Shown: positions 1 through 43,264 of the stretch, piece after piece
How the letters are laid out: every line of letters starts with the position of its first letter
How positions within the stretch are numbered: the stretch's first letter is position 1
DNA from: a virus
Reading direction: 5' to 3' (one strand)
Virus record (IMG/VR): IMGVR_UViG_3300048590_000166
Span: 1-43,264 of that record
Length of the DNA stretch: 43,264 bases
Translations under genes and position numbers: made by a program
The notes under the pieces: generated by a model
Seen by the model: only the letters and a program-made list of their open reading frames with translations
Databases searched by the model: none
What the model was told of the DNA's origin: nothing

Positions 1-45
1 GCCCGTCCGCAGAATGGAATGATGCTTGAACCGTCCATTGAATAA
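1..45 (+). CDS. Portal protein, C-terminal end (continuation across the contig ends)
   Basis: These 15 codons, ending in TAA at 43-45, are the C-terminus of the portal gene whose full copy is at 41692-43182. They appear here only because the circular genome was opened inside the repeat. This is not a separate gene. Confidence 0.9.
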   Translation, partial: ARPQNGMMLEPSIE

Positions 46-127
46 CGGCACCCATGAGCGCGGTCACATTCCGGCGCTGACGCCGGCTGGTCTGGAACTC
101 GCGCGCTTGCAGTTGGCCGGCCTGCCG
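1..127. repeat. Direct terminal repeat of the contig (left copy)
   Basis: Bases 1-127 are identical to 43138-43264. The copy contains the last 15 codons of the portal gene and the start of the next gene, so both copies fall inside continuous coding sequence. The exact 127-bp length matches a common maximum assembly k-mer, so this is most simply the overlap of a circular or circularly permuted assembly rather than a biological terminal repeat. The unique genome is 43,137 bp. Confidence 0.95.
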
Positions 128-358
128 ATTACCGAAGCAGCGAAGCGGCAGCTTCTGGCGATGATGGCGGCGGCGTCTGATCCGGATGCCGAGCGCATCG
201 ACAACGTGGTCGCGGGCCTGCCGGACGAACGCCGGACGGAAGTCGAGCAGGCGACCACCGAGATTGCCCGCACCTTCCGCGACATCGGCGCGCGCGGCGC
301 TACGGCGCTGGCGGCGATGAGCGACGATGTGTGGGACGAACTGGTGAAGGGTGACTAG
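26..358 (+). CDS. Small head-module protein, unknown function
   Basis: A 110-aa protein encoded directly after, and overlapping the end of, the portal gene. No ATG is available near the N-terminus. TTG at 26 has a GGAA-type SD about 8 bases upstream, and TTG at 38 is the alternative. The protein looks helical and rich in Ala, Glu and Arg (residues 40-100), with no recognisable domain, signal peptide or membrane segment. Its place between portal and the MuF-like gene suggests a role in head assembly, but that is inference from position. A partial second copy of the gene start lies at 43163-43264 because of the contig overlap. Confidence 0.7.
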   Translation: MNRPLNNGTHERGHIPALTPAGLELARLQLAGLPITEAAKRQLLAMMAAASDPDAERIDNVVAGLPDERRTEVEQATTEIARTFRDIGARGATALAAMSDDVWDELVKGD

Positions 359-374
359 TTGCAAAGGAGACCCG

Positions 375-614
375 ATGCAGCAGTATGAGTACGGCGTGAT
401 GTACTACGGAAAATACCAGTCGAGTGACCGTAATTTCGACAAGATGGAAGAATTCGGCAAGGAACTCAACCGCGCCGGCGCTGACGGCTGGCAGATTGTC
501 GCCACCTTCAAGGAAGACGTTGGCTACTCTGTCATTCTTATGCGGCCCGCCAACGCGCCATCGGTGCGCCCGCTGACTACGCGCGAACTGTCGGAAGCCT
601 TCGGAGACAAATAA
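375..614 (+). CDS. DUF4177-like small protein
   Basis: A 79-aa protein. ATG 375 is chosen because AAAGGAG at 363-369 lies 5 bases upstream. The core (residues 3-55) starts with a YEYGV strand, has a helix ending in AGADGWQIV, and finishes with a GYSVILMR strand. This is the layout of the DUF4177 family of small phage and bacterial proteins (strand, helix, then a GWELV-like turn, then strand). The function of that family is unknown. The gene sits in the head operon between a small unknown gene and the MuF-like gene. An upstream ATG at 351 would add 8 residues but has no comparable SD. Confidence 0.75.
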   Translation: MQQYEYGVMYYGKYQSSDRNFDKMEEFGKELNRAGADGWQIVATFKEDVGYSVILMRPANAPSVRPLTTRELSEAFGDK

Positions 615-620
615 CACACC

Positions 621-1229
621 ATGTCGCGCCTTACCGAAGTCATGTCGCTGCTCTACAAGATGGAGCGCGACGACACCGACACGCTGGCCGAACAGCTTCT
701 GACACAGCGCAAGCGGTCATGGGTGACGGCGCTCGGAGAACTGGCGCGTGACATGGGGTGCAATCGCACGCCGCGCGCACCGAGTGGCCGCGACCTCGAC
801 GACCTGCGCCGGCAGAGTGCCGCCGATGCGCGCATGATCGCCCGCACGTGGAACAGGGAAGTCACCCGCGAGATTGCGCGCTTGTACGAAGCGAACCCGC
901 GCGGCAACCGCTACTACTACGTGAGCCGGCTCGAACAGTGGGCCGAAGCGCGCAACGTGTGGAAAGCGCCGCAGATCGCGCTCAACACCGCGCAGCAGAC
1001 GCGCTTCGCCGCACAGCAGGCGTTCTACGATGCTAACGGCATCCGGCGGCAGTACGTGTTTACAGGAAGTCCACCAGTGTGCGAAGAATGCACGATGCTG
1101 TACGGGATGGGTGTGGTCGATCAGAACTATGTTGACCTACATAACGCGCCTATCCATCCCAATTGTGCCCATGAATGGCGGGCACTCCCATTTGAACGTA
1201 TTCCATGTAAGGATTTGTGGCTAGGATAG
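621..1229 (+). CDS. MuF-like phage head morphogenesis (minor capsid) protein
   Basis: A 202-aa protein with a helical N-terminal part and a C-terminal module (about residues 145-190) containing a CEEC pair followed by HPNCAHEW. A CxxC near the middle and a Pro-Asn-Cys-x-His/Arg motif near the end are the signature of the MuF/SPP1 gp7 family, whose members join the portal-proximal procapsid. The order portal, small genes, MuF, scaffold, capsid agrees. From about base 1060 the base composition becomes visibly less GC-rich than in the first two thirds of the gene, and this continues into the neighbouring HNH gene. No strong SD precedes ATG 621, so translation may be coupled to the gene ending at 614. 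Confidence 0.8.
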   Translation: MSRLTEVMSLLYKMERDDTDTLAEQLLTQRKRSWVTALGELARDMGCNRTPRAPSGRDLDDLRRQSAADARMIARTWNREVTREIARLYEANPRGNRYYYVSRLEQWAEARNVWKAPQIALNTAQQTRFAAQQAFYDANGIRRQYVFTGSPPVCEECTMLYGMGVVDQNYVDLHNAPIHPNCAHEWRALPFERIPCKDLWLG

Positions 1230-1237
1230 CACGGTTG

Positions 1238-1246
1238 TGCTATAAT
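1238..1246 (+). promoter_or_regulatory. Extended -10 promoter upstream of the HNH gene
   Basis: TGCTATAAT at 1238-1246 is a perfect consensus -10 hexamer (1241-1246) preceded by the TGn extension. No good -35 box lies at the usual distance, which extended -10 promoters can tolerate. It is followed by a small inverted repeat, TAAGTG/CACTTA, between 1267 and 1288. The HNH gene could thus be expressed independently of the late operon. Confidence 0.55.
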
Positions 1247-1321
1247 TAGGGGGAAACGAAACGACGCTAAGTGCTGAGAACACTTAACGCCGCCCCTGAC
1301 CAAAGAAAGGATCAGCTTTCA

Positions 1322-2107
1322 ATGGCTACCACTAATTCTACCACGCCACTGAAGTTCTGCAATAAGTGTCAGCAATGGTATCCGGCTACGCCAGAATATT
1401 TCCATCGGCGCGCCGACTCTAAGTGTGGCCTAAAGTCACCTTGCAAAGCGTGCAAGAGCAATGATGGGGCCGAATACCGCGCACAGAACTACGACCACAT
1501 ACAAGAAACAAGGGCCACTTATCGAGATCGAAACCGCGAGATACTGCGCGAAAAAGATCGGGAATATCAACGGGCCAATCCCGAGAAGTCACGAGAGCGA
1601 AATCGCCGGTGGCGTGCGCGCAACTTGGAGAGCGAAAGGGAACGCGCTAGACAATATCATCGCGATAACCCTACGAAGTCGATGGAATGGAAGCGCGCGA
1701 ACCCCGAAAAGGCGAAGGAAACCCATCGTCGGTGGCGGCAAAACAACCCGCAAACGGCTAAGGTTAGGTCGCATCGCCGGCGCGCGCGCGAGCAAGGTCT
1801 ACCCAACGACTTCACCGCCGCTGATTGGATGTTTGCACTTGACTACTTCAATCACACTTGCGCCGCGTGTGGCCGGCCACAAGGACTGTGGCACAAGCTG
1901 GTGCCTGATCATTGGATACCGCTTGCATCACCGGATTGTACGGGGACGGTGCCGGCGAACATAGTGCCGCTGTGTCATGGCGTAGGCGGCTGCAACAACA
2001 TCAAGCGAAACCGCGACGCACTCGAATGGCTAGAAAGCACATTCGGCAAGCGCAAGGCTAAGACCATCGCGGCCCGCATCAACGCCTATTTTGAGCTAGT
2101 CCGCTAA
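1322..2107 (+). CDS. HNH endonuclease with tandem charged repeats (probable homing endonuclease)
   Basis: A 261-aa protein starting at ATG 1322, which has AAAGGA about 9 bases upstream. An upstream in-frame start at 1271 is less well supported. Residues 13-44 hold a zinc-ribbon-like cluster with C13, C16, C35, C41 and C44. Residues about 50-165 are tandem basic repeats built on an ANPEKxRE/RRWR theme, probably contacting DNA. Residues about 180-225 form a Cys-containing HNH module: a CAAC pair, DHWIPL (metal-binding His), then a Cys and NNIKRN. The gene interrupts the usual MuF-scaffold order, is less GC-rich than its neighbours and has its own promoter, all typical of a free-standing homing endonuclease. 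A host-takeover role cannot be excluded. Confidence 0.8.
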   Translation: MATTNSTTPLKFCNKCQQWYPATPEYFHRRADSKCGLKSPCKACKSNDGAEYRAQNYDHIQETRATYRDRNREILREKDREYQRANPEKSRERNRRWRARNLESERERARQYHRDNPTKSMEWKRANPEKAKETHRRWRQNNPQTAKVRSHRRRAREQGLPNDFTAADWMFALDYFNHTCAACGRPQGLWHKLVPDHWIPLASPDCTGTVPANIVPLCHGVGGCNNIKRNRDALEWLESTFGKRKAKTIAARINAYFELVR

Positions 2108-2168
2108 CTCCCGCGCCGATTACAGGCGCTTTTGTCCGCAGTAGAACCACACGCCAGGAGCGTAGATC

Positions 2169-2774
2169 ATGACCACCGATCACGACGACATGCAGGCCAT
2201 GTCCGACGCGCAGCACGCACAGGATGCGGAGCAGCGCACCAATTTCGACAGCTTACCCGCTGACGTCCGCAAGTACATGGAAGACCTGCGTAAAGAAGCA
2301 GCGTCCTACCGTGTGGCTGCGAAGGCGCGGGAAGCTGAACTGGCACGGGCCGAAGAAAGCCGGCTGGCCGAACAGCAGAAGTGGCAGGAACTGGCCACGC
2401 TGCGCGAACAGCAGGTGAAGGAACTCGAACCGGAGCGCGAGCGCCGCGAGGCCCTTGAGGGTTTCGTCAAGGCGACCGTCGCCAGCCGGATCGAGGCGCT
2501 TCCCGAAGCCTACCGCACGCTCGTGCCGGAGTACGACGACCCTGTGAAGACGCTGGCGTGGCTAGATGCCAATGCCGGCAAGCTGATTACGCCACGACCG
2601 CCGGCGCTGGACGCGGGTGTACGTGGGGACAGCAGCACAGCGGTTCCCGACGCGCGACAGGTGTCGGCGGCGCAAGTGGCCGCGCAGTACGGCTACAGCA
2701 TCACGCCGGAGCAGCTGGCCGCGCGCCAGAAGCAAATCGAACAGCAGCGGCGAGACAAGCCGCAAGGAGATTAG
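2169..2774 (+). CDS. Capsid scaffolding protein
   Basis: A 201-aa highly charged protein. ATG 2169 has AGGAG about 9 bases upstream. Residues about 30-105 are predicted coiled coil (long runs of Glu, Ala, Arg and Lys), followed by a segment ending in a Pro/Ala-rich linker and a basic, Gln-rich C-terminal helix (about 175-201). A coiled coil plus basic C-terminal helix, directly upstream of decoration and major capsid genes, is the standard picture of a tailed-phage scaffold whose C-terminus binds the capsid protein. I see no Ser-His-Asp protease signature, so a fused maturation protease is unlikely. Confidence 0.8.
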   Translation: MTTDHDDMQAMSDAQHAQDAEQRTNFDSLPADVRKYMEDLRKEAASYRVAAKAREAELARAEESRLAEQQKWQELATLREQQVKELEPERERREALEGFVKATVASRIEALPEAYRTLVPEYDDPVKTLAWLDANAGKLITPRPPALDAGVRGDSSTAVPDARQVSAAQVAAQYGYSITPEQLAARQKQIEQQRRDKPQGD

Positions 2775-2777
2775 GAC

Positions 2778-3179
2778 ATGGCTTTTCAGTGGGCTTTCAA
2801 TATGAGTGGTGGTATGCCGCTCATCCAGCCGTTCACCGTCAAAAATGCCGAAGTGATCACCGAGGGCATGATGGTCAGCCTGGACACCGGCGAGGTCGAT
2901 AAGGCTGCGCACGGCGATGCCGCCATCATCGGGATCGCGGTGCATGACGCCGACAACACATCCGACGGTCAGACCGTGCGTGTCATCGTCAACCGCGACG
3001 CGGTTTACAGTGTGGTCGATGCCAATGCGCGCGCCGTGGATGCCGACCTTGATCTGGACTCTGACGCGACGGGTGTCACCACCGACAGCAGCCACACCTT
3101 CAAGGTGTTCCGCGACAGCGGTTCAACCGAGCCGACGCTGGTCTACATCAACGCCGGCAATCATTGGCTCGACGCCTAA
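2778..3179 (+). CDS. Capsid decoration/cement-like protein
   Basis: A 133-aa, probably all-beta protein lying 3 bases after the scaffold gene and just before the major capsid gene. AAGGAG lies upstream of the ATG. Residues 20-55 run from PFTVKNAEVITEGMMVSL to a GIAVHDAD turn, the style of small phage proteins that trimerise on capsid surfaces (DUF2190-like). There is no cysteine cluster or membrane segment. The assignment rests on position, size and this weak family resemblance. Confidence 0.6.
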   Translation: MAFQWAFNMSGGMPLIQPFTVKNAEVITEGMMVSLDTGEVDKAAHGDAAIIGIAVHDADNTSDGQTVRVIVNRDAVYSVVDANARAVDADLDLDSDATGVTTDSSHTFKVFRDSGSTEPTLVYINAGNHWLDA

Positions 3180-3191
3180 GGAGATAGCGAC

Positions 3192-4082
3192 ATGACACTC
3201 GTCAGCCAGAATTTCACACAGCTAACAGACTTCGACCCCGTCCTCGCTGAGATTTTCTATCAGCAGTACAACCAGCACCCGCAGCTTCGGCAGCAGGTGT
3301 TTGGGATGCGCCGCAGCCTCAAGGCGAAGGAAACGGAACTGCGCCTCGGTTCGTTCGGCGATCCCGTCGAGTTTGACGGCGCGGTCGAATACGAGACCCC
3401 CAGCCGCGACTACGAAATCGTGTACAGCCACACGCATTTCGTCAAGGGCTTCAGCATCGAGCAGACGCTGCTCGAAGACATGCAGTATGACGGCATCTTC
3501 GCATCGGCTGCGGAGATGGGCCGCGCGTTTGCGCGCAAGCAGGAGAAGGACGCCTGGAGCGTCTTTAACAACGCGACCTCGACCGTCGGCTATGACGGCA
3601 AGGCGCTGATCGCCAATGACCACCCGCGCAGCCGCACCGACGCGACGGCAGTCGACAACCTGCTGGCGCTGGCGCTGGACTCGGCCAACCTTGAAACCGC
3701 CATCACGACCATGCAGGCGTTTGGCGACGACAAGGGCGAAGAAATCTCGATCATGCCCGACCTGCTGATCGTGCCGCGCGCCCTGCGTAAGACAGCGCTC
3801 GAACTGACCGGCTCGCCGCTGAACCCTGGGACGGCGAACAACGCGATCAACGTTCACAGCGGCCTTCGCACGCTGGTCGTGCCGTGGCTGACCGACACCA
3901 ACCGCTGGTTCGTGGTCGACTCGGCGCTGGCGCGTCAGCATCTGAAATGGTGGGATCGTATTGACCCGACCTTTGCCGCCGACGAAGACTTCAACACGCT
4001 CATTCGCCGCTATCGTGGCCGGATGCGCTACTCCTACGGGTGGTCTGACTTCCGGTGGGTTATCGGTTCAGAACCGTCGTAG
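3192..4082 (+). CDS. Major capsid protein, Mu gpT-like (HK97 fold)
   Basis: A 296-aa protein resembling the phage Mu gpT major-head-subunit family. Recognisable family features are an N-terminal FYQQYN helix, an early E-loop region with GFSIEQTLLEDMQYDG, a helix with ARKQEKDAWSVFNNA, a conserved DHP segment near residue 139, PDLLIVPRAL near residue 194, the LVVPWLTDTNRWFVVD strand, and a RYSYGWSDFRW ending. An SD (AAGGAG) precedes ATG 3192. The length is normal for gpT. It should form the icosahedral shell on the scaffold encoded just upstream. No N-terminal delta domain for proteolysis is obvious. Confidence 0.9.
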   Translation: MTLVSQNFTQLTDFDPVLAEIFYQQYNQHPQLRQQVFGMRRSLKAKETELRLGSFGDPVEFDGAVEYETPSRDYEIVYSHTHFVKGFSIEQTLLEDMQYDGIFASAAEMGRAFARKQEKDAWSVFNNATSTVGYDGKALIANDHPRSRTDATAVDNLLALALDSANLETAITTMQAFGDDKGEEISIMPDLLIVPRALRKTALELTGSPLNPGTANNAINVHSGLRTLVVPWLTDTNRWFVVDSALARQHLKWWDRIDPTFAADEDFNTLIRRYRGRMRYSYGWSDFRWVIGSEPS

Positions 4083-4105
4083 CGGGCGGCTAAAGGAGTA
4101 TTCCG

Positions 4106-4747
4106 ATGGCTGATACCGTACTAACCAACCTGCTCATCACCGGCGACCTAACAGTTGCCGGCACAGCGACCGCCGACGCCTATGTGGGCGCGGTGTCAAA
4201 CGACCTCAACGGGGCGGAACTGATCCTCGACGCGGACGCTGACACCAGCATCACGGCGGACACGGACGACCGCATTGACATCAAGGTGTCGGGCGCTGAC
4301 GACTTCCAGATCAGCGCCAACACCTTCACCGCGTTATCGGGCAGCACCATCAAGACCGACACCATCGCGGAAACGACCGGCGACGCCGGTGTCACTATCG
4401 ACGGCGCTCTGCTCAAGGATGGCCGCAGTAACCTCGGTCGTCAGGTGCAGGCGCTGACGGCGTCGGGTGAGATCACGATCAAGTCGGGACTGGTCACGCT
4501 GGCGCACGGTACAACGCCAATTGCGGCAACGCTGCCGGCTCCTGTGGCTGGTGACGAACTGATCATCATCAACACGAGCGCCACTGGCACCGAAGCGCAC
4601 ACCGTGACGGTGGAGGCAGGGGTCACGCTCGACGGCACGAATGACGTGGCAACACTCGACGCACCCGGTGATGTTCTACACATGATTGCTGTCAGCGCCA
4701 CGCGCTGGTACATCCTGGAGAACATCGGCACGGTGGTCCTCAGCTAA
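4106..4747 (+). CDS. Beta-rich virion protein, probable head fibre/decoration
   Basis: A 213-aa protein starting at ATG 4106 with AAAGGAG 9 bases upstream. The sequence is Thr-, Ala- and Asp-rich and looks entirely beta. Residues about 35-75 have the short repetitive strands (ELILDADADTSITADTDDR) seen in phage fibres and head fibres. Residues about 120-213 form a separate beta-sandwich-like module containing PVAGDELIIINTSA and ending in a TRWYILE strand. A similar C-terminal module is found in the distal tail protein ending at 11777. Location between capsid and connector genes favours a capsid-attached appendage. Confidence 0.6.
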   Translation: MADTVLTNLLITGDLTVAGTATADAYVGAVSNDLNGAELILDADADTSITADTDDRIDIKVSGADDFQISANTFTALSGSTIKTDTIAETTGDAGVTIDGALLKDGRSNLGRQVQALTASGEITIKSGLVTLAHGTTPIAATLPAPVAGDELIIINTSATGTEAHTVTVEAGVTLDGTNDVATLDAPGDVLHMIAVSATRWYILENIGTVVLS

Positions 4748-4809
4748 CGCATGACGCAACGGGCGGGCCGGCACACGCTGACCCGCCCGACGTCTAGGAA
4801 GGGCAGGCT

Positions 4810-5268
4810 ATGGCCTATGTTTTTGACAAAGTCATCGAAGCGCAGGTTGCCCCAACCGTAACCGCCGGCGCGTACAGCGCGGCGGACGTGGTCGGTGGCC
4901 TGCTGACCTTCAGCGTCACCAGCCCGTCCGGCTGCGGCGTGATCAACAAGCTCGTGATCGCGGACGACGAAGACGAAAAGGCGGCGGGCTCGCTGTACCT
5001 GTTCAATGCCGCGCCGACCACCATCGCGGACAACGCCGCCGGCGCACTTGTCATCGCTGACCTGAAGAAGATCGTCACCGTGATTGCGATTGCGGCAGAC
5101 GATTACGTCACCATCAATGGCAACGCCTACGCGGTGATCGACGACATCAATGACGTGTACAAGGCGGACGGCAAGGGCAACCTGTACGGCTACTTCATCA
5201 CGTCCGGCACGCCGACTTATGGCGCTGCGACCGACCTCACGCTCACGCTGTCCGTGCTGACAAGCTAG
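4810..5268 (+). CDS. Small virion-associated protein, unknown
   Basis: A 152-aa protein starting at ATG 4810 with an AGGAAGG-type SD. It is rich in Ala, Val, Thr and Asp with alternating hydrophobic residues, suggesting a beta structure. It has a single cysteine and no transmembrane segment. I do not recognise the family. Its position between the head-fibre-like gene and the probable connector gene suggests a structural or head-decorating role. Confidence 0.6.
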   Translation: MAYVFDKVIEAQVAPTVTAGAYSAADVVGGLLTFSVTSPSGCGVINKLVIADDEDEKAAGSLYLFNAAPTTIADNAAGALVIADLKKIVTVIAIAADDYVTINGNAYAVIDDINDVYKADGKGNLYGYFITSGTPTYGAATDLTLTLSVLTS

Positions 5269-5278
5269 GCGGTGCGCG

Positions 5279-5701
5279 ATGGCGATGACCGCAGCGCAGA
5301 AGGCGTTCGTTCGGGACGCGACCGGCGATCACCGGACGGACAACGCCAGCACGCCGGCTTACGACCTCGCGGACGCGACGCTCGACGCGATCTATGACGA
5401 CGCGACGCAGGGCGACAGCAACCTCACGCGAACGATTGTGTGGGCGCTGCGCCGGCGTTGGGCGCGTGCGATCAACGCGGTCGACCTGTCCGGCGAGTTT
5501 GGCAACGCAAGCCACTCTCAGAAGCAGGAGCAGCTCAAGAAGCTGCTCGACTACTGGGAAGGCGTCGCGCTCTCGGAAGGCGTCGCGGACGGGTTGGGCC
5601 TGCAAACCGCCGGCTCAAGCGTGACGCACACCTACCGCGCCGACAGCCTGCAGACGGAAGCGCCGGACTACAGCAGCAGCTACACGACCACGGACGACTA
5701 G
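5279..5701 (+). CDS. Probable head-tail connector protein
   Basis: A 140-aa mostly helical protein. Residues about 5-55 contain helices with ATLDAIYDDA and a TIVWALRRRWARAI segment; the C-terminal 40 residues are polar and Ser/Thr-rich. In siphoviruses the slot between the capsid gene and the tail-completion gene is normally filled by a small helical connector of this size (HK97 gp6 or SPP1 gp15 type). The call is therefore by synteny and secondary structure, not by motif. ATG 5279 has an AGGCGG SD; ATG 5285 is an alternative. Confidence 0.6.
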   Translation: MAMTAAQKAFVRDATGDHRTDNASTPAYDLADATLDAIYDDATQGDSNLTRTIVWALRRRWARAINAVDLSGEFGNASHSQKQEQLKKLLDYWEGVALSEGVADGLGLQTAGSSVTHTYRADSLQTEAPDYSSSYTTTDD

Positions 5702-5709
5702 GGGGCGAC

Positions 5710-6210
5710 ATGATCCCTATTCGTGTCACTGTCACCATCGATAACGACATCCTCGACGCGGTTGCTGAGACTGCGGAGAAAGCCCCGAAGCTGATGCAGA
5801 CGGCGATGCGGCGCAGCGTGCGCCGTGTTGCCAACCGGCTGCTGCGCTCCCTGCGAAAGCGACCCCCGAAGTGGAGAGGGAAGCGGCGCTGGAAGTCTGA
5901 ACGCCAGCGCAGGGCCTACTTCGCAACCGACGGCTTCGGCGGCGGCATCCCGTACCAACCGACCGGCAGACTAATGGCGGGGTGGGATGTCGAGTACACC
6001 AATCGTGACCCGTACAGCGGCGAATTTACGGTAGTCAACCCCGTCGCCTACGCGCAGTTCGTGCAAGTGGACTTCGCGCAGCCGATGCACCTTGACAGCG
6101 GTTGGCCGCAGCTTGCGCCGCTGGTCGCGCAGGTGCGCGAGGACATCAACGAGGTGGCAATCCAGACGTGGTTCACCGTATCCGACCCGTATGCGGGCGT
6201 GAAAGGGTAG
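5710..6210 (+). CDS. Neck/tail-completion protein (HK97 gp10-like)
   Basis: A 166-aa basic protein. The open frame extends upstream to 5440, but ATG 5710 is taken because it follows the previous stop by 8 bases and the upstream part overlaps another gene completely. The N-terminal strand is followed by an amphipathic helix (DAVAETAEKAPKLMQTAMRR), a very basic segment (residues 45-65, KRPPKWRGKRRWKSERQRR), an YQPTGRLMAGW segment, and YAQFVQVDFAQPMH. A long N-terminal helix followed by a TG.L..GW element and a YA.FV/EFG-like strand is the pattern of the HK97 gp10 family at the head-tail interface. Confidence 0.65.
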   Translation: MIPIRVTVTIDNDILDAVAETAEKAPKLMQTAMRRSVRRVANRLLRSLRKRPPKWRGKRRWKSERQRRAYFATDGFGGGIPYQPTGRLMAGWDVEYTNRDPYSGEFTVVNPVAYAQFVQVDFAQPMHLDSGWPQLAPLVAQVREDINEVAIQTWFTVSDPYAGVKG

Positions 6211-6213
6211 CGC

Positions 6214-6666
6214 ATGGCAGTAGCGACCGTAGACAACGTCAAGACGCGGCTCGAACTGCTGGCAGACGCGGCCATCACGACGCTGCTGTCGGGGACGGAG
6301 TACGCGATCAGCAAGTCCACGCTGCCGGCCATCGAAGCGCGACCGCGCGCCGCGACCAATGAGCGACATGGCGGCATGGGCCGGCTCGTGACCCGCGAGT
6401 GGGAATTGTGGCTGTTCGTGCGCGAACTCACGAACCCCGAAGACCCTGCGGACGTGCTGCCGGCGCTGGAAGCGTGTCACTCGTATCTCGAAACCGTGCC
6501 CGACTACTTCGCGGCGCGGCCCCAACTGCAAAAAGCGGACATGAGCAACCCTATCGTCTACGGCACGACCTTCGCAGACGACAGCGGGCCAGTGACATCC
6601 CCCTACAAGGGCAAAGAATACGCTTGCGTCCGTTTCACTTTCCAAGTAACGACGATGCGCCCGTGA
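6214..6666 (+). CDS. Tail terminator/tail completion protein
   Basis: A 150-aa protein, three bases after the gp10-like gene, with AAAGGG upstream of ATG 6214. It begins with a helix (VDNVKTRLELLAD), followed by strands in the WELWLFV region, a central helix (LPALEACHSYLETV), and a final strand YACVRFTFQVTTMRP. This alpha/beta layout and the position directly before the tail-tube gene match the lambda gpU/HK97 gp10-downstream tail-terminator group, which stops tail polymerisation and joins the tail to the head. No catalytic motif is expected. Confidence 0.65.
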   Translation: MAVATVDNVKTRLELLADAAITTLLSGTEYAISKSTLPAIEARPRAATNERHGGMGRLVTREWELWLFVRELTNPEDPADVLPALEACHSYLETVPDYFAARPQLQKADMSNPIVYGTTFADDSGPVTSPYKGKEYACVRFTFQVTTMRP

Positions 6667-6688
6667 GACGGGCGGAGGAGTAAAGCAC

Positions 6689-7564
6689 ATGGCTGCTACG
6701 CCACGCGCGGGCCATCTCGCAGGCTTCTACTACGCGCAGATCATGTTCCGCGACACCAACGGCTATCCGGTCGGCGCGAACTCGACGCCGAACAGCAAGG
6801 CCAACGGCACCGTGTACAACGCCTACAAATTGACGGGGCCGGTCAATGTGACCGCGCCGACGCCGACCCGCGAACTCGCCACCTTCCGCGGCGGCATGGC
6901 GATCCTCGGCCAGCGCGCGCTCGGCACGACCGACTTCGGCACCTTCGACCTGACGCTGTCAGCGTATGACGAGGTGTTCGAGAGTTACGTGACCGGCGCG
7001 GTGAATGATGTCACCAACGCCGGCACGGAGAACGTGTTCAGCGCCAGCAATACCGAGAACCTGAACCTGCCACAGTTCCACCTGGTGCTGACGGCGGGCT
7101 GGCAGGACAGCACCGGCACGAACCGTTACATCAACTGGATGTATCCCAACGTGCAGATCGCGCCCGGCCAGATCAGTGTGACGCAGGACGGCGGCGTCAA
7201 CCCGAACCCTGTGCAGTACACGGTGATCCCGTCCAGCTCGACCCGCACCACGCTCGGCTACCTGTTCAGCGCGACCGGTGTCAACATCACCAACGACCGC
7301 GACATCGTCAGTCGCTGGCGCACGGACTACCCCGTCACGTTCGCCACTTACGTCGATGACGGCGCAGACACCAGCGTGACGACGGCGTACCTGCCGGCCA
7401 CGTCGGACGTCGATGGGACGCGCAACGTGTACACGAAAAACGGCGTCGATAACAAGTCCAACATCTCGGCGTTCTCGACCACGACCGCAGCGACCACACA
7501 CACGCAGGGGACGGCGGCAGACATCTGGGTCATTTCGTACATGACCAACTTCGTCACGCCGTAG
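6689..7564 (+). CDS. Major tail tube protein
   Basis: A 291-aa protein with a strong SD (GGAGGAG) before ATG 6689. It is Thr-, Asn- and Val-rich and should be a beta-sandwich/barrel. Its place between the tail terminator and the tail-assembly chaperones and tape measure is where siphoviruses encode the tube subunit. The region after about residue 200 (VTFATYVDDGADTSV...) may be a loop or a small added domain, since many tube proteins are shorter (about 150-250 aa). No sheath gene is present, which agrees with a non-contractile tail. Confidence 0.75.
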   Translation: MAATPRAGHLAGFYYAQIMFRDTNGYPVGANSTPNSKANGTVYNAYKLTGPVNVTAPTPTRELATFRGGMAILGQRALGTTDFGTFDLTLSAYDEVFESYVTGAVNDVTNAGTENVFSASNTENLNLPQFHLVLTAGWQDSTGTNRYINWMYPNVQIAPGQISVTQDGGVNPNPVQYTVIPSSSTRTTLGYLFSATGVNITNDRDIVSRWRTDYPVTFATYVDDGADTSVTTAYLPATSDVDGTRNVYTKNGVDNKSNISAFSTTTAATTHTQGTAADIWVISYMTNFVTP

Positions 7565-7575
7565 CCTAAGTCGCC

Positions 7576-7866
7576 ATGATTGACGAGCGTTTGGGCAAGG
7601 TTGGACAGGACGGCGCGGTCGAAAGCTGGCCGGCTGTCACGATCACGGGGCGGGCATATGTTCGCCCCGTGTCCGCTATGGTCAAGCTCGGTGGCGGCTA
7701 TTTCGCCGTCATCGACGACGACCCGATCCCCTTTACGGAACTCGAAGCGCTGATCGAAGTGCTGAAGGAACAGGTGAATGAACCTACGCGACATCGCACG
7801 ACGGGCGGACGTTCTCGACGGGCAGCTGACCCTGTGGTTGATGCCGTATTTGACCCTGAGGAATGA
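7576..7866 (+). CDS. Tail assembly protein, small (chaperone region)
   Basis: A 96-aa protein between the tail tube and tape measure. It has a GRAYVRPVSAMVKLGGGYFAVIDDDPIPF core (residues 25-53, strands) followed by a helix and a basic then acidic tail. The last 89 bases overlap the next gene in another frame. No good SD precedes ATG 7576, so it may be coupled to the gene before it. Function is inferred only from position; it could be a tail chaperone or a minor tube protein. Confidence 0.6.
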   Translation: MIDERLGKVGQDGAVESWPAVTITGRAYVRPVSAMVKLGGGYFAVIDDDPIPFTELEALIEVLKEQVNEPTRHRTTGGRSRRAADPVVDAVFDPEE

Positions 7867-8176
7867 TTTGGCGCAGGCGGCGCTTGAGAAGGCGATCCCG
7901 CGCGAAGACTGGCAGGACATCCATCATATCTTCCTGATCATCGAAGGCTCGGCGGTTGATGTGGTGGCGAAAGAAGACGCCGATGCGGAAGTGGCAGCGT
8001 TTGCGGCCTATTTCCGTGAGCGCGGCGCGAATGTAGCGGCCAATTTCGACCTGTTCACGCAGGTGGTCGGCGGCAAGGTGTACGGCGCGATCATCGACGC
8101 CTACCTGCAGACGCGCGACACGTCTATCGAAGATGCGGAGTTCGCGGAAAGGGCCGGCGACGACCCGGAAGCGTAA
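7778..8176 (+). CDS. Tail assembly chaperone (G-like protein)
   Basis: A 132-aa helical protein. AAGGA lies 8 bases before ATG 7778, so the start inside the previous gene is well supported. It occupies the position of lambda gpG, directly before the tape measure. Near its end the sequence GGAAAGGG (8146-8153) could let ribosomes slip back one base into the frame that continues to 8478, giving a longer G-T type fusion. Such fusions bind the tape measure and tube subunits in long-tailed phages. The ratio of the two products is usually conserved. Confidence 0.7.
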   Translation: MNLRDIARRADVLDGQLTLWLMPYLTLRNDLAQAALEKAIPREDWQDIHHIFLIIEGSAVDVVAKEDADAEVAAFAAYFRERGANVAANFDLFTQVVGGKVYGAIIDAYLQTRDTSIEDAEFAERAGDDPEA

Positions 8177-8202
8177 CGCGCCGCCAGCAGTACATCGACC
8201 AC

Positions 8203-8478
8203 GTGCGCGACCTCTGGCGGCGCGACGTCGAGGAACAGTTCAAGGCCGCGGCGCAGGAACTGACGCTCGAACTACCCAACATCGCGGCAATCCGCACCGA
8301 CATCAAACTGCTGCGGACGTGCTACATGCTGTGGGAGATGTCCGGCTTTAAGCACATCCCGAACCCGCTGGACGTCCTGAAGCTGCCGGCGCATTACGTG
8401 CAAGACCTGTTTCGCTGGCATCAAGGCTTGAAATTCACCGAAGATTACCCGAAGCGCCCCGACTACCTGAAAGAATAG
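8203..8478 (+). CDS. Tail assembly chaperone extension (T-like), probably made by -1 frameshift
   Basis: A 91-aa stretch if started at GTG 8203, but no SD precedes that codon. The same frame is open upstream through at least 8071, overlapping the end of the G-like gene. Relative to that gene it lies in the -1 frame. In the overlap it reads RRQQYIDHVRDLWRRDVEEQF, which looks like natural protein rather than antisense noise. I therefore read it as the C-terminal half of a frameshift fusion, as in lambda gpGT. The family-typical slippery heptamer is absent; GGAAAGGG at 8146-8153 is the only candidate I see. The tape measure starts 3 bases after its stop. Confidence 0.65.
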   Translation: MRDLWRRDVEEQFKAAAQELTLELPNIAAIRTDIKLLRTCYMLWEMSGFKHIPNPLDVLKLPAHYVQDLFRWHQGLKFTEDYPKRPDYLKE

Positions 8479-8481
8479 ACG

Positions 8482-11094
8482 ATGAGCAAGCGTGTCGCTG
8501 AGACAATCTTAAAGTACACGGTCGATCATCCGTCGGTAGCGGCGACCAAGCGGGCGATTGCCGATCTCAAGGGTGAGCAGGACAAGCTGGCGGCGAACCT
8601 CGGCGGCTTCGGCGCGGGGACGCAGGCCGACGTCAATGCCGTGCGGCTGCGCTTCAAGTACATGCGCGACGAGATTAACGACGCCAGCGCCGACATTGAA
8701 AAGATGCGCTCGGAACTGGAAAGCGTCGGCACCGCTGGACGACGCGCGGGCGACGGCATCGAAGACCTGCGTGCGGAACTGCTCAAGACGCAGCGGACGG
8801 CCCGTGAGGGCTTGAACGTCGAAGCGCTGCGGAATGAACTCCTGCAGGCACAGTCCGTCAGTCCGATCACGAGCGCAGCCGGCACGGGCGGCACGTCGTC
8901 ATTGAACCGCTTCGGCTCGAACCTGCAGCGCTTCGGCTACAACCTGCGGGCGCTGCCTGCCATCGGCCCATCGGAGCCGATTGCGCGCATCTCGCAAAGC
9001 GTCGGCGCGGGACTTGCCAAAACGTCGGCGTCGCTGGCGTCGGTCGGCGCTGCCGCCGGTATTGCGGGCGTGGCGCTGATAGCGGTCGCAATTGCTTGGG
9101 CAAAATTCAATGAAGGCCTAGAAGAAGGCAGGCGGCGATTAGCCGCTGCACTCACGGCGCAGCAGAACTACTACGATGCACTTGCAAGTATGACCACCGA
9201 GCAGGTGAATGAGCAGGTTCAAGCGCTCGAACGTCAACAGGAAGTCATGGCGCGACAGGTCGAGGAAGCGCGAAATGCACTTGAAGCGGCGTTCGCGCAA
9301 TCCGCAGCCAATTTAAGCGATCCGCTTGCGCGCTTGCTCGACAATCAGCTTCCGGTCGCTCAATTGCGCGAAAACCTTGAGAACCTACAAAAAGAATACT
9401 CAGCAAATTCCGACACGCTCGAACGTTTAACGCAGGGCTTGGCGAATAATGAGTTTGCGACCAACGACGCCGAGGCCGCTGAACGCGCCCTGACAGCGGC
9501 ACGCGCCGCTGGCGCACGGGCGGCAGGTGAGCGCGCACGCGGCGACAGCGCCGAGAACCGCGAGTTTATCCAACTCACGCAGCAGCAGGCGCAGGAGCGC
9601 GTCGCGTCGCTACGGGCGGAGGGTGAAGACATCCGCGCAGGCATGGCCGCGCTGATTGCGCCCTATAACACCACGCTTGACCAGTTCCGCGCCAATATGG
9701 ACGCCTTCATTGCGGACGGAGCAAGTCTGGCCGAAGCCGCGCGGCAGGCGCTGGAAATCTTCGGCGTGCCGCCGGAGGTGATTGACACCTTCGATCAGTA
9801 CCGCGCGCAGTTGAACGGCACGGAAGACGACCTGTACCGCCTGATCAGCAAGTACATCCCGCTGATCGAAGCGCGCGAACGCGAAGAACAAGCGATTGCC
9901 GCGATCATCGCCGGCATCGACCAGCGCATCGCGGGTGAGATCGAAACGTCGCGACTGCTGCGCGAAGGCACGACCGAGCAGATTGACAGCCGTGTGACCG
10001 CGCTCAATGACGAGCGCGCGGCGATCCTTGCCAACCTGCCGGCGCTGAAGCAGCAGGCGCAGCTCTCGGACGCCGGACGCGACGCGCTCATTCAGTATCA
10101 GGCGCGGCTGGCCGAGGTGAATGACGAACTGCGCCGGCTCGAAGGCGTGCGGCCTGATGTCGCCATCCGTCAATTCAAGACGGCATCGGCGGAACTGTCT
10201 CAATCCTTGCGCGAAGACGTCGCCAAGATCAACAGCGACCGCGACAAGAAGATCGCGGACATCCGCGCCGACCTCGCGGCGAAAGAACTCGAAGCCGAGC
10301 GCACGCGCGCTGAAGCGCTGACCGAGGCACGCGACGAGGCGCAGGCTGAGCGCGAAGATCAGGAAGCGCAGCACCAGGACAACCTACGGCGCATCATCAC
10401 GCGCGCTAATACGACGATTGCCAACGCGGTAGCGAACCGCGACGCGCTGGCCGCGTTCATGGCAGCGCAGCAGCGCGACGAGGAACTGGCCGAAGAACAG
10501 AAGGCCAATGCCAAGCGCGTCAAGGAAATCCAGAAGCGCGAAGGCGAACAGCTCAAGGTCATCGAGAAGCGCTACAGCGACCAACTGCGGACGGCACAGC
10601 AGGCGGCGCAGCGGGCGATCACGCTCGAAGTGCAGAAGGCGCAGGCCGAGATCGCGCTGCGTGGACAGGCGTACAACGCCGAACTGCAGCAGCTTCAATC
10701 GGCGCTGTTCGCACAGTACGGGCTTCAGAACCAGTTCTGGGCCGCAACCTACAACCTCGCGGCGCGCACCGTCGCCAGCATCGCCGGCATCCAAGTGCAG
10801 GCCGCACGCACGACGCAGCTTGCCAACCTGTACACGCAGCCGAACATCAAGAAGTACGCCAGCGGCGGCTATCCGTCCGTTGGGCAAACGGTGCTAGTCG
10901 GTGAGAACGGGCCGGAACTCGCGCGCTTCATGTCTCCGGCGCGTATCTACTCGAACGAACAATCCCGCGCGCTGGCAGGCGGCGGCATCATCATCAACAT
11001 TCCCGTCACGGCGGGCATGAGCGCAAACCAGATCGTGCAGGCAGTTGATGCGCGGCTGCTCGACACGTTGAAGAAGGCAGGGGTGCCGGCATGA
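8482..11094 (+). CDS. Tape measure protein
   Basis: An 870-aa protein and the second longest in the genome. Long coiled-coil stretches occupy residues about 10-130, 215-330 and 520-720 (repeated Glu/Arg/Ala/Gln heptads). A hydrophobic Ala/Gly/Val segment near residues 185-210 could insert into the host membrane. The C-terminus (residues 790-870) has a GGYPSVGQTVLVGENGPELARF segment, the signature seen at the end of many siphovirus tape measures. By the usual rule of about 0.15 nm per residue the tail would be around 130 nm. No peptidase or muramidase motif is visible. It overlaps the next gene by 4 bases (ATGA). Confidence 0.92.
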   Translation: MSKRVAETILKYTVDHPSVAATKRAIADLKGEQDKLAANLGGFGAGTQADVNAVRLRFKYMRDEINDASADIEKMRSELESVGTAGRRAGDGIEDLRAELLKTQRTAREGLNVEALRNELLQAQSVSPITSAAGTGGTSSLNRFGSNLQRFGYNLRALPAIGPSEPIARISQSVGAGLAKTSASLASVGAAAGIAGVALIAVAIAWAKFNEGLEEGRRRLAAALTAQQNYYDALASMTTEQVNEQVQALERQQEVMARQVEEARNALEAAFAQSAANLSDPLARLLDNQLPVAQLRENLENLQKEYSANSDTLERLTQGLANNEFATNDAEAAERALTAARAAGARAAGERARGDSAENREFIQLTQQQAQERVASLRAEGEDIRAGMAALIAPYNTTLDQFRANMDAFIADGASLAEAARQALEIFGVPPEVIDTFDQYRAQLNGTEDDLYRLISKYIPLIEAREREEQAIAAIIAGIDQRIAGEIETSRLLREGTTEQIDSRVTALNDERAAILANLPALKQQAQLSDAGRDALIQYQARLAEVNDELRRLEGVRPDVAIRQFKTASAELSQSLREDVAKINSDRDKKIADIRADLAAKELEAERTRAEALTEARDEAQAEREDQEAQHQDNLRRIITRANTTIANAVANRDALAAFMAAQQRDEELAEEQKANAKRVKEIQKREGEQLKVIEKRYSDQLRTAQQAAQRAITLEVQKAQAEIALRGQAYNAELQQLQSALFAQYGLQNQFWAATYNLAARTVASIAGIQVQAARTTQLANLYTQPNIKKYASGGYPSVGQTVLVGENGPELARFMSPARIYSNEQSRALAGGGIIINIPVTAGMSANQIVQAVDARLLDTLKKAGVPA

Positions 11095-11777
11095 CCAACG
11101 CTTACTTCGCAATCGGCACGACGCTGGCAAACATGGCGAACGTGGAAACATGGATCGACGTGCCGCCGAACATCTTGGAGAACGGGCCGGCCCCACTGTT
11201 GGGCGGCACGCTGACGACGCTTGCCAGCGGCGCGACACGGCGCGACGGCTTCGCGTCGCATACCTGGACGCTCGACGTGGAATCACGCGCGCAGTATGAC
11301 GCCTTTATCCTGAACGCGACCGGCGCGCACTACACGGCGCAGTCGCGCGGCGTGTACATCTCGACCATCGACGAGACGGGGCATTACAGCCCGTTCTTCG
11401 CCTACATCAGCCGGCCCTACCCGCGTGAAAGCGTGCGCGTGACGGTCGGCGGCTGGCTGCGCGAGATCGGCGTGTTGTTCACCAACCTGCAATTACAGAG
11501 CGTGACCAAGACGAGCGCCTACACGATCACGACCGCTGACCGTCTGACCTATGTGGACACGACGGGCGGCAACGTGACCGTGACCCTGCCGGCTGCGGCA
11601 ACTGTGACGGCCAATACCGTCTACAGCGTGCAGAAGACGGCGGCGGGCAATACGGTGACGGTGGACGGTTCGGGCGCGGAAACCATCGACGGCAGCGCGA
11701 ACGCCAGCCTGACGAGCCTCTACAGCCGCCTTGACCTGATTTCGACAGGAAGCGCATGGGTGAGCATCAATGCCTGA
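11091..11777 (+). CDS. Distal tail protein with C-terminal beta module
   Basis: A 228-aa protein coupled to the tape measure by an ATGA overlap. Residues 1-135 (Trp- and Tyr-containing strands, with a FFAYISRPYPRE region) fit a distal tail protein (Dit-like) linking tube and tip. Residues about 140-228 form a second beta-sandwich-like module with DTTGGNVTVTLPAAA and ending in GSAWVSINA, a type found repeatedly in phage tail and fibre proteins. It resembles the C-terminal module of the protein ending at 4747. Such added modules often bind sugars or stabilise trimers. Confidence 0.65.
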   Translation: MTNAYFAIGTTLANMANVETWIDVPPNILENGPAPLLGGTLTTLASGATRRDGFASHTWTLDVESRAQYDAFILNATGAHYTAQSRGVYISTIDETGHYSPFFAYISRPYPRESVRVTVGGWLREIGVLFTNLQLQSVTKTSAYTITTADRLTYVDTTGGNVTVTLPAAATVTANTVYSVQKTAAGNTVTVDGSGAETIDGSANASLTSLYSRLDLISTGSAWVSINA

Positions 11778-14700
11778 TCAGTCCGCAAATCTGGCGGCGC
11801 TGCGTGCGTCCAATCACGCGCTGCGCGCCTATCTCTCCGTGTATAGCGGTGCTGAAGTCTTCAGCGCGACGGTGGACAACACGCCGGCAGATCAAGCTAA
11901 GACGCTGGTCGTAACGACCGTCAGCGGCGATTCTGCCGACGTCAAAGCCGGCTACCGCGTGGACATCTACAGCAGCGGCGGCGACTTCAAGGGCCGCACG
12001 CGCGTGCGCTACGCTGGCACGATCAGCGCGACCGCGCTCCCGATCCGCGAACACAGCGCCGGCGTCGCCAAGATCGTCAGCGGTGATGTGGTGCGCGTCT
12101 ATGCCGACGTGCGTTTGAGCGATAAGCTGGTGAGCGCGTCGCTCGACTTCGCGCCCGACGACCTCGCCTACAGCGATCAGGGCAGCAACCCGCCGCCAAT
12201 CGCTTGCAGCGGTGGTGCGTGGGCCGGCTGGGACGACATGACGCCGATTGCCTTCACCGGCAGCGCGTCGGATTACGTCGACCCCGACAGCAACGGGCCG
12301 CTGTCTCATGCGTGGTCATTCCCTGCAGGGCTGACCGCCGATGATGATGACGTCGCGGACGTGAACGTGACCGCCGCCGACGCGGGCGAATACCTGGTCG
12401 CGCATACCGTGACCGACGATGACAACTCTAAATCAACGGTGCAGTACGTGCCGCTGATCGTCCATGACGCGGCTAATCCGCCCTACGAGATCGTGGTCGA
12501 GGACGTCGGCGGCGACGAAGAAAACGGCCACAGCTTCAGCGTGCGTGTGTTTGACGATGCCGCGCTGACCGACATCCCTGATGGCGCGTTCTGCGTGCTG
12601 TGGGTGGAACAGTGGGTCAACGGGACGCGGCAGGCGTTCGGCGCGAAAAGCGCGGGGCGCAGCCACATCCTCGGCGTCGGCTACATCCGGCGCGAGGAAG
12701 GTTCGTTTGATGCCGACAGCGGCGTGGAAGGGCTGCGCTTTGAAGTCGTGTCCCCGATGGCGAGGCTGGCGGAACTGGTCGGCTACTCGAAGGTGATGAC
12801 GAGCGAAGCGACGCCCGACTCGTGGGACGATGTCAAAACGCTCTCGACCGAGCGCGGCATCCGGCAGTTGTGGCAGTTCTACGGCAACGCGACCGAGGCC
12901 GGCTTCGACCTCGTGACCGACGCGAGTTACGTCAGCTACACGTACCCGCAGTTCTTCATTCAAAAGTCGAACCCGCTGGCGCAGATGCGCGAACTAGCGG
13001 ACGGCACCGACGCGCGCATCACGTGCGACCGCACGGGCCGCTTCAGCCTGCACACCAAGCCGGAGTTACTCGCGGTCGGTTCACGCGCCGCAGCGACCAC
13101 GACGATCACACTGACCACAGCGGACATCATCGACTGGCAGTACACGCGGGAGCATTGGCGACCCGTCGAACTGCTGGAAGCGCGCGGCTTCACCGGCGGC
13201 AGCACCGCGACGCCGATGTTTAGCCGCTGGCCGGGCCTCGCGCCTGGTCAGGGCAATCAGAGCGTGACGGTCGAACGCCTGATCGCGGCTTCGCAGACGA
13301 ACCTCAACGAACGCTGTGGACGGCGCGGCGCGGCTGCGGACGGCATCTACACCGACGCGAACGGCCTGCTGCAGACGGCGCTCGACCTTGAACTCACGCT
13401 GCCCGGCAGCTACCACGTCGCGGACTTCTACGACGAGTACATCGCGGTCAGCCTGACGACGGCGCTGCGCGGGCTTGACTTGAGCGATCAACTGTTCGTG
13501 CTGCGCTCCAGCCGGCTCGAACTGGCCGACGACGGCAGCGCGCAGTGTGTCTGGACTCTGCGGACGGCGACCAACGGCGCAGCAGGCGTGACGTACATCC
13601 CACCGAGCGACCCGACGAGCGACTACGAGTTCAACCTCGACTTCTACCTGCCAACGTTCAGTTACGAGACGCCGGGCGTGAGTTCGCTGCTCACGCCGCC
13701 GCCGGGAGCAATCCCGCTGAAGATGCTGTTGCAAGCGCCGGACGCCGGCTACTTCTCGCGCTCGACGCTGTTTGACTTTACGACCGGCACGGCGAACTTC
13801 GAGAACATCGGCGCGGACATCACCGGCACGCAGTATGACGGCGCGCCCGACCGTTTCGACTATGCGCGGCGCTTTGTCATGAGCGCCGACGGCCTATGGA
13901 AATGCGACGATGTGTGGGGTGGCAGCGCAGCGTTCTCGGTGCTGGCAAGTCCGACCGACATCTTCAGCGATGCCAATATCTCGCGCGGTCGCATCCAGAC
14001 CAGCATCAACAAGAAGGGTTACATCGCGGTCAGCAGCGGGGACAAGTTCGCCTGCTCATTCGACAACGGCGCAACGTGGAACGTGACCGATTTCGTGAGC
14101 TACTACACCGGCATCAGCGATCACGGCGTGAGTTCGTTCGTCATCAGCCAGCGCAACAGCAGCGCGGCCAATAACGGCTACCTGTACCTGGCGTACAAGG
14201 CGCAGGGGCAGCGTTTCGGCCTGCCCAACGATCCGGTCATCTGGCGACTGTTCAAGTCTACGGATTGGGGACTAACTTGGACGCTGCTGCCGAACCTGAA
14301 CTACTCGAACGTGTTCGGCAACTTCCAGTGTTACATGCACATCCCCTACACACGACCGGGTGGCGCTGCAAACGCCAATGACGCCAATCAGGTGCTGTGG
14401 TGGCACTTCAGCGAAGGCGACGCTGGGCCGGTTACGACCTCTTGGATGAGCATCAACGGCGGCAGCACATCGGCCTATTCGCGCGCTTACGGTGCGGGGC
14501 TATCCCGGCCGCGCATCCCTGTCGGCGCGCAGGCGAGTTATACGAATGACGGCGGCTATGGCTTCATGGTGGTCGGCAACAACACCTACACCAACATCGC
14601 CAGCACATCGGACGGGTGGGTATCCATGCTGACCGGCGCTGGAACATCGGACGCCGACCTGCAACTGATTCCCTTCCCACTGACCGTAAACCCGACCTAT

Positions 14701-14865
14701 CAAGGCGTCAACGGCTGGGGAACGTCCCCCGACATCGCGCTCTGGTGGGGGGACAACATCGTGCGCTGGACGACCAATCGCGGCGCAGCTTGGGCGCAAG
14801 TGACCGCGCCGCATAACGTGCTGATTGGTGAGTTTGACTTGACGGATTGGATACCAAAGACGTGA
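11770..14865 (+). CDS. Tail tip/hub protein with PKD-like and BNR-like regions
   Basis: A 1031-aa protein, the largest in the genome, following the distal tail gene as a tail hub (Tal-like) normally does. Residues about 135-235 are an immunoglobulin-like PKD-type domain (FTGSASDYVDPDSNGPLSHAW, then ADAGEYLVAHTVTDDD). The middle (about 300-640) holds the hub-like part, with the ARLAELVGYSKVM helix. The C-terminal 380 residues contain Asp-box/BNR-like motifs: SFDNGATW, STDWGLTW and a degenerate TTNRGAAW. Such motifs mark sialidase-type beta-propellers. I see no catalytic Arg triad that I can assign, so it is probably a carbohydrate-binding propeller at the tail tip. Confidence 0.75.
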   Translation: MPDQSANLAALRASNHALRAYLSVYSGAEVFSATVDNTPADQAKTLVVTTVSGDSADVKAGYRVDIYSSGGDFKGRTRVRYAGTISATALPIREHSAGVAKIVSGDVVRVYADVRLSDKLVSASLDFAPDDLAYSDQGSNPPPIACSGGAWAGWDDMTPIAFTGSASDYVDPDSNGPLSHAWSFPAGLTADDDDVADVNVTAADAGEYLVAHTVTDDDNSKSTVQYVPLIVHDAANPPYEIVVEDVGGDEENGHSFSVRVFDDAALTDIPDGAFCVLWVEQWVNGTRQAFGAKSAGRSHILGVGYIRREEGSFDADSGVEGLRFEVVSPMARLAELVGYSKVMTSEATPDSWDDVKTLSTERGIRQLWQFYGNATEAGFDLVTDASYVSYTYPQFFIQKSNPLAQMRELADGTDARITCDRTGRFSLHTKPELLAVGSRAAATTTITLTTADIIDWQYTREHWRPVELLEARGFTGGSTATPMFSRWPGLAPGQGNQSVTVERLIAASQTNLNERCGRRGAAADGIYTDANGLLQTALDLELTLPGSYHVADFYDEYIAVSLTTALRGLDLSDQLFVLRSSRLELADDGSAQCVWTLRTATNGAAGVTYIPPSDPTSDYEFNLDFYLPTFSYETPGVSSLLTPPPGAIPLKMLLQAPDAGYFSRSTLFDFTTGTANFENIGADITGTQYDGAPDRFDYARRFVMSADGLWKCDDVWGGSAAFSVLASPTDIFSDANISRGRIQTSINKKGYIAVSSGDKFACSFDNGATWNVTDFVSYYTGISDHGVSSFVISQRNSSAANNGYLYLAYKAQGQRFGLPNDPVIWRLFKSTDWGLTWTLLPNLNYSNVFGNFQCYMHIPYTRPGGAANANDANQVLWWHFSEGDAGPVTTSWMSINGGSTSAYSRAYGAGLSRPRIPVGAQASYTNDGGYGFMVVGNNTYTNIASTSDGWVSMLTGAGTSDADLQLIPFPLTVNPTYQGVNGWGTSPDIALWWGDNIVRWTTNRGAAWAQVTAPHNVLIGEFDLTDWIPKT

Positions 14866-16280
14866 CATCACAAGCCGAAGTCATTCGCGCGCTGCGCGAG
14901 TTCGCACATGCCGAGGTCTTCAAGGGCTGGCGCAAGATGCTGACCGGACGCCGCACCGCGACCAACACGATCACCCTCGCGGGTGCGCCTGCCGGTAAGA
15001 CGTGGGTGCGCGCCCATGACGCCAGCCGTGAGCAGACAGCGGTGTGGGGCTTCGTCGGCATCCCGAACGTGACGGTCTACGTCGCGCCGGGCGTCGATGG
15101 TGACAACCGCATCATGGCGATTGACTACGCCGAGAGCGTACAGTCGCACGGCAGCAAAGTTGTTCTCGCACAGCAGCCGCCGCTTGACGGCAACCTGAAC
15201 ACGGTGATCGTCGCGGGGCGCAACATCCTCCCCGGTCGCGTCCGTCCCTACGCCGACAGCGGCTCGATGCTCGTCTACATTGAACCCTTTGCCCACCACG
15301 AAGGCCGCTACGCCGGCGGCACAATTGACCTGACGAGCGACATCCCCGCGACGGCGGGAACCTGCGCGTGGGTCGCGGTCGCGCTCGACCCCGCCACGGA
15401 CACGCTCTACAGCTACGCGGGAAGCGAGAGTTACGACGTGCCAGCGAACTTGGACGAAGCCGACGCGCACGCGATCAGCATCCCTGACGGCTATATTCCG
15501 CTGGCGGCGGTGGTGCTTGAAGAAGGCATGACCGAGATCACAGCGGCAACGCGGATTGTCGATCTGCGTCCGCACTTCTACGCCCGCGGCTACCCCGCAC
15601 TCGATAGCCTCGCCAACGTGGACACAACGGGCAAAGCCGACGGCAGCGCGCTGGTTTGGGATGCCGGCAACAGTCAGTGGGAGATCGGCGTCGTCAGTGG
15701 CACGAGCGAAGTCGCGGTATCCGCCAATGACACCACGCCGGACTACCTTGACGCGAAACTCGTCGCCGGTACGGGGATCACGCTCACCGAGAATAACGAC
15801 GGCGGCAACGAAACGCTGACGATTACCTACAACGGCAGCGCCCCGTCATCGGACTACATCCTGATCCGCGACGAGAAATCCAGCGGCACGACCGGCGGCA
15901 CATTCACAACCGGCGCTTGGCAGACGCGCGATCTCAATACCGAAGTCACCGACGCCGGGGGCCACGCCAGCATCAGCAGCAATCAAATCACGCTGGCCGC
16001 GGGGACATACCAATGCCGGATCGCGTGTCCGGCCTATGCCGTCAACACCAACCAGGCGCGGCTGTATGACATCACCAACTCGGCAGAACTCGTCCTCGGC
16101 CAAAACACCTACGGCACGACCGGCAACGGCTCAACGGCGCTCGTGGTCGGGGAGTTTACCCTTGCCGGCTCAACCGTCGTTGAGGTGCAGCATCGGTGTT
16201 CATACACTGGCAGTTACGGCGTGGCCGGCAGTTGGGGGACGGAAGTGTACACGGTTGCTGAGTTCTGGAAAGTCGGTTAG
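14862..16280 (+). CDS. Tail fibre/receptor-binding protein with C1q-like end
   Basis: A 472-aa protein. GTG 14862 forms a GTGA overlap with the preceding stop and is preferred over TTG 14847, which would add 5 residues. Residues 1-250 look like a virion-attachment region including a VDLRPHFY stretch. Residues about 255-325 are linker (KADGSALVWDAGNSQWE, LVAGTGITLTENNDGGNETLTI), a short fibre repeat style common in baseplate-attached fibres. The last 135 residues form a jelly-roll-like domain (GTFTTGAWQTRDLN... ISLAAGTYQC-like strands ... VAEFWKVG), the C1q/TNF-like fold used as trimeric receptor-binding heads in several phages. Confidence 0.7.
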   Translation: MTSQAEVIRALREFAHAEVFKGWRKMLTGRRTATNTITLAGAPAGKTWVRAHDASREQTAVWGFVGIPNVTVYVAPGVDGDNRIMAIDYAESVQSHGSKVVLAQQPPLDGNLNTVIVAGRNILPGRVRPYADSGSMLVYIEPFAHHEGRYAGGTIDLTSDIPATAGTCAWVAVALDPATDTLYSYAGSESYDVPANLDEADAHAISIPDGYIPLAAVVLEEGMTEITAATRIVDLRPHFYARGYPALDSLANVDTTGKADGSALVWDAGNSQWEIGVVSGTSEVAVSANDTTPDYLDAKLVAGTGITLTENNDGGNETLTITYNGSAPSSDYILIRDEKSSGTTGGTFTTGAWQTRDLNTEVTDAGGHASISSNQITLAAGTYQCRIACPAYAVNTNQARLYDITNSAELVLGQNTYGTTGNGSTALVVGEFTLAGSTVVEVQHRCSYTGSYGVAGSWGTEVYTVAEFWKVG

Positions 16281-16340
16281 CGCAGCCTGTTTTACATGAC
16301 GCATAAGGACGATTATCCGACATCTACGAAAGGGAGGGAC

Positions 16341-16418
16341 ATGCGCGTTACATCGCACAACACAACGCCGCTTGAGAACGCGCGGAGAGAGAAGCGGGGC
16401 CAATGGAGCCGACGCTAG
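16341..16418 (+). CDS. Possible 25-aa leader peptide
   Basis: A short frame of 25 codons, highly basic (9 Arg/Lys/His residues in the peptide). Its ATG follows a very strong AGGGAGG SD at 16332-16338, which is better than the SD of the following gene. Its stop (16416-16418) overlaps the start of the next gene by 16 bases, so its main role may be to deliver ribosomes to that start. It could also be a false positive: the evidence is only the SD and the overlap. Confidence 0.35.
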   Translation: MRVTSHNTTPLENARREKRGQWSRR

Positions 16419-17014
16419 AGACCCTTGCCCAAACATGGCCGCTGTGGGTGGCTTTTGTCGCGCTGCAATTGGTGCTGCGCGTCATTGACTCGCGTAAGAA
16501 CACCGAGCGCGCGCAGACGCTGATTAACAGCGCCTACACCAAGCAGGAAGCGCGGATTGACGCCTTGACGCGCGAACTCAGCTTGGCGACGGTGCGCGCG
16601 AAAGAATCCGACGCGATTGCTCACGAAATGGCGCAGCGCCTGAACGCGCTGTCGGAAGAACTCGACTGCGAACGCAAGGCGCGCGAGGCGCAGGCGGCGG
16701 AGGTGAAATCCCTGAAGACGCAGGTCGCAACGTTGGAAGCCGCTGTCAAAGCGCACGACAAAGACAAGCAGGCGGCGGAAGCCGAGAGGGACGCCGCAAC
16801 GAAGAAGAACACGGAACTCGAAGTTGCGCTCGGCGCAGCGCAGGCACGCATTGGGGAACTCGAAAAGCGCGTGCAGCACCTTGAAGCGCTGGTGGAAGCG
16901 AAGGACAAGGCGCTCGAACTGGTGGCGGACAAGATCGGCGCGGCGATTGAGCGCGTCGTCAAGCCGGCGGTGGATGGCACAGCACCCACCGCGCCCGAAC
17001 CTGCAGGGTCATAG
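16403..17014 (+). CDS. Membrane-anchored coiled-coil protein
   Basis: A 203-aa protein with one N-terminal hydrophobic segment (residues 11-27, WPLWVAFVALQLVLRVI) followed by about 150 residues of uninterrupted coiled coil (Glu/Lys/Ala heptads, residues 35-180) and a Pro/Ala tail. It would sit in the host membrane with a long rod on one side. It lies between two tail-fibre genes, upstream of the lysis gene. A role in lysis (spanin-like in a monoderm-independent sense) or in virion assembly is possible, but no family is recognised. Its start has only a weak SD and probably relies on coupling. Confidence 0.6.
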   Translation: MEPTLETLAQTWPLWVAFVALQLVLRVIDSRKNTERAQTLINSAYTKQEARIDALTRELSLATVRAKESDAIAHEMAQRLNALSEELDCERKAREAQAAEVKSLKTQVATLEAAVKAHDKDKQAAEAERDAATKKNTELEVALGAAQARIGELEKRVQHLEALVEAKDKALELVADKIGAAIERVVKPAVDGTAPTAPEPAGS

Positions 17015-17028
17015 AAGGGGAATAGCAA

Positions 17029-18504
17029 ATGCCATCACTAACGAGAACGGTGCTGCTGTTTGGCAATCAGGCGGCGGTGGGTGCAAGCGCAGTTGATGCG
17101 CTACTGGCTAAATTTAACAACCCTGAAGGTCATGTCGTCGTCTTTCGCACCGGAGTGTCAATTCCGGATTACAGCGTGTTGATGGATCAGGGTGACTATA
17201 TCATGTATTTCCCGCTTGGAGATGTTCAGGTCGATACCGAAGCCCCTGAATTTGGCGACTTTACGCTTGCCGAACTCATGGGAGGCGCTTATCACACCGA
17301 CTTCACCAAGAACGGATCATGGTCAACTTTTTCATCTCCCGGCTATGGAGAAACTTATACTAGAACAGCCCAAAGCGGTGCGTATTGCGAATACACCACC
17401 CCTGATGGCGTTACGGAGATCGGCGTATGGGACTTACCGGGTGTGGAAGCAGGTCTCGCCCTTGTCGAAATCGACGGCGACAAGACGCTTGCAAACGCTC
17501 TGCCAACTGTTCAAGACTTGATTAATAGCAGTCGCCTCGCTGACACGGCGTTAATTGCCAACGGCGGCACGCTCAACCCTACGGATAGGATTTTGGATGC
17601 CGCCAGCCCCACATCGATTGTTACTGCCGGATTCCTTGATCGAATCGCGCGAAGAGTCCGTATCGCGGACAATCTCACGGCGGGTTCGCACATTGTCAAA
17701 ATCACAAATTCCGGCTACCGCCCGACTGGTGGAGCATCAGACAATATTCGCCTTTATGGGCTGTGGTTTGATGATCCAACGGTAACGCTGGCAGATCTTC
17801 CGACTGCGAAGCCGTCCGCTGTGACAACTAGTCCGATCTCATCGAGTACCTCCGATAATAATTTCGCATTTAGTTATACACCAACAGGGGGATCAACGGC
17901 GGAATGGCTGGGACACAGCGGTACTCAATTCACGACCACTGCCGAGGTTTACGTCGATGACGTTCTTGTTTCGCCATTCACGGAGTCTTTGCTTGGCAGC
18001 TCTGTCGAATTTCGCGTAACAGCATACTGTCGCCATTCAGAATCAGTGGACGATGTTGCTGAATACACACAGCGCGTCATTTTTAATGCAAGTGAAGGCG
18101 TCACCATCCACCATGAATTTACGTGGCTGGTAGCAGGCACGGTCACCGGCTATATACCACAGATCTCAGTCAATGACGCGCTAAGCAAAGGGTCACTGCT
18201 CGAAGCTAGTCAAGACTACGACCTAAGCGCCGGTGACGCCACATATTACGGCAACATACCCGCTTCTGCCGCGTACCTTTGGACGCCGGGTGGAAATTGG
18301 GCTACGATGGCTTGCGTAAAAAGCTACGAAAGCGCCCCCGTGGGCATCGTGCGACTGGAAGATCGAAGCGGAAACGCATCGAATAAAATCTACTTCCAGC
18401 GCTATGACGCGTCGGCTGTTGCGGCCAACAACGCCATCACGCTAACTGCAATCTACCGCTTCAAATACTTTGACGACGCCGACGCAGAACTGGCGCGCGC
18501 CTAA
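17029..18504 (+). CDS. Probable tail fibre/receptor-binding protein, low-GC insert
   Basis: A 491-aa beta-rich protein with an AGAAGGGGA SD upstream of ATG 17029. The N-terminal part (residues 1-60) begins with RTVLLFGNQAAVGASAVDAL and then alternates strands and turns. Residues about 285-375 look like an immunoglobulin-like segment, and the final 110 residues another beta domain. Base composition and codon use are clearly less GC-rich than in the neighbouring tail genes, and it lies at the end of the tail module next to a small accessory gene and the lysis gene. This suggests recent exchange of a host-recognition protein. I do not recognise a defined enzymatic motif. Confidence 0.6.
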   Translation: MPSLTRTVLLFGNQAAVGASAVDALLAKFNNPEGHVVVFRTGVSIPDYSVLMDQGDYIMYFPLGDVQVDTEAPEFGDFTLAELMGGAYHTDFTKNGSWSTFSSPGYGETYTRTAQSGAYCEYTTPDGVTEIGVWDLPGVEAGLALVEIDGDKTLANALPTVQDLINSSRLADTALIANGGTLNPTDRILDAASPTSIVTAGFLDRIARRVRIADNLTAGSHIVKITNSGYRPTGGASDNIRLYGLWFDDPTVTLADLPTAKPSAVTTSPISSSTSDNNFAFSYTPTGGSTAEWLGHSGTQFTTTAEVYVDDVLVSPFTESLLGSSVEFRVTAYCRHSESVDDVAEYTQRVIFNASEGVTIHHEFTWLVAGTVTGYIPQISVNDALSKGSLLEASQDYDLSAGDATYYGNIPASAAYLWTPGGNWATMACVKSYESAPVGIVRLEDRSGNASNKIYFQRYDASAVAANNAITLTAIYRFKYFDDADAELARA

Positions 18505-18848
18505 TGCGCCGGCTCAATGACTGTTGCAACTGGTCAGACGTCACCGAAGTGACATGCTATGACCACGCGACCGGACAGACATTCGCCGTCGCGCTCGACC
18601 TGCTGCGAAGCTGGCAGGGTGACAGCTTCTACGCGAAAGACCACTGGGACATTCCGTCAAGCGCCAAGCTACGCTATCAACTCACGCTGCGGACGCCGGA
18701 AACGTGGTACAGCGTTCACGTGCTGCTGGGCGTGCTGGTGGATAGCAATTTCGCGTACGTGCTGGCCTTCGACAGCTTCACCGCAGGCACAGACGTACAA
18801 CACCCGTGCGCGGCGATCCGGCTCCCCGTGACCGCGCTGGGGCTATAG
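18504..18848 (+). CDS. Small protein after tail fibre gene, unknown
   Basis: A 114-aa protein linked to the previous gene by a TAATG overlap. It has three cysteines near the N-terminus (C7, C8, C18) and a beta-rich body with LRTPETWYSVHVLLGVLVDSNFAYVLAFDSF. High GC returns within this gene. Position suggests a fibre-associated chaperone or minor tail protein, with no family match that I can support. Confidence 0.6.
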   Translation: MRRLNDCCNWSDVTEVTCYDHATGQTFAVALDLLRSWQGDSFYAKDHWDIPSSAKLRYQLTLRTPETWYSVHVLLGVLVDSNFAYVLAFDSFTAGTDVQHPCAAIRLPVTALGL

Positions 18849-18853
18849 CTTAA

Positions 18854-18873
18854 ACCCCTCGAATTCGAGGGGT
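18854..18873. repeat. Perfect 20-bp palindrome before the lysis gene
   Basis: ACCCCTCG AATTCGAGGGGT is fully self-complementary across 20 bp, with an EcoRI-type GAATTC at its centre. It lies between the stop at 18846-18848 and the lysis gene start at 18894. It has no U-tract after it, so it is not a standard intrinsic terminator. It could be an operator, an mRNA hairpin limiting lysis expression, or an RNase processing site. Confidence 0.8.
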
Positions 18874-18893
18874 ATAGAAGGCGGCTTAGCGCC

Positions 18894-20570
18894 ATGACAC
18901 AGCGACCGGCAGGCATCCACGGACTGAACATCACCGACTTCGGCATCAGCCGCGATAACGCGCTGGCCGACATCCGCCGCATGTCCGGCGCGTTTGTGCT
19001 TGTCCGCAATTCGCCGCAGTTGGCCGAGATGTGCGCTGACTTGGGTGCGCGCGTCATCTACCGGCAGGCGGGTGACGATCCCGGCGCGTCCCCGCTGGCG
19101 ACCGATCCCGCCGAGTTTGTGCGCGTGCGGGCGCAGGCGGCACCGACGGCGGCGTTCATTCACTGTACCAACGAGGTTGACCCGCCGAGCGCAGCGCTGC
19201 ACGATTGGACAGCGCGGGCGCTCGACTACGCCGACAGCATCGGGCGCAAGCTGTGCATCCTGAACTATGGCACGAACAAGTCGGTGGCGGACTGGAACGA
19301 AGACCGCGCCAACCTGGAGCGCGCAGCCCGCGGCAGTCACGCCATCGGCGTACACTTCTACCCCGACGGGCAGCACGACGCCGGCGGCTTGGACTTCCTG
19401 CGCGTGCGTGAGCAGGTCGGCGGCCTGTGGCTGCTGACGGAGTTCGCCTACATTCAGTCGATCTTTGACGCCAACCGCGGCTGGCGCGGCAAGCTGTCCA
19501 CTGACGACTACCGTGCCTTTATGCGCCGGTGGAGCGAGTGGGCGGCGCTGCACAACCTGCCGCTGCTGTGGTTCAGTTATGAGCATTGGCCGAACAGCGC
19601 CGAAGGGCGCGCGTCCGGCTTCGGCCTGATCGACACGCCGCCGCTGATCGACGAACTGGCGGCGCTCAACACTCGACACACATTCAAGGAAGTGCGACCG
19701 ATGCCAGAATACCCCTTCCCGCCCGTAGGAGCCGCGTGGCAGCGCGGAACGTTCGCCTCGCGTGCTGACTATGCCAACGTGCGCGCACAGCCGGCCACGA
19801 GCGCCACCATAGCCGGACGCCTCGACAAGACGCCGCAGCCGGGCGCGTGGGTGGCGACCGACGTGGTAGAAGCCGCCGGCACGTGGCACGCGCTGAAACT
19901 CGACAGCGGCACGCAGGGCTATGTTCGCGCTGACGTGGTGCTGTTCGAAGCCGCGCCGGAGCCGGAGCCTGAACCGCCGCCAGTACCCGACCCTGACACG
20001 CTGTATTCGCCGTGGCTTACCCGCGACGAGATCGTGCAGCTTGCCGACCTATACGAAGCGGCAGCGGCCATTTACCGCGCCGCCGCCGACCGCATCACCA
20101 TCACCGAAGTTCAGCACTTGGAAGTGAGCGCATTGAGCGCAAAGGAGTCCCTTGTCATGTCTGAGACACCCGTTACGCCCGTGTTGGGGCCAATTCTCGC
20201 CATGCTCCGCAGTCGCAAGTTCATCATCGCGCTGGCGTCATTCCTAATCTCACTGCTGACAATGGCGGTGCCGGAATTGGCCGAAGTCCGCGAATCCCTG
20301 CTGACCGTGACTATCGTGCTTGGGCTGGCGCTGATCGGCGGGATCACGCTCGAAGACGCCGCGAAAGCCGGCAAGCAGGAAGGCCCCGCCGCGCCCGTGC
20401 TGCCGCCTGCCGACGCCTTGCTTGAACTCGTCAAGGCAGCACTCGAAGCCTATTTCGACCGCGCGGAATTGGAAGTTGTCGAGCTGTCCCCCGAAGAAGT
20501 GGACACTATTGCGGAGTCGGTGCGGGCAAAGCTGGCCGCGACGCCGAAGCCTGACGGCGCACTCGGCTAA
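18894..20570 (+). CDS. Lysis protein: glycoside hydrolase + SH3b + two-TM holin-like region
   Basis: A 558-aa frame. Residues 1-240 look like a clan-A TIM-barrel glycoside hydrolase: FIHCTNEVD puts the acid/base at E94, after N93, and LWLLTEFAY puts the nucleophile at E183. Residues about 285-350 form an SH3b-type wall-binding domain (YANVRAQP... WHALKL...GYVRADVV). A Pro/Glu linker and helix follow. Residues about 438-457 and 468-487 are two transmembrane segments, then a charged C-terminus. Two in-frame internal ATGs carry SD sequences (19701 and 20157), so shorter products are likely. It is the last late gene, followed by a terminator. Full-length protein would be a membrane-anchored endolysin. 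Confidence 0.8.
   Translation: MTQRPAGIHGLNITDFGISRDNALADIRRMSGAFVLVRNSPQLAEMCADLGARVIYRQAGDDPGASPLATDPAEFVRVRAQAAPTAAFIHCTNEVDPPSAALHDWTARALDYADSIGRKLCILNYGTNKSVADWNEDRANLERAARGSHAIGVHFYPDGQHDAGGLDFLRVREQVGGLWLLTEFAYIQSIFDANRGWRGKLSTDDYRAFMRRWSEWAALHNLPLLWFSYEHWPNSAEGRASGFGLIDTPPLIDELAALNTRHTFKEVRPMPEYPFPPVGAAWQRGTFASRADYANVRAQPATSATIAGRLDKTPQPGAWVATDVVEAAGTWHALKLDSGTQGYVRADVVLFEAAPEPEPEPPPVPDPDTLYSPWLTRDEIVQLADLYEAAAAIYRAAADRITITEVQHLEVSALSAKESLVMSETPVTPVLGPILAMLRSRKFIIALASFLISLLTMAVPELAEVRESLLTVTIVLGLALIGGITLEDAAKAGKQEGPAAPVLPPADALLELVKAALEAYFDRAELEVVELSPEEVDTIAESVRAKLAATPKPDGALG
19701..20570 (+). CDS. Possible internal-start product: SH3b + holin-like region
   Basis: ATG 19701 is codon 270 of the lysis frame. 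AAGGAAG at 19686-19692 lies about 8 bases upstream, a plausible SD. The product (289 aa) would begin just before the SH3b domain and end with the two membrane segments. Internal translation of wall-binding domains is known in several Gram-positive phage endolysins, where the short form joins the full-length enzyme. Here it would also carry the membrane part. Support is from the start signal only. Confidence 0.35.
   Translation: MPEYPFPPVGAAWQRGTFASRADYANVRAQPATSATIAGRLDKTPQPGAWVATDVVEAAGTWHALKLDSGTQGYVRADVVLFEAAPEPEPEPPPVPDPDTLYSPWLTRDEIVQLADLYEAAAAIYRAAADRITITEVQHLEVSALSAKESLVMSETPVTPVLGPILAMLRSRKFIIALASFLISLLTMAVPELAEVRESLLTVTIVLGLALIGGITLEDAAKAGKQEGPAAPVLPPADALLELVKAALEAYFDRAELEVVELSPEEVDTIAESVRAKLAATPKPDGALG
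20157..20570 (+). CDS. Probable holin translated from an internal in-frame start
   Basis: ATG 20157 is codon 422 of the lysis frame. AAAGGAG at 20141-20147 lies 9 bases upstream and is as strong as any SD in this genome, so independent translation is likely. The 137-aa product has a short N-terminus, TM1 at about residues 17-36 (KFIIALASFLISLLTMAVP), TM2 at about 47-66 (LLTVTIVLGLALIGGITL), and a long charged, partly helical C-terminus. That is class II holin topology. A holin gene usually neighbours the endolysin, and no other candidate with two membrane segments lies in the late operon. Confidence 0.6.
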   Translation: MSETPVTPVLGPILAMLRSRKFIIALASFLISLLTMAVPELAEVRESLLTVTIVLGLALIGGITLEDAAKAGKQEGPAAPVLPPADALLELVKAALEAYFDRAELEVVELSPEEVDTIAESVRAKLAATPKPDGALG

Positions 20571-20592
20571 CAGCACCGCGACACGCGCAAAC

Positions 20593-20620
20593 AAAAGCAC
20601 CCCGCAGGGGGTGCTTTTTT
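20593..20620 (+). terminator. Intrinsic terminator ending the late operon (possibly bidirectional)
   Basis: GCACCCC (20597-20603) pairs with GGGGTGC (20608-20614), extended by A-U pairs, loop GCAG, then six T residues at 20615-20620. On the minus strand the same stem is followed by TTTTGTTTG, so it may also end transcription of the opposing small-gene cluster, whose last stop is at 20642. Confidence 0.92.
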
Positions 20621-20641
20621 GTTGCATAGCGGCGGCGGGTG

Positions 20642-20833
20642 CTAGGCGGTGTCCGTGTCCTCCACGTACCCGCGCCCCTTGCAGCGCCAGCACAGCGCCG
20701 GTGCGTGCGGCGCGAACTTCTCGCCCCTGCACAGCGGACACACGCGCCGCGTCAGTTCCTGCAGGCGCGCGTCGAGCAGCGCGAGTTCGGCGTCGGCGTC
20801 GTGCGTCGTGTCGAGTGTGCGCGTCTCAGCCAC
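20642..20833 (-). CDS. Small zinc-ribbon protein
   Basis: A 63-aa protein starting at GTG 20833, which overlaps the preceding gene's end; TTG 20848 is an alternative adding 5 residues. Residues about 31-55 contain CPLCRGEKF...LCWRCKGRGY, two CxxC pairs forming a zinc ribbon of the DnaJ/rubredoxin-like knuckle kind. It is the last gene of the minus-strand cluster, next to the terminator. Small zinc-ribbon proteins are frequent in phage early regions; the partner is unknown. Confidence 0.65.
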   Translation of the reverse strand: MAETRTLDTTHDADAELALLDARLQELTRRVCPLCRGEKFAPHAPALCWRCKGRGYVEDTDTA

Positions 20834-21149
20834 GCCCCACCGCCCCAACGTACTCTTCTAGCACGCTGTGAACGTCCATTAGCACGCGCATCGGCACGTC
20901 CTTTGACGGCATCCAGTCCGGCGCTTCATAACGCACTTCTGCCGGAGTGAACGTGTACGCGCAGACAGCGAAAAATGCGACGGCTTCTTCGAATAGGACG
21001 GGCCGCCACGGGAAGCCCTCGAACGCACCAATCAGCTTAAGCGCCGCCTTCTGAAGTCGTGCTTCTGCCAGCGTTTCGGGCCGCACGGCGCTGACGAGCG
21101 CCTTGAGTACGTCCGCGACCGGCTGCGTGCTGGTGACGTCGTAAAGCAT
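20826..21149 (-). CDS. Small cytoplasmic protein, unknown
   Basis: A 107-aa helical protein. ATG 21149 is chosen because a GGTGGAG SD lies about 10 bases upstream and the previous gene stops just before it; GTG 21158 would add three residues. The central portion (AEARLQKAALKLIGAFEGFPWRPVLFEEAV) is an amphipathic helix pair. No recognisable domain. It is part of the minus-strand cluster. Confidence 0.6.
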   Translation of the reverse strand: MLYDVTSTQPVADVLKALVSAVRPETLAEARLQKAALKLIGAFEGFPWRPVLFEEAVAFFAVCAYTFTPAEVRYEAPDWMPSKDVPMRVLMDVHSVLEEYVGAVGRG

Positions 21150-21150
21150 G

Positions 21151-21354
21151 TTATCCACGCTCCACCGCCTGTTTCACCCCATTATAGCGCTTCGCGAGTT
21201 CAATGGTCACGTCCGCCTTGCGCTCGGACAGCGCCTCCCACACCTCCTGCGCGTCGCGCTTGCGGTGCCATGCGGCGATGCACTCGCGGGTGAGCGCGTC
21301 GCTTTCGGCCTGTAGTTCAGCGTCGGTCAGGGTCGTGATGTCGCGGGTGTTCAT
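21151..21354 (-). CDS. Small helical protein, unknown
   Basis: A 67-aa protein, nearly all predicted helix (residues 5-60), with many Glu, Arg and Ala. It is joined to the preceding gene by an ATG/TGA overlap, so it is part of the same transcript. The family is not recognised; it may be a coiled-coil regulator or adaptor. Confidence 0.6.
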   Translation of the reverse strand: MNTRDITTLTDAELQAESDALTRECIAAWHRKRDAQEVWEALSERKADVTIELAKRYNGVKQAVERG

Positions 21355-21728
21355 TCGCCCCCCTCCTGCGCCATCAGGCGCATATACTCGAACTCGACAC
21401 GCAGCCAGTACGCCGCGCGCTCCATGCTGCCGTAAGCCGTCAGCGCCCGCCGCACGAACACCGCCGCCGCCGGCTGCCCGACGTTGAGCGCCGCCGCCGC
21501 GTCGTCAATCAGCGCCTGCACCGCCGCCGGCGACGTGTGGTAGTTCTGCGCCAGCGCGCAGGCGGTGTAGCTGTAGATGTGCGTTTGCGGCGCTTCTAAG
21601 GCCGGTAGGTGCGTTTTTACGGCGGGCGCGGTAGAAGTGGGCGCGGCGTCGATAATGTGCGGCAAATAGCGCCATACCGTCACAAACGCCGTAGCCGCGA
21701 TCACGATGGCGACAAGGTCACCGATCAC
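21351..21728 (-). CDS. Membrane-anchored protein of unknown function
   Basis: A 125-aa protein. The open frame extends further up, but GTG 21728 is chosen because AAGGAG lies 7 bases before it, and the upstream frame would overlap the previous gene by over 100 bases. The N-terminal 20 residues (IGDLVAIVIAATAFVTVWRYL) are a signal anchor or uncleaved signal. A Pro/Thr linker follows, then a helical domain (residues 50-125) with one cysteine in YTACALAQNY. It overlaps the genes on both sides. Confidence 0.6.
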   Translation of the reverse strand: MIGDLVAIVIAATAFVTVWRYLPHIIDAAPTSTAPAVKTHLPALEAPQTHIYSYTACALAQNYHTSPAAVQALIDDAAAALNVGQPAAAVFVRRALTAYGSMERAAYWLRVEFEYMRLMAQEGGE

Positions 21729-21936
21729 GGCGGAACTCCTTGCGCTCGAATACCCGCCACCGTTCGCCAAGCCGCTGCTCGTGCTGGCGGCGGTAGGCGC
21801 GGCGGCGGGCAACGCGGCGGTAGGCCTTAATGGCACGCTCAGCACACTCCCACAAGCCTATAGCAACGTACAACAGAATCATGGTGGCGGAAAACAGTCC
21901 GATGATGACATCGTCTAACGTGATCGATTCCTTCAT
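21718..21936 (-). CDS. Small single-TM protein with basic tail
   Basis: A 72-aa protein with GAGGAGG upstream of ATG 21936. Residues about 8-30 (DDVIIGLFSATMILLYVAIGLW) form one membrane segment; residues 35-72 are strongly basic (RRVARRRAYRRQHEQR). The basic tail would stay in the cytoplasm. It neighbours another membrane-anchored gene, so the two may act together at the host membrane, for example in superinfection exclusion. That role is only a guess from topology and its place in the accessory cluster. Confidence 0.6.
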   Translation of the reverse strand: MKESITLDDVIIGLFSATMILLYVAIGLWECAERAIKAYRRVARRRAYRRQHEQRLGERWRVFERKEFRRDR

Positions 21937-22316
21937 GCGTGTGCCTCCTCTACCGCCTCAACGGGCCGCAGCAGGCCCACCAGCACCGACGCCATGCGCG
22001 CCTTGTAGCGCGCAAACGCCGTCATGTGGCGGTCGCGGTCGTAAGTCTCGTCTTCGAACACGGTGATGTAGCGCAGGTAATGCGCTGTCTCGTGCAGGTA
22101 GTACGTTTCGCGCGCCTCTGCCGACAAGCGCACGTACACGGCATTGTCGAGCCACCAGTACCAGCCCTGTTTGCCGACCGGCCCGTCCGGCATGGCAGCA
22201 ATCGCGTCAATTGCCGACGCGTTGGGCGTTTCGGCCAGGTACTCGTCGAGCCACTTGAGCAGGCCGAGCGGCGCGTCCCATGCGCGCAGCAGAACAGCGA
22301 ACTCTTGTGCGGTCAT
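21933..22316 (-). CDS. Accessory protein of unknown function with HETAHYLR motif
   Basis: A 127-aa protein joined to its neighbours by 4-bp overlaps on both sides. Residues 49-60 contain the aromatic patch KQGWYWWLDNAVY, and further on ETYYLHETAHYLRYIT. An HExxH-like spacing is present (HETAHY, H at first and fifth positions, Glu second), which would fit the zinc-metalloprotease core, though the remaining protein is short and lacks an obvious third ligand. I note the motif but do not call it a protease. Confidence 0.55.
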   Translation of the reverse strand: MTAQEFAVLLRAWDAPLGLLKWLDEYLAETPNASAIDAIAAMPDGPVGKQGWYWWLDNAVYVRLSAEARETYYLHETAHYLRYITVFEDETYDRDRHMTAFARYKARMASVLVGLLRPVEAVEEAHA

Positions 22317-22558
22317 TCGGCGTCCTCGCTTTCGGAGACGATGCGTACCATGTACACGCGCTTAATCGCGCCGTTTGCGCTGATGTCAGCGGTGGAATAC
22401 GGGCCACTGTCGCGCGCGCCGAAATCGATCCACCGCAGCGGCTGCTTGGCGTGGCGCTCACACGCGATCTTGGCGTCAAACATGGTGCGGAACTCTCCGA
22501 GAACGCGGTCACGTCGTGCGCCCGTGTAGGAGAATGACTTGGCTGTGAATGTTGCCAT
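22313..22558 (-). CDS. Small protein, unknown
   Basis: An 81-aa protein. ATG 22558 has AGGAGG about 11 bases upstream (on the minus strand), so it is preferred over the open frame that continues upstream to 22702. The protein is basic with an alpha/beta look (SYTGARRDRVLGEFRTMFDAKIACERH). No family is recognised. The first gene after a 100-bp structured gap. Confidence 0.6.
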   Translation of the reverse strand: MATFTAKSFSYTGARRDRVLGEFRTMFDAKIACERHAKQPLRWIDFGARDSGPYSTADISANGAIKRVYMVRIVSESEDAE

Positions 22559-22573
22559 GTGCTTCGTGCCTCC

Positions 22574-22655
22574 TGTGCTATACTGAAGGCCGGCGCGGGT
22601 GCTGTTTGGCGACTTGCCCGCGCCGGCGGCGACGGCGGCCTGTATTGGCCGTCGT
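22574..22655 (+). ncRNA. Candidate small RNA on the plus strand, opposite the accessory cluster
   Basis: TGTGCTATACT at 22574-22584 is an extended -10 element on the plus strand. A start about 7 bases later would put the RNA 5' end at a perfect 11-bp helix (22589-22599 with 22617-22627). A second helix, CGACGGC/GCCGTCG, follows near 22630-22655, then TTTGC, a poor terminator. It would be divergent from the minus-strand gene starting at 22558. The same DNA could instead just form mRNA hairpins on the minus transcript. Confidence 0.3.
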
Positions 22656-22658
22656 TTG

Positions 22659-22790
22659 CTAATAGGGAATGTCATCCTCAGTGGCGGCGGCTTCGTCGTC
22701 ACCCGCCTGCGCTTCCCAACGCGCTTCCGCGTCGGCCTGCTCGTCTTCGCTGCGCCAAATGGCGTCGAGTGTGAACAGCGGGTCGTACAT
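22659..22790 (-). CDS. 43-aa acidic protein with SSB-like C-terminal tail
   Basis: A 43-aa protein. ATG 22790 overlaps the stop of the preceding gene (TGATG), with GGAGGTGGG just upstream. The N-terminus is a short hydrophobic stretch (MYDPLFTLDAIW); the rest is acidic and Ala-rich and ends EDDIPY. Bacterial single-strand binding proteins end with an acidic tip, consensus DDDIPF or similar, that recruits repair and replication proteins. A stand-alone copy of that tip could compete with host SSB. There is no OB fold, so it is not an SSB itself. Short, so moderate confidence. Confidence 0.55.
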   Translation of the reverse strand: MYDPLFTLDAIWRSEDEQADAEARWEAQAGDDEAAATEDDIPY

Positions 22791-23143
22791 CACGCGCCCA
22801 CCTCCTCGCGTCGCTCATTCTTGGCGACGGCTACCGTGAGTAGGCGATTGTTGTTTGCCCACTCGCGGCGGGCGATCTCGTCGTCCGTCCGCTGCCACAC
22901 CGCTTCGAGCGGCTCCACCTGCCACGCGTACACCCACTCGCGGCCTTCGGTCGCAAACGGGAGCCACGCGCCGGTCTCACCCGCGGGCCGGAAGCTGCGG
23001 CAAATGTGCCAGTACTCGACGAGCAGTTCACCGGTGGTCGGGTGCGTGCTGACGATGCGGGCGATCTTCGGGTGCTGCATCTGCAGGTCGCGGACGACGA
23101 CACGGTCGGGCGTACGGACGCTGCTTGCGTTGCGTGCGTTCAT
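22790..23143 (-). CDS. Accessory protein, unknown
   Basis: A 117-aa protein with AGGAG before ATG 23143. The core looks beta-rich (DRVVVRDLQMQHPKIARIVSTHPTTGELLVEYW), resembling a small SH3-like or KOW-type barrel: VRxxxMQHPKIARIVS... GELLVEY, followed by a helical tail. A DNA- or RNA-binding role is possible, but not shown. It sits in the minus cluster upstream of the SSB-tail peptide, with which it is translationally coupled. Confidence 0.6.
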   Translation of the reverse strand: MNARNASSVRTPDRVVVRDLQMQHPKIARIVSTHPTTGELLVEYWHICRSFRPAGETGAWLPFATEGREWVYAWQVEPLEAVWQRTDDEIARREWANNNRLLTVAVAKNERREEVGA

Positions 23144-23154
23144 TCTTTCGTCTC

Positions 23155-23358
23155 CTAGTGAATACGGCTTGCGCGGTTGGCGGCGGTGGTCAGCGCGTCG
23201 AGGCGCTTGCGAAGCAGGCTGATCGTGCGCCGGTTGCGGAACTGGTCGCGCGTGTTGCCGCGTGCTGCAGCAGCGTCTGCGCCCTGCTTGAGTTGCCCGA
23301 TCTGTCGCATGATCGCGACGATCTCGGCGTCGGGGTTGGTGGTGCGGTTGGTTGCCAT
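23155..23358 (-). CDS. Small basic protein, unknown
   Basis: A 67-aa basic protein. ATG 23358 with GGAG about 11 bases upstream is chosen over starts in the frame upstream. Residues 12-60 are helical with an Arg-rich centre (RDQFRNRRTISLLRKRLDALTT). No family is recognised; nucleic-acid contact is plausible because of the charge. Confidence 0.55.
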   Translation of the reverse strand: MATNRTTNPDAEIVAIMRQIGQLKQGADAAAARGNTRDQFRNRRTISLLRKRLDALTTAANRASRIH

Positions 23359-23400
23359 TGTGGTTCGTCTCCTACAATCTAGAGGTGTCTGCCTCGTCAG

Positions 23401-23436
23401 TGGCGGGTGACGCCCGCCAGACGCCCCGTAGGGCGT
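23401..23436. repeat. Two consecutive GC-rich inverted repeats between accessory genes
   Basis: TGGCGGG/CCCGCCA (23401-23407 with 23413-23419) and ACGCCC/GGGCGT (23421-23426 with 23431-23436). They lie between two minus-strand genes. Neither is followed by a T-tract on the minus strand, so they more likely influence mRNA stability or partial termination than give full termination. Confidence 0.6.
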
Positions 23437-23441
23437 TTCGG

Positions 23442-23687
23442 CTACTGCCGCGCGGCGTACCACTCCGCCCACAGCGCTCTGTGAAGTTCCCTGTAAAGCG
23501 TCTGCGCGTGGTCGTAAGTTGCTTCAAAGAGCGCTTCATTACGCTCCGCAAATTCAACGCGAATGATGAGTTTGTCGAGCGTTGCCGCGTGGAAAATGCG
23601 GAAGGACTTGTCAATCGCACGCCCGCCGGCGTCTAGCTTGTCGTATGCGTTGGGGGTGCTGCTGGTGCTGTGCGTTTGGGTGGTCAT
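23442..23687 (-). CDS. First gene of the minus-strand cluster, unknown
   Basis: An 81-aa protein. ATG 23687 is chosen because AGGAG lies 7 bases upstream and the promoter's start site would fall inside the longer frame reaching 23768. The N-terminus is Ser/Thr-rich; the rest is helical (AIDKSFRIFHAATLDKLIIRVEFAERNEALFEATYDHAQTLYREL by position 28-70). Function is unknown. As the promoter-proximal gene it should be the most strongly expressed of the cluster. Confidence 0.6.
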   Translation of the reverse strand: MTTQTHSTSSTPNAYDKLDAGGRAIDKSFRIFHAATLDKLIIRVEFAERNEALFEATYDHAQTLYRELHRALWAEWYAARQ

Positions 23688-23739
23688 GTTGTTCTCCTGT
23701 AGGTTAAAGCGTGCTTTCCAATCTGTACTTACACTTACC

Positions 23740-23768
23740 ATTTTAAGCGCAAAAAGAATAAATGTCAA
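23740..23768 (-). promoter_or_regulatory. Consensus sigma-70 promoter for the minus-strand cluster
   Basis: On the minus strand, TTGACA (23768-23763), exactly 17 bases, then TAAAAT (23745-23740). This is the best promoter in the window. The 14 bases TAAAATGGTAAGTG (23745-23732) are identical to those at the early + promoter (26106-26119), which suggests a shared regulator site overlapping the start of transcription. Confidence 0.8.
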
Positions 23769-23830
23769 CTAGTTCGCTTGGGATATTTACGATCTTCGGA
23801 GTAGAATTGCGTGGAAGTCTAGCGTGGTAT

Positions 23831-23866
23831 CTGGCATATCACTTGTAAGGACATCCAATATGCCAG
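23831..23866. other. Candidate phage attachment site (attP)
   Basis: CTGGCATAT (23831-23839) and ATATGCCAG (23858-23866) are perfect 9-bp inverted repeats separated by 18 bases, starting 4 bases after the integrase stop. Serine-integrase attP sites have this design: paired half-sites around a central dinucleotide, as in phiC31 attP, which also has 9-bp arms. The centre would fall at 23848-23849 (AG). No T-tract follows on the minus strand, so it is less likely a terminator. Confidence 0.5.
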
Positions 23867-23870
23867 CACG

Positions 23871-25445
23871 TCAGCGGATGCGCGCAGCGTCGACAATCTC
23901 GCCGCCGCGTGCCAGGAAGCGCCAGCTTCCCATCATGGCGCGCAGACGCTGGTTAATCTCGCGGTCGGGCAGCTTCCAGAAGGCGTCGAGTGTCATGTCA
24001 CGGATGGCGGACAGTTCGCGCGTCTGCGCTGCCGTGGTCGTGCTGGCTTCTTCGGCGTGCGCCTGCAGGCGGTGGACTTCGTTGGTCAGCGCGTTCAGGC
24101 GGTCGGCGTGTGCTTTCAATTGGTCGCGGTAGATCGGCTGGAGTTCGTCGGGCGCTGCCGCCTGCTCCCCGATCAGGCGTTCCACCTGCTTGACGAGCGC
24201 AGCGCGGTCGGCTTCGGCAGCGGCCAATTGTTCGGCGTAGCGGCCCGGCTCGGCGGGTGAATACTGCGCCAGCATGTCGGGCAGGCTGGCATCCAGCGCG
24301 CGGCTAAGCCGAGTGTTGAAGAAGTCCTGCAGGTACTCGAAATTGACGATCCTGGTATTGGTGCAATCACGCGGCAGGTACGAGCGGCGCAGGTGGGTGT
24401 TGCAGTACAGGCCATACCGACCGCGGCCCGTGCTGTGTACGACCATCGCGCGCCGGCACTCCGCGCACAGCACGAGGCCGCTGAAGCGGTGGGTGTTCTG
24501 CGGGCGGCGGCTGCCCACCATCTCGACACGCCGCCGCAGTTCGGCCTTGAGCCGCTCGGCAGTCTCGCCCGTCCACACCGCCGGTATCCTGTGGCGAAAC
24601 AGTAGGACATTAGCCGGCAGCGGTTCGCTTTCATCGAAGGCCCACACGCCGCCGCCAGCCTTGCGCGTCTTTTCGTATCCCCATCGGCGGGCGGTATGCC
24701 CCCACGTGAGCGGTGAATACATCAGGCGGTAGAGTTTGCCGTAGCTGTAGCGCTTGCCGGTGCCATCATCAACGTGGCCGCGGGCTTCGAGTTCGCGCGG
24801 CAGGATGTTCCAGCCTACGCCGGCCAGCAGCAGATCGGCGATGTCGTCCCACAGGCGGCGCTTCGCTTCATTGACTTCGACGCGCGCCTGCCGCCCGGTG
24901 CGCTCGTCGCGCACGGCGATGTGTGTCATCGGCATGATGTGCGGGATCAGGCCGCGCTCCGCCAGTTTGTCTTTACCGCGCACCCCCATGTCGCGTATCC
25001 AGCGCATCTCCTTCTTCGTTGTATACGCCTTGATCATGGCGAAGATGTCGGCGTTGCTGCTGTCAATCCAGCCGTCATTGAAGCTGTAGATGCGCGCGCT
25101 GCAATCGTCAATAATGTACTCGACGATCTGGTGAATGAGCGACGGCGAACGGCCAAAACGATTGGCGTCTCGGCAAATGAACACGTCGAAGTCACACGCT
25201 TCGAAGTGCGCGGTCAACTTGTCGAAGGCGTCGATGCCTTGAGCGCGGGCGTCTGCCGCCAGCCTTTCGAGCGTCTTGTAATCGCGGCTGTGGCCGGGGA
25301 CGCGCAGCACGTCGACGATCTGCCAATCTTCACGTTCACACAGCGCGCGAGCGTCGTCTTCCTGCGCCTTCAGGCTGTAGTGTTCGTCTTCGTCAGCTTG
25401 CGCCCGCGTTGAAACAGCCGTCCAAATGATCGCGCGCAGCGTCAT
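23871..25445 (-). CDS. int: Large serine recombinase (phage integrase)
   Basis: A 524-aa protein of the large serine recombinase family, which integrates phage DNA by double-strand cuts and rotation. Residues 1-150 form the resolvase catalytic domain: AVSTRAQ carries nucleophile S12, and RDANRFGRS near residue 115 matches the family's conserved DRxxR-like segment. A recombinase domain follows (about 170-290, with the LYRLMYSPLTWGH segment). Then a zinc ribbon: CAEC, followed by YCNTHLRRSYLPRDC (about residues 330-370). A coiled coil occupies about 410-485. Length and order are normal. It shows the phage can form lysogens. ATG 25445 has only a weak SD. Confidence 0.95.
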   Translation of the reverse strand: MTLRAIIWTAVSTRAQADEDEHYSLKAQEDDARALCEREDWQIVDVLRVPGHSRDYKTLERLAADARAQGIDAFDKLTAHFEACDFDVFICRDANRFGRSPSLIHQIVEYIIDDCSARIYSFNDGWIDSSNADIFAMIKAYTTKKEMRWIRDMGVRGKDKLAERGLIPHIMPMTHIAVRDERTGRQARVEVNEAKRRLWDDIADLLLAGVGWNILPRELEARGHVDDGTGKRYSYGKLYRLMYSPLTWGHTARRWGYEKTRKAGGGVWAFDESEPLPANVLLFRHRIPAVWTGETAERLKAELRRRVEMVGSRRPQNTHRFSGLVLCAECRRAMVVHSTGRGRYGLYCNTHLRRSYLPRDCTNTRIVNFEYLQDFFNTRLSRALDASLPDMLAQYSPAEPGRYAEQLAAAEADRAALVKQVERLIGEQAAAPDELQPIYRDQLKAHADRLNALTNEVHRLQAHAEEASTTTAAQTRELSAIRDMTLDAFWKLPDREINQRLRAMMGSWRFLARGGEIVDAARIR

Positions 25446-25522
25446 GTCGCCGGCGCAATTGCCGCTGAAACGTTAGAATGTTGTGTCATTACCCCCCCCA
25501 ACGCTTTTATAACGGAAATAGG

Positions 25523-25600
25523 GCTATACTATACCCGTATAGTGGGCTTTGCCTACTTCTAATAGAACGGGTGTTCTAATATACTATTCAATGAAGTAGA
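25523..25600. other. Inverted-repeat cluster between integrase and repressor genes
   Basis: AT-rich stretch unlike the surroundings. ACTATA/TATAGT (25528-25533 with 25538-25543), TAGAAC/GTTCTA (25563-25568 with 25573-25578), and CTACTTC/GAAGTAG (25553-25559 with 25593-25599). TATACTAT occurs twice as a direct repeat (25525, 25580). The loops of the first two hairpins contain complementary ACCCG and CGGGT. It may hold the integrase promoter, regulator operators or an RNA switch. The 223-bp gap 25446-25668 contains no convincing gene. Confidence 0.6.
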
Positions 25601-25668
25601 AAGGTGCCGACTTGGGACTACCCCGTGATCAGCGCATCAACCTTATTAACCACCTTAGCAGCGCCGAT

Positions 25669-26052
25669 CTAGCTGCGCTCGACCTCGTTGTTGTTCTCGC
25701 CAATTTGGGCGCGTTCGATCAGGATCGCGTCGATCAACTGCCGCATATGCTGCGGCAGCTTTTCGATCTGCTGAGCGCGCACGAGGGACGAGAACTGCCC
25801 GCCGGATAGACGTTCGCCGTCACTCCGTAGTTCAGGGTAGGCAAGCATCAAAAGCATCAGCGCGTTCGTCCCCGTGGCGCGCGCCAGCTTCAAGATAAAC
25901 TCGACCGATGGTGCCTTGACTTGCCTACCCTCTCGCGGATTGATGATCGCGCCTATCGCCGGATGCGAGACGCCGACCAACTCCGCAAAAGCACGAACGG
26001 ACTGATGACGCCGATCTAGTTCTTCCAATATGAAGTCTCGCAAGCTGTCCAT
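25669..26052 (-). CDS. XRE-family repressor (immunity repressor)
   Basis: A 127-aa DNA-binding protein. Residues about 16-62 are a helix-turn-helix domain: SVRAFAELVGVSHPAIGAIIN, then a basic turn and VEFILKLARATG. This is the XRE/Cro-cI type. The remaining 60 residues are short and helical, with no LexA-like Ser-Lys protease, so inactivation by RecA-driven cleavage is not expected. It is divergent from the early operon and upstream of the integrase, the usual place of a lysogeny repressor. An AAGGGG SD lies upstream of ATG 26052. It should repress the early promoter beginning at 26083. Confidence 0.85.
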   Translation of the reverse strand: MDSLRDFILEELDRRHQSVRAFAELVGVSHPAIGAIINPREGRQVKAPSVEFILKLARATGTNALMLLMLAYPELRSDGERLSGGQFSSLVRAQQIEKLPQHMRQLIDAILIERAQIGENNNEVERS

Positions 26053-26082
26053 ACTTCATCCCCTTCTGACACGGCAAGTTTA

Positions 26083-26119
26083 TTGACTTTCAAACGTTTA
26101 TGCTATAAAATGGTAAGTG
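26083..26119 (+). promoter_or_regulatory. Early operon promoter with putative operator
   Basis: TTGACT (26083-26088), 17 bases, TAAAAT (26106-26111), with TGCTATAAAA also offering an extended -10. The following GGTAAGTG (26112-26119) is shared with the minus-strand promoter at 23740-23768. GTTTAT is repeated at 26079-26084 and 26096-26101. It faces away from the repressor gene, so this 100-bp gap is the natural immunity control region. Confidence 0.75.
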
Positions 26120-26149
26120 GACATTCCGAATTGTATCAAGGAGTACCAC

Positions 26150-26368
26150 ATGCCATTACTACCTATGACTTCCGTATCCGTTCGAGCAGACCGCGATTAC
26201 ACACTGGCGCTGAAGGCGCTGGCGTACAGCCGCGGCCAGTCGGTGGGCGATCTCGTGAAGGACGCATTGGACGCGCAGTACGGCGACCAACTGCGGCAGC
26301 ACATCGCCTTTTTTGCTGCCAAGCGTGGTAAGCGCGAGAACCAAAAGGAAAGTGAACATGCAGGATAG
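26150..26368 (+). CDS. Ribbon-helix-helix (Arc/CopG-type) regulator
   Basis: A 72-aa protein. ATG 26150 has CAAGGAG about 7 bases upstream. Residues 6-46 fit the ribbon-helix-helix layout: a TSVSVRADRD strand that enters the DNA major groove, helix A (LALKALAYSRGQ) and helix B (SVGDLVKDALDAQYG). The C-terminal 25 residues are basic. As the first gene of the early operon, opposite the repressor, it probably plays the Cro-like or second-regulator part in the lysis-lysogeny choice. Confidence 0.75.
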   Translation: MPLLPMTSVSVRADRDYTLALKALAYSRGQSVGDLVKDALDAQYGDQLRQHIAFFAAKRGKRENQKESEHAG

Positions 26369-26573
26369 CGGCGGCGTAGCGGCGCGCATGGCGGAGCCTT
26401 TCACGGGCGAAGACGAGCAGACGCCGGAAGCGCGGATCGCGTGTGTGTTTTCGGTGTGGGCGGTGGGGCGCGCGGTCGGGGACTTGGCGGCTGCGTGTGG
26501 CAACTCTACACACCAGCATAACACACAATCCGAGTGTCACGCGGAAACACCAACTTTACCGGACGCGGTGTAG
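26358..26573 (+). CDS. Small early protein, unknown
   Basis: A 71-aa protein starting at ATG 26358, with AAGGAAAG about 7 bases upstream, overlapping the preceding gene by 11 bases. It is Ala-rich, with TPEARIACVFSVWAVGRAVGDLAAACG in the middle (three Cys, one aromatic) and a His/Thr-rich C-terminus. It may form a short hydrophobic helix, not clearly membrane spanning. No family is recognised. Confidence 0.5.
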   Translation: MQDSGGVAARMAEPFTGEDEQTPEARIACVFSVWAVGRAVGDLAAACGNSTHQHNTQSECHAETPTLPDAV

Positions 26574-26591
26574 GAAAGGAGCCCCCGAACG

Positions 26592-27788
26592 ATGAGTAAC
26601 GCTTTAGCAGTAGTCAACGCGACCGAGTGGCAGGCCATGACGCAGATGGCGCGGGCGCTTCATGCGTCCGGCTTCCTGCCGAACTCGATCAACACGCCTG
26701 AGAAGGCCGTGGCGATCATTCTGGCCGGACGCGAACTCAACATCGGCGCGTGGCAAGCGCTGCAGACGATCAACGTCATTCAGGGCAAGCCGACCGTGTC
26801 GCCGCAGTTGATGCTGGCGCTAATCAATTCCAGCGGCCAGCTTGAAGACATGAAGGTCGACGGAGACGCGAAGGGCTGCACCGTCATGATGAAGCGGCGC
26901 GGACGCCAGCCGCACACCGAGACGTTCAGCTACGCCGACGCGACCGCGCTCGGTTTGACCGGCAAGGACAATTACAAGAAGCAGCCGGCGGTGATGCTGC
27001 GCTGGCGTGCGGTCGCGGCCTGCGCGCGCATTGTCTTCCCTGACGTCATTCTCGGCCTGTACACGCCCGACGAAATGGGCGCGAACGTGAACGTGACCGA
27101 AGACGGCGGCATGGAAGTGGTCAACGTCGAGACGGGTGAGATCGTCGTCGATTCTGTAAACGGGATCAGCAGCGGGACTATCGGCAGCGACGCGCCGAAA
27201 GCCTACAAGATCGAGCATGACGCCAATTCGCCTACCGTCCGCTTCGGCGAAGACAAGGCGCGCATCACCGCCTTCGTTACCCGCATGGCCGACGCCTACG
27301 GCGTGACCGCGCCGGAGATCGTCAAGGCGTTGGGCGTCACCCGCTTCGGTGAGTACACCGGCAGCGAAGATGACGCCGAGGCGACCGTCAAGGCGTGGGT
27401 GAAGCCGGAAGCCGCAGCGCCCGCCGAAGCCGCCAAGCCTGCCGCGAAAGCGAACGGCAAGCCTGCCGCCGACGCGAAAGCGCCCGACTGGACGCCGGAA
27501 CTCGCGCAGGCGTGGGCGAACATGCTGAAGTGGGCCGCTGACGAGTTCGACTATGACGAGGACGGCGTGCTGCTGCTGTTGAACGACGTGCAGCCGCCGG
27601 TGCTGTCCAAGAAGGACTGGCGTGGCACGACCATGCAGGCGCGCGGCGCGGTGCTGGCCGGCTTCTGCGAATACGACGTGACTCGCATAGACGCCTGGTG
27701 CGACAAGGCGGGGGCGACGGACGAACTGCGCGGGCGCGCGAAGGACATGGCCGAAGCGTACAAGCTGGCCGCCGTCGAGGTGCGCTAG
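26592..27788 (+). CDS. RecT-like phage recombination protein
   Basis: A 398-aa protein with AAAGGAG upstream of ATG 26592. The N-terminal 170 residues contain VAIILAGRELNIGAWQAL, INVIQGKPTVSPQLMLALI, MKRRGRQPHTETFSYADA, GLTGKDNYKKQPAVMLRWRA and PDVILGLYTPDEMGA, a segment series typical of a phage protein family commonly annotated as RecT-like single-strand annealing protein. An Ala/Pro/Lys linker (about residues 272-298) joins a second, helical domain of 100 residues ending the protein. It would anneal phage DNA during recombination and replication. The link to classical RecT is moderate; a partner exonuclease is not seen nearby. Confidence 0.65.
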   Translation: MSNALAVVNATEWQAMTQMARALHASGFLPNSINTPEKAVAIILAGRELNIGAWQALQTINVIQGKPTVSPQLMLALINSSGQLEDMKVDGDAKGCTVMMKRRGRQPHTETFSYADATALGLTGKDNYKKQPAVMLRWRAVAACARIVFPDVILGLYTPDEMGANVNVTEDGGMEVVNVETGEIVVDSVNGISSGTIGSDAPKAYKIEHDANSPTVRFGEDKARITAFVTRMADAYGVTAPEIVKALGVTRFGEYTGSEDDAEATVKAWVKPEAAAPAEAAKPAAKANGKPAADAKAPDWTPELAQAWANMLKWAADEFDYDEDGVLLLLNDVQPPVLSKKDWRGTTMQARGAVLAGFCEYDVTRIDAWCDKAGATDELRGRAKDMAEAYKLAAVEVR

Positions 27789-28385
27789 ATGACGCCGATC
27801 ATCACGACCACCAAAGTCATGCGCCCGCGCGAAGACAATGACCACTACCCGACGCCGTATGAACTGGCGCGCGCTGCGCTCGACCAGCTTCCGTACATGA
27901 ACTACCCCCAAAGCGTGCTTGACGCCGGCTGCGGCAGCGGCGTGTGGGGGCAGGCGGCGCGTGACAAGTGGGGCTACAGCTTCCTACTCGACGGTGTGGA
28001 CATCCGCGACGTTGGCGTGCCAGCCGGATACGGCGAAGTCTACCAACTCGACTACACGACCGAGCGACTCGACGGCAAATACGACGTTGTGATCGGCAAC
28101 CCGCCCTACAGTCACGCCGAAGCGTTCGTTCGCAAGGCGCTCACCAACACCTTCAATGGCGGCTACGTCCTTTTCCTGCTCAGACTGGCGATGCTCGAAG
28201 GGCAGGCGCGCATGACCGGACTCTGGCGCGAATATCCGCCGATGCGCGTCGCGGTGTTGGGCGCGCGTCCGTCGTTCACCGGCAACGGGAAGACCGACGC
28301 GACCGCCTACGCCGTGTATCTGTGGCGCAAGGGCTATGACGGCGAAACAACGCTGTCTTGGCTCGACTGGAAAGGGGTGCGCTAG
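27789..28385 (+). CDS. N6-adenine-type DNA methyltransferase (NPPY)
   Basis: A 198-aa protein starting directly after the previous stop, with a GAGGTG SD. VLDAGCGSG (residues 43-51) is the SAM-binding motif I and IGNPPYSHA (NPPY at 104-107) is catalytic motif IV of amino-methyltransferases. A PTP element follows the N-terminal HY. The order motif I then IV is the gamma/alpha-like arrangement. There is no recognisable target-recognition domain or restriction partner; the compact size fits orphan phage methylases that protect DNA from host restriction or regulate packaging. Confidence 0.85.
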   Translation: MTPIITTTKVMRPREDNDHYPTPYELARAALDQLPYMNYPQSVLDAGCGSGVWGQAARDKWGYSFLLDGVDIRDVGVPAGYGEVYQLDYTTERLDGKYDVVIGNPPYSHAEAFVRKALTNTFNGGYVLFLLRLAMLEGQARMTGLWREYPPMRVAVLGARPSFTGNGKTDATAYAVYLWRKGYDGETTLSWLDWKGVR

Positions 28386-29125
28386 TGGAAGGCCGCAAGG
28401 GCTGGCGCAATCACCCGAAGCATGGGCGCATGTATCTCACCATCGCGCAGTTCAATGTCTTGGGCGCGATGAACACGCTGCGCCTGAAGGGTGACTACTT
28501 CATTGACTTGAGCGACGTTCACGGGCAGATCGTCACATCGCTGGTGGGACGCGGCTATATCGCGCCGCGTTCCGCCGCCCCCGACGAACACGTCTACCGC
28601 ATGACCGGCTTAGGCTTGGACGTCTTCAATCTGTTCAAGGTGCCGCGCCTGTATCGCAAGGACGGCCTGTGCCCGCGCTGCGGCAAGCGCCCGCGGCAGG
28701 ACTACGGCCACCGGCTCGGCAATTACTGCGTTGAGTGCGCTGCCGAGGTGCGGCACAACCATTACAAAGCAAAGGCGACGCTGCGCGACCCCAACAAGCC
28801 GTGCGCGCGCTGTGGTGCGACGCCGCGCCACGTCACGCCGGCGGCGGTCAGTAGCTACTGCATCGACTGCTACCGCGAACAGGCACGCCTTGAGCGCGTC
28901 CGGCGCGAACAGCGCATCCGCGACCGCGCCGCTGCCGGACGGGTGACGACCTGTTCACACGCCGGCTGTGACAAGCCGGTACGAATCAGCGCCCATTCCA
29001 TTTCGGCCTACTGCGCCGAACACAGCAACGCCAAGCGCATGGACAGCCACCACCGCCGGATGGCGCGCAAGTATGCGCGTCTGCGCGTCGTGCGGCCTGC
29101 CGAGTTCCAGCAGGCCGGCGACTAG
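28385..29125 (+). CDS. Multiple zinc-ribbon protein with winged-helix-like N-terminus
   Basis: A 246-aa protein. GTG 28385 overlaps the previous stop (TAGTG) and has AAAGGGG upstream; TTG 28358 would add 9 residues. Residues about 15-85 look like a winged helix (ILTIAQFNVLGAMNTLRLKGDY... VTSLVGRGYI). Then come three successive Cys clusters: CPRCGKRPR...YCVEC, CARCGATPR...YCIDC, and CSHAGCDKPVR...YCAEH, each about 45 residues apart, resembling repeated zinc ribbons. The final part is basic. It is likely a DNA- or RNA-binding regulator. The repetition suggests internal duplication. Confidence 0.7.
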   Translation: MEGRKGWRNHPKHGRMYLTIAQFNVLGAMNTLRLKGDYFIDLSDVHGQIVTSLVGRGYIAPRSAAPDEHVYRMTGLGLDVFNLFKVPRLYRKDGLCPRCGKRPRQDYGHRLGNYCVECAAEVRHNHYKAKATLRDPNKPCARCGATPRHVTPAAVSSYCIDCYREQARLERVRREQRIRDRAAAGRVTTCSHAGCDKPVRISAHSISAYCAEHSNAKRMDSHHRRMARKYARLRVVRPAEFQQAGD

Positions 29126-29142
29126 CACCCACCGACAACTGC

Positions 29143-29169
29143 GCGGGCCGGCGTCAACTGCTGGCCCGC
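29143..29169 (+). other. 7-bp inverted repeat before the nuclease gene
   Basis: GCGGGCC (29143-29149) pairs with GGCCCGC (29163-29169) across a 13-base loop in the 65-bp gap ahead of the nuclease gene. There is no T-tract. It could attenuate or stabilise the mRNA at the boundary of an inserted gene. Confidence 0.45.
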
Positions 29170-29190
29170 CTCAACGCGAAAGGAGTCGCT

Positions 29191-30165
29191 GTGACACTCG
29201 AAATTCAACCGATCAATTTTACTAAACCTTATGCTCGCTGGTCACCCGAAGAAGATGCATTTCTCAAAGAACACTACCTCTCGAACACTCGCACCGACAT
29301 AAGCGCAGCGCTTGGTCGATCTGAAGGCTCAATCCGCTCGCGTTGCTTACAACTAGGGCTAAATCATAAGCGTCCTGCTGTTACTGATGAGGAACGAGAA
29401 CTCATACGCGAGTGGTACGAGGCGCGGAAGGAATATCCGGGCGACAAATTTGATCTTCAGTCGCTTGCGGATCAATTAGGCCGAACCAAAGCTGTCATTT
29501 CTCGCGTTGCCGGGCAATTGGGCTTAACAACTAGAACTCGCAGCCTGAGCGCCGACGCTCGTCACATTCAGTCAGTGAGACAGAAAAACCACATCAGGAT
29601 ACATGGCCATCCTCGTGGCATGTTGGACAAGCATCATTCAGACGAATTCAAGCGCGCGCAGTCAGTTCGATCAAAGCGGTACCACGACTCATTGACCCCG
29701 CTAGAAGTAGCAATCCGTGTAAGTAAGGCGCTGGCGACAAAGATTAAGCGATATGGAACAGGAAACCCTTCAATGAGAGGTCTGAATAGCTATTCGCGCA
29801 CGAAAAGTGGAAAGCGCTCGGATTTGAATAACCAGTTCTTCCGTAGTGCGTGGGAAGCGAATTACGCGCGCTACCTCAACTTCCTCATCGCGCAAGGAGA
29901 AATTGCCTCGTGGGAGTATGAGCCAGAAACCTTCGTGTTTCACGGAGTTACTCGCGGAGTGATCAGCTACACGCCGGACTTCAAAGTAATTGCCAGTGAC
30001 GGGTCTTATGAATGGCACGAAGTCAAGGGGTGGATGGACGACAAGAGCAAGGCGAAATTAAAGCGTATGGCGAAATTCTACCCCGATGAGCAGGTCATTG
30101 TTATTGGCAGCGACGAGTATCGCGCAATAGCAAAGTGGTCAAGTTTAGTTGACGGGTGGGAGTAA
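29191..30165 (+). CDS. PD-(D/E)xK-type nuclease with Myb-like DNA-binding repeats (probable homing endonuclease)
   Basis: A 324-aa protein. GTG 29191 follows AAAGGAG by 5 bases. Residues about 15-55 (WSPEEDAFLKEHYLSNTRTDISAALGRSEGSIRSR) resemble a SANT/Myb-like helix trio; a second similar unit lies at about 65-110. The C-terminal 110 residues contain FRSAWEANYARYLNFL, YTPDF and EWHEVKGW, fitting the Glu...Asp...Glu-x-Lys core of PD-(D/E)xK nucleases. The DNA is clearly less GC-rich than its neighbours. Such free-standing nucleases with Myb-like DNA-binding units are found as homing endonucleases between phage genes. Confidence 0.75.
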   Translation: MTLEIQPINFTKPYARWSPEEDAFLKEHYLSNTRTDISAALGRSEGSIRSRCLQLGLNHKRPAVTDEERELIREWYEARKEYPGDKFDLQSLADQLGRTKAVISRVAGQLGLTTRTRSLSADARHIQSVRQKNHIRIHGHPRGMLDKHHSDEFKRAQSVRSKRYHDSLTPLEVAIRVSKALATKIKRYGTGNPSMRGLNSYSRTKSGKRSDLNNQFFRSAWEANYARYLNFLIAQGEIASWEYEPETFVFHGVTRGVISYTPDFKVIASDGSYEWHEVKGWMDDKSKAKLKRMAKFYPDEQVIVIGSDEYRAIAKWSSLVDGWE

Positions 30166-30169
30166 TCAC

Positions 30170-30235
30170 ATGAATCCAAAATTGAAGACCGCCCGCGCAC
30201 TCGTGCAAGTACAGCCGGTCGGTGGACGCGCATGA
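30170..30235 (+). CDS. Possible 21-aa leader peptide upstream of the methyltransferase
   Basis: Twenty-one codons starting at ATG 30170, with GGGAG about 8 bases upstream. The stop overlaps the next start (ATGA at 30232-30235). The peptide is basic and without recognisable features. As with the other small frames in this genome, its role may be translational coupling to the following gene. Confidence 0.35.
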   Translation: MNPKLKTARALVQVQPVGGRA

Positions 30236-31623
30236 GCATGGAACTCGACACAATTCACAACACCGACGCGCTAACCCTGCTGCGCGCGCTCCCTGACGAA
30301 AGTATCAACTGTTGCGTGACATCCCCGCCTTACTTCGGTTTGCGTGACTACGGCACAGACGGGCAGATCGGCCTAGAGGAAACGCCGCAGCAGTACGTCG
30401 ATGCGCTGGTGACGGTGTTCCGCGAACTGCGGCGCGTGCTGCGAAGCGACGGTGTAGCTTGGCTCAACATTGGTGACAGCTACGCCGGAAGCGGCAAGGG
30501 TGGACAGTCAAGTGAAAAGCGCAGCATCAATTGGCAGCCGGAATATTCCAATCACGGGGCGCGGTACGGCTTCAAAGCGAAAGACCGCATGTTGATTCCG
30601 GCGCGCCTCGCCATCGCGCTCCAAGATGACGGTTGGTGGCTGCGCGACGAGATCGTATGGCACAAGCCGAACCCGATGCCGTCTAGTGTGACCGACCGTA
30701 CCACGACCGCGCATGAAATGATCTACCTACTCACCAAGAGTCCGCGCTACTGGTATGACGCTGAGGCGGTAGCGGAGCCGGCAGTGGGCGCAGGCGGCGG
30801 CGACTTCATGCGCACGCTCACGGATGTGCAGCCCGAACACGGCGGCGAAAGTCGAACAGGGAATTGGGCGCGCTCGAACCGTCCCAAGTCCGACAAACAG
30901 GCACTGGTCGGCAAACGAACCTATACCGGATTCAACGAGCGTTGGGCAAACTCAACGCCGTCCCCAACCCGCAACCTGCGCTCAGTGTGGACGATCAACA
31001 CTGAGGCGTTTCCCGCCAGTCACTTCGCCGTCATGCCGTCCAAACTGGTCGAGATCTGCATCCTCGCCGGCTGTCCGCCAAAGGTGTGCAGCGCGTGTGG
31101 CGCACCCTATCAGCGCGTCGACGACGGTGAGCGAACGCTAGACACGAGCCGGTCACAGGCACGCCGCGCGCTGGAACTGTTCGAGGAAAAGGGTTTAACC
31201 GATGACCATCTGAAAGCCATACGCGCGGTCGGACTGGCCGATGCCGGCAAAGCATTGGTGACGATGAACGGGGCGGGAAAGAACACTGCTGAGCAGCAGC
31301 GATTGGCCGATGAAGCGAAGGCGGCACTGGGCGGCTATTACCGTGAATTTCTGTTCGGCAGCCGGTCGTCGAACGGCTGGACACCCACCTGCGATTGTCA
31401 CGCGCCGCATGACAGCGGCATCGTCATCGACCCCTTCATGGGAGCCGGCACGGTCGCGCTGGTCGCACAACGTCTGAACCGCCATTTCATCGGCAGCGAT
31501 CTCAATCCCGAATATGTGCGCATGGCGACGATGCGCGTCCAGGGCCGGCTTGACGAGTACCTTGCCGAGCAGCGCGGCGAACCGCACACTGCCTACATGT
31601 TCACGGAAGGAGCGCAGCCGTGA
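30232..31623 (+). CDS. Beta-class DNA methyltransferase (probably N4-cytosine specific)
   Basis: A 463-aa protein. Residues 29-40 hold motif IV, VTSPPYFGLRDY; TSPPYxGLRDY is typical of N4-cytosine and some N6-adenine beta-class enzymes. Motif I, DPFMGAGTV, lies near residue 405, after the catalytic motif, as expected for the beta class. The middle contains the family's CSACGAPYQR zinc-like knuckle and, after it, a helical insert (about residues 300-370) that may be the target-recognition part. ATG 30232 or 30238 can serve. No restriction enzyme gene is adjacent, so it is probably an orphan phage methylase. Confidence 0.88.
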   Translation: MSMELDTIHNTDALTLLRALPDESINCCVTSPPYFGLRDYGTDGQIGLEETPQQYVDALVTVFRELRRVLRSDGVAWLNIGDSYAGSGKGGQSSEKRSINWQPEYSNHGARYGFKAKDRMLIPARLAIALQDDGWWLRDEIVWHKPNPMPSSVTDRTTTAHEMIYLLTKSPRYWYDAEAVAEPAVGAGGGDFMRTLTDVQPEHGGESRTGNWARSNRPKSDKQALVGKRTYTGFNERWANSTPSPTRNLRSVWTINTEAFPASHFAVMPSKLVEICILAGCPPKVCSACGAPYQRVDDGERTLDTSRSQARRALELFEEKGLTDDHLKAIRAVGLADAGKALVTMNGAGKNTAEQQRLADEAKAALGGYYREFLFGSRSSNGWTPTCDCHAPHDSGIVIDPFMGAGTVALVAQRLNRHFIGSDLNPEYVRMATMRVQGRLDEYLAEQRGEPHTAYMFTEGAQP

Positions 31624-31799
31624 CCCCCGACATCACCTACTTCCCCGCGGTACTCGCCGCCGCTGACCTGTTCATCGACGCCATGACAGCCGCCGGCATC
31701 TTTGACGACGACTGGCGCGAGGCGCTGCTGTCGCTCGTGCTGACACTCGAAGCCGACCTGCTGACGTTGGGCGACGCGCCGGTGGAGTGGGTGCAGTGA
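31620..31799 (+). CDS. Small acidic protein, unknown
   Basis: A 59-aa protein that begins at GTG 31620, overlapping the methyltransferase stop by 4 bases (GTGA); GGAAGGAG lies about 9 bases upstream. It is acidic, mostly helical (FPAVLAAADLFIDAMTAAGIF and EALLSLVLTLEADLL), and ends EWVQ. Codon use matches the neighbours. No family is recognised. Confidence 0.5.
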   Translation: MTPDITYFPAVLAAADLFIDAMTAAGIFDDDWREALLSLVLTLEADLLTLGDAPVEWVQ

Positions 31800-31843
31800 G
31801 ACGGAAGCCGTCCACACCACTTGTTGCGCCCGCGCATCATTCG

Positions 31844-31852
31844 TGCTATACT
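31844..31852 (+). promoter_or_regulatory. Extended -10 promoter for the replication genes
   Basis: TGCTATACT at 31844-31852 (TGn extension plus TATACT), with TTGCGC 17 bases upstream as a weak -35. It shares the sequence GTGCTATAMT with the site upstream of the HNH gene. GTAGCG/CGCTAC forms a 6-bp hairpin a few bases downstream (about 31857-31873), in the mRNA leader of the replication genes. Confidence 0.55.
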
Positions 31853-31888
31853 ACCTGTAGCGTGTCGCGCTACCCTAACGGAGTAGCT

Positions 31889-31972
31889 ATGCACGCATCC
31901 CACAAAACAAAAGTCACCGCGCCGCTTGCGACGGCCGGTGACACGATCACAGAAAAGGACCTTCTGCGATGA
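31889..31972 (+). CDS. Possible 27-aa leader peptide upstream of the replication genes
   Basis: Twenty-seven codons from ATG 31889, with CGGAG 5 bases upstream; the stop overlaps the next gene's ATG by 4 bases (ATGA at 31969-31972). It lies between the extended -10 promoter's leader hairpin and the first initiator gene. The peptide is Lys/Thr-rich. Its function is unknown; coupling is the simplest role. Confidence 0.45.
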   Translation: MHASHKTKVTAPLATAGDTITEKDLLR

Positions 31973-32364
31973 GTGACATTGTAACACACGGCGATTCTGA
32001 TCGCCAACCCCCGAACGAACCAACTTACACGCTTGGGCAACCAAACACGTTCTCAGTGTTTACAGCCCACATTGACGACGCGCTGCGATACCTGACAGAC
32101 GCGGAGTTTCGCGTGTTGCTCTACTTTTCACGGCACGCGACCACGCGCCCATTTCCCGTTACTGGCATAACACTCGTCTACGGCTTCAGCGACAACAATG
32201 GGCAAAAATACCCTGGCTGCGGCATCAAAGACTTGGGCGAAGCGGTATCTGCACTCAACAGCCTTTTGGACTTAGGCATCATTCATGAAGATTACTCGTT
32301 TGGTGAGCCGTCCGAATGGCTTGACGCGCTGAAAGCACGCGCCGCGAAAGGTGGCGTGAAATGA
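31969..32364 (+). CDS. Replication-associated winged-helix-like protein
   Basis: A 131-aa protein coupled by ATGA overlaps to both neighbours. Residues about 40-70 (DALRYLTDAEFRVLLYFSRHATTRPFPVTGITLVYGF) and the following segment (GIKDLGEAVSALNSLLDLGII) look like a winged helix of the phage initiator/DnaD type, where L-D-EFRVLLYF begins the domain. It is shorter than the following gene, whose N-terminus looks similar (LLPQEYVVLSFAARHILGW). Together they appear to form a paralogous pair in initiation. Confidence 0.6.
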   Translation: MSDIVTHGDSDRQPPNEPTYTLGQPNTFSVFTAHIDDALRYLTDAEFRVLLYFSRHATTRPFPVTGITLVYGFSDNNGQKYPGCGIKDLGEAVSALNSLLDLGIIHEDYSFGEPSEWLDALKARAAKGGVK

Positions 32365-33674
32365 GCGCACCTATCCAACTCACCGGCTTCTTCACCCCGA
32401 ACGACTACGTTGATCGCGCTATGGAGCACCTGCTGCCGCAGGAATATGTCGTGCTGAGTTTCGCCGCGCGGCACATTCTCGGCTGGCGGGACAAGATCAA
32501 CGAACGCGCCGCGCCGATCAGCTTGGAGATGTTCGAACACGGCTTTGCCTACACAGACAGAGACACCGGCCAGCCGCGCCGCTTCGGTGGATGCGGACTT
32601 GCGCGCCCGACGATCTCCAAGTGCCTGCAGGCGCTTGAAACGTTCGGCTTCTTAGAGCGCGCGGGCTACTTGCAGGACAAAGGCCAGATGTGGCGACTTG
32701 GACAGTGGCCGAAATGGGACTTACTCGAAAAGCGCACCGCCGAGCGCGACGAAGCGAATCGCAAGCGCACAACGAAGGCGCGCGCTAAGAGGGGTCGTAA
32801 TGTCGCACAATCAATCGAGGGAGAAAACACAGACAGCGTCGGCGGTCGTAATGTCACACATGACGATGGTAGTAATGTCGCACATTACGATGGTCGTATA
32901 GTCGCACTAACTGAATCAAATACAAGTACAAAGACAAGTACAAGTACAACCTTTAGCGACACCGAACAAACGCCATCAATGGACACGCCGATCACGTCCG
33001 CACTTAGCGACGGAAAGAACACCGTCGCTGCACAGGACGCTTCGCATACTGAAGTCTCAACAGCGGACAGCACCGACACCACACCTGTTAAAGAAGCTGT
33101 CACTCCAAAGGGTGACACGCGCAAAAGCAAGCGTAAAGAAAAGGCAATAGTCCACCCCGACGCCGCCGCCGAGCCGTCGCCCTACTACAAGCCGACACAG
33201 GACGAGCGCCACGCCATGTTCGAAGCGGTGTGCGCGCACGTGTTCGGCGTGACGGACAAGGACAGCATCCGCGAAATGGCGCGCGGCGATCATTCCCGCG
33301 CCGGCAAGATCGTGTCGTGGCTGCTGCGGCAGAACGACGCCTTCGCGCCGAACGGCAGCGGTAAGAAGGTGGTGGTGGGCCTGATCAGCGCGCCGGCCAA
33401 TCCGCAGCACGTCGCGCAGTTTGCCGCCGGCTACAAACTGAAACACCGCGACGCCAGCTTGCCGATTGACATTGTCAAGTTTACGGACGCCTGGAGAGCG
33501 TGGGCTTCGGAGCAGCAGCGCAAGCAGCAGGGCCGGCAGCGGCAGCAGGCCGAGAACGCGCAGCGGGCGGCAGACGCCGCGAAGCCGCGGGCGACGCCGG
33601 AGGAACTCGCGGCGATCAAGGCCGAAATGGAACAGGCAAGACGCCAATTGAAGGCAGAAGGGAGCGCCACTTGA
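32361..33674 (+). CDS. Replication initiator (O-like) containing iterons
   Basis: A 437-aa protein. Residues about 10-115 form a winged-helix DNA-binding domain (LLPQEYVVLSFAARHIL, TISKCLQALETFGFLERAGY). Residues about 140-260 are disordered, Ser/Thr/Lys-rich and include four repeats (GRNVAQ, GRNVTH, GSNVAH, GRIVAL) that are the translation of the DNA iterons. The C-terminal 160 residues are helical and basic, and may bind the helicase. A central origin inside the initiator gene, followed by a DnaB gene, is the lambda O/P type plan. Start coupled by ATGA. Confidence 0.75.
   Translation: MSAPIQLTGFFTPNDYVDRAMEHLLPQEYVVLSFAARHILGWRDKINERAAPISLEMFEHGFAYTDRDTGQPRRFGGCGLARPTISKCLQALETFGFLERAGYLQDKGQMWRLGQWPKWDLLEKRTAERDEANRKRTTKARAKRGRNVAQSIEGENTDSVGGRNVTHDDGSNVAHYDGRIVALTESNTSTKTSTSTTFSDTEQTPSMDTPITSALSDGKNTVAAQDASHTEVSTADSTDTTPVKEAVTPKGDTRKSKRKEKAIVHPDAAAEPSPYYKPTQDERHAMFEAVCAHVFGVTDKDSIREMARGDHSRAGKIVSWLLRQNDAFAPNGSGKKVVVGLISAPANPQHVAQFAAGYKLKHRDASLPIDIVKFTDAWRAWASEQQRKQQGRQRQQAENAQRAADAAKPRATPEELAAIKAEMEQARRQLKAEGSAT
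32793..32949 (+). other. Iterons and adjacent repeat tract: probable replication origin
   Basis: Direct repeats with consensus GGTCGTAATGTCGCACA begin at 32793, 32844, 32868 and 32892. The last three have a 24-bp period, and the first starts 51 bp before the second. The 4th is the most diverged. Next, at 32922-32949, lies a less GC-rich tract with repeated ACAAGTA, a plausible unwinding element. The order initiator site then easily melted DNA, all inside the initiator gene, is that of lambdoid origins. The 24-bp period also keeps the reading frame. Confidence 0.75.
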
Positions 33675-35089
33675 ACAACACGTTTAACGGGAATGGAAAT
33701 GCAAAGGTGATTGTGCCGAGCTTCGTGGCCATTTCGCCTGACGCGGTGCCGCACAGTGAAACGGCGGAGCGCGCGCTGGTCGGCGCGGTGCTGATCAATC
33801 CGGACGCCTACGAAGACGCGGCGCTGATCGTCCGCCCGCACGACTTCTTCATTGTGCGCCACGGCCTGATCTGGTGGGCCATGGCACGGCTGCGCGAACG
33901 CGGGGACACGATTGATTACGTCGCGCTGGCGCACGAACTCAAGACGACGGGCAAGCTGGCCGAAGTCGGCGGCGAAAGCTACCTGACGGGCTTACTCGCT
34001 GAAACGTCGTCTTCGGTGTATGTGGACGTATACGCGCAGATGGTCGCGCGCACGGCGGTGCGGCGGCGGATGCTCCAATTCAGCGACAGCCTGCGCGGGC
34101 TGGCACTCGATGAGAAGCGCAGCGTTGAAGACGTGCTGGCCGATGCCGAGCGCGATTTCACGGCGGTGCGCGATGCGACGTTCGACAAGCCGACGCCGGA
34201 CTTGATCGAACTGGTCGGCGCGCGGCTGGATCACGCGATGGCGCGGATTGAGTCGCCGGACGCGCCGGACGGCGTCCCGACGGGCTGGAAGGATGTGGAC
34301 GGCGTCACGCACGGCCTGCAGCGCAAGGACTTGATCGTGCTGGCCGGTCGTCCTGGAATGGGAAAGAGTGCCGTACTCGTCAACATGGCGATGGCGGCGG
34401 CGCGCGCTGGTCACACCGTCGGCTTCCTGTCATTGGAGATGGGCGCTGAGCAGATCGTGGATCGCATGATCGCGGTCGAGACAGGCGTCCCGCTCGAACA
34501 CGTCGCGCATCCGGAGATGATGACGGCAGACGAGCGCCGGCGTTACATGGCGGGCGCGGGTCAGATTAGCAAGCTGCCGATCCTGATCGAAGCGAGTGGA
34601 CGCATCACGCCGCAGCGGGTGAAGCTGCTGGCGCGGCGCTGGAAGCGGACGCACGGCCTCTCGCTCGTGATCGTCGATTACCTGCAGTTGATGCAGGGGC
34701 ATGACGACGAGGGCCGACGCCGGCAAAGCCGCTACGAAGAAGTCTCGGACTTGTCGATCACCATGAAGCAGTTGGCAATGGAACTCGACGTTCCGGTGGT
34801 GCTGGCGGCGCAGTTGTCGCGGGCGGTCGAGCAGCGGCAGGACAAACGTCCACTACCGAGCGACTTGCGCGACAGTGGACAGATCGAGCAGGACGCCGAC
34901 TTGATCTTCATGCTCTACCGCGAATACGTCTATGACGCCAGCGCCGACGCGCACCGCTTGGAAATGAATCTCGTCAAACACCGCAACGGTCCGGCGGCAA
35001 GTTTCGCGCTGTACTGGGAAGGGGTGACGACGCGCGTGCAGGATGCGAAGACGACGGTGATCGATCTCGCGGCATTGGGGAAAGGATAG
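33671..35089 (+). CDS. DnaB-like replicative DNA helicase
   Basis: A 472-aa protein. TTG 33671 overlaps the previous stop (TTGA) and has AAGGGAG about 6 bases upstream; the frame reaches further up without good starts. Residues 25-120 form the DnaB N-terminal domain (SETAERALVGAVLINPDAY... HDFFIVRHGLIWWAM). The RecA-like domain has Walker A GRPGMGKSA, GFLSLEMGAEQ, Walker B LVIVDYLQLM, then AQLSRAVEQRQDKRPLPSDLRDSGQIEQDADLI by its usual order with the arginine finger region. The size equals cellular DnaB. With no loader gene seen beside it, loading may rely on the upstream initiator. Confidence 0.95.
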   Translation: MNNTFNGNGNAKVIVPSFVAISPDAVPHSETAERALVGAVLINPDAYEDAALIVRPHDFFIVRHGLIWWAMARLRERGDTIDYVALAHELKTTGKLAEVGGESYLTGLLAETSSSVYVDVYAQMVARTAVRRRMLQFSDSLRGLALDEKRSVEDVLADAERDFTAVRDATFDKPTPDLIELVGARLDHAMARIESPDAPDGVPTGWKDVDGVTHGLQRKDLIVLAGRPGMGKSAVLVNMAMAAARAGHTVGFLSLEMGAEQIVDRMIAVETGVPLEHVAHPEMMTADERRRYMAGAGQISKLPILIEASGRITPQRVKLLARRWKRTHGLSLVIVDYLQLMQGHDDEGRRRQSRYEEVSDLSITMKQLAMELDVPVVLAAQLSRAVEQRQDKRPLPSDLRDSGQIEQDADLIFMLYREYVYDASADAHRLEMNLVKHRNGPAASFALYWEGVTTRVQDAKTTVIDLAALGKG

Positions 35090-35093
35090 CCAG

Positions 35094-36023
35094 ATGGGAA
35101 AGCAAGCGCGACTGCGTAAGGAACGGAAGGTGTACGGCGGCATGAGTGAGCGCAACCGTATGGTAACGAAATACGCCTTTGACAATCTCGGTGAATTTCT
35201 CGCGGCGAACGCAGACAACATTTCAAACCGCGAAGACCAACTGCGCACGGTTCTTCACTGGGTGAATGCATCACCAGGAAACAGCGCTGTTGAGTTGTGT
35301 GCAACAGCATTCTTGATGTGTTCAGATGATGGTGGATATGGAACCGACCGTCAACTCAAATGGGCACGCGAGGGGTTGTGCTACGAATTCATTTACGGTA
35401 ATGACGCTGCTCGTCGCCTTCTGCTGCACATGCCAATTCCGAAGGATGATAGCGATCTATTACACCCGTTTGAGGAGATGCCGGTCGTCAGTGATCCAGA
35501 TGAACAAGCGGCGATTAGACTAGTACAGCATCTACTACTCCTCCGACCTTCAGCTCACTTTGTCATGGATGTGCTGCGTGCTATGGCATTTCCAAACAAC
35601 GCATTTCCTGGCAAGGATTGGGTTCGTCTAGCTTTTATCCCCATTCGATTTCTGTTGGAAAGCGAACAAGGGGACAAGCTGTGGAAGGTCATCGATGAAA
35701 AAGAATGGGCTTCCGATTCTGATGTGCAGGCGAACATAGCGCTCTTACTCAAGTGGCTGCCGTATGACCTGTACCTGCGCTCTCCACACTGGAAGCGCGT
35801 CCGCAATGCCGCGCTCGAACGGGCGCACCATCGCTGCCAAGTCTGCAACGCCGCCGGACGGCTGGAAGTGCATCACCGCACCTATGACCGGCGCGGGCAG
35901 GAACAGCTTGAAGACGTGACCGTACTCTGCCGCAATTGTCACGAGACATTCCACCGCAACGGGCGTCTGACAAAAGGGGACGTGTCGGCGCTTGGAGTGG
36001 GGGCGGGCGGTCATGGCCTATAG
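35094..36023 (+). CDS. Protein with unknown N-terminal domain and C-terminal HNH domain
   Basis: A 309-aa protein starting at ATG 35094 with AAAGGA 8 bases upstream. Residues 1-220 are unfamiliar: mostly helical, basic at the N-terminus. The DNA from about 35150 to 35750 is clearly less GC-rich than its neighbours. From about residue 225 there is a GC-rich HNH nuclease module: SPHWKRVRNAALERAHHRCQVC, then LEVHHRTYDRRG and DVTVLCRNCHETFH, i.e. two CxxC pairs around the VHH metal site. The abrupt composition change at the domain boundary suggests a gene built from two sources. It may be a nuclease acting in DNA processing or a mobile element. Confidence 0.7.
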   Translation: MGKQARLRKERKVYGGMSERNRMVTKYAFDNLGEFLAANADNISNREDQLRTVLHWVNASPGNSAVELCATAFLMCSDDGGYGTDRQLKWAREGLCYEFIYGNDAARRLLLHMPIPKDDSDLLHPFEEMPVVSDPDEQAAIRLVQHLLLLRPSAHFVMDVLRAMAFPNNAFPGKDWVRLAFIPIRFLLESEQGDKLWKVIDEKEWASDSDVQANIALLLKWLPYDLYLRSPHWKRVRNAALERAHHRCQVCNAAGRLEVHHRTYDRRGQEQLEDVTVLCRNCHETFHRNGRLTKGDVSALGVGAGGHGL

Positions 36024-36372
36024 TCCCAAGCCGAAGACGTGCGTGTGGTTCTCGCGGCACGCGCCGACACCGGCGCAGCGGCGCAGCCTGTCGGCGTATG
36101 AGATCGTGCAAGTCAATCCACCGGGCCGCGCCTATTCTGCGGTTGACGCTTGGACGCTGATCACCAATCGCGCGCGCACGCCTGATCTGATTGTCGCGGT
36201 GCTGCCGTTGGGGATGCTGCGGCAGCTGGTCGAGCGCGCGAATGTATACGCCGTCCCCGTCATTCAAGCATCCATGAAAGCCCTACCCCGCGACCGTTGG
36301 GAGTGGGATGGGACGTGGAATCGCGTGCTTGCGGTGAGGAAGGAGATGCAGCAGTGGACGCCCGATTCGTAA
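36013..36372 (+). CDS. Small Rossmann-like protein, unknown
   Basis: A 119-aa protein. ATG 36013 is preferred; the open frame continues to 35992 without a better start. It overlaps the previous gene by 11 bases. It has a VWFSRHAPTPAQRRSL segment, VQVNPPG, and a strand-helix pair DLIVAVLPLGMLRQLVERA. A strand-helix-strand pattern suggests a small alpha/beta nucleotide-binding-like fold. No catalytic motif is recognised. Confidence 0.6.
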   Translation: MAYSPKPKTCVWFSRHAPTPAQRRSLSAYEIVQVNPPGRAYSAVDAWTLITNRARTPDLIVAVLPLGMLRQLVERANVYAVPVIQASMKALPRDRWEWDGTWNRVLAVRKEMQQWTPDS

Positions 36373-36755
36373 CGTGGCCGGCAGTTGACGCCGGCGAAAT
36401 GGCTGGGGTAGGGGTGACGTCAGTCCGCAGGCCGCGAAAACGGCAGACGCGCGGGCGGCGTCAACACCGCCAACGTCAACAAGTGTACGCCGTTCGAGAG
36501 CCGGCATTGTGCGCCCATTGCGGCGCGAAGTTCCTGGCGCGGGCCGGACAGGTGTTCTGCGGGCATAGCTGCCGGACGCTCAACAATCGCATTAAGCGCG
36601 AACTTGCGCCGGTGGTGCTGGTGGCGGTGTTCGGGATGCCGATCTACAAGGCGGAAGAACAGCTTGAAGTGTTCGGCTTGGCGAAGGTGTCCAGGCTGCT
36701 CGGCAAGTTTCGGTGGGCATGGGATGCACGGGCAAAGGAGTGGCGGCAGGAATGA
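36354..36755 (+). CDS. Zinc-finger protein with basic N-terminus
   Basis: A 133-aa protein. GTG 36354 is selected because AAGGAG lies 8 bases upstream, though it lies inside the previous gene by 19 bases. A strongly basic segment (residues 25-48, RRPRKRQTRGRRQHRQRQ) precedes a zinc finger, CAHCGAKFLARAGQVFCGHSC (two CxxC-like pairs, second CxxxC), and then a helical C-terminal part. The basic tract plus zinc finger suggest nucleic-acid binding. Confidence 0.6.
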   Translation: MDARFVTWPAVDAGEMAGVGVTSVRRPRKRQTRGRRQHRQRQQVYAVREPALCAHCGAKFLARAGQVFCGHSCRTLNNRIKRELAPVVLVAVFGMPIYKAEEQLEVFGLAKVSRLLGKFRWAWDARAKEWRQE

Positions 36756-36937
36756 ATGAGACACGAGATCGCTTCTGGTGGCTGGCCGCGTCGGTCGCGC
36801 TGTTCACGCTCGGCGCGTTGGTGGTGGGCGAGCTGCTCGCCAATGGGCTGGCCGGTGCGCTGCGCGTGCTGCTGATCGCGGGTGTGTCGGCGGGCGGCCT
36901 GTTCGCGCTGCTGGTGATTAACGAAGGCGACGCCTAA
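36752..36937 (+). CDS. Small two-TM membrane protein
   Basis: A 61-aa protein starting at ATG 36752, overlapping the previous stop by 4 bases. It has two hydrophobic segments (about residues 9-30 and 36-56: WWLAASVALFTLGALVVGEL and ALRVLLIAGVSAGGLFALLVI), joined by a short Gly/Asn turn. This hairpin shape resembles holins and membrane antitoxin-like peptides, but the early location speaks against a lysis role. Function unknown. Confidence 0.6.
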   Translation: MNETRDRFWWLAASVALFTLGALVVGELLANGLAGALRVLLIAGVSAGGLFALLVINEGDA

Positions 36938-37434
36938 TGACGCCGCGCGCCTTCGACCTCGCACAATTCAAATCCCGCTGGCGCGCCCTGTGCGCGCAGT
37001 GGGACGTCGATCCACTCGAAGGCGCGACGGGCTACCAGTTGGTGCATATCAAGGTCGCGCAAAAACAGGCCGCCGCACCGCCAGCGCCGGAGACGAAAGT
37101 CACGATCACGCGCGCCGAACTCTACGGGCTGATCGCACACGCGCCGGTGCTGCCGGACGACCGGCCCATGCGCGCGGACGTGTTCGCGGACGCATGGCGG
37201 GCGGTGATCACGGAACGCGCCGAGGCCAAGCGACGGGCGCGGCAGGTGTTCACGGCGGCGCTCGTGGTCGCGCTGCTGAAAGCGGACGAGCGCGACGCGA
37301 TGCTGCGGGCGCTGCTGCGGACGCTGCCGCTACGGGAGAGACACAAGCGGCGCGGCTTCGTGCTGCGGTGGGTGCCTGACGGCGCGGGCGGGCTGGTGCG
37401 CGTCGAGACGGCGTTGCAGATGGCGGGTGACTAA
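36937..37434 (+). CDS. Early protein, unknown
   Basis: A 165-aa basic, helical protein with a TAATG overlap at the start. There is an N-terminal helix with FKSRWRALCAQWDVDP, a Pro/Ala linker, and a basic helical C-terminal half with a RERHKRRGFVLRWVPDG segment. No domain is recognised. It sits between a membrane protein and the phosphoesterase. Confidence 0.55.
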   Translation: MTPRAFDLAQFKSRWRALCAQWDVDPLEGATGYQLVHIKVAQKQAAAPPAPETKVTITRAELYGLIAHAPVLPDDRPMRADVFADAWRAVITERAEAKRRARQVFTAALVVALLKADERDAMLRALLRTLPLRERHKRRGFVLRWVPDGAGGLVRVETALQMAGD

Positions 37435-38558
37435 TGAAAGGACGGGCATTGAAACGAAAGAACGCACGCGCGACTGACAAAGAACTCTACGAACTGCGCG
37501 CATCCGGCCTGTCGTGCCGCGACATCGCCGCGCGCTTTACGCCGCCGCTGTCGGCCAACTCCGTCCGTGGTCGCGCCAATCGATACAAGCGACGCCTTGC
37601 CGCCGCTGCCGCGCTGCAGGCGGACGTCCGCAAGGCACGCGAGACAGCGCCCGCGCCGCTGGTGGAAGACGAGATCGCGCCGCTGGTGCTGCCGCGCACC
37701 GACGCCGCCGCCGACGACGCCGAACGCTGGCGCGACACGCTGGCCGATCTGCGCTGCAAGCAGTTCGTCACCGTCGCGCACGTCAGCGACATGCACTTCC
37801 CGTTTGCGGACGCCGACGCGCTGGCGCTCACCTACCAGGCGCTCGAACTAATCGCGCCGGACGTGATCGTGACGCTTTCCGACGGCTTCGACTTCGCGCA
37901 AATCTCGCACTTCGCGCCCGATCCCGATCTCGGCAACGACGACATCCTCGACAACGTCCGTCAGCATTGGTGGGATCACATCGAAGGGCTGCGCCGCGCC
38001 GCGCCGAAGGCGACGATCCGCGCGATCATGGGCAATCACGACACGCGCCTGCTGCGCTTCCTGAATGAGACGGCTCCGCAGGTGCGCCGTACCATGATCA
38101 GCAGCTTTGACGAACTCGTGCGCTACCAGAAGCGGGTGCTGCTGCCCAATCACGACGAACAGGCGCGCATCGGCCCGCTCACGGTGATGCACGGCAACAA
38201 GCGCACGCTGCAGAAGTTCGGCGCAAAGGCGCAGCTTGAAGAGACGGCGTATCAGCAGTTCGTCATGTCGGGCCACCGTCACCGTCCGGACTGGCATCTC
38301 ATGCGCGGCGCTCGGCAGGCGGTGCAGTCGGTGATCGGCGGGTGCCTGTGCAAGCTGCCGCCGCATTACGACAAGTCGGGCGCGCCGTCGCTGTGGACGC
38401 AGGGCTTCAGCTACGGCATCGTGGACATGCGCGCGAACTATGCGTGGCTGCACAACGTCGTCTACGAGCGCCATGACGGGCTGCTGCGGACGACGATTGG
38501 CGCGCGCATCCTGCTGCAAGAGATCGACGCCGACGCGCTGGCGATGGCGGGGGACTAA
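37434..38558 (+). CDS. Calcineurin-like metallophosphoesterase with N-terminal HTH
   Basis: A 374-aa protein. Residues about 15-50 look like a helix-turn-helix (TDKELYELRASGLSCRDIAARF). Residues 113-330 form the phosphoesterase: VAHVSDMHF (D119, H121), VTLSDGFDF (D150; the usual Gly before this Asp is replaced by Ser149), GNHD (200-203), VMHGN and SGHRHRPDW. All metal-binding residues are present, so the enzyme should be active on phosphodiesters, perhaps DNA or RNA ends. Phage relatives often lie in the replication module, as here. Start coupled by TAATG overlap. Confidence 0.85.
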   Translation: MKGRALKRKNARATDKELYELRASGLSCRDIAARFTPPLSANSVRGRANRYKRRLAAAAALQADVRKARETAPAPLVEDEIAPLVLPRTDAAADDAERWRDTLADLRCKQFVTVAHVSDMHFPFADADALALTYQALELIAPDVIVTLSDGFDFAQISHFAPDPDLGNDDILDNVRQHWWDHIEGLRRAAPKATIRAIMGNHDTRLLRFLNETAPQVRRTMISSFDELVRYQKRVLLPNHDEQARIGPLTVMHGNKRTLQKFGAKAQLEETAYQQFVMSGHRHRPDWHLMRGARQAVQSVIGGCLCKLPPHYDKSGAPSLWTQGFSYGIVDMRANYAWLHNVVYERHDGLLRTTIGARILLQEIDADALAMAGD

Positions 38559-38593
38559 CATTGTATACTAGACTAAGAAAGTGGGGACACAAG

Positions 38594-38824
38594 ATGACAA
38601 TTCCGACAATTCCTAGCAGCGTACCACCTTGCCCGAAGTGCGGCGGCCTGATGTCCATAAACGGCACCATCGACGTCGCGCCCATCCCTGTGCAGTATCA
38701 GGACGAACGCGCCGGCATCCAACGCGAATACCTCAGCGTGCGCGCGTTCTGCCCGCGCTGCATGGCGCTGTTTGACTTCGAACTCGTCAACCGTATCAAG
38801 CAGCCGCCACAGGACGCCGAATAA
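38594..38824 (+). CDS. Small zinc-ribbon protein
   Basis: A 76-aa protein with start ATG 38594; TTG 38561 would add 11 residues. It has CPKCGG (residues 13-18) and FCPRC (about residues 52-56), two CxxC pairs forming one zinc ribbon, followed by a short helix. Overlaps the next gene by one base (TAATG). Confidence 0.65.
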   Translation: MTIPTIPSSVPPCPKCGGLMSINGTIDVAPIPVQYQDERAGIQREYLSVRAFCPRCMALFDFELVNRIKQPPQDAE

Positions 38825-39156
38825 TGGACTACCCGACAAACATCACCAACGCAGCGCATCGCGCGCAGTATGACGACATCTACCGCGCGGCGGTTGAGCA
38901 GGTTGTCGACACGGTGCGGCAGGCGTTCCCGCAGGTCGAGATCGACGTCAGGGCGATTACCAACCCTCTAGACGCGGCGCAGTTGTGGTACGTGGCGATT
39001 ACGTTTACATGGCGTGCTGGGCCGTGGGTCGCGCCGCAGGTGGCGATCTACGGCCACGAGCTGATCGATGAAGGCGTCCGCATCTCCGACATCGTTGAAC
39101 ACACGCTGACCGCTATCGCGCGGCGAATGCCGGATCGCCTGCCGCCGCAGGAATAG
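38824..39156 (+). CDS. Last early gene before the structured noncoding region, unknown
   Basis: A 110-aa protein with an alpha/beta look: helix (YDDIYRAAVEQVVDTVRQAF), a strand region (VEIDVRAITN... WYVAITFTWRAG) and a C-terminal helix (ISDIVEHTLTAIARRM). No family is recognised. Immediately after its stop a long inverted repeat begins. Confidence 0.6.
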   Translation: MDYPTNITNAAHRAQYDDIYRAAVEQVVDTVRQAFPQVEIDVRAITNPLDAAQLWYVAITFTWRAGPWVAPQVAIYGHELIDEGVRISDIVEHTLTAIARRMPDRLPPQE

Positions 39157-39198
39157 CGCCACAAGCGCGTATACGGCGATCTGCGCGATTTTGTGGCG
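39157..39198 (+). other. 8-bp inverted repeat after the early operon
   Basis: CGCCACAA (39157-39164) pairs exactly with TTGTGGCG (39191-39198) across 26 bases that contain GCGCG twice. It begins at the base after the stop codon at 39154-39156. There is no T-tract, so intrinsic termination is not evident. It may be a 3' end or processing hairpin. Confidence 0.55.
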
Positions 39199-39271
39199 GT
39201 ATAGGTGTCAACGTAAAGGGGCGCGAATTGCGCGGCGTGTGGTGCGTCAACACAGCAAACGGTGCGGGGGC

Positions 39272-39300
39272 TTGACGAGTGTGGTAAGATACTCTTAGAA
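39272..39300 (+). promoter_or_regulatory. Candidate promoter of the structured RNA
   Basis: Two overlapping readings: TGGTAAGAT at 39282-39290 as an extended -10 (TGG + TAAGAT), or TTGACG (39272-39277) with 17 bases to TTAGAA (39295-39300). Either would start an RNA near 39297-39307. Promoter identity is not certain, but the position just upstream of the structured region is right. Confidence 0.45.
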
Positions 39301-39357
39301 CGTGCGTCCACATTTCGGCCTCGGCGTCAACGGGGTTGCTCGAAAAGTGGACGCCAC

Positions 39358-39426
39358 AAGCGGAGTGCGCGAATGGAAGCGCAGCGCCATACGGCGTAAC
39401 AGTCCGTTCAAGTCGGAACTCCGCTT
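39358..39426 (+). ncRNA. tRNA-like cloverleaf lacking a normal anticodon arm
   Basis: AAGCGGAGT (39358-39366) pairs fully with ACTCCGCTT (39418-39426). Inside are three arms: GCGC/GCGC with loop GAATGGAA (D-like, containing GG); GCGCC/GGCGT with 4-base loop ATAC; and TCCG/CGGA with loop TTCAAGT, which fits the TTCRANY T-loop rule. Only 19 bases separate the D- and T-like arms, so there is no 7-base anticodon loop. The middle arm resembles the variable arm of Leu/Ser tRNAs. The 3' end reads TTCA, near but not equal to NCCA. Confidence 0.5.
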
Positions 39427-39551
39427 CAGGGTGTTAGCAAAGACGATCCCTTAACAGGGCTCCTCTCGACTGCCGGCTCCGCGCGCTGCCGGCGCTAACA
39501 CCAAGCGCGCAAGTTCGTGGTCGCGGGGTTGCATCCGTGCGGCCACACAAT

Positions 39552-39579
39552 AGCCGTAAGCACACGCTTGCGGCTTTTT
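39552..39579 (+). terminator. Intrinsic terminator of the structured RNA
   Basis: AGCCGTAAGC (39552-39561) pairs over 10 bp, with one G-U, with GCTTGCGGCT (39566-39575); loop ACAC; T-tract 39575-39579. It lies 112 bases before the terminase start, so the terminase genes need read-through, antitermination or their own promoter. Confidence 0.88.
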
Positions 39580-39691
39580 GTATGAGCGCTCACCGGCGGT
39601 CAACCCGCCACCGAAGTAGCGGCGACAGAGTACGGGACTCAAACGCGCCGCGCCGCCGGTGTACCTTTACCCACACGAGACGCAGGAACTT

Positions 39692-40282
39692 ATGGCACGC
39701 CCTTCCAAGCTGACGGACAAAACACAAGCGAAGATCGTCGCGTGCGTCGAAAAAGGCGCGACTGTTGCCGATGCGTGCGCTGTGAGTGGCGTTAGTGAGA
39801 CAGCGTTCTACGAGTGGATGCAGCGCGGACGCGAAGGCGACACCGGCTATGCGGAGTTTGCGGACGCCGTAACGCGGGCACGCGAGGCGGCGAAAGTCAC
39901 AGCCATTGAAACGCTGCACTCCGCCATGCTGCCGACGCGCACCGTCAGCACGACGAAAGAAGTATACACCGAGACGCGCGTCAACATGTACGGCTCACCC
40001 TACGAGTACAAGAAGGCGACGGAGCGCACGACGGTGACAGTTGCGCCGGGCGACTGGCGCGCAGCCGTCGAATACCTGAAGCGCCGCTACCGCGAAGAGT
40101 GGAGCGAGAAAAGCATTGTCGAGCATCAGGACTGGCGCAGCGAAGCGCTGTCACTCATTCGGGACGGCAAACTAGACTACCACGTGGCGGTACAGGAATT
40201 TGGCCGTGATCTCGCAATCGAGTTATTTGAGTCCGTCGGCGTATCAGTCGCTGATGCGGGAGAAGCTACGCCGCGCGCTTGA
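39692..40282 (+). CDS. terS: Terminase small subunit
   Basis: A 196-aa protein. ATG 39692 with AGGA 6 bases before is preferred over the frame's first start at 39659. Residues 1-45 form a helix-turn-helix (ARPSKLTDKTQAKIVACVEKGATVADACAVSGVSETAFYEWMQRGREG), the usual DNA-recognition domain of phage TerS, with the YEWMQRGREGDTGYAEF ending typical of this family. A central coiled-coil oligomerisation part and a C-terminal segment follow. It recognises the packaging site and hands DNA to the large subunit, whose gene overlaps by 77 bases. Confidence 0.88.
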   Translation: MARPSKLTDKTQAKIVACVEKGATVADACAVSGVSETAFYEWMQRGREGDTGYAEFADAVTRAREAAKVTAIETLHSAMLPTRTVSTTKEVYTETRVNMYGSPYEYKKATERTTVTVAPGDWRAAVEYLKRRYREEWSEKSIVEHQDWRSEALSLIRDGKLDYHVAVQEFGRDLAIELFESVGVSVADAGEATPRA

Positions 40283-41681
40283 GAAAAGCAGCGCAGCACC
40301 CGCCGGCGCGAACGGCGTCCCATTCTCCGCCTTCAAGCAGCGCATTTACCCAAGCTACATTGAGAAGCATTTCCACACGTACATTGCGGCGCACCTCGAA
40401 CAGGTGGCGCGGTACGTGGCGACGGGCGGCGCGGAAGGCACGAAGCTGCTGGCGGTGAGTATGCCGCCGCGACATGGAAAGACGTTGGAGATTAGCCGGC
40501 TGTTTCCGGCGTGGCTGATCGGACGTTACCCGCATCTGCGCATGATCGCGGCGTCGTATGGCTCGACGCTTGCCAAGCGCAACAGCCGCTACATTCGCAA
40601 CTTACTGGCGGCGGACAGCTACCGCGCCATGTTCCCCGGTGTGGAACTCGCAGCCGACACAGCAAGCGCGTTGGAGTGGGACACCACCGCCGGCGGCGGG
40701 CTGATCGCGGCGGGCGTCGGCGGCGGAATTACTGGCCACGGCGCGAATTTGATCCTGATCGACGACCCGATTAAGTCACGGGCGGAAGCCGAGAGTGAAA
40801 CATTCCGGCAGCGCCTGAAAGACTGGTACGCCGATGATTTGCTGACACGCCTCGAAGAGCCGGGCGGCGCGATCATCCTGATTATGACGCGCTGGCACAC
40901 GCAAGATCTGCTCGGATGGCTGCTGGAAGACGACGCCGACAAATGGACGGTGTTACGCCTGCCGGCGCTGGCGGAAGAAGGCGACCCGCTGGGGCGCGCA
41001 GTTGGTGAGGCGCTGTGGCCGGAACGCTACGGCACGGCGGTGCTGGAAGAACGGCGCGCGCGCATGGGTGAATATGCGTTCGCCGGCCTGTATCAACAGC
41101 GACCGCTTCCAAGCGGCGGCGGCCTGTTCGACCCGCTGAAGATCGAGATTGTCGATCACGCGCCGGAACTGGAGCGCACGGTGCGCTTCTATGACTTGGC
41201 CGTGACGAAAAAGACGACGAGCGACTACACGGCGGGCGTGAAACTTGGACGCGCGAAAGACGGGCGCATTGTCGTGCTGGACGTGTGGCGCGACCGTAAG
41301 GAACTGCCCGACATTCACGAAGCGATTGTGCAAAACGCGCTGATTGACGGCGCTGAGACGTCCATACGCCTCGAAGCGGAGAAGGCCGGCGTCATTGAAC
41401 TGGCGTTCCTGCTGCGCGACCGGCGTCTGTCCGGCCACCGCATTGACGCGGTGCCGCCGAAGGGCGACAAGTACACGCGGGCGGGGCCGTTTGCGTCGCG
41501 CGTGAACGGTGGGCAGGTGCTGATGGTGCGCGGCGCGTGGAATCGCGCGTTACTCGACGAACTCGCGGTGTTTCCTGCCGGCGCGCACGACGATCAGGTA
41601 GACGCCGCCAGCGGCGCGTATGAACAAGTAGACGCAAGTAACGACGTGATGATCGGCAGCAGCATCGGCACTTACGCATGA
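40206..41681 (+). CDS. terL: Terminase large subunit
   Basis: A 491-aa packaging motor. GTG 40206 has AGGA with 8 bases spacing and is preferred over TTG 40200, where the spacing is 2 bases. Walker A SMPPRHGKT lies near residues 86-93 and Walker B LILIDD near residue 180; TRWHTQDLLGWLL follows. The C-terminal nuclease has FYDLAVTKK (first Asp), LEAEKAG, and HDDQVDA. This is the PPRHGKT/HDDQVDA type seen in many siphoviruses and often linked to headful packaging, though the circle alone does not prove it. Confidence 0.95.
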   Translation: MISQSSYLSPSAYQSLMREKLRRALEKSSAAPAGANGVPFSAFKQRIYPSYIEKHFHTYIAAHLEQVARYVATGGAEGTKLLAVSMPPRHGKTLEISRLFPAWLIGRYPHLRMIAASYGSTLAKRNSRYIRNLLAADSYRAMFPGVELAADTASALEWDTTAGGGLIAAGVGGGITGHGANLILIDDPIKSRAEAESETFRQRLKDWYADDLLTRLEEPGGAIILIMTRWHTQDLLGWLLEDDADKWTVLRLPALAEEGDPLGRAVGEALWPERYGTAVLEERRARMGEYAFAGLYQQRPLPSGGGLFDPLKIEIVDHAPELERTVRFYDLAVTKKTTSDYTAGVKLGRAKDGRIVVLDVWRDRKELPDIHEAIVQNALIDGAETSIRLEAEKAGVIELAFLLRDRRLSGHRIDAVPPKGDKYTRAGPFASRVNGGQVLMVRGAWNRALLDELAVFPAGAHDDQVDAASGAYEQVDASNDVMIGSSIGTYA

Positions 41682-41691
41682 AAGGCGAGAA

Positions 41692-43182
41692 ATGACGCTT
41701 AGTCTCATACGATCCGCGGTCGCGCCCTTCATGCGCGGGATGTCGGCTGATGCGTGGCTGGCCGATCAGAACATGCAGGCCGAGAAGGTGGCGCTGTTCC
41801 GGAAGTACGTCGAAGGCGACCACCGCGCCGACCTGACGCCGGAAATGCGCCGGATGCTGCGCGTGCGCGACGCCGGCAGCATGAACGAGTTCAACGACAA
41901 CCTGTGTCCGATCATCGTCTCGACGCGCGTCGACCGGCTCACGCTTCAGCGCGTGGAAGCCGACACCGACGCCGGCAGCGAGTGGGCGGCAGCGGTCTAC
42001 CGCGCCAACCGGCTCGACGCGCTGCAGGTGGAAGTCCATAACGCGACCATCCGCGACGGGCGCACCTTCGTGCTGATCGACATGGACACGCTCGAAGACG
42101 GCACGACGCGCCCACGCCTGACCCATGAGCCGGCCTTTGACGGCTCCTACGGCGTGATCCCGTTCTACGCGACCGATGCCGACCGGCGGATGCTGTTCGC
42201 GGTCAAGCTGTGGCGCTTGTCGCGCAAGGAAACAGGCGACACGGTGCGCGTCAACGTCTACCACGACGACCGGATTGAACGCTACATCACGCCAAGCACC
42301 GACAGCATGACGCTCGTGCCGTATGACGAAGACGGGCAGGAAGCGACGATCCCGTGGGTCGATGCCGCCGGCAAGCCGTTGGGCGTGCCGCTGGTCGAGT
42401 TCCGCAACCACGACAGCATCAGCGAGATCGAGAACGTGATCCCGCTGCAGGACGCGCTGAACCGCACGCTGGTCAGCATGGTGATGACCGCCGAATTGAC
42501 GGCCTTCCCGATCCGCGTGCTGATTGGCGACAAAGCGCCGGCAGGCCTGACACCGGGCATGATCCTCAGCTACTTTGCGAAGGATGCGAACGGCAACGCG
42601 CAGCCGCCGACCAATGAACTGGTGATTAACTGGCTGCAAAGCATCCGGCTCGACCAGTGGGCGCAGGGCGACATCGTCCCGTACATCGAGCAGGCACGCT
42701 TCCTCAAGGACGAAATCTTCGCGGTCACCAACACGCCGGACGAAGGCGCGAGTTCAAACGCATCGGGCGAAAGCCTGAAGCAGCGCGAGATCAAGCTGCT
42801 CGGCCAGCTTCAGCGCTTCCAAGTCAAGAACGGCAACGCCTGGGAAGACGCCTTCTACATGGCACACCGCTTGCAGGCGACCTTCGGGATGCAGCAGCCG
42901 CCGGCAGTCGCGGCGCTCGATGCCAAGTGGAAAGACGCGCAAATCCGCAATAAGCAGGAGATCGTCGCGCTTGCCAACGCCGTCAAGGATTACGTCGACC
43001 GGCGCACCTATTTGGAGATCGTCGCGGAAGTGTTCGATTGGTCAGACGGCAAGATCGACCAGATCATGGCCGACAAGGAGCGCGAACGCGAGATTGAAGT
43101 TCGCACCAGCGTGCGCGGCTTCGCGGAAGGCGTCTTCGCCCGTCCGCAGAATGGAATGATGCTTGAACCGTCCATTGAATAA
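41692..43182 (+). CDS. Portal protein (SPP1 gp6-like)
   Basis: A 496-aa protein directly after the large terminase, with AAAGGCGAG before ATG 41692. Features of the SPP1-gp6/phage_prot_Gp6 portal family are present: MNEFNDNLCPIIVSTRVDRL near residue 65, a long beta region (IRDGRTFVLIDMD), a SISEIENVIPLQDALNRTLVSMVMTAE helix near residue 250, the GESLKQREIKLL helix near residue 360, and a C-terminal clip/crown helix. It forms the dodecameric DNA channel at the capsid vertex. The gene's end is repeated at bases 1-45. Confidence 0.92.
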   Translation: MTLSLIRSAVAPFMRGMSADAWLADQNMQAEKVALFRKYVEGDHRADLTPEMRRMLRVRDAGSMNEFNDNLCPIIVSTRVDRLTLQRVEADTDAGSEWAAAVYRANRLDALQVEVHNATIRDGRTFVLIDMDTLEDGTTRPRLTHEPAFDGSYGVIPFYATDADRRMLFAVKLWRLSRKETGDTVRVNVYHDDRIERYITPSTDSMTLVPYDEDGQEATIPWVDAAGKPLGVPLVEFRNHDSISEIENVIPLQDALNRTLVSMVMTAELTAFPIRVLIGDKAPAGLTPGMILSYFAKDANGNAQPPTNELVINWLQSIRLDQWAQGDIVPYIEQARFLKDEIFAVTNTPDEGASSNASGESLKQREIKLLGQLQRFQVKNGNAWEDAFYMAHRLQATFGMQQPPAVAALDAKWKDAQIRNKQEIVALANAVKDYVDRRTYLEIVAEVFDWSDGKIDQIMADKEREREIEVRTSVRGFAEGVFARPQNGMMLEPSIE

Positions 43183-43264
43183 CGGCACCCATGAGCGCGG
43201 TCACATTCCGGCGCTGACGCCGGCTGGTCTGGAACTCGCGCGCTTGCAGTTGGCCGGCCTGCCG
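43138..43264. repeat. Direct terminal repeat of the contig (right copy)
   Basis: Identical to bases 1-127. It spans the portal C-terminus (to 43182) and the beginning of the next gene, whose TTG start is at 43163; the rest of that gene is at 26-358. Confidence 0.95.

Follow-up and report, generated by a model that had tools for sequence, protein, structure and literature searches.

What occupies the 535 bases (39157–39691) that separate a 110-aa open reading frame, ending at position 39156, from the gene for TerS (phrog_4102), starting at 39692, in the 43,264-base IMG/VR virus record analysed here (the window)? A first-pass annotation had described this stretch as gene-free and as containing a promoter candidate, a chain of helices and a strong terminator, with a tRNA-like domain that has no anticodon. 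Nothing credible is indeed coded between the two genes, and a 50-aa open reading frame that crosses the locus is broken in a related contig (L088) that has a 1-nt insertion. Positions 39297–39580 hold a real, previously undescribed, strongly folded phage RNA gene of approximately 280 bases, predicted to be non-coding and located ahead of the packaging genes.

Fold, start and stop of the predicted RNA

The fold of positions 39300–39580 has a predicted energy of −136.4 kcal/mol and a z-score of −5.88, and none of 200 shuffled sequences is equally stable, which bears out the proposed chain of helices. The RNA can be divided into four parts: a 5′ hairpin, a cloverleaf, a second branched domain, and a 3′ hairpin followed by a terminator (Table 1). 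The 3′ hairpin and terminator together (39517–39580) have a z-score of −5.3. The annotated terminator was also recovered, as a stem-loop at 39552–39575 with a T run. The promoter candidate stands in part: an extended −10 element, TGG-TAAGAT, can be read directly at 39282–39290, 7–8 nt before the predicted start of the RNA, and the alignment places −10 elements at the same position in the three relatives (TAAGAT, TATAAT, and TAGGAT), with L088 reading TTGACA-16-TAGGAT, but a strict sigma-70 scan found no promoter for the RNA. The interval between the terminator and terS contains no sigma-70 promoter match, so expression of the late genes must depend on read-through or on a different type of promoter. 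No antiterminator pairing beyond chance was found inside the RNA.

Several repeats surround the promoter. A hairpin, CGCCACAA...TTGTGGCG, is located upstream of it at 39157–39198, and the extended left arm of this hairpin, CGCCACAAGCG, is repeated exactly at 39352–39362, at the start of the cloverleaf. The sequence CGTCAA...TTGACG around 39245–39277 has become TGTCAA...TTGACA in L088, with corresponding changes in the two halves. GTCAAC hexamers are present at 39207, 39246, 39326, and 39599, and the other three loci have four to five each near the RNA.

Table 1. Features of the locus in the window
Feature	Coordinates	Strand	Description
Promoter region	39242–39290	+	Conserved block GCAAACGGTGCGGG(N)GCTTGAC; identified by direct reading and in the four-contig alignment
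Predicted non-coding RNA, allele A	39297–39580	+	Start approximately 39297 (±3); end at the T run of the terminator
5′ hairpin	39304–39354	+	Core UUC-GGCCUC-N7/9-GGGGYU-GCYN-GAA; z −3.68
tRNA-like cloverleaf	39358–39426	+	Closing stem 39358–39366/39418–39426, D-like arm 39367–39382, middle arm 39384–39397, T arm 39403–39417
Second branched domain	39430–39502	+	Closed by GGTGTTAGC/GCTAACACC; z −3.08
3′ hairpin	39517–39546	+	GGUCG...GCGGCC; counterpart in allele B
Intrinsic terminator	39552–39580	+	10-bp stem, 4-nt loop, T run
77-nt non-coding element	39585–39661	+	Identical in all four contigs

The tRNA-like domain

The closing stem of the cloverleaf consists of a 9-bp inverted repeat without mismatches, AAGCGGAGT/ACTCCGCTT. 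It encloses a D arm, GCGC-GAATGGAA-GCGC, the loop of which contains GG; a middle arm, GCGCC-ATAC-GGCGT, in which four nucleotides (ATAC) take the place of the 7-base anticodon loop; and a T arm, TCCG-TTCAAGT-CGGA. All the elements of the annotated cloverleaf are thus present, and the fold (39354–39432) has a z-score of −4.23, with none of 200 shuffles as stable. Direct reading in tRNA numbering identifies A14, R15, G18-G19, A21, the G53-C61 pair, and T54-T55-C56-A57-A58, the residues that build the elbow of tRNA. The domain does not have a CCA end, its 3′ flank being CAGGG, and the linker of positions 8–9 is reduced, with none in the predicted fold.

A T loop of the form TTCRANY closed by a G-C pair, together with GG in the D loop, was found at 39367–39417. 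A geometric descriptor of the cloverleaf, composed after the sequence had been seen, matches once when both strands of the window are searched, against approximately 0.001 matches expected; 368 Mb of sequence generated by a first-order Markov model contained four matches. Its other matches, in 1.7 Mb of phage loci, resemble ordinary tRNAs, several of them confirmed by ARAGORN. Apart from the two known copies of the cloverleaf and the reverse strand of the window copy, the best matches of a covariance model built from these two copies are a tRNA-Cys (25.3 bits), a site in contig L050 (18.7), and a tRNA-Met (17.9); the tRNA-Cys and tRNA-Met are true tRNAs, whereas the L050 match is weak and not a tRNA. 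ARAGORN did not call a tRNA on the cloverleaf, and the tRNA family RF00005 did not match at E ≤ 10, even when only an 86-base stretch was searched. The ARAGORN search for tmRNA was negative and Rfam gave no tmRNA match; at gathering and permissive thresholds Rfam produced only chance matches in the RNA region, and Rfam 15 gave no Y RNA match. The tRNA-like nature of the domain is real, and the checks with ARAGORN and Infernal/Rfam uphold the proposal that it belongs to an undescribed structured RNA.

Two alleles in four contigs

IMG/VR was scanned with patterns for TerL, portal, TerS, and metallophosphoesterase and with DNA patterns. Three contigs besides the window carry the locus (L083, L084, and L088), and the evidence for a family thus consists of four contigs in two close pairs. 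The window and L088 share allele A, which contains the cloverleaf, whereas L083 and L084 share allele B, which does not. The RNA of L088 is 94% identical to that of the window over its whole length, the 1-nt insertion aside, and retains the second branched domain and the cloverleaf, in which 67 of 69 bases are identical while the rest of the contig has diverged. The allele B RNA is approximately 209 nt long, 95% identical between L083 and L084, and approximately 64–65% like the window RNA in a forced alignment; its middle consists of simple hairpins that replace the cloverleaf and the second branched domain. The alleles in L084 have a recombinant arrangement. The fold z-scores are −4.8 in L083 and −4.7 in L084, compared with −5.9 in the window.

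Both alleles have the core of the 5′ hairpin, the 3′ hairpin, the −10 element, the terminator, and the position at the head of the late operon. The 5′ hairpin is the only part clearly common to the two in sequence; the terminator of allele B occupies the same place and is unrelated in sequence to that of allele A. The core pattern of the 5′ hairpin occurs once in the window against 0.01 expected, and a covariance model of this hairpin (R1) matches only the four contigs. Since allele B does not contain the cloverleaf, the tRNA mimic is an optional module, which argues against reading the locus as a single tRNA-mimic RNA.

Relatives of TerL at 35–47% identity have neither the 5′ motif nor a TLS other than ordinary tRNAs, and the TLS and second-domain patterns match only L088 in IMG/VR. 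A conserved-element pattern matched one further contig, L089, by chance; this phage is unrelated. Comparison by BLAST with named phages and plasmids returned nothing meaningful, and the eight matches of the 5′ motif in GTDB species genomes lie in long open frames and appear to be chance matches, near the few expected. Public collections were scanned with DNA patterns that had to match exactly, so more divergent members may exist. No RNA of this kind is described in the open-access literature searched, a weak indication that it is new. Judged from these comparisons, the RNA appears to define a new family of phage RNAs with a narrow distribution, represented by four contigs.

The allele of the upstream metallophosphoesterase tracks that of the RNA: L083 and L084 are 100% identical over the fragment compared, the window and L088 are 87% identical, and identities between alleles A and B are 69–73%. 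Given four contigs, this association may be linkage only. The N-terminus of the metallophosphoesterase of the window (37434–38558) resembles, by eye, a GcrA-type helix-turn-helix. The interval between this gene and the RNA is mosaic in all the relatives, and in L083 a gene at 2807–3523 on the minus strand, by eye HNH endonuclease-like, stands in place of two small genes.

The phage of the window is probably temperate. A minus-strand module at 20600–26052 includes a serine recombinase (23871–25445) and a repressor-like helix-turn-helix protein (25669–26052), and the open reading frames scanned at 20.6–23.8 kb have no Pfam match. A type II hammerhead ribozyme is located directly downstream of the serine recombinase gene, at 23383–23443 on the minus strand, with a score of 46.5 bits compared with a gathering score of 37. 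Host assignment was attempted through protein matches only and reached no host.

Conservation of the helices

Within the locally supported helices, five of the six pairs that changed between the window and L088 still pair, through G-U, and one is broken; a random substitution has a 27% chance of keeping a pair. Approximately ten further changes affect unpaired positions. Four more broken pairs belong to the global minimum-energy fold only (39302–39303/39356–39357 and 39548–39549/39579–39580), and these are peripheral, at the ends of the fold and outside the local domain folds. The 5′ hairpin is paired in 40 of 40 cells across the four contigs, one pair having changed on both sides from U-A to G-C. 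Far less pairing is obtained in slid registers, and the shuffle control, which is weak with four sequences, reaches the observed value in 90 of 500 trials. By reading, the central helices of allele B also persist while their loops vary. Conservation of the helices in relatives, the absence of which would have counted against the first-pass annotation, is found between the window and L088, which mostly keep pairing, and in the 5′ hairpin of all four contigs, but it does not extend to the cloverleaf in allele B.

Uncoupling from the terminase

The RNA allele is uncoupled from the type of terminase in all informative pairs, which is the clearest new result of this analysis. The window and L083 have TerL proteins that are 99.4% identical and TerS proteins that are 92% identical, and their RNA alleles differ. 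L083 and L084 share an RNA allele, and their TerL proteins belong to different families (phrog_38 and phrog_2). The window and L088 also share an RNA allele; their TerL proteins are 47% identical over 198 aa, and no similarity of TerS is detectable. The gene that follows the RNA is terS in the window and L083, a nuclease/ParB-like gene in L084, and an HNH endonuclease gene in L088. The RNA is thus unlikely to be a terminase-specific partner, and the suggestion in the first-pass annotation of a role in packaging or terminase control, made from its place ahead of terS, is not supported.

These differing genes all follow the 77-nt non-coding element (Table 1), which is possibly a late promoter, a regulator site, or a recombination point. 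Its minus strand can fold into a hairpin of seven pairs capped by a UUCG loop.

Possible roles of the RNA

The position of the RNA and its terminator suggest action in cis. We tentatively judge it most likely that a terminated non-coding RNA acts as the leader of the late operon, with a tRNA-elbow mimic in the middle of allele A; we infer its transcription, the leader role, and contact with an enzyme. This reading is preferred because the fixed place, start, 5′ hairpin, 3′ hairpin, and stop reproduce the layout of PR′-tR′ in phage lambda, and the RNA is located ahead of the run of late genes in each of the four contigs, whichever gene comes next. Lambdoid phages make a short terminated late transcript until an antiterminator acts. 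The Q-dependent late promoter PR′, followed by the terminator tR′, provides the precedent (PMC6606751).

In the leader model, a small group of phages would have an RNA of approximately 210–280 nt, with its own start and stop, at the head of the late operon of packaging and head genes. RNA polymerase would start at the locus, produce the leader, and halt at the terminator, and read-through would occur if a phage factor or the leader itself permits it. The promoter, the 5′ hairpin with its conserved internal motif, the 3′ hairpin, and the intrinsic terminator are the constant parts, between which the middle evolves fast. The elbow mimic of allele A is probably an altered tRNA acquired in one lineage, and it may stabilise the RNA, serve its processing, or engage enzymes that handle tRNA, such as RNase P or tRNA-modifying enzymes. 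No lambdoid late leader is known to require so much structure, which counts against the model, and no antiterminator gene was identified. Furthermore, the 77-nt element could hold a late promoter of its own, in which case the RNA would be an independent small RNA.

The main rival, which we consider somewhat unlikely, is a tRNA-mimic RNA that acts in trans as a decoy or effector. Its elbow, formed by G18-G19 and TTCAA, would draw RNase P, CCA-adding or tRNA-modifying enzymes, PNPase, or a tRNA-cutting defence nuclease. The complete set of elbow residues, the stability of the cloverleaf (z −4.2), and the retrieval of true tRNAs by its covariance model agree with this, and YrlA Y RNA and tmRNA are precedents for the imitation of tRNA arms (PMC8394870). 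Nevertheless, the whole domain is absent from allele B in the same slot, the CCA end is missing and the 8–9 linker reduced, and no Ro/Rsr partner was detected by Pfam among the 20 window proteins scanned.

A regulatory small RNA that pairs with phage or host mRNA, with allele-specific loops providing specificity for the phage type, is unlikely. Within each allele pair the loops are the most variable parts and the helices persist, and the recombinant arrangement in L084 is in keeping with such a role, but complementarity to the rest of the window does not exceed chance, with one 14-mer found against 0.17 expected. It is quite unlikely that the locus is an allelic, swappable effector in which the elbow mimic titrates a host enzyme that targets tRNA, or redirects it, as the late genes switch on, allele B being a different effector on the same scaffold. 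The enzyme in this reading would be a defence nuclease, RNase P, or the PNPase degradosome.

It is improbable that the locus is a DNA-level site, such as an origin, an operator cluster, or a recombination site, with palindromes that imitate RNA structure. GTCAAC is clustered here (four of the 30 copies in the window, both orientations counted, within approximately 400 bp), and the 77-nt element is identical in four contigs; the changes nevertheless favour G-U pairs, which are relevant only in RNA, the locus shows cloverleaf geometry and a T loop, and the −10 element and terminator frame the fold. A replication origin at the locus was considered and rejected, as GC skew gave no clear signal and no sharp switch there. 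Slightly less probable is a tRNA gene in decay, or a tRNA fragment at an att site, without a function of its own. The domain can be aligned to tRNA numbering, with an anticodon arm that is 3 nt too short, but 67 of its 69 bases and its pairs are kept in an otherwise diverged contig, it is part of a larger folded RNA that has a terminator, and the recombinase is 14 kb away. A packaging RNA or terminase-control element like the pRNA of phi29 is the least probable of all, as the position directly upstream of terS in the window and L083 is outweighed by the disagreement of RNA allele and TerL type in three pairs (window/L083, L083/L084, and window/L088) and by the other gene located between the RNA and terS in L084 and L088.

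Comparison with known systems

Mimicry of tRNA by non-coding RNAs is known from tmRNA, Y RNAs, and the TLS of plant viruses. The domain described here resembles canonical tRNA (RF00005) in its elbow residues and its 5-nt variable region, and differs from it in the 4-nt middle loop, the 9+4 acceptor/T stack, and the absence of CCA and, in the predicted fold, of the 8–9 linker. With tmRNA it shares an elbow without the function of an anticodon arm, whereas the tag reading frame, CCA, the alanine G3-U70 pair, and any ARAGORN or Rfam match are missing. In YrlA Y RNA, too, a module with D, T, and acceptor arms resembles tRNA and is part of a longer modular non-coding RNA (PMC8394870). The phage RNA, of approximately 280 nt compared with 90–150 nt in YrlA, does not have a 5′-3′ Ro-binding stem around the domain or an Rfam match.

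Among phage RNAs, the pRNA of phi29 is similar in being non-coding and near packaging genes; the window RNA is uncoupled from terminase alleles and has no Rfam match. The putRNA of HK022 is likewise a folded nascent phage RNA near a promoter, which could act on RNA polymerase (PMC9378689), whereas the window RNA folds into a longer series of domains that closes with a terminator. The layout resembles that of the lambda-type late leader, with a candidate promoter (seen by reading and alignment, the strict scan being negative), a predicted short leader, and an intrinsic terminator directly before the late genes. The phage RNA is far more structured and has a conserved 5′ hairpin, and neither a Q gene nor a QBE was identified. 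If the structure proposed here is correct, this phage RNA would show tRNA mimicry in a new context, as an anticodon-less elbow that sits between a constant 5′ motif and a terminator and can be exchanged as a module. The swap of alleles provides a natural experiment, in which close phage backbones occur with and without the mimic.
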